64,000 nt of DNA from assembly GCA_037833965.1 (NCBI GenBank), contig AP031355.1, forward strand, positions 29,413,501 through 29,477,500, read 5' to 3'. Every line of letters begins with the position of its first letter. Position 1 is the first letter of the stretch. Positions 1 to 64,000 of the stretch are shown here, in pieces. A model generated the notes under the pieces. It was not told the DNA's origin. It did no database searches and was given only the letters and a program-made list of their open reading frames with translations. The stretch is from Marchantia polymorpha subsp. ruderalis. Taxonomy: Eukaryota; Streptophyta; Marchantiopsida; Marchantiales; Marchantiaceae. The translations under genes were made by a program, and so were the position numbers.

Positions 1-122
1 CAGAAGTCTGCAAACAAGGCAGCTTAAAAAAACTCTTCCAGAACAAGAAGAAAAGAAGCTCGCGTGCGATATAATTTATTCATGTAAGAGTTTTACAGTC
101 GTTCAAACCAGTAGGAACCTAC

Positions 123-1794
123 CAGTCTTCAAGCCAATAGTGGTTGATCAACTTCAGTCCTGTCTTTTTGGCCAGATCATATTTTTCACCTGCGATGGAT
201 TCAAAGCAGAGAGACAGACAAACAAACCATCACCCAATGAGCTCCTGCAGACGGAATACCTCGTTTTCCTCGGGTGAGGTTTAGCATCTGGAAAACGTCA
301 TCGGACCCCATGTCACACAGAAAGCTAGCAGGACACATCTTCTTTTGGTTCAAGCTATCGGTTCAAACCATCTCAAACTTCTCATGTGCGACTGTACCTT
401 CAAACTTGTAGCAGATGAGGTGAGTAACTAGGTTCCCAAGAAGTGGCTTGGTAAATCTCGCACCGATCAGTTCCACCATCCTCTGCAGGAGGCATCGAAT
501 GTCAGATCAAAGGCCCTTCTTCATAAGCAGCCTCAATAGTAAAGCAGAATTCACTGAGATTCACAACATCTTCGTTAATTATAAGTTTTTCTCAAGTCGC
601 AAGGCAGTGCTTAGTCATGTTCGATACTAACCATGATTTTTTGTCGTTGTTGGCCTTGATATCCTGTAAGACATATGCATAGATCCTCACTACCAGGAAT
701 GCCATCGAGATCCTTGAGCGGTCTGTACAAAACCTGCAAAATTCAAGACTTACAGTTCAGGATGACGCAAGTTTTTAAGCTGGCCCCCAAGTGTGTGATG
801 CGATGGTCGAATCCAGACCATGAGTCAAATCTAATCACTACACTATGCTGAAGTTGAACGGGGTGAGGATAAAATGATAATATTATGTTGGGATGTTAAA
901 TGTGAAAGCATCAAGAATAGATGATCAGAAAAGCTTACGCTGTTGACGTCAACCAGTGCACCGTTATCCAGACAGTCTGGAACCCAAGAATCTGTAACCA
1001 GAGCAATACCATCTTTCCTTGCAGCTGCACATATGGGATCGTCCTGTAATTCAATGTCAACGTGAATGTTGATCAGAAGCCGTAATGACTGAGCCGTCAC
1101 ACTGGCACGGGCACTACCTACGTAGTTCCTATGCCCAGAAATAATCTGAAATGAGTAATGGTCTTCACAAGAGTTTCTGATCCGAATCACATCAGTAAAC
1201 TAAAGAAAAACGCGACCTGTGTGTTTTTCAAAAACGGGTGAAATTTCTTTGCTTCAGCAAGCTGTAAATGGAAAATTTAGAAGTCACTAAGTGGAGAAAT
1301 TACTAATATAGTGGGTGTAAGGTAACGAGGACATACGAAAGCCAAATTCGATACAATAACATGAGTTGGATTCGACTGGTAATCAACAGCATTTTCGCCA
1401 CCGTTCTCCTCCAATTCTTCAATATACTGGTTTCGTAGCATCGAACGTATTCATTAGAAATGCATGCGAACAGGTTGCAAAATTCTGATTAATCTCTAGC
1501 GCTACCGGCGCCGGATCTCAATGTGAGTAACAAGACAAAGCAATTTGGCAATGATTTTATAATTGAGCAACTGCATTCAGTCACAAACAAATGCATGTAC
1601 GACTCGAGCCATGCATTATGCACAGATGTGCGAAAATTAAGTTTTCTCCCAGGCAACTCCGAGAGATTTCATGTCTCGGAGTTAAAGATAACAGGACATC
1701 AAGACAACACCTGTTTCTCGTATGATGGCTCAAACCCGGCTAGCAAGAATCGGACACCCGAAAAAACGCCGCTGTCTTCTTCCGTACTGGTCAT
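123..1794 (-). CDS. BRCT-domain protein, At4g02110-like (5' part, runs off left edge)
   Basis: Seven exons join in phase on the minus strand: 1794-1711, 1426-1337, 1261-1217, 1043-939, 733-632, 482-398 and 189-123. All have GT-AG borders. The product starts MTSTEEDSGVFSGVRF, a BRCT first strand. It continues through a second strand ending THVIVSNLAF and a DDPICAAARKDG...VTDSWVPDCL segment, the BRCT tryptophan helix. A second BRCT then begins at LCICLTGYQG and reaches THLICYKFEGEKYDLAKK and NHYWLED. The order and wording match the plant At4g02110 family, a tandem N-terminal BRCT protein of presumed nuclear, phosphopeptide-binding function. An in-frame ATG at 2010 would add 72 residues, but the family starts just before the first BRCT strand, so 1794 is preferred. 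The last exon ends in a split codon whose partner lies beyond position 1. Identity is recalled, not searched. Confidence 0.85.
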
Positions 1795-2677
1795 CTTCGT
1801 ATCACTGTCGGCTCTCACAACTTTCGAACAACAGAAAAACTTCCGCTCCGTGAGACTCCCCTGTGAGAAAATTGTCGTCGGCCAGCAAGTATGACACTGA
1901 TCGTACTCCTTTTCCAGTTCTGAAACTACTTCCTTCAGCTCCGCACCCCAGAACTTTTTCTTCATTTGTGCATCGCAAGCCCGTGTCCGAGGGACCGCTC
2001 CAGAGCTCAAGCCGACGCAGGGTAGAAACCTGCCTATCCTGAGGAAAAGATCCTAAATCCTAAATCCCAAATCCATCCGTCAATTCATCGCCGAAGGCCT
2101 ACATTGCTTAAAAACGTCCGGCGGGGCCGTTCTCGATAGTCCCGCTATGTTCGCGAATGTTTGGAAATTACTATGCTTATACCCTGAGGCCTCATGTTGC
2201 ATTGTCCTGGTGTCAGTCCCAATCCCTTCACGTACTGCGCCGGCTCACACTTCTCAAATTACGAACATTGCGATCCATAACATGAACTTTTGCGCTTACA
2301 CTCCACAAATCTCAACCTGCGAAACATGGCCCACTCAAGCGTTCTTCACCTCAACTGTCAAGAGCGGACGATTTCTGGTGGCCACCTCGATTACACGCAA
2401 AAGCTCGTCACCGACATGACGCTCGCCGTCGAGATGTCGAGATTGCGGGCACTGAGACCCACGAGTCGAGCATGAATCCTCAGGCGACGAGGTCGCGGAA
2501 GCAAGAGGCAATTTGGCGTACATTTGAAGCTCTGGCGCGAGGGGGACGGCTGTCAGGAACTTGCGATTCGTTCGAACAGTCGCTGAGGTCTCCCTTTCCC
2601 TCGTTTGATTTCAAAAGCCGGACATTCTGGGCGGGACATGATAACGCCTTGCCACTTGGTGATGCAGCCTGTTCTTG

Positions 2678-2724
2678 TAACGAGGGCTGGTCCTCCTACA
2701 TTGTAGGAGGACCAGCCCTCGTTA
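2678..2724. repeat. perfect palindrome, 23-nt arms, 1-nt centre
   Basis: The left arm 2678-2700 and right arm 2702-2724 are exact reverse complements separated by a single T at 2701. Any transcript would form a 23-bp hairpin with essentially no loop. No TA or 8-bp flanking duplication was seen. Confidence 0.9.
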
Positions 2725-3518
2725 TTAGGACCTACATCTTCGTTATTGAGCATTTCCATCCGTGTGCCAGCGTAAACACCTACGTGCTCTGAATTTGCAG
2801 TATTTATTGACTATATAAGTCTCCAAAATCTCTCCCCTATTTCCTATTAGATCATGTTGGTTTTCGCAGACCAAATTGTATCCTCAGCAGCCTCCTTGAA
2901 TCACTCATGCGCGCATGTTTAATTTATTAGATTGGTTCATTGGGCTCATTACCTTATTGAGTATTAAACTCCACCAACATGGCTCTTGGAATAACGAATA
3001 TATCACCTGACCTGACATAGGGTTATATTTGTTAACTCTCTACCATTAGGTCATAGTTCAAATGACAAATGTTTCAAGTTAGTATGGGGTTGATTTGTAT
3101 ATGATATTATTCTCCTCTCTACTCCCAATGCAAATCTATAAACAAAATTTTTTTGATGAACAAGATATACCTCATGTGGAAACAGCAGTCAAATATTCTT
3201 CAAAGTAATTATAGTAAACTTGGCAACAACAGAGATGATTCATTAATCTCAACTCACTGGTATGATATCTTTTCTTAGCAATATGATTATTGTCCAATAC
3301 AATCTAAGAGTGAAGCAAATATCCAACTAACTTGAATGACAACTTTCGTTGACTGTGGGCGAACGACATTTTTTTTTCAAAATTTTGGAGGGTGTGTTTT
3401 GATTTTCTCGTGTATTTTTCATGGTAGTCTGTAGTTCCTTCGATTCAACACCCTAGAACTTCACGTTCAAACTTTCTGTCGTATGTAGCACAAGGAAGAA
3501 AACCTTAATACGGCGCAC

Positions 3519-3555
3519 CTGGGTGGGGAAAACCAACTTGGTTTTCCCCACCCAG
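3519..3555. repeat. perfect palindrome, 18-nt arms, 1-nt centre
   Basis: Arms 3519-3536 and 3538-3555 are exact reverse complements around a single C at 3537. The structure lies 76 bp from the tRNA-Lys gene and has the same one-base centre as the palindrome at 2678. Confidence 0.9.
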
Positions 3556-3630
3556 TCAAAAAATCTTCGTGCAAAAGAAGCGATGAAGCACTCAAAGGAG
3601 TTTTGCTAGAAAGATCAAAACCATCTGTAG

Positions 3631-3703
3631 CGCCGCCCGGGGGGCTCGAACCCCCGACCACAAGGTTAAGAGCCTTGCGCTCTACCAACTGAGCTAGGGC
3701 GGC
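3631..3703 (-). tRNA. tRNA-Lys(CTT)
   Basis: The minus strand folds as a 73-nt cloverleaf without intron. The acceptor stem GCCGCCC pairs with GGGCGGC, with discriminator G. The D-arm contains TAGCTCAGTTGGTAGAGC. The anticodon loop is CTCTTAA, giving anticodon CTT. The T-loop is TTCGAGC with a strong GGGGG stem. No CCA is encoded, as expected for a nuclear gene. A run of T for Pol III termination was not clearly seen directly downstream. Confidence 0.95.
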
Positions 3704-6700
3704 TTATATTTATTCTAATGGAAAACTTCTAAACTTTTTCTTGCACATTTAGGCGTATTCTGTAGGCGTTTTCTACTTTTTGGCTTATTATTGCAGTTTG
3801 GTTAGAATTTTGGAATCTAACTCTGCACTAAGTTTAGCCAAAGTTCGTAAATATGGGGTATATATGTGTACTCTCTATCTTACAGGGAACACCAAGCAAT
3901 ATTATCAAAAAGGAAGGGAAGATCCATCAAGCCGTGTTGGTGCTTTTGATTTTTTGTGATCGAAATGTGTGGTCATTCCAAAGGCATGAAGTAAGTGAAA
4001 AGCTGAGAACTATTTTATGTTTCATATTTTACAGTGTCATCTTTGAAGCTTTACTTCTCGACCAAAGAGAGATGAAGGTATGCTCTTACCCGTGGGGCTG
4101 CGACGTCTCCAATGACGATGACGGAATACTGTAGCTAGATGCAAATCTTCAACAAGACACTTCTGCTAGAATATTAAAAGGCTGATTTAACGGTATACAA
4201 TCCAACCCTGTAGACACTGCAAATAAACAGATCATATGAAAATGAAACTCGAAACAAAGCATTTATGTTGTTCCATATAAGGTTCCAATTTGATGCGTAC
4301 CTATGAGGACGATTAAGGCAAATCTGTAAGGTCATAGAACGTGGTATCTGAGATGTGCATGTCATTGCACTGAAGTTTAACTTATCGTAAAGCTTACATG
4401 TATGTAGATCGAGAGAAGACCGTGCAAAGGCTTGCATCTACTGCACTTTGCTCTAGTCTCTGGGTATATACAAAGACCATACTTACAAAGTGTTTGAAAA
4501 ATCCTATTCTCGATATTGTTACACAGGAGAGGAGGAATCCAGACTTTAGAGAGATATAACTATCGGTTACCTACATAGAAATAAGCAGAAGTTTTCTTCT
4601 TTGGATCATTCTCCAATAGAATGGCATCGGTTCCCGGGTCAAACCAGAGGTTTTACGGATCATGCTTGGCAGACCTTTTCTTCTAGTATGATATCTAATG
4701 TAGACTTGATTTCGTATAATTTTGTAGATCACATGGATCTGCAAATTCTCAATTGTCCATTATAACAATAGCTTAGCATGGGGGGAGCGGAGAGTAAGTT
4801 AGATTAGCCTGACTATATTTTCTGATATCTAGAGGTTATATTTTACCTAAAGTTGAAAGCGAAGGGACAATAATTGTAATCATTTCAAATTGCTTCCATG
4901 TGATAGTTATATCAGATATCAATTTCACGGAGCATTAGATAGTGAATTACATGGAAATAAACATGTTTTTGATATTGATTCTTTCGGAATTTTGGAAAAT
5001 GGATTGGATTTTATATTCCTCTTTTTTCATGGATTGATTTAATTGATTTCAAGAAGTTTATTTTAGGATATTGGAATAATATATAGTTGTAGTAAAAAAA
5101 CTCATTATTTGCAACAAGTAAATAGGAATTGTGGTTATAAAGGGATTAAAAGATTAGAAAAATAGAATTATGTTTTTATTTTATAATCTAAACAGAAACG
5201 TATGAAAGAGTTTACCTAAATTGTTTCACACAATGAACAAAATAACAGAATATGCATCAATCAATCTAGATATCTTCCGTACACAATAAGATGAGTCGAA
5301 TTTTGTGTAATTTTCTAGTTCATTAATTTTGTATACAAATGATTAGCAGATGGAATGGAGACAATACATTTATACATCTTGTGTACAATTACTTGGTTAA
5401 ATTTGCATTGGCTCTAGTCTAGGTTCAATAAATCTGTATGATCAGCTTTTCCAGATTGTGTTTTCTCTTACGATTGAGAGTCAAAAAATGATAATTTAGC
5501 AAGAGATATTATAAATCTGTTATAAATTATATCTACTCCATGTTAAAGTGCTAGCAATTTCTTCCCAATATCAACTAGAAAAATCAAACTTTTTGGACTA
5601 TACCTTTGCATCTACTTCCTTTAGTGTATGTTTACCCTTTGAAGCAAACATCTAAAAGCTGAACTAATTATTCTACAATCTATCAATGATAAATCTTCGT
5701 CTATTATTTGTACTTGAGTTACAAGACTTTGCTCACCTTTTTTTGTTATTTATTTGAATTCACGTATATGTTTATCATCTATGGATACACTCTACCAACT
5801 TTCACTCTAGCTCATCATATATGACGAGTATATACTAAATATACTCGTTTGCAAAAGCTTCAAATTTATCTAGCTGAGGAGTTGCAAAATTTTTGTTTCA
5901 AACGTGAGATCTATCTCTTTTATTTGATTTATGCATCTTCAAAAAAACTTATAGTTTCATAAAATATGTTTATGAAAATATATTTTACTTCAAATTTGAA
6001 CTTTGTTATCATATTGTTACGAGGCTTCAAGCTTCATTCGCTTTGATCACTATCCTAATAGTATTAGTCACTGATTAAGCATTTTTCTCTTGAAGAAGAT
6101 GTGAGATAGACTTGTCAATATGATGGATTAGGTAAACTTAGTTTGTGGTATGATTAAATTAGATCAAGGCATGATTTAACTAGTGACAATAATGAAAACT
6201 TGCTGACAACTAGTATCGAACAAACCTTGGGGTTATTGAGTAGATCTGAGAAATTTCTTGTGAAATGTAGATGATTTTGTGACAAGGAGTTTGCACATGA
6301 TGAAGTGTTTTTTTTGTACATTTCAGTTGATTGATGTTGTAGACTTTGCAATTTTGATTATTTTGAGATAACTTTTGTAAAAATCAAAGTTATGATCTCT
6401 TTCACTCTAGTGACAGAAAGTTCATGCGAACTCACTTATGCTTATAAAAATCAAAATATTTATAATTTTAACTTTATTGTTAAGTTTATTTGATATTCTA
6501 TTTATTTGATAGCTTCTATGTTGTAGAAAAATATCAACAATTCTCATATTGTGCATATATTATTTGCTCAATCAAAAATAATTGATTCAAAATATACATT
6601 ATTGTGCTTCAAAAAAAAGTCTCAAATCTGTTGTGTTTATAGATCTTTCTTTTGTAACAAATAACTTAAAAAAAAATTAATAGCAAGATTGAGCTATTAT

Positions 6701-9214
6701 ATGTGAAACTCGAATTAAATTTCCATACACAATTGTGTACAATCCAATTTGTATGTTTACTGTATTTATTAGGTGTAATTTTTTGAAATTTTTTCATACA
6801 TTGAAGCCATCACTCCAATTTTGACAAGAATAAGATATTATTTTTAAAAATGAATGAGATGACTTTAATCTCAATAATGATATCACAAGTATTTATCAAA
6901 TATCTCTATATATTTTTGGTATTCATAAAACTTTAAGTAAGAAATACATAATAAAGTTAAGCAAAATATTTGATTAATTGTTTTAGATGATAAAAAAATT
7001 ACACCAAAATATTAAAACAAAATGTTAATAAAAAACTATAATAGATAATAATCAACATATGTTTTATGACAATGCGTTGAAATAACATGTTCAGTTTGTA
7101 TATTATGTAATGATTTTTTTCTTATTTATATAGATATTATTAACAAGTACAAAAAAATTATCTCTAACATTTATTATGTATTTCATTCCTAATTTATTGA
7201 TGACATGGCGGATAATTCTAATAAGCAAACGGATTGTTGACTTGTTATTTTTTACTAACACACTCAATCTTTAACTAACAAATAAGCAAATTAGTGGATT
7301 GTGTAACATTAAAAATCAAGAGAGTAGTTCAATTGAAAATAGACTATAAATTTGAAAATAAAAGATATCTATAATTATTATAAACACATAAAAAAATATA
7401 AATTATATATTTTCATCATCTCATCCACTCATAGTGAAATGATAACATGTCAAATATACCTAATGAAAACTAACTAAATAACTAGCATATTCAATCCTTA
7501 CTTAACATGCATACGAATTGTTGTTACTAATTAACATGATTAATCTCTACCTAACAAGCATATGAATTTTTGTCACTAAGTAACATAATTAATATGTACC
7601 TATCAAGCACACATATCGTTAACGTAGATAATATGAATAGTCCAATATAGTGTGCTATTAATCCATATATTAATTATAATTTTTATTTTTATATTAGTTG
7701 GTTTTTTCAAAAAAATTGGTCGTTTTATTTGTCATTCATGTACTCTTTTATAATTTATATTCCTATTGAAATTATCATATGTTAAAAAAACTCAAGGTAA
7801 TTTTTAACAAAACAAAATAGATAAAATTCTGTTCAATCAATTTGTTATTTTTTTTTCTAAATTTAAACCACATAATATTGTATGTGAATTTTAAGTTTTT
7901 TAATAAACTGTCTAGGCTTAAAATTTATTCATAAATATTATTATTTTTTAATTATTTATATTTATAAATTTTTTTAAAATTTTTATGTCAAGATTTAAAT
8001 TTTTAATTGAAATATTTATAATAACATGCAAAATTTTATATTGCATGAAATTATAATTTGAGTGAAATAATATAAAATATTTAAATATATAATCACATCT
8101 TCAGTTCAAAAACAAATTAAAGTTTATAGATTTTCAATGAATCAAATGTTATGTTGTTGATTGTTATATATATTAATGAAAAAAAAAACCAAGATCAATT
8201 AAAAAAGCGACAATGTAAGATAAATCAGATGGACTTGTTCCATAATTGTAAGAGTTTACATTTTTTACTCAGAAAAAAATGATTAAAAATGTCTATTCAA
8301 TTGATAGTTGACAAGATATTTGATTCCAAACTCTTTGCTGTTGACTTATATAGTTTCAATGTTTTATGTTACTTTTCTGTTTGAGTTTAAGGAATATATG
8401 TATTCATTAGATGTTGCATGAGTGAAATGTTTTCTTCATTCCAAAGCTTCAACACAATTTTTGTACGTAACATGTTACTTGTCTTCATGTTTATGCGTCT
8501 AACTGCATTTTTTCTTTTATTTCACATTTACTTTTTCGGTTTGATAATGTGTTTCACATTGATTAAATATATGTCATGTTGCATTTGATTAACCGAAGTT
8601 AGAAAGCGTGTATTTCTATAAAAGTTTTCTTTTATAACTTTATTAATGCAATGTAAATCAAATTCAATGTTAGTGATCTAAAATATTTTCAATTTAGATA
8701 CGAAGAAGGTTATTCTTGAATCTTTTATTTCAAATTTGAAAAAAGATTCATTGCAGTTCTTATTATCTATTACTGTAGACCGTGCTTCTTTCTATAAGTT
8801 AATTATAAGTGTCAACGATGGTTCAGTGAAGGATATAGACTCATCTAGAGAAAGCTATACGCCAAAGACAACTCTGAACTACTGTCAGTCATAAAAAATT
8901 TAAACTACAGTAGCTTTTGAATAAATTATCGTGATGTAAGATCCAATATTATACTTATAAATCACTATACAATTGTCCTTGCTCGTTCTTTGGAAGTAAA
9001 TAGTTTTGAGTAGTATCCAGTCGATTATCGTAATACGTAACAAACTGATTTAAAATTTGCCGTACAGGAAGCAGAGAGACGAGCTACATTACATACATGT
9101 GGGTAGTGGTAGTTCCGCCATGTAGGTCTATGGATTGTACTGCAATAGCTCACAACCCTACAATAGTATGAGTCGTGACAGAGATTAAAGCTACACCGAA
9201 TTAATTCCTTTCAA
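3704..9214. other. AT-rich region without recognisable genes
   Basis: From about 4800 the sequence is strongly AT-rich and poly-A/T-rich with stops in all frames. The short ORFs (for example near 3853-4134 and 6154-6351) match no family I can recognise and lack splice continuity. It is probably old, decayed repeat DNA, but no specific element can be supported. Confidence 0.5.
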
Positions 9215-9296
9215 TGTCAGAAGTGGGATTTGAACCCACGCCTCTCACGAGACCCGAACTTGAGTCGGGCGCCTTAGACCACTCGGCCATCCTGAC
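9215..9296 (-). tRNA. tRNA-Leu(CAA)
   Basis: The minus strand gives an 82-nt class II tRNA. The acceptor stem GTCAGGA pairs with TTCTGAC (one G-T pair), with discriminator A. The D-arm is GGCCGAGTGGTCTAAGGC. The anticodon stem CCCGA/TCGGG encloses loop CTCAAGT, so the anticodon is CAA. A long variable arm (about TCTCGTGAGAG) is typical of Leu. The T-loop is TTCAAAT. No intron and no encoded CCA are present. Confidence 0.95.
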
Positions 9297-12132
9297 TGAT
9301 TTGACGACACTATAAACAAGTTTGTATATATTATATATAAATTATTTACGTCAAATCCAATGAGGGTTGTTCATATGATGAAATACTCAAATCTTAATGA
9401 AAATTTTATATATAAAAAATATATAATTAAAAATTAAATATCCATATCTATCCACTGATAGTGACTAATTTTCAGGCTGCATTACATACACTATGAAACT
9501 GGGTATTGACTTTTGAATTCATGGATGTAATTGCAGGTTTTTATTCAAACCGAGAAAAATTATATGTAAAATTATTTTCACTTTTCAGCTACAAAACGGT
9601 TAATTTTTTTTTCTTTCTCTTGTTTTGCTATTTTGAGGGAAAATATACTTATTTCATTTCAAAATGTAGAATTTGTTCCTATTATGGAAGATTGGGCGTC
9701 ACCTCGTAATACGTTCATGAGGAGTGCACCCTTGACTGGTGGAATGAATCAATGCACCAAGTAGATTGTTTTTCACACATGGAGATATGCACAGCAGAAA
9801 ATTGAACCTAAGAACCAGTCTTGCGATGACAGTTATGTTTTCTCTTCTTTTGACTCCGAATGATGAATGTAACCATTGTTAATCACACTGCCTTATCTTC
9901 ATTTATTTATACAAGACAAATTTAACATGAGATTTGTCCTTGGAGATGCGTATCTAAAGAAAGAAGATGATATTTCATTACAAACTTTCCTTTAGAAGTC
10001 TCTTTCTTCACCTTAACGTATATTTGTGTGATGTAGTCAATACTATTCCCTTTTAAATACACAAAACTTTGACATTACATATTATAGTTGTCCTCACAAA
10101 ACTTTCCTCAGTTCAAAGATATATCTACATTTGGTTACACTGCATCAATCCGTAGCAACTCTACAAAGACATCAAAATCCAGGATTTTCTTTCTTATATA
10201 CATATATATTGCAATGATTAGTCTACATAATTTTGTTAATCCAACATACTTTACATTTCATGCATTGTTCAAAGCCATCCATGATGAATTTAAGCAAAGA
10301 TTTTTTCAATTTTTTAATGAAGATAAAAATGAGATTTCATTGAAAATGACTATGAAGTAGATTTAAATCACAAATATAAAACATAGGTATCTACTAACGT
10401 TGATAGTGTATAAAGGGACAACATGTAATACAAGAAAAAGGCTTGGAGATCAATTATTTTACATTTTGAACGAAATCAAGACCAAACTTCATTCCAGATA
10501 GATTACCAAAGTATCATACTTATATCATCTAGACAAAAAGGCCAAGTATAACAAAACATAAGGTGAGAGTATTTTATCAAGCTGAATAAGGATGAAGCCA
10601 AATGTGTATAGTAACTATAACCTAATCTCCAATGATATCACAATATCCTACAACACCTAAGACAGTACGTGAGAGCATCCGATGCCGCAACAATTTAACA
10701 TAATTGTGATCAGAACCTTAATCTGGATAATCACGATTGGAAACTCGACAGTTAACAGAGGTTTCAATACGAGATCAGTACAGTAATTCCAAAGTTATAT
10801 GGTATGAAACTGTAGACGGTGGGGATGCAATCTTTTGCGAAGGAAGATCGCATTAAAAGACGATCACGGGTTGTGTGACATCTGATGACGTGTTGACTGA
10901 CCAGAAGTCGGGCTCATCGATCTTCGGGGCCGGGCCGATTATACTTCTTGCCTCTCCTTGAGCGTTGTCTGGCCCTTAGAACAAATCACACCTCCTGCAG
11001 AATGAACACGATTACTGATCCACTGCTATCGGCTACTATTTAGATACCGCCTTCATCTTCTAACAGACAGGATGTGAAACAGGAAGATATTTGATTTTGC
11101 TCTGCAGTTCAAATTGGCAGTCACCGAAAGGGAAGAGAGTCGGAACGCTTCCGTGTTTTCCGCACCAACCACGATTCTGGGTTTACATCGAAGAAAACGT
11201 GCGAGTGAGAATCACTAATAGTCGAGTCTTCATGAGAGCGGTTAGATGATGTCGTGCTTGATGGATGTAACACCGAAAATAAATTATAACTGAAGTAGAA
11301 GTTGCGGAGCTTAATTTGGTACAAGTTGGGAATAATTAAACCTAACATTGTTTTCCTTCTCATTCTGACAGCTACACGAGCTTCCTGAATTTTTTCGAGT
11401 AATTTTCGAACGTGAGTCTTGCCTTACATACTATCTTGGTTGCAGCGTTCTTCCTCTCTTGTTGCCGTTGACCTCTGATGAAGAGGTAAGTGATTAATTT
11501 TCACTCCCTGAAGCCAACCTTTCCGTATCTGGGTGTTAGGACTGAGTTAAGTCGAGATTGCGAAAGCTGTAGAGAGAGGTAGATATGGTGCTGGAATTTT
11601 GAAAGTTTGCTTACCTATGCCTCACAGACAGCAGGACTGTAATCAGGATGTGAAGAACTCTCGGATATTTCGTCAGTCTAGAGGGAAGTCAGATAGTCTA
11701 CTTTGGAATGAGGTAGGAAAGTCTTGGCCAAGTTTCTTCTCGTGAATAGCGAGCGATTTTGTGGAGAGAAATTGGAAGGAGTCACACGTTTCGCAGTTCG
11801 ATCCGTTTCCCTGGCGCCTAAGGATGGTGGAATACATGTCCCCTCAGATTGGAAATGAAGGTGCACACGTGGGGCGTTAGAAGACCGCAAGTCGTGTCGA
11901 CCAGCAATTACAACCACATCATCTGTAACTGATCTGTCAATGCACGAGACTCCTATTCAAACTCATATTGTCCATGCATACAATATTGAGCTTTTCGCTC
12001 CTCTCTAGTAACAGCAGGATAAGGAAGAATGGTTGCTTCTATAAGATATTGAAGCTTACGTTCAAAATCGTCGAAGCTTACGATTCAACAGAGACTCAAA
12101 TTGAAGACTCAATGCATTTGAACGAAGTTGAA
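9297..12132. other. intergenic region upstream of the OFD1-like gene
   Basis: No coding exon could be phased here. The last 1.2 kb before 12133 is less AT-rich and probably holds the promoter and 5' leader of the OFD1-like gene, but no convincing TATA box or conserved motif can be assigned. Confidence 0.4.
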
Positions 12133-15100
12133 ATGGCCGATCCGGAACTGTCAGTTCAAGAATTGAAGAAACAGCTGTTTACCTCACTACAGTGTACGGG
12201 CATACTGGACTCACTTAAGGTTCGACTCTGTGATCTCACTCGAACTTGCATCAAGTAGACGCTTATCCGTCAGAGTTCCTGACTCTGGCAAATTCGTAGG
12301 TCATTAATTCTAACCAAATCTGAATGCAGATGAATCCCAAGCGTCAAACAGTGCTTCCCACTATACTGAATACAATAAGCTGTGTTACTTTGCATCTCCA
12401 ACGCGATGCACTGACTATTTCCCGGTTCGATCTTGCATGAGCAGAGTCAATTGCGGGTTCGCTTGTTGGACCATTTACGTGAGCAGGACGGAACTTTGCT
12501 GCAGAATAAGGATAAGAATAGAAAACCCTCCGTAACCGAGAGGCTTCTCGGTAGTTTGTTCCTGGACTATCTCAATTCTTACGGCTATGCTTTTACACAG
12601 TCCGTTTTCCTTCCGGAGAGCCGGATGGTATCTTGGCCTCCGTATTCCAACCAGGAGATTTTACAGCTGCTGCATTTGGACTCGTCATCAACTTTCAGTC
12701 CTCGGCTGAAATTTGTGAGTTTACGTGAAACAAGAAGGAATTCCCAAAACCTGAGAAGCGAAAATTTTTGAACGTCCTGATGCTACGAAGATGAACGACT
12801 AATAGCTACCGGACCTACTTCGTGTTGACATCCATCGAAACAATATTTTTCCTGTAGTTTTGAGAAGTTCGCCCTTTCAAGGATAACTAATACGAACTGA
12901 CGTTTGCTTCCAGGCTCCTGATGGAAAAGGATGTTTAGTGCAGCAGTTGGTCATGGTGCTCCAAAAGTACTCGTTCCGTATCAAGACGAATGATGCTTCC
13001 ATACAAACTCAAGATCTTGGTACTTTTTCATCCCTTATTTTCAAAGCAAGATCAATAATCCCGTTGAATTGTCCAGTACTGTAAAAAGAATCACATAAAT
13101 TGTCAAAAGCGACTGTAAGTGAAGCTCTATACAGTCAGATTCACATAAAGTGAACTTGCATGATAATGTAAGTGGGAAGTGATTCATAAACTGTGACAGT
13201 AAGGCTCAGATGTAAAGATGTTCCAACTCTTTGCTTCTATTCTTGAATCTGCTTCTTGATTCCTTGTAATGTTGAATATCTTTTGCCTTCATGCAGACAG
13301 CTGCTTACGACAAATCGATGATGAATGCTACACAAAGCAAGAAGCAGAAAGACAGCTTGCTCTCTGCTCCCTTGAGGATCGATTCAATGCTTTTCGCAAG
13401 GAATTCGAAACTCGTGTGAACTCTGAAGTCGCCTTCCAGGTCTAGGTTTGGACCCGTAGTTCTCGAATATTTCAAGGACAAGTATAACGAAGCGTTCGTG
13501 AAGCTCTGCAGTCACTAATTATTTGACATGCTTGAATCTCATAGCAAAGAAATTATCTATTTGAATCTAATTACGAGAAAAAGGAAGAACTTCTCCCGAT
13601 GGTTCTCGCACTGCGTGCCTTGAACCTTTCTAAAACTGTTCCATCAACATAATTTACTTACATTGCGTACTGTTAAACCTGCAAACCACAGATACTGCGG
13701 ACCATGGACATTATTGAAGGACTTCTTTGAAAGCTTGTCAAGATGAGTTCTGCTTTTATTCAGTATATGAGGACGCTTCTTAAAGTCTTGGAGAATACTC
13801 ACTGTACAGGTCAATCGCGTCCGAGAGTATGAAACCAATGCTTTGCGAATGGAGGAGGCATGCCGTTACCGCAGGTACTCTCTTTCATAATCATGAACAT
13901 CAGTGCACATAATGTACACAACTTTTAGAGGACTATCTTTCTACGTCCTGATCATGAACGACAGGTAGGAATGAATGTAAGACAACAGATGGACATACCA
14001 AAATACACCAAAAAAGCCCAGAAGCGCGCAGACATATTCTACCTGGCCGTATTGTAATGTCTAACCTGACAGATTTTTTAGCATCCTCTGCATCTTAGCC
14101 GAATGAAACTTCACTCAACACCTTAGGGCGTGCAGGCAGCTATCCAGAGATCGGGAGGAGTTAGAGGAGCTCCATAAGGCTAGATTGGAGCGAATTCGTG
14201 AGAGGGAAGAGTCGTTGATGGAGCGATTGCTCGTCAAGGAAAAGGTCTCTAAGAGCGATCCACTAAGTTCACCAATCGACTCACTAAAGAGTTGGAATGT
14301 TCGCTTCGAGTAATCTGTTGTCGGACCAGGAGAAGTAAACCATGTTTTCCTCGTGGTTTTGATCATGACAAACTCATGGTTTCTTCATTCTGCTGGATTT
14401 CCGGTTCCTACACATGCAGAGAATCTGATCGGCACTTAGATGCATCCAACATCCGTGATCCTTTCAGTGCAGGCAATCGAAGCTTCAGCATATGAGCAGC
14501 GTCAGAAACTGCTAGCGGATATCACGAACTTCCGAGACAGAGCAGAGAAGCTCCAAGGAAGAGAAGAGTTGCAAGTAATGTATTTCCTCACTTTGATTCA
14601 TGCTTCTATTTCCTCCTTGTGGAATCAGAACTATCTATTGGAAATGTTAAGCCATTACGAAGTTACACCCAGTAATTGATAGATTACCAGACCAATGAAA
14701 TATACATTAAGAAAATGATAAGCTATTTTGAACAAATATTACGTAGCCATTGGTTGATAAATGAGTAAAATGAAATATACATGAAGAATATGATAAGCGA
14801 ATTACAAATTGAAATAGTTATACAAATCTTAATGTAATCTTAGTCTTAGTAATTTGTAAATATTATTTGAACATAATATTGATCTCCCATTTCTTTATGG
14901 TTTTAGCACCAAATTAGTAATTGATGATACTAACATTTTATGAGAACCGAGTTATGTAGCATTAAGAGTAAATGCTAGTAAAGATTTCGACCATATTCGA
15001 GTACTATTGTACTTTATTCTTGAGTAGGGTTTGGAAGCCATAAGCCAACTTCAGGTAAGTTTTATTTAGTCATGAACTATGTATGAAATCAGCTATGAAC

Positions 15101-18100
15101 TTGTTTATATTGCTTGCACATAATTCAAAATATGAAACTTGCAAAGTCAATCACTCTGGTATTGATCACAACTTTGAGGGATGGAATGATGAAAATGAGG
15201 TTGAAAAGTAGCACTTTGGCTGAATATCAAGTTAGAGCCAAGCCAAGTGTTCCATTAGTCCTCTTGAGGGTTAAAGGAGTGGTATCAAGCTATAATTAAT
15301 CCATCAGAGTCAATGAGAGTAAATGGTAGCATTAGACAATGCTGGAGGTATTTGGAGAATATATCCCAATCAAATACTTCAAAAGAGTTCAAAACATCAA
15401 AACAATATACGACAAAAAGTACGAATAAACTGTTGTCCATATTTGAATTGAACTCAAGCCTGAACTACGTGATGCCAACAACAGTATAGGCTTATAAAGA
15501 CGACGTTGCGCTTGTTGAATCCAGTTACGGCGAGAGGAGAAGCTTGACGAACATGAAAAGTATCTGAAGATGAGGGAGGAGGACATCAATCACTTGCGAG
15601 AAACTCTCTACGCCCGGGTTGATGAAAGTGCCCAAATGTGCGTCCTGACCAGGCTCAGTGATGAGTGATCAGAGCACTCGTTCACGCGGTTCACCCAAAT
15701 ATTTCATCCTCTCGTAATGAGATGATCTTGTACTAGTCTACTTTAAGCGCTTCCAGACATACTGTATATGCTAAGTACTCGACGATACTTAAAATTTGTC
15801 CTGCCAAATCTTCAAACTTCAAGTTCAGCAGTGTGCTTAGTGCCTTCCTGATTTGCTATTCAAATCTTGGCGTGCACGCTTCATGATGGCTGGTTTTGAT
15901 CGAGACAGGAGATTGAAGGAGTTAGAGGATCAATATCGGAGCAAAAACGAGCTGCTGCAGACGGATCGGGGTCACATGGAAGGTAACGGAACTAAGTTCA
16001 TGGAGATAGAGTTGTAGCATTCCAGTGCTAGTGCGGTTGAAGCAAGTTTTGCGCTTGGCTGCTGAAGCAATTATCAGCGGAGTAGAAGGAGAATGATTTG
16101 CTTTTCCACGTACATATATTGTGCATTCAGTAGCTTGGTTATTTTGTTATATATCTGAGCCTTATGGTGAACATTCTCATCAGCAAAATGGGCGGAATTC
16201 GCTGAAGAGAAAGCGAGGATGGCGAATGAGTTGAGAGCAGCAAAGATTGACAAAGAGCTCGTGATTTCCTTGCACGAGCGCCTCGCACGGGAAGGTGAAG
16301 AACGACAGTTCCTACTGGAAAAAATCGAGAACGTGAGATTCTTTTGAAAACATCTCCACCTGTTCCTATATTTGAGAAAGAGAGAAAGAGCATGCATGCA
16401 ACAGGCGTACTTTCAGAATGAATGTCTTTACGTGCATACATATATCCATGACGGGCTGGAAGAATTGCAGCTCAAAGCCTTTCGTACATGTTATCAGCAC
16501 TCACACGAACATTTGCAGTAGGCAGGCTGTAGGACCGATATCAGAGAGCCCTCGTCACGTTGGTAGTTTTATCGCCAAATCTACGTCGTACAGACAATTA
16601 TATCCAGTGTGAACTATCCCGTCTTGGATGCTGAATGGACTCTGAGAAGGCGAGGGAGACTATCTAAACACAGTGAGAGGGGAAGTTGAGAGTTGTCCTT
16701 GCGGGTCTAGATGGGAGATCAAATCAGGGCTCCTTGACTCTGTGATGCTGGCAGATACTGACCTCCGGGAATAACTGGACTGGGAGGAAGCAGTCACAAA
16801 CCCATCCGAAGCGACAGTGCACCGCTATTCTTTTATATTCAGGCACCATATCCGAGCAGTTTTTTGTGTGTCTTGGGACATGACTTATTCTAAGTTTTTC
16901 CCTACGAACTTGAATAAGGCATATCCCAAGACAAGCCATAGCCTGGAGATGAGTGAAAGTATTGTCGAGGGCTTATATTATGGTCATTCAGTAACTGCAA
17001 CAATGGCTAGTTCTTGATTCTGGTTTTCTGATGACGTGTCTGAGATAATAGTTCTGCAAGAGTTTTCTCGCGCGAGGTGTCGGAACTGATACACTTAAGT
17101 TCTGTGTCGAAGATGTACATCAGATCTGTCAGGAGCAAAGTCGGAAGTGGAATCTGGAACAGAAAAAGATGCAGAAGACCATCAAGAAACTTGAGGCGGA
17201 GATAAAAAATGCAGTAAGCTACTTAACATTTTGAAAGCAAAGACTATACAGAATCATGACAAAGTTGTATAAGTGATGTACTTTCTTGTATTTTGACTAC
17301 CACTATGGTATACTTGCATACAATGCATTTTTAACTTGTACCAAGTTTAGCTAGATGGCAGCGGATTCACTGCTTGGATGGTCTCCTCCAATGATCGTGA
17401 CGAGACCACTCATCAGAGATGGTACTAGTGTGTAACTGGGAACAAAAAGACCAATTGATTCTTATGCAGATAAACTCGGCTGCTCCTCAATGCTTTCAGT
17501 AACATTTACTGCAAATGGTAGGGTGAGCTAGGAAAAGTTGTCTTGAACTTGCTATTGAAATACTCAGTATTGAACAAATGTGCCCAGCTGGAAGAAAAAG
17601 AAGTAGCAATTCGAAGTCGGAAAGCACTCCAGGTAGAGCTTAGGCTTAGCGAAAGTGAGCTGCTGGATACGGTGACTCTGCTGAAGAAGACTCAACACGG
17701 TAACGATAATTTGTGGCCTTTCATTAAGGCCACAAAAGATTATTTTTATCAAAATCTGATTTGAAAGATTGTTAAACGATAGCAATATATGAAGTCGGAA
17801 AAAGTCAGGTAGTTTTTAATTTGATCAAAGCTGAAAATATATCGATGCAGATGCTTGAGTTGTAATATTGGCGATTCATAACATTTTCCACCTTGGCCGT
17901 CCTGTACAACCATCTCCCATTGAATTGCCTCTTCTACAGGATTGGACGGAAGCTAATCGAACTCCACTGATTTTTTTCATGTGTTCAGCCTTGGAATTGG
18001 AACGGCTCCACCACTATTCGCTGCGCTCACAGATTGCGACCCACATGTGTTCCAGGTATTCTCCCTATGCCAAAATCAAACGAAGTGGACATTTACGTAT

Positions 18101-20495
18101 GTGTACACGCAACAATGTTCATTGACAGAAAACATATCGATTGATTGAAGTGGTCATGCTACAAAAGTTGACACAAATTCACCACTCCCGGGCTCCTGGA
18201 TTTGACCTGCTAGCCCAGGTAGAATGAGAAATTAATAACCTGAACCTCATCAGTTATGGCCTCTCTGATGTTAAACTCGAAAGAAACGCTTTGTGAGAAT
18301 GCTCCTCGATGTGGTTCTGTGCTGACAGCCAGGATAAGTTGCAAGAAAATCAAATAGTTACCAGCCTGACGAACCCTCAAGGTGTGGATATATCTGGAGC
18401 AGTCGCGTTGAACTCCTGTAATCCTGGAGGTGGTTTGAGAATTTCACAGTCAGTGAGCTCTTTAGAAGGGGTACGTCGTCGTTATAGCCTTCAGACACAT
18501 TTATGCACGCCTCGTATCAATCTGATGTTATTTGTGATCTGCTATCGTTTTGTACAAAACGGCTGGGCTGGGCTCTGCAGTACAGTTTGACTCCAGTAGA
18601 ATCTCTAAGGATTTCTTTCACTTTGCCAGGAACCAAGCGAGAAATTAAAGAAGAGTTTTGCTGAAATGGTAGCGCGACACCTCAGTCCGTGTGAAAACAC
18701 CATCCGAGCCAAAGTTTGTTCCCTAACTCAGACTTGGCCCGACTCAGATAAAACTGTCCTGACCCAAGAAGCTAACATTACAAGCAACCTTTCTCCCTGT
18801 GAGAGGAATACTGAGAAAGTTCGAATGCATCAAGAAGACAATCGCGAGATTGCTGGAAAAAAGACTAGTTTAAATTATCCACGTGGCGAGGGAGGAGATT
18901 CAAGTGGTACAAACATCTGTTCATCATCTTCCGACAAAAAGCAGATGAGGATGCCAGGCGCCCAAAAAGTGGAAAAAACAAGTAAATCTTGCAAAGAGAG
19001 AGCTGACAAGGATTACCTCGATTCAAACACATCTGAAAGTGATTCTTTGACATCGAGAAAATCTAAAGGAGCACAGAAGAGTCTACTTCCACCACATAAT
19101 TCAAAGAAAGCACATGAGGCAAATCAGCAGACTCCAAGTTCGACACCTTGGGAGACAAACCAGATCAGTACCAACTACTTCTTGATGGGTGCCACGTCCT
19201 TAAAGAGCAGTACTTCTTCTTTGGAGTTTAAGATGATAGGGAAGGCAGTAAAGTTATCAACGTCTGTCGATTCCGATCACAATGAGAGAAGGCACACAGA
19301 AGTATACGAGACCAAGTTCCAGCAAAACATTCAGAAGAAAAGTGCAGAAGCTGACAGGGATCCGGAAAAATGGACCAAAGAAGCTCCGGAGTTTCAAGAC
19401 CGATCTCTTCGTTTACTGAGGATTCAAGAACTCCAAACGAAAGATCAATTCGTGTCTGAAGGCGATCAATTTTCTGAGGCCACATTCAGTGGAGAAATTT
19501 CAGTTGCTGGGCGGGAGAACTTAAGAGGAGCAGAGTTTGGAGAGCAAAGAGAGGTAAATAATATGAGAACTGCAGAGAAGGAAAGACTGATGGCATATAA
19601 CGGGACAATGGAATCATCTGGTCAAAGTCACCGCGACAAAACTAGACAAGCCTTCTCGGAGCAGCAGAAAGTAAGTCCGTTTTCTGATGCGGACACTCAA
19701 AAAGGTGTTGCAAGTTTCGAGCAAAGTAGACTCCCTGAATCTTCTCGTGGCGAATCGTCACAAAATCTGGGCAGGGAGTCAAATCCTTATGGACTGTCTC
19801 CCTCGGTTGTTGAAGATTTGAAAAGGTTTAGTCAGCAATTAGAGTTCAATAGGAATTTGATGGCGATAAACAAGCACAACGACACTGACGTCATAGAACC
19901 AAGGATAGGCATATCAGGTAGCAGTATGCAGCAACATTCCAGAGTAAACAACGATACAGAACCGGAATTTTCGACTATCAAACAGGTCCTTGGTGAAAGA
20001 ACTTTGCGGGATCGTGTGAATCCAAAGTACGATCCGGTTGTTCCAGCAGATCAGAGAGAGAATGTTGCAGAACTTCGATCTTTTGCTCCTAGTCACTCCA
20101 GAGGCCAAGATCTTCCGGTGAAGGTTGTCTCTCCAAAAGGATCCACACAAAAGACGGAACAAGGGGAAGGAGCAGATTCCGAGGAAAGTTGCAGCAATCC
20201 GAAAGTGAGAGCTCCAGCAGTGAGAAATACACCAGAATATTCGGGCACTCCAAGGATTGCTCCAGAAGCTGGCGATAACTTGCAGGAAGTATCCCATGCT
20301 GCTGAACAGGTTACACAGCGGTGGGATGTGCAGTCGGAACAAGGAAGTCACAACCCTGAAGAGGAAACCATGGAATGGATTGATGATTATGCTACGGGTG
20401 ACAATGATCATTATTTGGATCACAGTGATGCATTCAGTGTTCCTGAGAGCAGCAACACTCCATCTAATGACAGTGCAGCTGCATGCTCCTCTTGA
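12133..20495 (+). CDS. OFD1: OFD1-like centriole/basal-body protein
   Basis: Sixteen exons join in one frame of about 1197 codons: 12133-12219, 12445-12714, 12914-13019, 13297-13439, 13810-13874, 14127-14244, 14473-14574, 15028-15054 (27-nt microexon), 15525-15637, 15909-15982, 16184-16332, 17061-17213, 17588-17699, 17989-18055, 18329-18470, 18630-20495. The N-terminus ELKKQLFTSLQCTGILDSLK and the LisH motif (LFLDYLNSYGYAFTQSVFLPES, about residues 60-95) follow the animal OFD1 order. Long charged coiled coils come next (roughly residues 130-530). The last exon encodes about 620 residues, rich in Ser, Glu, Gln and Asn and probably disordered. OFD1 acts at centriole distal ends and centriolar satellites, so here it would serve sperm basal bodies. 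Exon 12 may start at 17133 instead, since both starts keep frame. An in-frame ATG at 12112 is possible. Human OFD1 is about 1010 residues. Confidence 0.87.
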
Positions 20496-20827
20496 TCCTT
20501 GGTATTCCCAACAATTCTATTTCATTCGAACTTCGTTCAAAGTTATAACGGAAGGCCAAGTTTCTGATTCACTGCATATTTCTGTCAGAGACAAAATTAC
20601 ACCGACCTCGACGTCATTCTCAGCAATAACCATTTGAACCTAATCTAAAGACTGAGGGAGTAGTATTCGTGACATAAAGGTGTCGGTAAACAACCCCTGC
20701 TCATTGAGAGAGCTAGCTTCCTTTCTGTGACATGTAGTGGGATTGGGTTACACTGAACAACGCCTTGCCACCAAGCGATGGTTGTTATCTCAACGAGTTA
20801 ACAAATGTAGTGGACCAGATCTCAGTC

Positions 20828-21712
20828 CTACGCCTTCTGATCGAGCTGCTTCAGCTTCTCATCCATCGAAACCTGCTCTTCGTGCAGTCGACGAGCCTTC
20901 TTATCAGCTGACGCCATCAAAATCCCTGAAATAGGCAATGGGTATTTAAATTAGAGAAAGTGCTCCAAGACTTTGAGTGGGACGGGCGAAACAGTTGCAA
21001 TATCAGAGCAGAAAGAGATTGGTACGACAAGGATGGTCGAGCTGCTGGTAGTGCGGACGTAGCTCCGGTCGTCGCTTTGATTTTCGGTTGCAAACTCATA
21101 TTTCATCTATTTGTTCAAAAAGTTTAAGCTCAGGGATTAAAGTCACTCACGGTGTCTACCGAGAATCTTGGCTCTTGCTGCACACGGAATGGCAACAGTC
21201 CGCGTGATGGTCGGCTAAACTCCAGTGATCCGAAATCCTCTAAACTCCAGAAGTTTCTTAAGCTTTTGCAGATCTCATTTCGAAACGATCATCTATGTCT
21301 TTCTAAAAACCTAACTTTCTCACAATTCTCTCCTTCAGGGACATGAGAGTGAAAACCGACCACCACTGTAGGACATGCCCTGTCTCAATTTGGATCTAAT
21401 CGTATTTGGATCAATTTTCGATCCCAAAGTACCTTTCTTACCCTGTGCTCTGATCCATTTCGATTCGAATGACCTGATAACAGTTTCCCGGGGAAAATCC
21501 AGGTCTTTACATCCAGAGATGACCAGGAACCATAAATTAGAGCACAGAGAACTCTACAGATTACAGAAGGAGAAGCATCAACTCTCCATAGATCTCCCTT
21601 GGGAAATTGAATTCTTGTCTCAGGATGAATTATAGATCTTACCTCCAAGTGTACCTATGGCACAAAGCATGAGAAGTCGCATCGTTCGCGTCTCCGACCC
21701 CATTCCACTCAT
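20828..21712 (-). CDS. 55-residue single-pass membrane protein, two exons
   Basis: Exon 1 (21712-21643) and exon 2 (20925-20828) join at a phase-1 GT-AG intron of 717 bp and give exactly 56 codons including TAG. Residues about 9-28 (TMRLLMLCAIGTLGGILMAS) form one hydrophobic segment that is completed only across the splice junction. The remaining 27 residues are charged and helical (KKARRLHEEQ, EKLKQLDQKA), suggesting a short coiled coil. The family is not recognised. The size and shape resemble small mitochondrial or ER inner-membrane assembly proteins, but that is inference. The upstream region carries plant telo-boxes, often seen in front of housekeeping and translation or mitochondrial genes. 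The gene is divergent from the SETD6-like gene and convergent with OFD1, 333 bp from its stop. Confidence 0.7.
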
Positions 21713-21990
21713 CTTCGCGAAGATTGACAGCTTCGAATGTCTGCAAGTGTAATTGAAGTCAACCCTAACCCTAGCTCGGTAAGACAATGCTCCAGGCTTC
21801 AAAACCCACGGGCCAGTTTGATGCTGAACCGGTAATGCTGGGGTTTAGGGCTCAGCTGAGCTAGGGAGCATGCGCTGAGGCCTCTCGGATTCTGTCACAG
21901 TAAGACGTTTAAAAGAGCACGGTTCTTATAAATAAGCTACCTCAAAGCACAGATTGCTGAGGAACGTGCGCCTGCCTTTGACTGGGGCAG
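21713..21990. promoter_or_regulatory. 278 bp bidirectional promoter with telo-boxes
   Basis: The interval separates the start codons of the minus-strand 55-residue protein and the plus-strand SETD6-like gene. AACCCTAACCCTAG at 21761-21774 and the reverse-orientation motif GGGTTTAGGG at 21841-21850 are plant telo-box cores. Both initiation contexts are therefore within a few hundred bases of shared cis elements. Confidence 0.6.
21927..21934 (+). promoter_or_regulatory. TATA box for the SETD6-like gene
   Basis: TATAAATA stands 57 bp before the ATG at 21991, consistent with a transcription start near 21960 and a leader of about 30 nt. Confidence 0.45.
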
Positions 21991-24900
21991 ATGGCTAAGC
22001 ATCCCCGTGCAGCATTGGCTTCCAAGCCCAAAAACACAGTGCTCACAAGGTTCTTGCTCTTTCTCTCATCTATCTGACATTGGATCGCTCAGAAAATTGT
22101 ATATTCTGCGTAGGATGGACCTACGCATCTAACGCGTGCACCCCGAGTAGAAATTGAAGCTGCGAAGAGCGCCAACTGGCGTCAATCCTTGATCTAACCC
22201 AGTGATTTACGCACAGGAGAAGTGGAGTGACGAGACGCTATCAGATGAGAGTAGGACGATGAACTACATCGTGCTTCTCACATAGCACGATGTAGCTAAA
22301 GAACAAAGAATTCCTTACACCAGTTGACACGAGAAGGTTTCTTTCTTGCAGGAAATTCCGGACCTTTTTGAGGTGGATGCGCGAAAATGGAATTGAATAT
22401 AGCGACGGCCTGGAGTTTGTACTAGGAGGAAGTGGGTCTGTTGCAGACATAGGAGTGAGAGCTCTTTTCGACATGGAAGAGAATGATTTGATCGCTACGA
22501 TCCCAAAACAGGCGTGTCTCACCGTACAGACCACGGCAGCATCTGAAATATTGGAACAGGTCGAAATTGGAGGAGGATTGGGTCTTGCTGTTGCGCTCAT
22601 GTACGAGATGAGTCTTCAAGAGCGATCCAAATGGTATGGTTACTTGCAGCTGCTGCCAAACGAACAAAAGCTGCCGTTCCTATGGTCGTCAGAGGAAGTT
22701 GACGAGCTTCTTGTTGGGACCGAGCTGCATAAGGTGGGAATCCTGAGGTCTTAAGCTTGCTGTTTTTTCAATTTTCCCGCTGCTTTCACAAGTATTACAG
22801 TGATGTCTGGCAATTCTATTTCAGATTGCAGTTGATGATCAGCTTCTTTAGTAGGATGGTTCGTGAGGTTCTTATGAAGTAGAATGACATCGAAGATTCA
22901 GAAGTTGAAACGTTTCATACACTAATGTACTTGAATCAGTCTAGTGGGCGCATAAAAGTTTTAATTCGTGGACGGGACTTAAGTGTAGTTGGCTTAACGC
23001 AGTTGCAGAAAGCTTGATACTTTCTTAACCTGGTGAATATTTTTTTCTTCTTCTCAGGCATCTCGTTATGGCTTTGTTCGAGGAGATGATTTCCACCTCT
23101 AATAGACTGCTTGCCCCTGTGCCCGTGGGCTCACAATGTAGGCAGGTGATCAAAGAGGACAGGTTGCTTATTGAAGAGGATTGGATGGAGTCCATTGTTC
23201 CTTTAACAGAGAGCAATCCTGCGGAATTTCCGGCGGAATGGTTCACTCTTGACCGCTTTCTTGCTGCCAAGGCTCTCGTGTCGTCCCGGGCATTTGAGGT
23301 GGATGAATACCACGGTTATGGCATGGTTCCTCTGGCTGACTTGTAAGAGCTCTCTCCCGGTTCCTTCAGATTTATGTCACGTATCTGTGAAGAGTCTCGA
23401 ACGAGAGTCTACTGCATGCAAAGGCTTGGAAGTTCACTTTAGGTATGTTTATCATGTATCATGATTTCGTTCTTTTCTTTGCAGATTTAATCACAAGACG
23501 GCAGATGAGGATGTCCATTTCACTTCAGTCGACAGCGATATGGAATCAGAAGCTGATGATGCGGAATCAGAGGTTGAGGAACTCCCGCATGTGGAATCTC
23601 TTCAGAAAGGAAAGATGCAGGCACAAGGAACGAACTTGGAGGCTAGGAAGTCGACAGAGAGGAAGGGGTCCAGATATCTTGATATAGAAGGCCGCCAACT
23701 TGATGTTGATATGAAACAGGAAGGCTCAGTGAAAACTCGACGAAGTAGTCGAAGAATAAATAGAAGTCTCGAGGAAAACGATCAAACTCTTTTGGTCCAC
23801 GAAGCAGACGAATCCACCACATTAGAGGTTGGTCGTAAGCGCAGAAAGAAGCAAGCTCAGATTGTGAAGGATGAGGCAGACATTGGAACTGTAGAGAAAC
23901 CTTTGCGAAAGGCCAACAGGAAAGGCAAGGATCCCCATAGTACAGTGGAGGAGTATGAGTCAACAATTGATGCCAAGGATATAAAAATAGTTGAGGCGGG
24001 TGATAGAAGGAGGGGAACTCACCGGAAAAAGATGGATTTAGAGGTTCAAGAGGCATCTGAGGCTCAGCAGATTGCGAGGAAAAGAGACAAGAAGACAAAG
24101 GTTGAAGAGAAACATGTCAAGTCGGAATCTGACTGCAAAGTTTCTCAGAACAGTAGAAGTAGATCTAAGTTAAAGCACGTGAATGTGCACCAAAACGATG
24201 TGCATAGTGAAGAGAATTATTCAATTAAACGCCAAGAGATCGAAGAGGAAAGGTCGGGGAAAAAGAAGAAAACAAAAGCTGGGACTGAAGTGGTGAACGA
24301 AGTTGAAGTTTCTAGTGAAGTATCATCTCAAGCGTGGGAGGGTACAAGCGAACTTCTGGAGATGATTCTTGTCAAAGATGTCGCAGGAGGCTCTGAGGTA
24401 TGTGATACACCCTCCGTTAGCAGTCATTCACTCTATTTAGTGTCACTTAGTCAAGATTGGATATTGAATATGGAGTTCATTGTAGGTGTTGTCTCTGTAT
24501 ATATGCAATGTCTCTTCACGTTATGTCGATAGATGTGACCGGTTCATGTGACAGTGCAGTGCTTCTCTGAAGACATGCAATAGTAACGACATTTGATTTT
24601 CAACTGTCAACTTTCAACTGATTTTCAACACTTGATTCTCAATTTAAGCGGCTGCTGTAATTCATGAGTATATTCATCAACTGTCATTATTGTTGGCTCC
24701 CTCGCCTGTAGAGAGTTTGGAGCTTGAAATTGACTCTACACTAGCATTTTCTGCTTCTTTCATATAGAAACATTCAATACATGGTGCTGATTAGCTTTGC
24801 GTAGGGCAATGTTTCCGAAACTTGACCACAACCTATGATATTGTGGTTTATGTCTGAGTTTTTTGTTAGTGTCAAAGTAATCAATATTGAAGTGTATTAG

Positions 24901-25753
24901 AGTGCACATGGCATCTTCTTCTTCGGCTCCTAGTTAACTTCTGAATGGGATTTTGTCGTGTTGCGAGTTTAACAATGTTCTTTTATTGCAGGTATTCAAC
25001 ACCTATGGCACTTTAAGCAACGCCGGTCTGCTGCATAGATATGGCTTTACGGAACTCAACAATCCTTTCGACATTGTCAATATCGACCTCTCCTTTGTGG
25101 TTGATAGTTTAAAGAAGGCTTTCACTTCGCGCCACATAAGGAGACGTTTGACGAATTGGAGGAAGGTGGGCTGCGCTCCTCTCGTGTCACAAGATGATGA
25201 GTACTTCGAAATAACAGCCACAGGCAGACCTCAAGAAGAATTTATTATGCTGCTCTACATGGTGCACCTCTCGGAGGATGCTTTTGAAACTCTTTCAAAT
25301 GCATCAGCTGGTTGTGATAGCGTCAATTGGGTTGAAAGTGCTTCAATTGCTGCAGCATGTTTTGATAGTGATAATTGGATTGAAGCCACAGCGAAGATTC
25401 TAGAATGCCGAGGCCCTTCAAAAGACCTCCCTGTAGCCAAGAGGAATAAAAAAGCTAAACAAGGTCGTAAGCAAGAGCTAGTAAACAAGGTCAAGCAGGA
25501 AGTAGACTCGGAAGCTCGGCTTCTATCAACTTCGGTCTGTAACACTATGCTAGAAGCTCTGCGATCACGAGATGGTCTTTATCCTAGTGACTCAATAGAG
25601 GATGATGAAATTATACTGAGTGAATCAGATAGTTCACAGGAACCTCAAAAGTTTCACGCTTTGAGGCTTCGAATCAGTGAAAGGTCTATTTTGAAACTGT
25701 GTGAAAGTAATGTATTAAAGCAGTTAAATTTGTTGAAGCAATCTAACATCTGA
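21991..25753 (+). CDS. SETD6-like protein-lysine N-methyltransferase with large charged insertion
   Basis: Five exons join in phase into about 770 codons: 21991-22049, 22352-22733, 23146-23342, 23485-24397, 24992-25753. The N-terminus FRTFLRWMRENGIEYSDG followed by a split SET domain matches the SETD6/Rubisco-LSMT family. Conserved blocks are SVADIGVRAL, IPKQACLTVQT, WYGYLQLLP, PLADLFNHK (S-adenosylmethionine-pocket NH) and FNTYG at residues 519-523. After it comes a family-type C-terminal substrate-binding region (LLHRYGFTE to about residue 610). Between DVHFTS and LEMILVKDV, about residues 232-495, an insertion of roughly 260 residues very rich in Lys, Arg and Glu interrupts the SET core. 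The family methylates lysines on nuclear or plastid proteins. No clear transit peptide is seen, so a nuclear site is likelier. Exon 3 could begin earlier, at a CAG before 23060, but 23146 restores the family spacing. Confidence 0.83.
22264..22295. repeat. small perfect hairpin in SETD6-like intron 1
   Basis: Eleven-nt arms 22264-22274 and 22285-22295 flank a 10-nt loop, about 56 nt before the acceptor of exon 2. It may be chance or a splicing-relevant structure. Confidence 0.6.
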
Positions 25754-25938
25754 AGATTTTGATGCCACCACATTTAGTCCTCAAACTTTCTTCAGTGCAC
25801 CTATCTGCGAGTTACAGTGTGGGATTAGTAGAGGTCACCCTGAGGGGTCATGGTTACTGCAGTTGTGTAAAAACTATGCCTGTGCTCAATCTGCTCTATG
25901 TCGACGTCATGAGAACGTTCCGCAACTTTGGTTACTTA

Positions 25939-25987
25939 AGTGGGTTGCAAAGTGCTCATCAAGTTGGTGAGCACTTTGCAACCCACT
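25939..25987. repeat. inverted repeat, about 24-nt arms, 1-nt centre
   Basis: Arms 25939-25962 and 25964-25987 are reverse complements apart from one mismatch near the centre, around a single G at 25963. The outer 20 nt of each arm match perfectly. It lies about 186 bp after the SETD6-like stop codon, so it could sit in that gene's 3' untranslated region. Confidence 0.85.
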
Positions 25988-26639
25988 GAAGTTGATGAGC
26001 ACTTTGTACTTTCTCCACATGTGAACTATTTCCTGTTGCCCAAAGTCGTGCAGAACTATTTTTATATCTGTCCTATGTTCGAGAAGAAACTGTTATTAAC
26101 TTTCAGCTGAATTACTTTTATGTTGAACTCAATCGGTGGGAACTCCGCTTGCTTGTGAATACTTGAACGCGTAGCTCCTAGTATTGCGTTCCTCCTGTTA
26201 ATAACACTGCAGGCTAGAACAATCCCGACAGTATGCTCGGGGGTCGACGGCATACGATGACCGTCGTGACGGTGTCACCGTTCAGCAGTCCAGCGCTTAA
26301 CCTGTAGTCAATGCACCCTGGTTATGTGAACCCATGTCGACTATCAGATAATCACATTTATCCCACTCCTGCTCTGGCTTCATAGTCCGTTTGCATCAGA
26401 ACATCTGCCCACAGCAGGCCACTCGTGATTCGTTTGTCTGCGACTCGACCTCGCGCTGTCTGAATGCACTTGCACTCGTAGAAAAGTAAAAGCCACGCTG
26501 TCTGAGTGCACTTGCACACGCCGCTTGCATGACCCGAACGGTGATTATCACATTATTCAATTGTTCCCGTGCAGAAACGGAGAACATGGTCCCATAGCGG
26601 GATCGAAACCTCGCTCTGATACACAGAGCTTCCCCCAAT

Positions 26640-27700
26640 CTTTTGTTGCTCTTTGACCTGGATTTTGCTACGCAGTCTGGTCCGACCATGAGTGTTGACT
26701 CAGAGTTCCATGAAAATGCTCGTGGAAAAAAGAAGCATTGATTTGTGCTCCCCGTATGATCACGATAAACTTAAAGATCAAAGACTCTACATGAAAGCTT
26801 AGGAGAATTTTAAAATGTGAAGACGAAGTTTGATTGAGGCCGGCAGTAAGTCGGCCATGTGCATATTATCTCTATTGCAATACGAGCGAACTTATCTTGC
26901 AATATCTCAATAAAAACACTTCAGATTCTTTCAGAGAGTGAGCGGGGCAGGCATGCGGCGCTCGTGTGTGAAACTCACTTTTATGGCTACCTGTATTGTA
27001 TTGCTTCTCCTGTTCAAGATTTGCCACCACTGTATTGGTTTGTCTGTTTGCATTTGGGGTTCCAGGTTGGTCAATTAAGCAAGGCAAGGCCCGAAAAATT
27101 TGGTTTACTGGAAAGGCACGCACTTTCACAACATCCTCGGGCTTCTGCGTGCACCTACGAATGTATCCATGTTGCTACAACGCTGCAAAATTGTGGTCGC
27201 CGGCAAGACGTACTATGCCACCAGACAGAAGGGCTTTGAGCAGCTCCTGTGTGTTTCCCACCGTTGCATGCTTCTGTTGTTTGTCTCGAAGAATACAACA
27301 TTCCTTGTTGAGTAACTCATGTTGGGCCCTACAAAAGTTATGGTTTTCGTTCAGCCCTGTGTGTGAATGATGCACAGTAAAAGGACAGTGGTGTAAGGAA
27401 AATTGAAGGTTGAAAATGTTACTAAGTTGTGTCATCATGAGCAGCACTAGGCCAAAGGGTTGCATCTGAGCTCGTGAACCAGAGCTGTCAGGTTTCTTAA
27501 AGATAAAGGTTTCTTCTGAGATAAACTTAAAGATCAAAAACTCTACATGAAGGGAATCGAGTGTCTGAATACTAATGTGTTGCTAAGTTTTCATGGATTT
27601 TGTTACACAGTCTAGTCCGACCATGACTGTTGACTTAGAGTTCCATGAAAATGCTCGTGGAACAAAGAAGCATTGATTTGTGCTTCCCGCACAATGAAGA
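26640..27700. repeat. diverged direct repeat pair
   Basis: The block at about 26665-26800 (GTCCGACCATGA, ATGAAAATGCTCGTGGAA, ATTTGTGCT, ACTTAAAGATCAAA) recurs as two pieces at about 27610-27690 and 27526-27550. The order of the pieces fits a duplicated unit of roughly 0.95 kb. Confidence 0.6.
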
Positions 27701-28909
27701 TGATCGTGAAGCTCATGGTTGTGTGATTCAAAATGCATCTTGCGTTCCATTATTAATTATAAAATCGAGACTTTACAGTCTACAGTACGGAGTTCTATTC
27801 AGTACAGCTGTACAATTACACATAGAAACAAGTTGACGAGGAATGATTAGTTTACTTTGTTACAAACTAGCCTTTGTGAGTAGCGATTTGTGTGTGTCTA
27901 TACATCTCTTTGTTTGTCTGACCAGCAATATATTACAATCAAGCAAGCCGCGCTGGGCACAAGCGGAAAAACTTGTGAGTCATACATATAAAAAGAAAAT
28001 CAATTCTTTTGAAAATAGTCGTCAAGCTGTCAGCTCAAACAACCTTATAGGGGCATTAAATCACAACACTTCTCATTTGCACCGCATCTATGGAACCTGC
28101 GAACGATTATGTTGTACTCACTATGATGTTTTCTATCATACTGAGATACCAGCTAGCTTTTGACACGTAGTTTACAATCTTTTCATCAATGACAATGTCA
28201 ATGGTCAGTGTGGCTGAGATCCATATCTGTAAAACTACCATGAACGCTACATTCTCAGGGTTACGTACTGAATATGAATTATGCATTTGGAAACAATGCA
28301 ACATGTCCATTAGAAGCTTTTTTAGAGTGAGACAACAACAATTTAGTGACCTCAATTTCTATATTCCCATTTCAAGACAGCAAATGTGTACAGGTAGAAG
28401 AAGCAGGCCACACTCACAGCAGGTAGGTTCCCCAGATGGGAACAATGTCAATTTTATGAAGAACAAATACAACAAGAACAAGGTCATAACAACAACATTA
28501 TACAGAGTTGTCAGAACTTGAATATCTTCAGTTGCTATCCCCGCTTGCAACAAGTTCAACGTGCTAATGAGGTCAGTGCAGTCATCTGTTTAGACAAAGT
28601 TGTTAGGACTTCCATGCCTTCTGCTACTAACCTCAACTGCAAGAAGTGCATTCATTTGAAGAAAAACAAGATCACTTCCAAAATTTGTTATGTAGTGAAC
28701 AAATTTTTTTATTTCCTAACTTTTTTTTTGTGTTTATCATTCAGGCCTCAGTACTGGCCTGTTTGCCTCACTATCTGCTGGAAATAGACATTCTCAGATT
28801 TTTTTGATATACGTAAGTATAAATTTGCGAATTTGTGATACATCTCCACAGATGTGAAATGATGAACATAACTTCCACCGATGTATTTAGGACTTTGACA
28901 CCTTTAGGT

Positions 28910-29032
28910 GCTACTTGAACTAGCTTATCATGTCTTCATGGGCAGATTTTTCACCTGCTCAGGACTATTTACATCGTACCTAATTGCCCAGCCATGTACC
29001 ATCCCAGGAAAGATCTTGAAGAAGCTTGCCAC
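28910..29032 (-). pseudogene. dienelactone hydrolase C-terminal exon remnant
   Basis: After a splice acceptor CAG the minus strand reads VASFFKIFPGMVHGWAIRYD. This matches the block around the catalytic histidine (FPGVxHGWxxRY) of plant dienelactone hydrolase / endo-1,3;1,4-beta-glucanase-like proteins. Downstream, the AHEDMIS...FK end is in a shifted frame and a tryptophan codon has become TAG. No other exon with the nucleophile cysteine was found nearby, so this is a broken fragment. The family hydrolyses small lactone or ester substrates in the cytosol. Confidence 0.6.
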
Positions 29033-29111
29033 CTGAGCCATGAGACACAATTAAGACTTACTTTTAGTGCCTCGCTGCAAGGATACAATTGCAAATAAGC
29101 CATGCACTTCC

Positions 29112-29266
29112 ATGGTAGTTTTCCAACTTCGTCACTGTGATTTTACCTTTTAAAATTTGAGTTCAATGACAAAAACATGCATGCGTAAATGATGGTAGTT
29201 CTCCAACTTCGTGTGATTTTACCTTTTAAAATTTGAGTTCAATGACAAAAACATGCATGCGTAAAT
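29112..29266. repeat. tandem duplication, about 77 bp unit x2
   Basis: Copies 29112-29190 and 29192-29266 are nearly identical. Both end in ACATGCATGCGTAAAT, and copy 2 lacks four bases after CTTCGT. Confidence 0.9.
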
Positions 29267-29703
29267 CAGTTGTGCAGACGTTAGTAAAACGTAACGGTAG
29301 TTATTTAGGACAAAGAGATAGAAAGAGGAAATTTAACTCAAGTTCCTACAAATCTTTGTCCAATACACATGAAGCCAAGTTGTCACGTACCTTTGGTCCG
29401 GAAGAAAGAATAATCTTGGATTCCTCGGCTTTTTTGGCTGTTACTTTCTGATCAATTTCAGGTATACTAAATTGGACGGGCACTTTGAATGCTGCACACC
29501 ACAGTAGAAACTATTATTCAGACTTCCACACTTCTTCAACTTTGCTGTGGAATTACTGAAAAAGCTAAAACAGATATCCTACAACGTTAATTAAAAAAAA
29601 TAAAAAAATCAGCCAACATCTAATCTTTGGAAAGCCCGATGCATATGAAATTAAAACTGGAACGTCTCATGCATGAACCAAAGCTGAATAACTATGAAAG
29701 ATG

Positions 29704-30125
29704 AATAAATGCATCAGTACGATAAGCTTCAGAGCGGCAGAAGGATGGTATAAGTCGAGGAGATCAGCTGTCTTTTTGACAATGGTGGGAGAACTAAGTG
29801 TGCCGTAGGGATGATTCGGTCCTCAGTGCACATCACCAATAAACAAATGCATCAGTAGGATAAGCTTAGGAGCAACAGAGGGATAGTATAAGTCAAGAAA
29901 TCAGCTGTCGTTTCAACAGTGATGGGAGAACCAAGTGTGCAGTCGGGAAAAATTGGTCCTCTACAGCACATCAACAATGAACAAATGCATCAGTAGGATA
30001 AGCTTAGGAGCAGCAGAGGTATTGTATAAATCGAGAAAATCAACTGTCGTTTCAATAGTGGTGGGAGAACTAAGTGTGTAGTAGGGAGGAACCAGTACTC
30101 CAGTGCACATCAACAATGAACAAAG
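29704..30125. repeat. tandem repeat, about 138 bp unit x3
   Basis: Three units begin near 29704, 29843 and 29981, each opening with AAATGCATCAGTA and containing ATAAGCTT and GGGAGAAC...AAGTGTG. They are about 80-85 percent alike by eye. No ORF spans them. Confidence 0.85.
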
Positions 30126-30647
30126 AGCATTTCAGTTCAGTCACGAAGACTTGGCTACTCCACCAGAGTCTATCGACGTGCAAAGGTTTCTGCACAATAC
30201 AGTGCTGTGTCTGAGGAGAACTCAAAGCTCAAAAGATGGACAGTACGAGAAACATTCTGCTAGAGTACTGAAAGATGTAATGTCCCACTAGAAACACTAC
30301 TGCACAAATAAACTGAAGGGAAATCATCCATGAATGAAAACTGAAAGAGCAGTATTTTGCTATAAAAAGCATTCAGACATCAGGAAGCAATGTGTTCACA
30401 ACATATATAATACAAATTGGCATGTATTCATAAAATTTCATGTGCCAAGATGGAGAAATATGTATAAAAGTCAAAATTTCAAACTTCTGAACATAGAGAT
30501 CACGCGAAGTAAACTTTTGAACTTTCCAACTGAAAAACTAGCTTTCTCGCTTGTCAAGTACCTACCAAGTAGTCTTCGGCAAGAATTCGCACAAGTAGGA
30601 AAAAAATAACCAAAAAAATGAAACTTAACTCTTTATTATTAATCTAT

Positions 30648-32100
30648 TCATTGTACGGGATAATCGTTTAGATTGATTGTATTTTTGTCAGCTGAAAATT
30701 TGGCAGGGAAAGAGATCCTATTCATATCAGTTTGTGGTTTCCTACTTTTGCGTTTTCCACGCAGTTGAGTGCTACGCTTGAACAACTGTTTTCTAATTCT
30801 TTCTCTTTTTCTTCCTTGAACTTCTGGGATAACATCAGGAAGAAGTTTGTTATCACTAATGACATCATTGAACTTTGATATAACATTGTGCGGAGCAGGA
30901 CTATCATTGGTAATATCTAGATAGCTACTTCTATCACCGTGAACATCTTCAAGAGGCAAGTTCAAATCTTGTAAGTTGTCACAAGTGATTACATATCAGC
31001 TGCAGTAAAAATAAAAACAAAGACATAACTTATACATACATCTTATTATACCATAAGAAATTCAATGCAATGCATGTTAAAGTCACTTATTAAATAATTT
31101 CTTGTATCAATTAGACATCGTTTTTTCTTTAGATAGATCTTCAGAATCGAATGACTTATCTTTGCACCATGATACTTGTCAACGATCCCCATCCTTCTTC
31201 TTAATGTCAAGCCATTTGATATGATGAACATGTTGGCAGTTGTGATTCTGTCCTTTCCTGATTCTAGTTGACATTGTTCGTGAACTCTCAAGTCATGCAA
31301 AGATCTATTCATTACAGCTAGCTAGTGTGCTGTGTGCTATGCTATCACTATGTGAAGCCATTTTTTCTATTTGCATCCAATCTTCTCTTGACTTTTCAAC
31401 ACAAACGTTTTTCTGATTGAACGTTGATTCCAACATAGTATTTTCTTCCGCTTGCCGTTCTGCATCATACTCCGCTGACAAATGAGTATTTTCACTTAAC
31501 AACCGTACATCGGTATTAGAAATCAATCCTTCATATTGCGACCCTGCCCAAGTTCCATGTTGCTGAATGATGGAACCTCCTTGGTGCCCTTTGCACATCA
31601 AAGCCTTGCATTGATGTTTGCATATATTATCTTTCACAGCTTACGAACAGTCAAATGAAGTCATCATGGAATAACAATTTCAATTAGTGTACTTAGTTTT
31701 AGATTTTGAACATATCACCTCAGCAAAGTTTGGCTTTAAGAGTTCTGGAAACGCCACCTGAATACAACATATATAAATTTTCATTAATTAAGATCAAAAT
31801 GCAAGTTATGCATAGTCATAGCTCGGATATTGCAAGCAAAAATGAGTTAACACAAATGCAAAATCATAAATATTTTCACCTGAGTGTATTTCATTTCATT
31901 TTCTGCTGCCCATACACTGGAGATAGCAACTTCTTCCTTTCTCCAATTCACTACCAATCCCATTGCCTTCCTACAAATATTATAAAGAAAAAATGGCAGC
32001 ATGCTTTCAAAAAACATGTCTAACAATCTGTCCAATCTACTAGCTTTTAAACCACCTATCATTCTTTGAATCATCTTTTTTATGGTCAAATGCCAAGCTT
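30648..32100 (-). pseudogene. MULE-like transposase gene, C-terminal exons
   Basis: Minus-strand blocks after the catalytic core include 32089-31847 (RMIGGLKASRLDRLLDMFFE...), 31637-31305, 31312-31046 and the likely last exon 30965-30648. The last is basic (QGRKRERIRKQLFKRSTQLR, KRKSRKPQ), ending NLNDYPVQ-stop. I recognise no zinc knuckle, though the basic C-terminal tail fits MULE/FAR1-like transposases. Assignment rests on collinearity with the catalytic exons at 32446-33080. Exon joins here are not fully resolved. Confidence 0.5.
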
Positions 32101-32445
32101 ATGTTGCACCATTTGTCATTTGGTTCGCGTGATCAAAATTTTGGCAAATCACAAAGCATTTGTATGTGAAGACAACACACAAGTAATGTAAGATATCATC
32201 ATTGCTATTAAAATCGCCCATGTCTGTGAACTACATGTTTAGAACCATCATCCAGAACTATGAGTAAACTTTTACTTCACCTGACCCATCTAATATAGTT
32301 CAACACTTCTTCCAGTAATATAAGATTAGTACTTGTATTAAATGCAATGAGCTAAACCAAGTCTTTTCATGGACCTTCCAATTGTAATGAACGGCTGTTT
32401 AGTTACACTACAAGCTAGATTAACTCTGAGAACAATACAAGAGAA

Positions 32446-33080
32446 TTACCATAGAATTATAGTACCTATTCTTCTGATACATTTTTGTTTGAAGTAATTC
32501 AGAAACTCACTTTTTGAAGAAAATCTAGTTTGGAATTGCATCCAACATCCCCACATCAAAAGTTCACTGTCAGCATACATCATTTCTCCCAGAGCATCGG
32601 ACATTTCCAATATAAGCGTTCGGTTTTTCACTTTTTGGATAAGATTTTCCTTCCATGCTCTGCAAACATTTCCAACATGGTCAAAGATTTTAACACGGAA
32701 TTGAGAATATCTATAGAATACTCTAAGTGTAACAATCATCAATATACACAGATTATATTGGCATTTTTTTATACATAATCTGTGCATAAATCACTATTGT
32801 AAATAGACAAAATTTCAAAAGTACCTTCAAATATGAAATGTACAGAAAATCACAAGAACTCTTGGAAATACAGCTTTCAAAGCAGCCACCTCTTGAGGAG
32901 CACAATCAATTATAAAGCAACTTGGTTTCCAGTCAGGCTTCAATTTTAATGCTGCATCTTTGATTTTTTGCACAAAATCCACTATCATCTGTGTTGTTTA
33001 TTTTTGTTGAATTTTCCAAGCAACAGGTAATCCCATTTGATGGCTATCAAATGCAATAAATGTAAAATAGTAAACTGCAT
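32446..33080 (-). pseudogene. MULE/FAR1-like transposase, catalytic core exons
   Basis: On the minus strand, 33080 downward reads YYFTFIAFDSHQMGLPVAWK. Then about 33000-32830 reads FIIDCAPQEVAALKAVFP...IFCTFHI, the second catalytic Asp and the C..H signature of MULE transposases. After an intron, RAWKENLIQKVKN follows with the usual W-rich helix. A TGA interrupts the junction between FHI and RAW, so this copy is inactive. The N-terminal parts lie at 40214-40312 and 44767-45930, displaced by later insertions. MULE transposases cut and paste DNA through a DDE active site. Confidence 0.75.
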
Positions 33081-33130
33081 GATAACAACACAAAACATAT
33101 AATTAGTAATGTGCAGTATGGATAAATGCA

Positions 33131-33138
33131 TTACTTAG
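33131..33138. repeat. 8-bp target-site duplication, left (TTACTTAG)
   Basis: It is identical to 35916-35923 and directly abuts the hAT terminal inverted repeat. Eight-base duplications are diagnostic of hAT transposition. Confidence 0.93.
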
Positions 33139-33368
33139 CAGAGTACTGCATCGGGTACCCATACCCGAAACCCGAACCGAACCCGCCCGAACCGATGGGT
33201 ATGGGTCGGGTTTGGACCAAACTAGAAAGGTCCGGTTCGGTTTCGGGTTGAACTTTTCTTAATATGGTTTAGAAATAGGGTTACGTTTAAAAATGAAAAT
33301 TAGGGTTACTCAGTACAAAGTTCATGGAGTATTTTTTGACTTGACACAATGCTAATCGCACTTGTTCT

Positions 33369-33428
33369 TTTCGTCCGTTACTCTCGAGGTTTGTCATGGG
33401 TGACAAACCTCGAGAGTAACGGACGAAA
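33369..33428. repeat. perfect inverted repeat inside the hAT element, 28-nt arms
   Basis: Arms 33369-33396 and 33401-33428 are exact reverse complements around TGGG. A partial third copy of CCTCGAGAGT follows at 33431-33440. It lies upstream of the transposase ORF, in its leader. Confidence 0.9.
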
Positions 33429-33499
33429 GACCTCGAGAGTTCCAAAGATATGCTCACGTTGAAGACAAAAATCACCGCAGATTTGCAGAAAGAAGACAG

Positions 33500-35475
33500 T
33501 CTCTATTATCGAGTGAAAAACCGTAAAGCTAGGGTAGGTGTCTGGACATCGTTTTTGTTTGTTGCGATCAAGGAGACTGGTGAACATCTGTGTTATAGTG
33601 ATAATTCTTTTGTCTGCTGCAACAAATGTCTCACTGTATATCAATACTGATCAGCCAACGGAACCACCGCCATGTCCAAACACTCATGTCCGCCTGCAGA
33701 GATCAATCAAGTCATGACAGCTACAGCAACGCGCCGTGATGCGACTACAAGTGAGAAGAAACTCATCACCGTGGCGTTGGCGGACATGTGCGCTGTTGAC
33801 ATGCGTCCATTTTATATTGTGAAGGGCACAGGGTTCAGGAACTATACACAGACCGTCCTCAACATTGGGCTCAACTCTAAGGTGGGCATGCTTGTGGACA
33901 ATATTCTTCCTGATCCAACCACAATCACTAGAAATGTGCAGATGCGATCTAATGCTGGAAGGGAGATACTCACTGCCACCTTGAAGGTACATCTGGCGGA
34001 AGGAATTCAGATTGGCAGCACAACCGATATTTGAACCGATGACATCAACAAGGTATTTTTCCTATCAGTCACTGTGCATTTCATCGATGACGAGTTCACT
34101 CTACATCACCTCACGCTTGCATGCAGTCCATTTCCTTGGAAAGCACCACGGAGTCTTGGAAAAATATGAGGGTGTTTTACGAAAATTTGGCATCAATAGA
34201 TATGACCAGGTTACAGTTGTCACAGACCGAGGCTCAAATATGCACTCTACAGATGGCATTCCTAGTCTCTATGGTTGGATACCGTGTTGTGATCACATCA
34301 TTGGTACCATCATAACAACGATTATCGACAAGAGAACTCGAATGGTTGAAGGTAAAAAATCTGCTCCCTTCTATGAGTTTTACCATCTAGCCCTTGAGTT
34401 GTTTGATACTATTGATCAGGTCAAAGCTCTCGTGACATATGTCAAACAAGCGAATCTGCAGGATGAGATTGCAAAGACCCTCAAGCAGGAAAATGCGACA
34501 CGATGGAATTCTGCCCTCCGTTGCATGATCAGCGTTGACAAAGCACTCCCAGAGTTGACTGAGATATTACGTGCACGAGGTCGCGGATTGATTTCCAAGG
34601 TCAATAAGATTGATCATGAGCTTCTCAAGGAGTTCATTGCTTTTTTAGTGCCCTTTCAGGAGGCCATCCTAGCTCTGGAGATGTTTGCGGAGCCTATGAT
34701 ACACCATGTACTCTATTTTTGGCAGAATCTGCTAAAGCATTGCCAGGTTGTTGCGGCGGATATCACCACCAAGGAGAAAGATGGCACGATAACCACACTG
34801 AAGAAGGACTCTCCTGCATTCATTGCCTTGAAGCCAAAATTTGCGGAACTGATCAGGGAGAAGTTTATTTGGAGCGACATTCATGTCATTGCCGCCCTAC
34901 TCAATCCTAAAACCAAGTGTCGTCTAGACAAGTTTGGCATTGACTCTGTCGATATTGAACTTGGCCAAAAAAATCTAGAAAATATGATGAAAGATCATAT
35001 GATTGGCTCTAGCATCGGCAAAAGGAGTGTGCCATCTCATAAAAGAAAGAAAGAGGACAGTCGACGTGTTGTGCGTCGTCTTGCTGAGTACAGTTCTGAG
35101 AGCGACAGCACCATCGAAGAAAAGCCTCTTGCCGATGACGTGCAGCTTGATTTTTCTTTGAGAGCAGAACTCAACAACTATAATTGTCATAGGTGTAGTG
35201 ACGATGAAAGCACACTTCTATCTAAATATGGAGTTTTATTTTGGTGGAAGATCCATCAAAACAAATTTCCTATACTTTCTCGACTAGCTCGCTCTGTGTT
35301 AACCATTCCAGCTTCTAGCGCAAAATCTGAGAGTAACTTCTCGGACGCAGGGAATACCATGAGCAATAAACGCAACTTGTTGCATCCTTCCAAGCTCGAC
35401 GATCTCATGTTTCTATGCTCAATGCTAATGTCGTCTATTGTCCAGTTTAGAGTTCCACCTATCACCGAAAGCTAA
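33500..35475 (+). pseudogene. hAT transposase with BED zinc finger, broken by stops and a frameshift
   Basis: Domains in order: a BED finger (FVCCNKC...MSKHSC, about 33610-33690), a hAT N-terminal helical domain (KKLITVALADMCAVDMRPFYIV), the RNase H-like core (start STTDI, then VVTDRGSNM, CCDHI and ATRWNS) and the hATC dimerisation domain (FWWKIHQNKFPILSRLARSVLTIPASSAKSESNFSDAG). TGA stops lie after VYQY (about 33650) and after TTDI (34032-34034, where W is expected). A frameshift near 34130 separates the first catalytic region from the rest. From about 34130 to 35475 the frame is open for some 440 codons. The protein would act in the nucleus to excise and insert hAT elements, but this copy needs a helper. 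Confidence 0.88.
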
Positions 35476-35755
35476 ATAGAGAACAGTTGGATTTTTCACA
35501 TGTGTTCATTTTTCGGTTCCAGAGAAAACTAAAAGCTAAATAAAAAACGTATGTTTTTTTCCCATCAGGTTTCGGTTCCCCCGAAAACTTAAAGCTAAAT
35601 AAAAAAAGTACGTTTTTTTCCCCTCTGTTCATGTTTCAGTTCCACCGAAAACTTAAAGCTAAATAAAAAAAAGTATGTTTTTTTCCCCTCTGTTCATGTT
35701 TCGGTTTCACCGAAAACTTAAAGCTAAATAAAAAAAAGTATGTTTCTTCCCATCT
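35463..35755. repeat. tandem repeat, about 60 bp x5, overlapping the hAT transposase stop codon
   Basis: Units start near 35463, 35519, 35579, 35642 and 35707, each with CCGAAA(ACT)TAAAGCTAAATA followed by a T-rich run. The first unit contains the transposase stop codon, so the array arose from the end of the coding region. Confidence 0.88.
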
Positions 35756-35915
35756 ATTCGGATCCAGTCGGGTATCAATTCAGAGGCGACTTGAGTTCGT
35801 TTCGGGTTTCGGTTTTGTCTCTTTGGATATGGGTCGGGTATTGGTACCACCAGCGCAGAATATGTGGGCATGGATCGGGTTCGGGTATGCTTTTGAGGTG
35901 TGATGCAGTACTCGG

Positions 35916-35923
35916 TTACTTAG
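35916..35923. repeat. 8-bp target-site duplication, right (TTACTTAG)
   Basis: Direct copy of 33131-33138, marking the right edge of the hAT insertion. Confidence 0.93.
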
Positions 35924-37337
35924 TCCAAAACAAGCAAACTCTTGTATCACAAAAGTTGATGGAACGAGCGCTCAATTAGACTCTTTCAAACGCTTGACCT
36001 TCTTTGTCTTCTTGCTTGGCTTCCAGAGAATACTTGAACGTGAATGAGCACTTGTGACTCACTGGTACAATTTATTTCAACAACTTCTATACAAGACAAT
36101 ATAGAAGACTAAATTGTGTGCAGATTTACATTCAAAACTTTGCCCAAAAATGTACAAACAAGTAACATGTCCCAGGAAGACATGGAAGAGAGGATACCGA
36201 GACAACAATATAGGAAGTGAAGGATACTAGATGGCAAATATGAACTGGTAATTCCTATCTTGAAATCGAATGCAGCTCGAATGTGCACAAGAAATAAAGC
36301 TGCTAAAATATATCTGTTTGGGGTCCAACTTCAAAATCAGTGTCAACATTAACCTCTAACATGTCAAAGTTGTAATAAAAGGCTAAAACTGCAGTATAGC
36401 AGCAAAAAGGTCGAACCCACAGGGATAGAGGCAACACACAAAGTACAAAGTGTCACGTTTTAACAAACTATTGAAGAGTTTGAATTCTCAAGTGACTGTC
36501 ACTCCCAGAAATACTGCAAGTGCTCAACTCGGAGGTCACTCGGAGGACGCACAGTGTAGCGTAGTTCACCCCAACACACACTTGAAACTATAAACACAAC
36601 TCAGAGGTCAGTTAGGACCTCCACTTAAGATTCAGGGGGAAAGTTTCTCACGAGTACATTCAGAGGATCTGCAGGTAGTGCTCCCCAACTTCGGATTGTT
36701 AACTCTGAATGCTAGTGCAGAGCACCCGGTTTGGACTTCCTACTTTGGATGCGGTACCTTCGTCAAACCGAAGTCACTCACACGCGGTGAACAACACACT
36801 CGACTCACAAAACGCGCAGAGAATACGGGTGCCGAACTGAGAAACTCAACTGAGAAAAGATCGAGTGTCACACCATAATAGTCTATTGACGAGTTTGAAT
36901 TCTCAAGCATTAGTCATTCTTAGAAATACTGCGGAGGCTAGCTCCAAGGCGACTCAGGCAGCGTACAACCTGAATTGTTAACCAAGGTTTACTCGAAGTA
37001 ACAAAACTTCACTTTGGCATTCAGGGGGAAAAATCCCGAAGGAGTACAAACAGGAACAATCACCCAAAAGGTGTAAGTCCGAACTGCTCAAGTATCTAAC
37101 CAGTCTACACTAGCTCTGAGCATTCGGCCGAAGGCCTTCAGCTACAAAATGCGGTAACTTCGTCAAGCTGTAGCTCCTCTTGCGCGGTGACAGAAGTAAG
37201 GACACAAACGCGCAAAGAAGATGAGTTTCTGAACTGCACTTCCGAAACTGGAAAATCCCCAAGGCAAAACGCCTTGAACTACTTTATACCTTCTAAGTCC
37301 TAACTAACTAACACTCTACTCTACGCTACAATACATG

Positions 37338-38636
37338 TCATCTGCTATGCCTCATGTGCGAAGGCCAACCGCGCACTGCATCCCTACCAGACCAGTCTTC
37401 TGCTCTACTGCGCAATCCTAGCCGCCGCAACACCGCGGTCACCTCTGCCTCGAGGTTCGCAATGGCGTCCCGCGACCTCGCCAGGAAAGAATCTAACCGC
37501 TTCGCCACTCGCTGCCGGCTCCGACTGTCACCCGACATCAAGGCCGCCGCACGAATCTCTAACTCCCGTAAGGTGATTTTCTCCCGCGCTGCCACCTCCC
37601 AGAGAGTGTAACCTCTCAGACACTGGTTCACTTCCGCGATCAACTCCTCTCGCGTGCGATCTGTCGCGCGCCGGTTGTCGCCTTCAAACTGCACTAACTT
37701 CAGCTCCGCATCCGCACGCTACCCTCTCAATTCGTTGCACTGCGATTGCAGGCGACGCAGTAACTCTTCATCTGCCTTGCGTGCAATCTGACACTGCTCC
37801 AACAACCGCTTCTGCCGCACGAGCTCCTCTGCCAAGGTGCTATTCTGAATTCACTTCGAATGGAGCTCCGCCTCAATTGTTGCACGCTGCTTCTCAAATT
37901 CGCTCTAGGCCTTGGCTGCTGCGTCATCGCAAAGCTGTAGTATTGCCATCTGCAGTTTCCGCGAGAGTGTGAGATGTCCGTGCAGGGCATCGTTCTTCTC
38001 CCCCAACTCTCTGCACTGGCGGTCAAGGGAAATCAGTACGGGATTTGTCGCGACTTTGATTCGCGTCCGATTCCGCACCAATTCGACGTAAGATCTCCGA
38101 TGGCGGGGATTGGCATACTTCGCCGCCTTGCGATTGAGGTACCGTAATAGTGACACCACCTGCTCGCACAACACTCCTGTCGGCGTGCCTTGCACCGACT
38201 CCACTTCCTGCTCTTCCGAACCTGAGTCTTCGTTTTCTTCGTCCTCTGAGTCGAGGATCTCTGTCACCATAGAAATCCTCGGCGATTCCTTGGAACTAGG
38301 TCGCGTGGCTTCTGCTGCTGCGACCGCCGCTCCACTCCCGGCCAAGATCTCCAACGCGGTGGGAGATCTGGCTTCCGATGGGCCCGCTTCTCCTGCCCGA
38401 TCTGCTACTGACGGAGGCGCTTGTGCCGAAGGCACACGTGTATCCTCCTTCCGACCTTCGTCCTTGGCCAATTCCTCAAGTTGGGTCTGCGCCGAAGGCG
38501 CTTTCGCCGAAGGCGTTTGACCCGAAGTTCTCTGACCTAAAGGCTCCTCCCCACTCTTCTCCTGCGCCGAAGGCTCTTGACTCGAAGTCGAGTCGTCGAA
38601 CGTTACTTGCTCCGAGGCAAAGCACCTGTACTGCAA
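37338..38636 (-). pseudogene. gag-like coiled-coil ORF inside the 3.1 kb LTR-like segment
   Basis: One frame of 433 codons is interrupted by three stops (near 37905, 37853 and 37720) and no frameshift. The first 110 residues are low-complexity repeats based on PSAQ. Then come an acidic stretch (DSEDEENEDSGSEEQEVES), a conserved block PTGVLCEQVVSLLRYLNRKAAKYANPRHR, coiled coil, and a C-terminal block CLRGYTLWEVA...LREMEIRAAALMSGDSRSR-type. The same protein is encoded at 42510-43792 on the plus strand. Related proteins occur in moss retroelements as far as I recall. The role is unknown, perhaps capsid-like or accessory. Confidence 0.7.
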
Positions 38637-38934
38637 CCTCCGGGCTGACTCTCACTCAGTTTTACCTTTGATGGCTTTGCGGTAGCGCATCATGGTTTTA
38701 GAAGACTAGGATTCATCCTCACACTCATGTCCCAAACACTTTTCTCACAAACTCTCCATGTATCACTCCAACTCACACACAACCTCTCCTCACATCACTC
38801 TCTTCACATAAACGCAAACACACGTCGATACTCCAAAATACTCAAAAACTTCACTCCTTCATTCCTGAAACAAGTCCTCACACATGACTCTCCAAACTTG
38901 CTTGAGATGTGCTACTCTACCTCTCTATTTATAC

Positions 38935-38943
38935 TACTTGAGA
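38935..38943 (-). promoter_or_regulatory. TATA box in U3 of the LTR-like segment
   Basis: TATAAATAG on the minus strand lies 550 bp inside the segment from its TGTAA end and about 300 bp before the ATG of the coiled-coil ORF. Transcription from the LTR would thus include the ORF. Confidence 0.55.
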
Positions 38944-39514
38944 AGTTACCATAGTAACATGTGGTAATTTCTCCTAACTTACTTTTACCTAGGTAAGTTT
39001 GACTAACCCTCTCTATGTGGCAACATGCCATTGGTCTAGCTAAACCTTCTAGAAGTTTCCGAAATCCAAGGTTGAGGTGGCGACATGCCATTGGAAACTT
39101 TTAAACTTCTACAAGCTTCTTAGCCACTAATTCAACACTAGACTTAGTCTAGCCAATCATCTTTCATACATTTTAGTCTAACCAATCAAATCCAAGCTTT
39201 AAGTCAAAAATCTAATCCCTTGGAATCTAGAACTTTTGTATAAGACAAAATAGAAGTGCTCACTCATTGTAAAAAAAAAAATAGACGTGCTCACTCCACT
39301 CTTCTAGAACTCCTCTACTTAATCCTTCAACTATAGACATTGTAGCCAAACTTAGTCATGACTAGATAATTTTAGTTGTAACTAACTAGTTTAGTCATAA
39401 CTTGCTAGACTTAGCTATGCCTTGGCTAATCGTACTTAATCACTTGACCACTTCTAGGACTTAGTACATATGTGCAACACCCGGTCTTACATTTATCCCC
39501 GGACCAAGATTTCA

Positions 39515-39930
39515 CTACGCCCTTAGAGTGAAAGAATCTGATCTTCGATGGAATAACTTCAACTTGTCGTGGTTGACTCGATCGAAGTGACGTCCTCCTA
39601 ACTCCTTGATGTCATAAGTAAAATTTCCCCACACCTTCTCAACTATGAAAGGATCAAAGTACTTAGGAAGAAACTTTTTCCTTGCTCTCTTGTATCTAAT
39701 TGCGTCAAACAACATCACCCAATCACCTTCCTTTAACGGCTTTAAGTTGTGATTTCCACTTCGTTTGTCGTGATACTTCTTCTGCAACTGTTGAGCACAC
39801 TCCACTCGTACCAAGGCCAAAGCTCTATCTTCCTCCAACTCCATCAGCTATTGCTGGCGAGACTTGACAGCTTCCACTCCATTCGCTTTCTTCATCTTCT
39901 GTTGAATCGTTGTGAATGTTGTCAAGTCAA
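39515..39930 (-). pseudogene. Ty3/gypsy integrase C-terminal fragment
   Basis: The minus-strand ORF reads LELEEDRALALVRVECAQQLQKKYHD, GDWVMLFDAIRYKRARKKFLPKYFDPFIVEKVWGNFTYDIKELGG and RVNHDKLKLFHRR. This is the end of a gypsy integrase, including its SH3-like GDWV domain. A stop follows SRQQ upstream, and the sequence ends abruptly near 39930 where flanking DNA begins. Reverse transcriptase, RNase H and the integrase core are absent, so this is a 5'-truncated copy. Confidence 0.85.
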
Positions 39931-40213
39931 ACTGTTAGAAAAAACAAATTAAGAAAAAAGTTAGATGTGGAGGAGAAAATTTGGCACATACCTCACATAA
40001 AGCATACATCCACCAGATGAATCTGAACTGAAATGGCAAAAGGCAAAGTGATCCACGTGCAGTCTATGTACCACAAAATAACAATGATCTACGAGAGTTC
40101 AATCCAACTGAAATACTGACAATCAACACCAGATTAATACAAAAATATCTTTCATTACACAATGTCATATAAATAAAATCAACATCTCAAAATACAACTG
40201 AAACAAAACTTAC

Positions 40214-40312
40214 ATCATACTTGGTTGTCGCAAACGTTCTGTCCAACGCAAGAGGCTTATTTTGAGAGTAGTGAATTTTCATACCCAACTGCCATTTGGA
40301 TTGAAGAACCAA
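40214..40312 (-). pseudogene. MULE-like transposase exon piece (first catalytic Asp)
   Basis: The minus strand reads SKWQLGMKIHYSQNKPLALD and then RTFATTKYD. This corresponds to the MULE block before and around DSTFGTNKY, with the Asp of LDRTF as the first catalytic residue. It ends at a GT donor (40213). Upstream it abuts the 4.45 kb insertion, and the same frame continues at 44767-44840 on the far side. Confidence 0.75.
40308..40312. repeat. 5-bp target-site duplication, left (ACCAA)
   Basis: Repeated at 44767-44771, on the other side of the TG...CA unit. Five-base duplications are typical of LTR-element integration. Confidence 0.88.
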
Positions 40313-40732
40313 TGTGGTAACCCACTTTTTGTTTTTGGTCCGAAAAAAAATTTATTTGGAAAATAAGTACCGCGGCAATACTGTAAATAGTAATTGGTAC
40401 GTAAAATAGAGGAAAAAGGTAGAATCACGGGTCGCAGAGAATCTAGGAGTTGGAGGGGGTTTAGGCCGAGGTCGAGCGCCTTGGACGGAGCGGATTCCTG
40501 CTAAGGGGAGCGCCTTCGACGCCTTTGGCAAAAGCTCCTTTTGTGAGGTGTCTTCGGCTAAAAGGCCTTCGGCACAGACGCATGCAGAGGAGCTTTCGCT
40601 GAAAACGTACGAAGCATGCGACACATAGCGCCTTTGTCACAGGGAAAACGACCTCGTCACTTCAAACGCCTTCGGCACTAGCGCCTTCGTCGCTAGGTTT
40701 CGTCTTCGGCGGAAGTAATGCCTTCGCTTCTA

Positions 40733-40812
40733 GGATGCTCCTTCGGTGGAAGGATGCGCCTTCGGTGGAAGGATGCGCCTTCGGTGGAAGGATGCGCCTT
40801 CGGCGGAAGAAG
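40733..40812. repeat. minisatellite, 19-bp unit x4
   Basis: CTTCGGTGGAAGGATGCGC starts at 40741, 40760 and 40779, with a variant at 40798. The CCTTCGGC core also recurs throughout 40480-40920 and in the PSAQ-coding part of the nearby ORF. Confidence 0.88.
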
Positions 40813-41399
40813 AAAGGACAAAGGAAACGGTGGAAGTCCGTGCCTTCGCCGTGAGCGCCTTCGTCGCTAGTGCCTTCGGCGGTAGATGACTTCGGCGGTA
40901 CGCGAACGGAGAACGGCGTTGGCAGAAATCAGCGGGATGAAGATTGAATGTTCAAGTGTGGGAGTTCGCGCAACGACAGAGCGTGAATTCGCGCGTGCAA
41001 ATTGAGCCGTTAGGCCTCCGTGCCGGCATAGCATTCAAGCGGGCCGCGGCCAGCCCAAGTGTCGAACGATGAGCAATCTTGATCGCCGAAGGAAAGGACT
41101 CACTCTCACATTTTCAATTTTGCATTCGCTAGAGCTCGCGACGCGCAGCCGGAGAATCAGCGGAGAAAATTGCAACAGAGTGTGCGGGGAATTTGCCCAG
41201 AGTGCGCAGCAGCAGAGTGCGTTGCGGAAAAGTCCTTGCAGCAGTCTTGTGGAGAATTTGCGGAGAGCTCGCTGAAAGTTTGAGAGTGGGAGAGAATTGC
41301 AGAGAGAGATTACAGCGAGTTCGGCCGAGCTCCCGACGCACAGTAGTTGAGTTTGCAGAGAGTTGCAAGAAGTTTGCGGCAGCAGAGAGCACGAGTTTG

Positions 41400-43792
41400 C
41401 AGAGACTTTGCAAGAGTTCAATGACCAGGTCAACTCAGCTGCGGATGGTCCCGCTGAAAGTGCCGCAGATCGGACTGCGCGCATTTCAAGACGAGCTGCT
41501 GGCAGTAAAGCTCGACTTCCTCCTATGGGGATGGAACTGGGTGTGCTCGGAGATGGTCCGGGAGTGGCTGCGGAAGAAGAACCAACCTCTGCGTGGTTAT
41601 CGACCGCACCCGGAGAGGTGGCAAGTCAGTGATTGGGAGCGGATCTTGGGAAGGTGTGCGGGAGAGGAAGGCGACCTCGTATTCGAGTGTGAGAGTGTGC
41701 AGGTCACGAAGGAAGAAGAAATTTCCTTCGGTGCACTTTTCAAGAACTGCAAGTCGAGCAAGAACAGGTACAAGACCCGTGACTACAAGAATTGCAAGCG
41801 GAGGAATGTCGCGGTAGCACTCCTCCAGATTTTACAGCAGCACCACACCACCTACATGACATCTTGGCAGGTGGGGTTTGTGGAGCTGGCGTTGGCAGGA
41901 ACTCCGATTCATTGGGCTCGGATTCTGTGGAAGGCAATGGGACAACACGAGCAGCAGGAGAAGGGGGAATCGATCAATCACCTCTCCTCCTTCTTGATCA
42001 ATTTCTATCGGCCGATGGGGTGTTTGACAGCAACAGAGCGGGTACAATTTCCCTTGCTGTCACGAACAAATCCGGGCAGGTATGTGAAGGACGTCGAGGT
42101 TGATACCGACACCGACGACTTGGTCGAGCTGCCAGCAAACCACCAGCTCGACCAAGAATGGAAGACGAACCACGGAGGGAGCGGGTACCGCGGAAGCGGA
42201 AGTGGAATGGAGAAGCGGACCAGAGCCAGCGGGAAGTGCCTGCTGCTCCAGTCAGACGTCGGGCGAACCACGAACCCGCAAGTCAACCGAAGGAGAAGAC
42301 ACGCAAGCTTGTTTTGCCGGCGAGCATCGCGGACATAGGACGAGCCGCGGAGACGAGAAACTCACCATCCTCGGAGGAGGATGTGAGTGCAGGAGTTCTT
42401 GGGACGTTAGCTGATCTCCCTGCAACGAAGGCACGAACGTCTTCAGAGGAAGCGCGTAGGCCTTCGGGCCAAGGAAGATGGCATGCGGCACACGCCAACA
42501 TGCTAGCGACGGAGAAGTGCTTGGCTTCCGAGCAAGTACCCTTCGATGACTCAACTTCAGGTCAAGAGCCTTCGGCGCAGGAGCAGAGTAGGGAGGAGCC
42601 TTCGGCTCAACGGACTTCGGGTCAAGCGCCTTCGGCGCAGACGCAACTTGAGCAATCTACGGCGGACGAAGGCAGAAAGGAGGAGACACGCGTGCCTTCG
42701 ATGCAGGAGCCTTTGGCACAAGCGCCTTCGGCGGTAGCAGTCCGGGCAGTTGAAGCAGGCCCACCGAGAGCAAGTTCTCCCACCCCGTTGGAGCTGTTGG
42801 CAGGACATGGAGCGGAGGTCGCGGCAGAAGAAGTTGCGTGACTCAGCTCAAGAGAATCACCGAGGATTTTTGTGGCGACATAATTCCTCGAGACCGAAGA
42901 TGACACGGGATCGGAGGAAGAGGAAGTGGATTCGGTGCGAGGTACACCGACCGGAGTGCTCTTCGAGCAGGTGGTACCACTACTACGGTACCTTGATCGC
43001 AAGGCGACTAGGTACGCGGATCCCCGCCATCGAGGATCCTACGTTGAGTTGGTTAAGAATCGGACTCGGATTAAGGTAGCAACGAATTCCGAGCTAATAG
43101 CCTTGAACCGGAAGTACCGGCAGCTAGAGGAGCGGTACGACTTCCTGCAGGAGCAGTTTACCCTGTCACGCAGACTGCAGAAGAAAGCGCTGGAGCTGCG
43201 AGATTCTATGGTAGCCGACGCCCAGAGCAAATTTGAAGCACAGCGTGCGAAGATCTGGGCGGAGCTCAATTCCGAGCGAGCTCAAAATTGCATCTTGGCA
43301 GAGGAGCTCGTGCGGCAGACGCGGTTGCTGGAGCAGAGTGAACTCGCACGAAAGGCGGACGAGGAGTTACTGCCTCGATTGCAATCGCAGTGTGAAGAAT
43401 TGAGAGCGAAGCGTGCGGAGGCGGAGTTAAAGTTGATAGAATTTGAAGACCACAATCGGCGCCCGACAGATCGCACGCGAGAGGAGTTAGTAGCGCGAGT
43501 TGACCAGTGCCTTAGAGGTTATACTCGCTGGGAGATTGCAACGCGGAAGAGAGTGACCTTGCGCGAGATGGAGATTCGTGCGGCGGCTTTGATGTCGGGT
43601 GACAGTCAGAGTCGGCGGCGCGTGGCGAAGCGGTTGGAGTCATTCCCCTCGAGGTCGTGGGACGCCATTGCGAAACTCGGGGCAGAGGTGACCCAGGTGT
43701 TGCGGCGGCTCGGACTGCGCAGGAGAGCAAACGATTGGACGGGTAGGAAGTTAGTGCGTAGTCGGCCTTCGCACAAGAGGCATAGCAGATGA
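41400..43792 (+). pseudogene. gag-like gene inside the 4.45 kb unit, frameshifted
   Basis: Three collinear segments in two or three frames form one decayed gene. The first is about 41430-42130 (REWLRKKNQPLRGYRPHPER, DWERILGRCAGEEGDLVFE, VAVALLQILQQHHTTYMT, LALAGTPIHWARILWKAM, TNPGRYVKDVEVDTDTDD). The second is 42158-42841, with PSAQ repeats. The third is 42926-43792, with coiled coil and CLRGYTRWEIATRKRVTLRE. A frameshift lies near 42130 and stops lie at 42839-42885. The first segment looks like the helical core of a retrotransposon gag from mosses. The last segment is the homologue of 38636-37338. There is no zinc knuckle and no protease. Confidence 0.7.
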
Positions 43793-43849
43793 AGCGTAGA
43801 GTAGAGTGTTAGGTAGTTAGGATTGTAGAGTGTATAAAGTAGTTCAAGG

Positions 43850-44690
43850 CATTGGCTTTGGGATTTTCCAGTTTTGGAAGTTCAGTTCAAGAACTCGTTT
43901 TCTCTGCGCGTTTGTATCCTTCGTTCTGTCACCGCGCAAGAGGAGCTACAGCTTGTCAAAGTTACCGCATTTTGTAGCTGAAGGCCTTCGGCCGAATGTT
44001 TTGAGTTAGCAGATAGTCTAGTCAGGATCTTCAAATTCGGACTTACACCTTCGGACGATTTTCCCTGTTTGTATTCCTTCGGGATTTTTCCACCTAAATG
44101 CCAAAGTGAAGTTTTGTTAACTTCGGAGTAAGCCTTGGTTGAAATTCAGATTGTGTGTGTTACGCTGCTTGAGGCGCCTTAGGGGTAGCCTCTGCAGTAT
44201 TTCTGGAAATGACTAGTGCATGAGAATTCAAACTCGTCAATAGACTGTTAAGTTGTGACACTGAATCTTTTCTCAACTCAGTTTCTCAGTTCGGATTTCT
44301 GTATTCTCTGCGCGTTTTGTGAATTGAGTGTGTTGTTCACCGCGTGAGAGTGACTTCGGTTTGACGACGGTACCGCATCCGAAGTAGGCAGTTCAACCCG
44401 GATGCCGTGCACTAGCAGTAACTAGTGGAAGGGTTGTAAATTCGGAGTTGGGGTGACTACCTACAGATCCTTTGAGCATACTCTTGAGAAACTTTACCCT
44501 TGAACCTTAAGTGGAGATCCTAACCGACCTATGAGTTGTGCTTTTATAGTTTCAGGTGTGTATTGGGGTGAACTACGCTGCACTTTGCGTCCTCTGAGTG
44601 ACCTCCGAGTTGAGCACTAGCAATATTTCAGGGAGTGACAGTAGTTTGAGAATTCAAACTCCTCAATAGGCTGTTAAAACGTGACATTTA
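43850..44690. repeat. two diverged ~415 bp tandem units at the 3' end of the TG...CA unit
   Basis: TTCTCTGCGCGTTTTG/TGTATC, CACCGCG, TACCGCAT and GAGAATTCAAACTC(G/C)TCAATAG(A/G)CTGTTAA occur in the same order near 43900-44250 and 44300-44690. The inverted relative at 36371-37330 has the same double structure, so the duplication predates both insertions. Confidence 0.75.
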
Positions 44691-44766
44691 GTACTTTGGG
44701 TGTTGCATCTGTCCTTGTGGGTTCGACCTTTTGCTGCTATACTGCAGTTTTAGCCTTTGGTGGGTT

Positions 44767-44771
44767 ATTAC
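44767..44771. repeat. 5-bp target-site duplication, right (ACCAA)
   Basis: Direct copy of 40308-40312, closing the TG...CA unit. Confidence 0.88.
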
Positions 44772-45930
44772 AACCAACATGAAATCTTGGGACGGATTTG
44801 CAGATATATACTGTTGATGTAGAAGCACAAAATGCGGATGCGCATTAATTCAAATCTGCACTAACTGTTGGTCGTTTTCATGAAACATATAAGGTTCCCT
44901 TGCCACCTTTGCTTTTATGTTGTGCAAATCTTTCAAATGAATAGTGTCATCCTTAGCTCCTCTTATGGACCATGAAAGAGCTGCACGATCATTAAAAGGA
45001 CAGTCTGGACCTCCTGTTTTAAATGCATGTCAAAAACTTGTGGAATTGTCCAACCCCATCTGAAAAGTTGCTCTATGTTTTGTCTGAGCTCGTTCGTAAT
45101 TCGTGGAGCATATGCACACTTTGGACTCCAAGGAACAACTTCATTTTCTGCATTTCTTCCGAGACACCTGTTTCCTTTATCATTACAATGAAACTTGCAA
45201 CACAAATGAAAACATCGAGTTAATATTAATTCATATTTATGAAATAACATCATCACCATGATAACGTATACATCAACAAGTTCAGACGGTAAAAACATGT
45301 AAACAAAATACTCTTACCTTTGTTTGTAATATATGACTGCAGTCTCAAGTTCTGATTTGTAATATGTAACAACAAAGTTACAAAGACATACTCTCTTCAA
45401 TCGATCATTGAAGTTAATATATCTTGATTGTGATCTACTATTGTCACATAATCCGAGAGGTGGATAGATGCCTTTTCTGGGTATTGTGTCTGAAATTCAA
45501 GAAGGATGGTTGAATGGTCCAAAAGCACTTTAATAAGTTATTGTTTTTATCCAAGCAGTTTTTGGGCCTGGTCTATCATTGGTTCGTCTTTTCCAAAGGC
45601 TTGTTTCAAATTCTATATTTCTTCTGCCTTCACCATCCACAAAATTATCTACCCTTTCACTTGGAATACGAGCTAACTCCACAAGAGAATGATGCATTTC
45701 CCAAGCCCATTGCAAATCATCTGCATAGAATGTTCTTGTAGGAGGTGATTGAACAGGAATTCTACTGTCCATTGTGACACAAGTGTTCCTTTTTTGTCAA
45801 GGAAAAACAACCAGGATCTAATTCTGTTTGGATAAATGTGGCCAAGTAAATTGTCTCTGCAGACGATAGACACATCTTCTTCCCTTCAGCTGCTAGCTGC
45901 CTCAAGGTATATCCATGTCTAAACCTAACA
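44767..45930 (-). pseudogene. MULE-like transposase gene, N-terminal exons
   Basis: Minus-strand blocks read LRQLAAEGKKMCLSSAETIY (about 45890), then 45772-45530, then 45298-44963. The last contains WSPKCAYAPRITNELRQNIE and WGWTIPQVFDMHLKQEVQ, followed in a shifted frame by DLHNIKAKVARE. This matches the DNA-binding/N-terminal half of FAR1/MULE-like transposases. Near 44840-44772 the frame (HPHFVLLHQQYISANPSQDF) runs straight into the piece at 40312 once the TG...CA unit and one ACCAA are ignored. Frameshifts make it a pseudogene. Confidence 0.65.
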
Positions 45931-48900
45931 TGAACTACCTCTTAAACAGAAAAATCACAATCAGCATATTCATCAGCCTAAACCCTTATCATATCCTTGA
46001 TTTAACACCTCGCGAGCACCCCCAAAAATGCTCCCAGCTATCTAGATAGTGTCATAAGTCCACCATGATAGTAGCCCTAAGGCAGGCAGGCAGCCAAGCA
46101 TCAAAGAAATGATGAGAGAAAGAGTAGAATCAAGGCTCATTTATTATTTTTCACTTCAGAGCTTCACTTGCCAATTATGGTGATTTCCACATAGCTTCTC
46201 TTTTGTGTTGGAGAGATGCAACCATTAACCTCATTGCTCTAGTGACACTTTTCTACAGGAGCAAGCAAATCGTAAAAAACAGAGAAAATGTAAGAACAAT
46301 TGCAAAGCCTTGTTATAATTATGAAATGGTACTTGAAGTCTTTTGAGGACAATTTCTTCAGAGAGATACATACACTGTACAAATTTCACACATAAAGTCT
46401 CATAGGAGAATTGAAAATCTGAGGGCATTGATTGAAGCACAAGGATCAGCTTCACGAGGCATCAGTTTCTCTCCCTTTCCCTTCTTTATCATTATCTCAA
46501 CCAGATAAAAAAGACCACGTGTTTCAGGCAGCGTAGCTCTATATTCTCCGTCACTAATAGGTGCCTGCAGACAGTTCCCAAGTCCAAGGATTTTCACATT
46601 CAGAAGCAACTAGTAAGAACCTCAACAGCAAGGAATGAAAGAGCAAGCAACATTTCACACAGCCAGATATGTCAGAACACAATGTAATAGTTCGTTCAGT
46701 CTTACTTCTGCATCTCCCTACCTAATATCTAAGGTTCTCTCCATCCATGACTATGTTTACATGTGAGATGTTAAATCCGTTCATTAAGTAGAAGATAGCT
46801 ACATCTACTGTCTAAAATGGATTAAATCCTATCTCAGAATCTCTGAACACAATGTCTTAGTTTGTTCAGTCTTACTTTTGCATCTCCCTACCTAGTATCT
46901 AAGGTTCTCTCTATCCATGACCATGTCTACATGTGAGATGCTAAATCCGTCCATTAAGTAGAAGATAGCTACATCTATTGTCTAGAATTGATGCAATCCT
47001 ATCTCAGAATCTATGAACACAATGTCTTAGTTTGTTCAGTGTTACTTCTACATCTCACTACCTAGTATCTAAGGTTCTCCCCATCCATGACTATGTTTAC
47101 ATGTGAGATGCTAAATCCGTCCATTAAATTAGTACTCTATACCCTTTCTTCAAAAACTTGGACTAGATGACAGATACCCATTCCTTGACTGAAAAGTCGG
47201 TGTTTTTAGTTCATCTTGGATTTGAAAATGTGAACATGTGTATCAACAAAGTTTTTTAACAATTTGGCTTTATCAACAGCGTCATAGCTGCCAACCCACG
47301 TAGTGGTGGTATAAAACGTAGTAGTCTCTTAATTGATTAATCCTAAAGAGAATGGGAATTCAAAAAGAATGCATAGTAAGGAGGAAAGAATTTTCTATTT
47401 GTACTCCATAGTACAAATAGCTCATTGTACAGTTAAATAGCTAGCTGATGAAATGTGCAGACGATAGATAGCTCCTAGCTGCGTCGAGGTATATCCAAAG
47501 AAAAGAAATTGAAGTACTTTGAACTTCATCGATAGTTTGAAACTGAAATAGATATTGATAGTTTAACACTTAATCAGGCCATTCATGTGAGATGCATTCT
47601 AATCTGAAGAACTGCGACTTGGATGTGTCAGGAAATCCACACTACAAACTGAGAAATGCGCAAACAAGTTAAGAGTCAGAACTTCAACGTCGGCTCTCTC
47701 TAAACTTTCCACAAGCAATAAAAGCTGGAAAACGGAAACCTGGAGACTGAGGTATCACCAATCCTAAACCTTGAGATCCCGACCATATGTTGGCTCAATT
47801 TATCATCATGAGTGTCTTTTGTGAAACCTGCACGGGGTCGATGATCATTACCTACTTCGACTTCATTCCCATGACATCGAGCTACATCGAGACATTCTTG
47901 AACAGCTCTTTTTTCCTAGACACCTTACTACAACATTGAATCTTATCAAATTATTTTGATGATAATTTTAAAATTTTTGTAATTATTCATTTTCACAAAA
48001 ATTTTAATATAATCAACACTAAAGTTTTATCATTATATATCATATAAAATAAAGTAATCATTTTGAAGTAATAATATCCAAATCAAAATAACAAGATGTA
48101 AGCTTTATATATCGCAACAAAAAAAAATTTGTACATTTTATTTGTATTATCCATAAATTTTTTTCAAATGAATTCATCCAAATTGTAAACATCATTTTGA
48201 AGATAAAATGTATAGTATTGTGGTATTGTTAATCCTTATAAAGATTAATCAAATCAATGTGTAAATTTGTGGCATAATATTCAATAAATTCTTGTTTTGA
48301 TGATGCAAAGTAAAAAAAAATAGAACAAGTTTTCAAGAATTAGATGATGAATTTATCATCTTTTGTAATGAAAATAGGGTAATACATGAGATTGTGCATA
48401 GTAAAAAATCTGATTTACAATTTCACCGATTCCTTGAATGATCACTTATTCAAACACCAAAATACACACAAATCAACTTAAAGATGTAATAAGTATCACT
48501 ATTTCATTGCAATTTTTAGATCTATAGAGATATAGTTTTTAGTTTTCACAAAAAAGAATTTATTTGACCCTAGATGGTTCAATTTACTAAGATGCTATCA
48601 AGTTTTTGTTTTCTGTCTTTGTAACCTTCAAGCAATAGGTTTCAACTACTATACAAAAACGTAACTACCTAGCTTGTTGTAATGAAAAAAGTAGAGAAGT
48701 ATGTGAGATAATGTTAATAAAAACAAAACATGTGTCTTCAATAATCAAATTATGAACATGTGTAGTCTAAGATATTTTATATGGTATAAATTATTCTACA
48801 AAAGTTTTTGACACATTTTATATGTTTTTAAAATATATAAAGTTTGTTGTTGCTACAATGATTTTTGTGCTAAGAGTCATAAGAAATGTTTGAGGATTTG

Positions 48901-50697
48901 CAATGGCAAGATTCTCATTGATTGGAAGTCTTGGGGATAAAACTTTCAAGATTAGGTTGTAACTTCATATAAATCTAAGTATCCAATGACTCTCATTGTT
49001 GTATACTTGGTCTTTTTAGTTGACTTGTGATTATATTGCATCAGTCTTGTGATCACATCCACATAGAAATTTTGTTTGGTCAAAGATATAGGCCTAGATT
49101 GAGCATTGAAAAACACATGAAAACACACAATTCACATATTTCAATAGATTTTTTAAAGTTTATTCCAAATCTAGGTTTCTTTCATGATCTAGAATTGTAT
49201 GATCTACAATTATTTTAATAAATGTCTGGCTAATGACGTTTCACTGTACTTTTATTCTATTGATTTTATTTGTAATATACACACCAATATGAAGTTTCGT
49301 TTTGTTGGGATTTTGCCTTACCATATTGACTCTAGTTAAATTAAAGGTTGATTTTAATATGTGAATACTATATTGTTTCTCAAACCATCTTATTTACATA
49401 TCCACTTTACGAGCTTAACACTCAGTTTAGCAGTAGCCTCTATTCATATTTCCAAGTCCAAGTTTTATTACACCATTTTGGATACTTGTCTTATATTAAA
49501 TTCAGTCATACTTAAATTTTGAGATACTTATAGGATTGATTTATAAAAAATTTCTGTAATTAAAACTTTGAATAAAAGTATAAGTTATAAAATTTAGAAT
49601 GTTTCTAAAACATACTTTTACATGTTGATTTTATGACATCAGTTTTGAAAGTCATTACTTCCAAGCAAATAAGAATTTTTTTATAATTTTTTCGAAATTA
49701 ATATATGCACTCTATTATATATGACGGTAATATCTTAAGATAAGGCTTCTTATTGAAGTCAAAATAAATTTGAATATATATGTGTATAGGTTTCCATATC
49801 TGTGTATGGTCACAAATTACGATCAGATACAACATTTAGCTGTACAATGATGAATTTTCATTTTTAACAATACAAATCATTCATAGAAAATTTTAAATAC
49901 AACCGAGTTCTGAGAAAAAAATTAGATTTTTTCAATAATAAATTTATGTAGATAACTTCAAAAGATAAAATTCATTATTTTAAAAAATTCAAATGAAAAT
50001 TCAGAACCCAAAGTATTTTTTTTCTCACAACAGTACAATGCTAAAGTGGACACCAAATTACTATTATCTCAAAATCATAGGATTATATATAATTATATGT
50101 TACTTTCAGAATTGTCAGTTATATCTTCAACGTTAAACCTTCATCAATATGAACTTTAAGATTGATGCAGTACTAGATATAAAAAAACTATTATCCCAAA
50201 ATATAGAATTATCATCTAAATTTCCTTTCAATTTTAATATTATATATAAAAAGTGATTGCACAAAAAGACATTTCTATCAGATAGAGATTACATTTAAGT
50301 CAGATAATATAATGTCAGAAGAAGTGATCGTTCAAAATAAAATGATGAATTTTCTTGTAAATTGTACAAAATTTGAAATTGTTACTTCATTTTGAACGCA
50401 AATATTAATATTTTTCAGTATTTCCTCTTAATTCTATTCCTACTTATTTTTCTTGATATTAAATGACGTAAAAAAAAAGAGAAAATTGCAGAAATATTTT
50501 CTGATATGATCGAGTTATATATGTACATTTATATTGAGTCATTGTCAAAGTGAAATTTATGAATTAAGTCGAACTTCACTTTGTCTGAATAATGATCTAT
50601 AGAGATAGATATTATGAGGGATTGTCCTGTCATGGTAGTGTTGAATGCTTACACTCTTTACTCTATAATTATAAACGAAGTAAACAGGAAGTAACAA
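45931..50697. other. repeat-rich, AT-rich stretch without recognised genes
   Basis: A minus-strand ORF at 46609-46400 follows a possible acceptor but has no recognisable domain. A 170-bp tandem array lies at 46675-47135. From about 47.93 kb the sequence is the left copy of the segmental duplication and is AT-rich with no coding signal. Confidence 0.4.
46675..47135. repeat. tandem repeat, 170 bp unit x2.7
   Basis: Units begin with GAACACAATGT at 46675, 46845 and 47015. Each contains CATCTC(C/A)CTACCTA and CATCCATGAC(T/C)ATGT, and identity is about 93 percent by eye. Confidence 0.9.
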
Positions 50698-51440
50698 CTG
50701 TGAGCCTTCCTAACTGTCTCTCTCAATTGAGATGGAGATGAATGTTCGTTTCAAGCGACGTGTGTGTTTGGATGTGATGGACACGCTGGACAGATTGCTT
50801 CGCCTTGCAAACCAATTTGTCCACCACCCCCAGCATCTCAGTTTCATTATAGACTATTATAACTACATCCCTCCACCACACAATAGCACACATGACATAT
50901 ACCAGAAAATGTGTTGCTGTTACACAAAGTATCTTTACATCCAGATCGTAATGTAGCATCTTTGCAAGTCAAAGCAACCCGTCCAGCGTGTCCATCACAT
51001 CCAAACACACACGTCGCTTGAAACAAACATTCATCTCTATCTCTATTGAGAGAGAGCTAGGAAGGCTCACAATGGTCACTTACTGTGCCCCTTCAATTCT
51101 ATCTCCTCCATGAGGGGATTTTATGTTTCTTGTAGATTCCTACATCAAGCATGAAACCAAATGTCACTTTAGTTTATTGCTGATCTGAAATATAGATCAA
51201 ATCTTAAACATGTTTGAAATAACAAACTCAAAGGCATTATCTACCAAACTAAAATCTCACTAACACGGGAGATTGAACATTCTCTGTCACGGTTCTTGCT
51301 TTTTGGAGGGGAATTGCAGCTGCATATGACCGTCTATCTTCCATCAATGTTCTGCCTTCCATGTGATCTTCCAGTCGACTTAGTCCACATTGAAGTAGGA
51401 AGAAGCACCATGTGAGTGGCCGGGCTTAATATTACAGGTA
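47930..51440. repeat. segmental duplication, left copy
   Basis: Collinear with 59990-64000 in the same orientation at an offset of roughly 12 kb. Matching blocks include ATTATTTTGATGA (47950/60023), TGTAGTCTAAGATATTTTAT (48760/60832), GATATAGGCCTAGA (49084/61156) and the gene end at 51280-51440 / 63818-64000. Identity looks like 80-88 percent with many small indels. Confidence 0.88.
50698..51072. repeat. inverted duplication, ~113-nt arms, 147-nt loop
   Basis: Arms 50698-50812 and 50960-51072 are reverse complements at about 85-90 percent. Each includes the coding-like block MNVRFKRRVCLDVMDTLD (plus strand on the left, minus strand on the right). The right copy of the segmental duplication has only one arm (62935-63040), so the left arm was added after duplication. 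Confidence 0.85.
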
Positions 51441-53181
51441 CAATCTTGATTTTGCACAATTTTGGATGGAAATTTGACAAAATCATGGAGTTTATGATAG
51501 CCAATGCTCGTGTGGTACAACTCTAGACCACAAGTGGCTCTGAAATCTCCCTTTAAAGAAGACAATGGGTAGCACTCTCCTTTCTTTAAGCGGTTGTTTA
51601 CCTCTATCAAGAAATTCGGAAGCCATTGCTTAAACCGTAACACCCATTTTGCGTCAGCATTGCATGTGGGTGCGGTAGATGAGCCACCTTCTGATAATGC
51701 TTTCTTTCTTTTTTTGATGATCAGTCATCAGCACCTTGGTTTCCTCTCTTCTTCCACTGAGCTTGCGGTTCACTTTCTCCATAGCAATAGAGATATGTAG
51801 GAGTAATGGAAGGTACTCAGGCTCAGAGTATACTGCGTAAATTACATATATGTATGACAAGTTAGGAAGTACATTCAAGATAAACCACTTTGACAACAAA
51901 GTTATTGGTTCTCAAGGTGGTCTATCTTGAATCTACTTCCTAACTTGTCATACATATATGCGATTTACGCTGTGTACTTTAAGAAGTTCTTTAGTTTGAA
52001 GGATTTTGTGTCTAGAATGGTTAGATTGAAACAGTGGATCATGAATGTGGTCCTTCACTTACTACTACTTAATTGCTTAATGACATGACAGTATCGTACC
52101 GAGCAGAATCACATAAAAAAAATAATTCCTGTATCACATGTCTTTATTTACCTTCTTTCCATATAGGTGTATGTAATGAGTTTGTATAGCAAGTAAAACT
52201 GATTCCTCAAGCTTGAATCTTACAAATCCGAAACCACAAGACTGAACTTGGTCACCAGAATGACTGCCAATCACAATTGCATCACTAACATGACCAAAGT
52301 TTTCTTCGAAAAACACTCTCAAGTCATCTGCACAAAAGTAAAACTGCAGTTAAAAGTAACTTATTAACCATGTTATACTCCATATATTTCATTGACACTC
52401 AATTCAAGGCCACCATGAAAGTAGTAATTTCTGTACATTGCATAGTACATGGTGAAGCTTAGTTTTATATTTTTCATTTTGAATTTAAATTAAACAATGC
52501 CACCATGACCCTCAATCAAGATCGACAGTAATATAATCTCCAGCAAAGTCTAATCCAGATAAACTTCCAAGATCATCAGTTTCTAAGATCTTCTAGAATT
52601 ACAAGAAGGATGGTGTACCACTCACCTCAAAATGACCAACTTATTTATAACATGTGACGAGCACTCTTGTAACTTGTAATTAACTTGTAAACCTCATGAA
52701 CATCATTGGCATTTATATTCTGTTCTCGAAAGAATTACTGTCCAACAGTTTACTATGAAAAGACTTTGCTTATGCATTTACCTTATAGTACATCATAGAG
52801 CTGTTACATAACTCACCGGAGTCAACAGATGGTGGGAGACCACCTACACAGACTTTCTTCTTTAAATCCTCTGGCGACATTTGCTGTAAGATGCAAGAAA
52901 AGTCAAATTGTACTAGCAAGTTCACAACATTATTAGAAAAAGACTGATCACACTTGGCTTTTCTAAATACGGTGTTCAAATTCAGAAGGGTTCGTACATT
53001 CAATTCCATGAGCCGCATCAGAGGTGAGGGACTGTAAAGCATATTTGGTGATAAGTTTCTTGATCTTTTCCGAATTTTTTCATCACCATGAGCAAAGAAG
53101 CATGCCTCTCCACGAACGCATCCACCAGGTATTCTGTAATACCTACATATCTCTGATTTTGCTGGGAGCACTATCCTCAAG
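51280..53181 (-). pseudogene. CCCH zinc finger / RRM / OST-HTH RNA-binding gene, damaged 3' half
   Basis: Minus-strand exons: 53181 to about 52975 with a CCCH finger (CRYYRIPGGCVRGEACFFAH, spacing C-x8-C-x5-C-x3-H); 52883-52817 starting the RRM (KKVCVGGLPPSVDS, RNP2); 52327-52152 finishing it (CGFGFVRF, RNP1, then LYGKK); and from 51690 an OST-HTH/LOTUS-like domain (WVLRFKQWLPNFLIEVNN...IGYHKLHDFVKFP). RRM exon phases agree. After KIVQNQD the homologous frame (VPV...SPATHMVLLP) needs a 1-nt shift. A 2-nt loss follows near 51370, and the rest of the exon is deleted relative to the copy at 63246. Exons 5' of 53181 were not found. The protein would bind RNA. The 5' part could still give a truncated product. 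Confidence 0.7.
51825..51980. repeat. foldback, ~73-nt arms, short loop, within an intron
   Basis: Arms about 51825-51897 and 51905-51980 pair with roughly ten mismatches. The core of 27 nt (starting CATATATGTATGACAAGTT at 51844) is perfect. It lies in the intron between the RRM and OST-HTH exons and looks like a plant pri-miRNA or a small miniature transposon. Confidence 0.8.
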
Positions 53182-53393
53182 CTAGAGACATCCAACATAA
53201 AGATGAAAAAACATAGCAAAAACATTCAAAGAAGTTAAACGATCTGTCGGCTACCAAATAAACTAGTGTCTTCTGAAAACACTAGTTCACTTGTCACATA
53301 TTCAACCAGCATAAAAACTCTAATGATTTTTGCCAAATTTAAACGTACTGATCCATACAAATAAACCAGAATGAAGTACTTTACACCTCGAAT

Positions 53394-53463
53394 CAGATCC
53401 ACTCCTGCTTTCAACGATGTAAGAAGAATCCTCTGTACAGCATTGAAAGCAGGCGTGGATCTG
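53394..53463. repeat. foldback, 27-nt arms, 16-nt loop
   Basis: Arms 53394-53420 and 53437-53463 pair with three mismatches. The inner sequence CAGATCCACTCCTGCTTTCA pairs with its partner at 53443-53463. Confidence 0.85.
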
Positions 53464-53731
53464 CTTCAACGTGTAACCGAACTTCAGTCTGGTTTCCGAC
53501 AGACATGTACTATTGAATTCAGATTCAGAATCTTCGGACATCGTGATAGGAATTCGAGATGGGGTTCGAATACCTCACAGGAAAGAATGTTGGACTTTGT
53601 ACACAGAAGCAGCGTCCTGGATCGCTCAGCCTGCTCTCAATATCAACCAATTCGATGCTCAGCCTGATTCCAATATCAACCAATTCGATTCTCAAGCGAT
53701 TCCAAAACCATCTGAATGTATGCAGCGTTGG

Positions 53732-53963
53732 AATGGTTTCAAATCGGGTTGGAAACTAAAGTTGTGGAACTGTTCGATTTTCAAGCGATTTATATGCATC
53801 TGAATGTATCTAGTTTTGGATGATGAAGATTGCAGCGCTCCTTGCGGTTGAATATCCATCATCCAAAGCTACATACATCCAGATGTATTTTGAATCGCTT
53901 GAGAATAAAACTGGTCGAGAAGGTTAGTTTCAAACCCGATTTCAAACCATTCCAATGATTGAA
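53732..53963. repeat. long foldback, ~100-nt arms, ~28-nt loop
   Basis: Arms about 53732-53827 and 53857-53963 pair along their length: GGAATGGTTTCAAATCGGG against its partner near 53930-53960, and CAAGCGATT...GGATGATG against its partner near 53865-53910. A few bulges and mismatches occur. The segment just upstream (53636-53705) has a tandem ATATCAACCAATTCGAT duplication. Confidence 0.8.
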
Positions 53964-56900
53964 TTCTGATCTGCAGTTAAAACTTTGCATATACAACCTC
54001 GTCTTTTGAAGTTTGAAATTGAATTCAGCACATCCGCGCGGTATTCATTCTTTCCAAGTCTTGTCTTGGGATCGCTGTCAATAAACGCGCCAGTTTCGCA
54101 TGTACGTTACCTAATCTCGTGACTTTAACTATGACATTTCGGACTTGAAACAAGAGTCTTGTGTTCATGTTGATACATTTTGAAAGCTTCCTGTGTTTTG
54201 ACAAGAACTTACATTCTGATACCATGGTTTCCAACCGAAAGCTCAACGTTCGTCTTAACGTTACATGCATGTAACCGAGATGGTTGATTTCCGTTAAAAA
54301 TCCCAGTAAGAAATAATACTGTAGTGCTGGTTTGAGCTCCTTTCTGCCTTAGAAAATGTTATGTCGCGGAAGTTCAATCTTGCTGCGCAAGATTTTATTA
54401 TAGGATCACAACTAAGTTCATGAGATGGACATCTACTAATGAGTATACTTGTTGATTGGTGGGATGTGTAGGTCATAGCTTTAATAAATTTTCATTTAAT
54501 TTTCAAAAACTACAACTGGAGATTGATGTAACCAAAATTTGTAACAACCTAGATTATCACCGTCACCATGCTTAGCTTCATTCTTTTTATTCCCAATGTC
54601 TTTATTAGTAACTCAAATTTAGTTCAGTGCATCATCATTGTTGTGCTTGTTTGTGCGGAATAATTTTCTAAAACTACAAATTACATTACTTCATTAAGCA
54701 GTTTTATTTAGAAATTTCTCATAAAAATATATAGTTTTGCATCTAATTATAGAAAGATTTTCAGATGTGAAGATACATTTGAAAATGTTCATTAAATTAT
54801 TTTTTGAAGTTGTTCAAAATATGGAGAATGCAAAGAATATTATGTTCATCATATAATACTCTACATTTACCTATATAAAGTTGCTTAGGAATCATAATTT
54901 TTTGGACTTAGTCCAGGCCTCATAAAGCTTGGAAATTCCCATAATTACCGAAATCAACTTAAAATATGGATTTTATTCATATAAATTTTGGTAAATCCCA
55001 ATATAACCTAATTTACTAAAAGAAACAGAAGGCAGACACGCTATTATTCGATCATGGAATTGGTCTACATTTGTCTTCCATAAATTTACGCCATGGTTTC
55101 TGGTCTTCGCGGCTTTGAGATGTACTTGGAACTAATTGGAAGCAAACATCGCGAGATGATTAACATCACAAGTGTTCAACTTCAACTATTTTTCTCGGAT
55201 TTACTTACCAGATAAAAATTATGTAATCAAAACACTCATAGAATGTTTAGAATCTAGATTATTTGTTGTGTATGTAAGATTCCTGATAATTTCGGATTTC
55301 AACGTATATCACTTCTCCATATTTTGAAGCATATTTTCAAATATATATATATATATATATATAAAAAAAAAAACTTTACATTGCAATTATTCCTGTGGAT
55401 AAAAGTGTAATGAACTCTATGACTAATCATGGTAGGTGAAGCTTGTCCGAACATGTGATATAGCACGACTTTATGCTAAGGTTAAAACTCTCACCTAATA
55501 TGAATAAAGTTGTGATAAATGACTTAGTATATCTAGTAAGTATATATACTAGAGGTAGTGAGACTTTTAAGGGCATCAAAATCTTCACGATCTCTCTAAA
55601 AAAATGTGGGTTGATTTTTCATGGTTCGCCTAGCAGATACTTTGAAACAATTGATATTTTATCATATGGTTTTTTGGATAATTTTAGCTCAAAAAGTGAA
55701 AATTAGATTGAATTTTTACTCGCTAGAATTTTGAAAATCAATTCATATTATATTCCATCAAGATTGGAAGCCGTCAAAAAAAAAATTTGTATACTCTATC
55801 GACCTAAAAAAATTCACTTCCAATTTCTTAGAATTTCTTCACTAGTGAGTGGGAAGGATCACTCAAATTTCTTTATGTGACACTAAATATTTGAACTAAA
55901 TCAACACATTTTTAAAAGTTTAATTTTACCGTTGACTGAATTGAATGGATTACTATTCTAGATTAACATAGGCTACCATACCTATGTTTTTACTTTAAAT
56001 GTCATCAATGAGTGCATGCGAGTTTAGTGTATTCATTTGTGGCCAGATCTACAAACACCATGTATTGATGATGTATTGATAGATCACATTCCTAAAAGCT
56101 GATATTGAAAAAGTTTTTCAAAAACAAAGGCATTTTCGGACAGCTTTACATTTTTCAGTTTAGTTAAACTCAATCTTCATGTTAGTTCTAGATGAGAGAT
56201 TAATACTTCACTGTTTTTGGAATGTTCAAGTACGTGTAGTTTAATAATTACTGTCAAGTTCATTTGGATCAAGCGAGACAACCTCTGATCTTGACGATGG
56301 CTCACTAATTACAATCTCATGATACAAGGTAGAGAACAAATATTTAATATTGAGATGGAAATGATATAAATTAGTCAAACATACAGTAAGATTTTTAATC
56401 CAATTGGATGCATAGATGAAAGGCTAAGCACGTCAATTTTTTGTACATTCATTGCTATAAACTCACTTGCATCTAAACCATCTGGGAAGAGTGGCACTGA
56501 GTAATTCAGCAATTAGTATGGGAAGGCCCATCTATGAAAACATGGATGAAACAAAACGGAAAATATGCTATACTTTGCCTGATATATCCGAAACGAACTA
56601 TTTGGTGGTACTGTAGGCTGCTTATGGTAAGTAAGTAGACAGAATATTGAACTGGTCAGAGGTTGTCGCGGTCACATCTCAAAATTTAATGAATGACATA
56701 TTTCAATATTTCATGCAAAGTGGAAAACTTGTTACAGTCAGTTTTAGTGGTTATTACTTGTAGGGGTACAGTGATCCACCCTATTTTCTTTATGTTTTGA
56801 ATCATATGTGGGTGATGAAATCTACTTTGAGACCCAAACTTCTTATCGCTCTAAACTTGCTTGATGTTTATACAAAAGTGGATAAAATCAACTCAAGCAC

Positions 56901-57540
56901 TTGAAAAACAACTAGTTGGAACCCAGTTGGAATGGCTGGTTGTTCTGTCATCACATCAAATTCACCAATTCATTTACATGATCTATATGGTAGTTGTTAA
57001 TAGTGTGCAAAGATTCAACATTACAGGACATTTTTTTCTCATATACTTACTTTGTCCGATAGGATAATGAATATTTCCAATTCTCTCCAATTTATGTGCT
57101 ACTTAGATAAATTGGATATGATTATGAATCTATTACAATGTGATAACCCTTTGTTCCGGTTTAGTTTCATCTTTCTTCTAATTAGCAACAGGATTGGGAC
57201 TGACCTTTTTCTGCTATCTATTTTCCCTTTCCTGTTTTAGGTCCAGATTCCTAGGTCCGGTAAGAACATTTTGGACCTCATCGATGTCAAAAAGAGGATT
57301 CAACAATTATAATTTAGTTTTAAAGTCAAGCATCTGGCAATGTAATTTCTTTTCTTCCCCAAATGCTTCGTTCCAATTCCGCTTGAAGATGGTTGTATCA
57401 AGTTTCTTTACTGACAAGAAAAATTGCCACTCATGAATATTATCGAGTGAAAGATTGATCATTATGTTTTTAATGATAGGATACTAATAAAACCTCATGA
57501 ATAGATAAATCAAATTATTGAAGAGCAAAAAATTTGAGTA
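53964..57540. other. AT-rich, no gene recognised
   Basis: No domain or splice-phased exon is visible. A (TA)n run occurs at about 55340-55363. Short ORFs such as 55473-55706 match no family I recognise. Confidence 0.4.
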
Positions 57541-59230
57541 GCAATTTATTGTTTATGACCCGCAAATAACTACATTTGACAATCATGATCAACCTAATTT
57601 TCTTTTAGGAGATCATCAAATCAAATTATTAGAGCTCCTATGAGTTATGATATATGGACTGATTTATTCATTCATAAAAATCATAATATTGAAATTAAAA
57701 ATGATGATGACATTGTGCTGATTTTGAAAGAATAAAATACTTTTTTTTTACATAAAAGCTGAAATCTTTGTTAGTAAGCTATGAAGCATGAATTGCTGTG
57801 ATTGATGAATAACAAGATGTGGAAGTTAGTATAGCTTTCAATGAATTTTATTTAATGTCATTTACTTGATCAAATTTGATAACTAGAATTTTCACACAAG
57901 AAAAAAATATGAACAGCCATTTTTTTTTACATATGTAGCAAAGATGCTATAATTTTTTGATATGTGCACTTGTTGCAATATTATATTTGATTATGAATGA
58001 AATGAATGTAACTACAAAATCATTCATGAATTTTTGAAGTAATATGACTATATGAATCCATTTTTTGAACTTAAGAAAAAAGATCAAGGAAAGTAAATTG
58101 AAGATGATTGAAATCATTTTATGTGTAGAAGCAAGCTCATAGACAATAAACTGCAAGTTTTGATGAGATCATTACAACACAAAGCTTATCAAATAATGTC
58201 TATGATCCATATACATATATGAAAAATGTGAATATAAAGACCTTCAATCTTATTATTTTAGTATTTTACATAGATGAAATGCTTGTTTTGACAAAAAATC
58301 AATCTGACATCAACAGATACAAGTTTGTATGTAAGATGAAAAATTTGAGTACATCTAAAAAATATATTAGAAGTAAATTTTTATAGAGATTTAGAAAAAT
58401 AAGTATGATGAAATCAAGATAATTATATTCAACGTATGCTTGACATGTTAAACATGATAAAATTTAAAATAATATGGACTACTTTGACATCATACTTCAA
58501 CCTTTTTGAAGCTCAATGTTTAATTGATGTGATTGTGAAAGAAAAAATATCATCAATTTTCTATGACAAAGCTGAAAAAAATATTATATATATTTAATGT
58601 TATGCGCAAGATTCAATATAGTTTATGTTATGACCAAGATGAACACGAATATATTAAATTCAAAAAAGGTGTATTGAGAAGCTGCGAAATTGATTTTAAG
58701 ATATTTAAACAGTTTAAATATTAGAGTACTTGTTTGATGATTTGTTAAACCATGTCCAATTCTTGCTAGGCTTTCTAGTTGACTATAGACAACATCTACA
58801 TATGAAAAATCTACAACTTATAATGTATCTATACTTGATGGTGGATGCATTAGTTGAAGAATTTGAAGACCCACTTGTGCAAAGTATTGCACAAGTGGGT
58901 AGCTCAATACACAACATGAGTTGTATATATAGTGGCAGCAAAAGCAATAAGAACGCTATTTGCTTTGATAGTTTTATCACTAAAATAGAATCAAAATAAG
59001 AGATTATCAATTTTCATTGTGATAATTAGAATGTGTTATATCTTGCTGCAAATTGGGTGATTAACAATACATTGAAACATATCAACATCCAATATTATTT
59101 TACCAAAAATGCAATTTCCAATAAAAAAATTAAGCTAATCAAAATTGACAGATTTTACAATCTAGCTGATGTGTTATTTAAAGTTATATCATTACATTTA
59201 AAAAATTCAACAAAAATTATACTATCTTAA
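57541..59230 (+). pseudogene. decayed Ty1/copia pol remnant
   Basis: Plus-strand fragments in several frames follow copia order. The reverse transcriptase active-site strand appears as IILVFYIDEMLVLTKNQSD (about 58245-58310, YVDDM altered to YIDEM), then MKNLSTSKKYI. The RFNIVYVM...KGVLRSCEIDFKIF block (58600-58700) corresponds to copia RPDIxYAV...EHWxAxKxILRYL. The RNase H end YLAANWVINNTLKHINIQYYFTKNAISNKKIKL...LADVLFK is at 59040-59190. Stops and frameshifts are frequent, and no LTRs could be assigned. Confidence 0.72.
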
Positions 59231-62200
59231 ATATTTTGCATGAGAACCATAAGTAGAGTTTATTAGAAATTTTTCATTTTTCTATATATATATATATATA
59301 TATCTCTTATGATGTTTTAATTACAACTCAATTCAAGGTAGCTATAGGTTAAAAATGGCTCTATATTGGATTTTTTCTAGAATTTCTTGTGGAATAATCA
59401 CATAGAACATGGAATTTATTATCTTTACAACATGAAAGATTCATTCTGTAGACATAATAAACTTTCTTTGTTAGATCTAGATTGATTGTAGGTAGTTCAT
59501 TAATGTCTATTTCAACTTAAAATAGTTTGAAAGGTTAGATTTAATTTAAATTATTATAAGGAAGTCTAACAAAAGCTCTTGATCAATACTTTAGTATTTT
59601 AACCAATAAAACTTTTACAGATTCTTCTGGTCCGCAAAAATAGATGATATATTTTAGTGTCAATGTTTTGATGTGTGTCATCTTGTTTTATTGTTTTTGT
59701 ATTTTAGTGATTCATATAATAAATCTAATGGCTAAATCAGTTTTTCAAAACCTATCGATGTAGAAGTCAAATTGAATGAATTTATCTTCTTCAATAAATT
59801 ATAATTATTGAATGTGTTGATTACAATAAACTTGATCAATTTTACAAATAATAAATAATTGTCTTTGAATCACAAATAAACAAAGTGAAATTTTAACATG
59901 TAAATATTATTTTATATTATCTACAAGTTTCTGTCAAACTTCTTCATTCTTTTCAAAACGGAATTTTAATTGCAACTTCTGAATAAAAAAATCGAATAAT
60001 TGTGAAAAAATTCAATTTTATCATATTATTTTGATGACATTTTTACAATTTTTTTTAACTATCACATCTCACAACAAATTCAATGTCATTAACACTTAAT
60101 TATTATTATTATCTATATTATGCAATAAAATGCTCATTTTGAAGTTAAAAAAATCCACATCAAAATTACATAGCTAAACCTTTATATATCTCAAAAAACT
60201 ATTTGTACATTATATTTGTATTCTCCTTTATTTTATTTTTTATGAATCCATGCAAAATGTGTATATCACTTTGAAGATAAAACTATACCATACTATGGTA
60301 ACATTAATCATTATAGATTTTAATTGTATCAAAGCGTAATTTTGTGGCATAATATTCAATAAATTTTGATGATACAACGTAAAACAACGAAATTTGGAAC
60401 AAGATCTCAAGAATTGGATGCTGATTCTTATTAACTTTTGAAACGAAAATAGGGAAATATATGATATCGTGCATAATAAAAAATCTGATTTATAATTTCA
60501 GTGATTTATTGAATGATCACTTATTCAAACACCGAAATACACACAAATCAACTTTAATATGTATTAGATTTAACTATTTAATCGCATTTAATCTATAGCG
60601 ATATATTATTTAGTTCACTAAAGTTGAAATTTATCTTATCCTAGATGGTTCATTTTACTAAGATCCTATCAAGTTTTTGTACTCTGTCTTTGTAACCTTC
60701 AAGCAATAGGTTTCAACTACTATACACAAACTTAACTACTAGCATATTCTAATGAATAAAGTAAAAAACGGATGTGACATTATGTTAATAAAAACACAAC
60801 ATGTGTTTTCAACAATCAAATCATGAACATGTGTAGTCTAAGATATTTTATAAGGTACATATTATTCTACAAATTTTTATGACACATTTTATATGTTTTC
60901 AAAATGTAAAATTTTTGTTGCTGCTACAATGACTTTTGTGCTAAGAGTCATAAGAAATGTTTGAGTATTTGCAATTGCAAGATTTCATTGATTGCAAGTC
61001 TTGGGGATAAATATTTCAAGATTAGGTTGAAACTTCATATAAATCTAAGCATTCCTTGGCTCTCATCCTTGCATACTTGGTCTGTTAAGTTGATTTGTGA
61101 TCATGCTGCATCAGATGTGTGATCACATCCACATAAAGAATTTGTTTAGTCAAAGATATAGGCCTAGAGTGAGCATTGAACAACACATGGAAACACACCA
61201 TTCACATATATTGAAGATTTATTTTTTTAAAATTCCAAATCTAGGTGACTTTCATGATGTACATTCCTTAAATAAATGTCTTGATTTTATTTCTTGATTT
61301 CTTTATTTATTTCTTGATAATTTCTTGATTTTATTTGTAACATACACACGAATATCTAGTTTGGTTTTGTTGGATCTCTGCCTTATCATATTGACTCTAG
61401 TTAGATTAAAGGTTGATTTTAATATATGAATACTATATTGATCCTCGATCATGATCCTCGTAATTGCATATCCACATCATGAGCTTAACTCTCACATCAA
61501 GTTTAGCAGTAGACTCTATTCATATTTCCAAGTCCAAGGTTTATTACACCAATATAGATACTTGTCTTAGAATAAATTCACTCATACTTAAATTTTGAGA
61601 TACTTTTAGCATTGATTTTATAAGAAATTTTTGTAATTAAAAATTTGAAAAAATTTAAGTTATAAAATGTAGAGTTTTTCTAGAAAGACTTTTACATGTT
61701 TTTTTACTACATCAGTTTTAGTATTCTTTACTTCCAACGTAATAAAAATATTTTTTGAATTTTTTGAAATTTAATTTATGCACTTTAATTATAAACGAAA
61801 GTAATATCTTAAGATAAGGCTTCTTATTGAAGTCAAAATAAATTTTATTTTCTTGGTGAAAATATTTTAATATCTTTTTATGGTCACAAATTACAATTAA
61901 ATACAACAATTTAGCTTTAAAATGATTAAATTTTATTTTAAATGATACAAATAATTCATTGATATTTTGAAATACAACCGAGTTGTGGCAAAAAAATTTT
62001 AAAAATTTAAAGAATATATTTATGTAAATAAATTCATTAAGTAAAAGGACCAAAGTTCATTTTTCGAGACATTGGAATAAAAATTCAGAACTCCTTAAGG
62101 AAAAAAGAAATTTCTCGCAACAGTACTATGCTAGAGTTGATACAAAAATACTTTTCTCAAAATCATAGTTATAATTTATTTTACTTTTGGAATTATCAGT

Positions 62201-62840
62201 TATATCTTCAACGTAAAAAATTCATCAATGTGAACTTTAAGATTGATGCAATAGTTGATGTAAAAACTTATTATACAAAATTATAGAATTATTATCTGAA
62301 TTTCCTTACAACTTTACTAATATATATATATATAATGTGATTGCACCAAAAAACAGAAATGGATAGAAATGGATAGAAATGGAGCACATATAAGATGAAA
62401 ATACAAATTGCATACGCTTCAAAAATTCTGTCAGAAGAAGTGATCATTAAAAATAAAATGATGAATTTGCCTGTAGATTGTACAAACTTTGAAATTGTTA
62501 CTTCATTTTGAATGCAAATTTCACATTGACAATGACTCAATATAAATATACAAATATAACTTGAGCATTTCAGAAAAAAAAGTCTGCAATTCTATCAAAT
62601 TATTTTTAACGTCATTTAATATCAAGAAAAATAAGTAAAAATGGATTTTAAGAAGAAATTACTGAAAATATTATTCATGAATACACTTTATCTGAATAAT
62701 GATCTACAGAGATAGATTGTATGAGGGATTAGTTCTGTCATGGTAGTGTTGAATGTTTACACTCTTTCCTCTGTAACTATAAACCAAGTACACATTTTCC
62801 CCCAGCATCTCAGTTCCATTCTAGACTAATATCACCACAT
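59231..62840. other. AT-rich noncoding, mostly right copy of the segmental duplication
   Basis: Contains (AT)n at 59283-59304 and 62320-62334. From 59990 it parallels 47930 onward. No gene signal is visible. Confidence 0.5.
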
Positions 62841-64000
62841 ACCTCCACTACCACACAGTAGCACAAATGACATAAACTGAAAAATGTGTTGCTGTTACAC
62901 AAAGTGTCTTGACATCCAGAGCATAATGTAGCAGCTTTGCAAGGCAAAGCAATCCCTCGAGGGTGTCCAGCACATCCATACACACACGTCGCTTGAAACG
63001 GACATTCATTTCCATCGTCATTTTGGGATAGTTAGGAAGGATCACCGTTGTCACTTGCTGTGTTCCTTCAATGCTATCTCTTCCATGAGGAGATTTTATG
63101 TTTCTTGTACATTCATACATCAAACATGAAACCAAAATGTCACTTTAGCTGATTGCTAACCTGAAATATAGACCAAATCTAAAACATGTTTAAAATAACA
63201 GATTCAAAGGCATTATCTACCAAACTAAAATCTCACTATTTACCTTCAATTTGGTGATCTCCAAACTTCTGTCTCGTTGTCACCACTCATCATCATGATA
63301 TCAGGAAACTTATGATCCCATATATTGTATGGTTGATGTATCGGCTGATTTTCGTAGGTTGAAAACGATTTCAAGTTCCCTTGAAGCACTGGTGTTCTTG
63401 GCTCCTCCATGAAGTTACCTATGACATGAGGATCAGAACTTTGTGTAAAGGTGCCCCTGGACGCGCTTCCATTGTGTATACATGCATTGTTGTTTTCTGA
63501 GAAGAGGGAGTAAAAATTCTCAGTATGACCACTTGGCGTTCCGTTGCTGCTCCTAGAGGATCCTACAGATCCCAGGTCCTCTAATCCCCCTCGCATTCCA
63601 TTCTGGCTTGGGAACATTGATGTTTGTCCAATAGTTCCAATTTGACCCAAGGAACTTGATGCTTTCAAAGCATTATTCTCTGAGTTCCCAATCCTTTTGT
63701 TCTCAGCAAGTTGCTGAAAAGAGTCTGCAAAATTCAAATCTTGAGAAGAGACTGCATATCTGTCATATGCATTCATGGCTCTTCGGAGAGGAGCCATAGT
63801 TGTCGTCATGGAAGAAACCACGGGAGATTGAACATTCTCTGTCACGATTCTTGCTTTCCCGCGGGAAATTGCAGCTGCATATGACCGCCCATCTTCCATC
63901 AATGTTCTGCCTTCCATCTGATGGCGCCCAGTCGATCTCGTCCACATTGAGGCAGGAAGAAGCACCATGTGAGTGGCCGGGCCTAATCCTACAGGTACAA
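59990..64000. repeat. segmental duplication, right copy (continues past the edge)
   Basis: Same orientation and order as 47930-51440. It retains the exon body 63246-63818 that is missing from the left copy and lacks the extra inverted arm found at 50698-50812. Confidence 0.88.
63246..64000 (-). CDS. CCCH/RRM/OST-HTH gene paralogue, C-terminal exon (5' part beyond right edge)
   Basis: The frame is open from the right edge (VPVGLGPATHMVLLPASMW) to a TGA at 63246, about 250 codons. The sequence is low-complexity and rich in Ser, Asn, Gly and Gln (SFQQLAENKRIGNSENNALK, GSVGSSRSSNGTPSGHTENF), typical of the disordered tail of plant CCCH/RRM RNA-binding proteins. Its first 50 residues match the damaged gene ending near 51280. 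A GT donor follows the TGA immediately (GAAG|GTAAAT), so an alternative splice could skip the stop into an exon near 63030-62940 (EMNVRFKRRVCMDVLDTLEG). That block is also conserved in the left copy. Domain content is inferred from the paralogue because the 5' exons lie outside the window. Confidence 0.6.
   Translation of the reverse strand, partial: VPVGLGPATHMVLLPASMWTRSTGRHQMEGRTLMEDGRSYAAAISRGKARIVTENVQSPVVSSMTTTMAPLRRAMNAYDRYAVSSQDLNFADSFQQLAENKRIGNSENNALKASSSLGQIGTIGQTSMFPSQNGMRGGLEDLGSVGSSRSSNGTPSGHTENFYSLFSENNNACIHNGSASRGTFTQSSDPHVIGNFMEEPRTPVLQGNLKSFSTYENQPIHQPYNIWDHKFPDIMMMSGDNETEVWRSPN

Follow-up and report, generated by a model that had tools for sequence, protein, structure and literature searches.

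We identified a solo long terminal repeat (LTR) of a Ty3/gypsy retrotransposon that carries a protein-coding gene of about 790 codons. It lies in a 64,000-nucleotide stretch of Marchantia polymorpha DNA (the window, whose numbering is used throughout), and we searched for its relatives in the genome (241 Mb, nine contigs). On balance, we consider it likely that this is a solo copy of a roughly 4.4-kb LTR whose gene of about 790 codons most likely lies in U3 and likely encodes an accessory protein acting in trans. The unit, which occupies the right-hand part of the region of interest, and its components are as follows.

40308..40312, no strand: left target-site duplication, ACCAA (sequence flanking the right-hand unit)
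40313..44772, + strand: solo LTR, Ty3/gypsy, 4,460 bp (ends TGTGGTAACCCAC...GTGGGTTATTACA; empty-site test; primer-binding site/gag and polypurine tract adjoining elsewhere)
40402..40408, + strand: TAAAATA, a weak candidate for the LTR gene's promoter (8 of 17 copies exact, which does not exceed background)
41421..43792, + strand: LTR gene, broken in the window copy, where one stop and a frame change precede the C part (codon-position signal; ORFs)
41421..42116, + strand: N-domain of the LTR protein, 232 aa, no relatives found (Pfam, PDB, and genome protein searches)
42104..42838, + strand: Pro/Ser/Gln-rich linker, in another frame in the window copy, with PRKRKW at 42188 (ORFs)
42884..43789, + strand: LTR protein, C part, predicted as a long helix (ORFs, codon signal, structure prediction)
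43793..44772, + strand: non-coding tail that is presumably R/U5 and includes a diverged internal duplication (self-comparison; codon-position control)
43833..43838, + strand: TATAAA, 41 nt past the stop codon of the gene; candidate genomic-RNA promoter (29 of 38 copies exact)
44773..44777, no strand: right target-site duplication, ACCAA (sequence flanking the right-hand unit)

The original prediction had bounded this unit by TGTGG...TTACA with ACCAA on both sides, which we confirmed; its right end, placed at 44766, is actually at 44772. We joined the two flanks with a single ACCAA and found uninterrupted matches elsewhere in 28 of 33 listed matches, as judged by reading (two more of those listed are the halves from the window itself); the best match has 95% identity across 200 of 200 bases. 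Such unbroken matches show that the unit went in as a single, clean insertion. Ten copies with pairable ends were examined for TG...CA ends and a 5-bp target duplication, which is exact in six (the window, L014, L033, L037, L041, and L051) and has one mismatch in the other four (L021, L050, the inner copy of L052, and L053). The tail contains a duplication of its own, 44194-44271 versus 44620-44697 (74% over 78 bp), and further repeats are apparently present there in some copies elsewhere.

The gene-bearing unit is the LTR of a Ty3/gypsy retrotransposon, as its surroundings at other loci demonstrate. Three copies (L020, L027, and L040) have in common the right flank after the LTR end, which consists of 21 nt and then a TGGCGCC-like site. 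This primer-binding site is the complement of tRNA-Asp plus CCA at 19 of 19 bases in L027, with two differences each in L020 and L040. A search for the tRNA-like pattern returned 29 genomic places, all reading GGTTCGATCCCCGGCAGCGGCG, against 0 for the control, and both of the tRNA 3'-end places that we checked are tRNA-Asp(gtc) genes. Downstream of the primer-binding site lies gag (PF03732, E=1.2e-14 in the L020 copy). Another locus, L055, encodes a zinc knuckle, protease, reverse transcriptase (RT), RNase H, and the H2C2 zinc-binding domain of integrase, in gypsy order; a further integrase stretch with the C part (L055:3693-4265) had no match in a Pfam search. The gag-pol reading frames are broken in the elements that we read. 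At the other end of L055, the polypurine tract GAAGAGGGGAGCA is followed directly by TGTGGTAACCC, the start of the gene-bearing LTR, and in L059 a polypurine tract likewise stands directly 5' of the 3' LTR.

Two genome searches extended these observations. A query composed of the LTR end and the internal start crossed the LTR/primer-binding site/internal junction at 33 of 40 scored places, a count that includes the query's own place and some in repeated segments of contig C1, and that is favored by a query itself spanning the border; one of the seven non-crossing places is the 3' LTR of the C1 element described below, where the match stops at the LTR end. With a query of integrase plus LTR start, 31 of 40 places bear integrase, every one extending 57 bp or more into the LTR, and the remaining nine are LTR only. 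For 28 of the 31 integrase matches (at 75-77%), the LTR sequence in common is just 57-144 bp, so the LTRs of those families may differ farther in. We also considered an independent one-gene DNA transposon, with 13-bp inverted ends and 5-bp duplications, that came to adjoin gag-pol by chance nesting. The inverted repeat ends (11 of 13) and the many copies that stand alone agree with such a unit; the primer-binding site at a fixed 21 nt, the polypurine tract directly before the other end, and the 33 of 40 junction matches do not, and we rejected it on these three points. A Pfam search of the unit's ORFs for a transposase also found no match, and we regard a DNA transposon as very improbable.

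One element, on contig G000:C1 (5.6 Mb; hereafter C1) at 588-605 kb, could be read at both ends. It is damaged, and parts of the gene are present in both of its LTRs. The 3' LTR has N-domain residues 1-209 (81% identical to the window, with one stop), the linker, and the gene's end; it is without most of the C part and is interrupted by another LTR. In the 5' LTR, the initial 187 bp and N-domain residues 1-88 are missing, and what is left comprises the N-domain from residue 89, the linker, the C part, and the tail. The two damaged LTRs are 88-91% identical to each other. Among the loci compared, the element's own 5' LTR is the nearest relative of its 3' LTR in three of three segments (88.8-91.2%), by a margin of just 1.1-1.4 points over the next-nearest relatives. 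A genome search likewise found the remainder of this 3' LTR at 91%, the highest among the matches listed besides the query. Several matches on C1 recur in three or four near-identical places (e.g., at approximately 2.45, 2.85, and 3.20 Mb) spaced about 0.34-0.41 Mb apart, which is either a large amplified segment or an assembly effect.

A second element, on C8, has the polypurine tract and LTR start at one end (L059). At L060 it has N-domain sequence (73% identical over 107 residues) about 3.0 kb before the LTR end, versus 2.65 kb in the window. The gene is absent from its 3' LTR piece, which spans just about the first 1.2 kb of the LTR. No element among those read has two intact LTRs. The original prediction held that the gene lies inside the LTR itself, and this is borne out by the primer-binding site and gag after the unit, the polypurine tract before it, and the gene parts in both LTRs of the C1 element. 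It had further suggested looking for full-length elements with two such LTRs and a primer-binding site directly after TTACA: gene parts do occur in both LTRs of the sole element read at both ends, which is damaged, and the primer-binding site lies 21 nt after the LTR end in L020, L027, and L040.

The left-hand part of the region, at 36371-39493, had been taken as one LTR with the gene in its R/U5. Our comparisons divide it, together with the adjoining sequence, into three features.

36371..38625, - strand: second copy of the gene-bearing LTR, 5'-truncated, from LTR position 2205 on (self-comparison)
38627..39493, - strand: LTR of an unrelated gypsy element, 867 bp, adjoining the left copy (genome search, L049)
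39494..39935, - strand: purine tract and integrase end of the unrelated gypsy element, truncated (self-comparison, L049)

The two segments do share the same ORF and tail, as had been noted: 36378-38625 (-) aligns in inverted orientation with 42517-44758 (+) at 79.9% over 2,288 aligned bases. The left segment is nonetheless not one LTR; it is the unrelated 867-bp gypsy LTR next to a copy without its first 2.2 kb. L049 is a complete unrelated gypsy element with the same pol end and with two LTRs 100% identical over 859 bp, and its comparison with the gene unit gave no match. This complete element has LTRs of 0.86 kb and lacks the gene; hence the left-hand TATA box, purine tract, and integrase end belong to the unrelated element. 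The sequence 38627-39493 (-) recurs at 93-96% in 39 of 40 other matches listed (the last is at 72%), which include four same-strand pairs about 7 kb apart, one of them the LTR pair of L049; these matches start at query position 123-133, about the end of the unrelated LTR, and do not enter the gene copy.

A gene in R/U5 of the left gypsy element's 3' LTR, as first proposed, would agree with the gene copy and the gypsy LTR abutting at 38626/38627, where the one starts and the other ends. We rejected this model because the complete relative has 0.86-kb LTRs without the gene; the other copies of the gypsy LTR stop at about this junction, and the TATA near 38943 that was assigned to the gene sits in the unrelated LTR. 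The model retains practically no probability. Similarly, an exchange of U3 had been proposed from the differing starts of the two segments, and it is not needed, the "different U3" being another element. The observation that had been named as counting against a gene in the LTR, namely full elements whose short LTRs leave out the ORF, was made just for this unrelated gypsy LTR. Next to the left copy, 33985-35475 (+) contains a 496-aa frame with a Dimer_Tnp_hAT match (E=3.2e-19), a hAT transposon fragment. Elsewhere in the window, we noted a long diverged AT-rich direct repeat (47932-51262 and 60007-63238; 81% over 2.4 kb plus further pieces) and a 170-bp unit in three tandem copies (46664-47178).

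The gene runs from an ATG at 41421 to a stop at 43790, wholly within the LTR at 40313-44772, and the ATG is preserved in 12 of 12 aligned copies and the stop in 28 of 30. We compared 31 aligned copies, one of them the window's left copy, with the window copy; L026, which occupies the same locus as L041, was excluded, as were loci lacking a long match. For the conservation counts there were 41 copies, after omission of L042 and L048, which duplicate the loci L052 and L053. In the N region, substitutions at codon positions 1/2/3 were 0.114/0.075/0.176, and the ratio of nonsynonymous to synonymous changes was 0.37 of the expectation from a context-dependent spectrum. The same measure was 0.44-0.45 in the C part and 0.64-0.70 in the linker, with non-coding controls at 1.00-1.07 (left part of the LTR) and 0.78-1.14 (tail). 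The 288 bp upstream of the ATG lack codon periodicity (0.157/0.176/0.166), which is present after it (0.129/0.084/0.195). Judged by these substitution patterns, which show it, the LTR gene is under purifying selection that starts at the ATG. We give no p-value because all copies were compared with the window copy and are hence not independent. We also searched the genome with the protein and scored the best 150 of 8,075 first-look candidates (a figure that is not a copy count); all were strong. By our count, 39 of these 150 matches, the window included, are stop-free within the match, and open frames reach 673 aa, while every copy checked lacks a single intact frame of about 790 codons. Because most copies decay without constraint, the codon signal reflects the lineages that moved.

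The protein has three parts. The N-domain of the window matched no Pfam family, with one chance match (E=0.12) among 11 members scanned, and no PDB entry up to E=1; its predicted structure has a mean pLDDT of 33.5. The linker includes PRKRKW in 8 of 14 copies, a motif that we take to resemble a nuclear signal. The C part matched only KIP1 in Pfam (E=0.097, under the family cut-off), and is predicted to form a 146-residue helix with pLDDT block means of 72-97 (single sequence, best of five models). The ORF had been described as gag-like and coiled-coil. The first description does not apply, as the true gag sits in the internal region. The second is matched by the long predicted helix, without clear support from two crude heptad tests (period 3.5, p = 0.68; window score reached by 30 of 500 shuffles). 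Our best guess is that the product is a trans-acting accessory protein, with a role in, for example, nuclear regulation or anti-silencing.

The LTR that interrupts the 3' LTR of the C1 element belongs to another family. It is 3.53 kb long (TGTGGTGCCTAC...CATTACA), is flanked by GATGT on both sides, and carries a homologous gene with the same order of parts: the N-domain is 41% identical over 217 aligned residues and the C part is related (40% over 63 and 23% over 127). This copy has four stops in its N-domain. The family has many copies at 85-92% (40 scored); tandem pieces on C4 aside, no two of those scored lie at element distance. Because so diverged an LTR carries a homologue, the arrangement of a gene in the LTR is old. 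We also found a gene-less LTR of the same family as the window's, 1,426 bp long (L021:1488-2913, -), nested inside a gene-bearing LTR between its parts. It retains the LTR's initial 106 bp and the whole of the sequence from shortly upstream of the TATA box onward. Its left portion, which lacks the gene, occurs three more times in the genome (on C6, C5, and C3), and a search found no pair at element distance among 40 scored places. Because such variants exist, the gene is not needed in cis. The gene-less LTRs, together with the broken state of most gene copies, might instead point to a passenger gene, carried in U3 by chance or to its own advantage and of no use to the element. We consider this quite unlikely: the codon signal and the presence, in a second LTR family, of a homologue whose parts are ordered alike argue for long-lasting selection through a lineage that moved.

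The TATA box after the stop suggests, weakly, that the gene would lie in U3 rather than R/U5; the support is weak because 23% of tail 6-mers are conserved as well as TATAAA at 43833. If instead transcription started near the left end of the LTR, the gene would be in R, as a leader and the first ORF of the genomic RNA before gag. The first part of the LTR is indeed common to related families (57-144 bp), has the TAAAATA at 40402, and is kept in the gene-less LTR (first 106 bp). This placement would make R longer than 3 kb, the TAAAATA is exact in just 8 of 17 copies, and the TATAAA right after the gene is also kept in the gene-less LTR. We therefore hold a gene in R to be possible, though unlikely.

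Elements that retain their interior begin with the gene-bearing LTR and, after 21 nt, the tRNA-Asp primer-binding site; gag, protease, RT, RNase H, and integrase follow in that order, and the polypurine tract leads into the second gene-bearing LTR. Returning to a gene in U3, we infer the U3/R border, the promoters, and the gene's expression and function as follows. The genomic RNA would start at the TATA box just past the gene's stop, so the gene would be absent from the 5' end of that RNA and present once, in the 3' U3; each reverse transcription would then copy the U3 gene into both LTRs. The gene's own transcript would use a promoter in the first 1.1 kb of the LTR and terminate in the tail, and the N-domain, flexible linker, and long helix would form an accessory protein working in trans. 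We propose only tentatively that the U3 gene has its own promoter and terminator and that solo LTRs, as candidate standing single-gene units, supply the protein in trans. If so, each insertion would yield two gene copies, and the formation of a solo LTR would spread the helper gene instead of ending the element's part.

LTRs are normally regulatory, and an accessory gene carried in an LTR is known from retroviruses such as mouse mammary tumor virus (MMTV), whose sag reportedly lies in U3. A gene so placed sits at both ends of the full element and persists when a single LTR remains. Solo LTRs in the Marchantia genome can thus be gene copies, beyond being scars, and LTR-borne ORFs would easily be listed as host gene families. 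Our search of the literature on such ORFs and on liverwort LTRs, which left subscription papers mostly uncovered, found no plant protein gene inside an LTR; this is compatible with known cases and does not show that none is known.

According to the accessible part of the source, the MMTV LTR is about 1.3 kb because its 3' LTR encodes Sag, and the two cases are alike in that an unusually long LTR houses a protein gene (PMC3026287). The host, protein, and element class differ, the Marchantia LTR is 4.4 kb, and its protein is without a Pfam match; Pfam and PDB searches gave no match that would indicate homology to the superantigen. The gypsy-type elements Retrosat2, RIRE3, and RIRE8 of rice resemble the Marchantia family in having long LTRs (over 3 kb) and an extra ORF, ORF0, before gag-pol; in the portion of the source available, ORF0 is described as upstream of the gag-pol ORF and is not placed within the LTR, so that this description sets it apart (PMC3485330). 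Athila, Grande, Retand, and others likewise have conserved extra genes, some of them nuclear; as far as the accessible text goes, these belong to the internal region and mostly follow pol, ahead of the 3' LTR, whereas here the gene is inside the LTR (PMC7264820). Cassandra, Helenus, and Ajax, which are TRIMs, do have gene-derived sequence in the LTR, but are described in the available part of the source as short and non-autonomous, with 5S- or tRNA-derived sequence and no protein (PMC10886601). The LTRs of one Marchantia family, which contain a large gene under selection, and those of a diverged second family, which contain its homologue, show another and enduring means of carrying an accessory gene.
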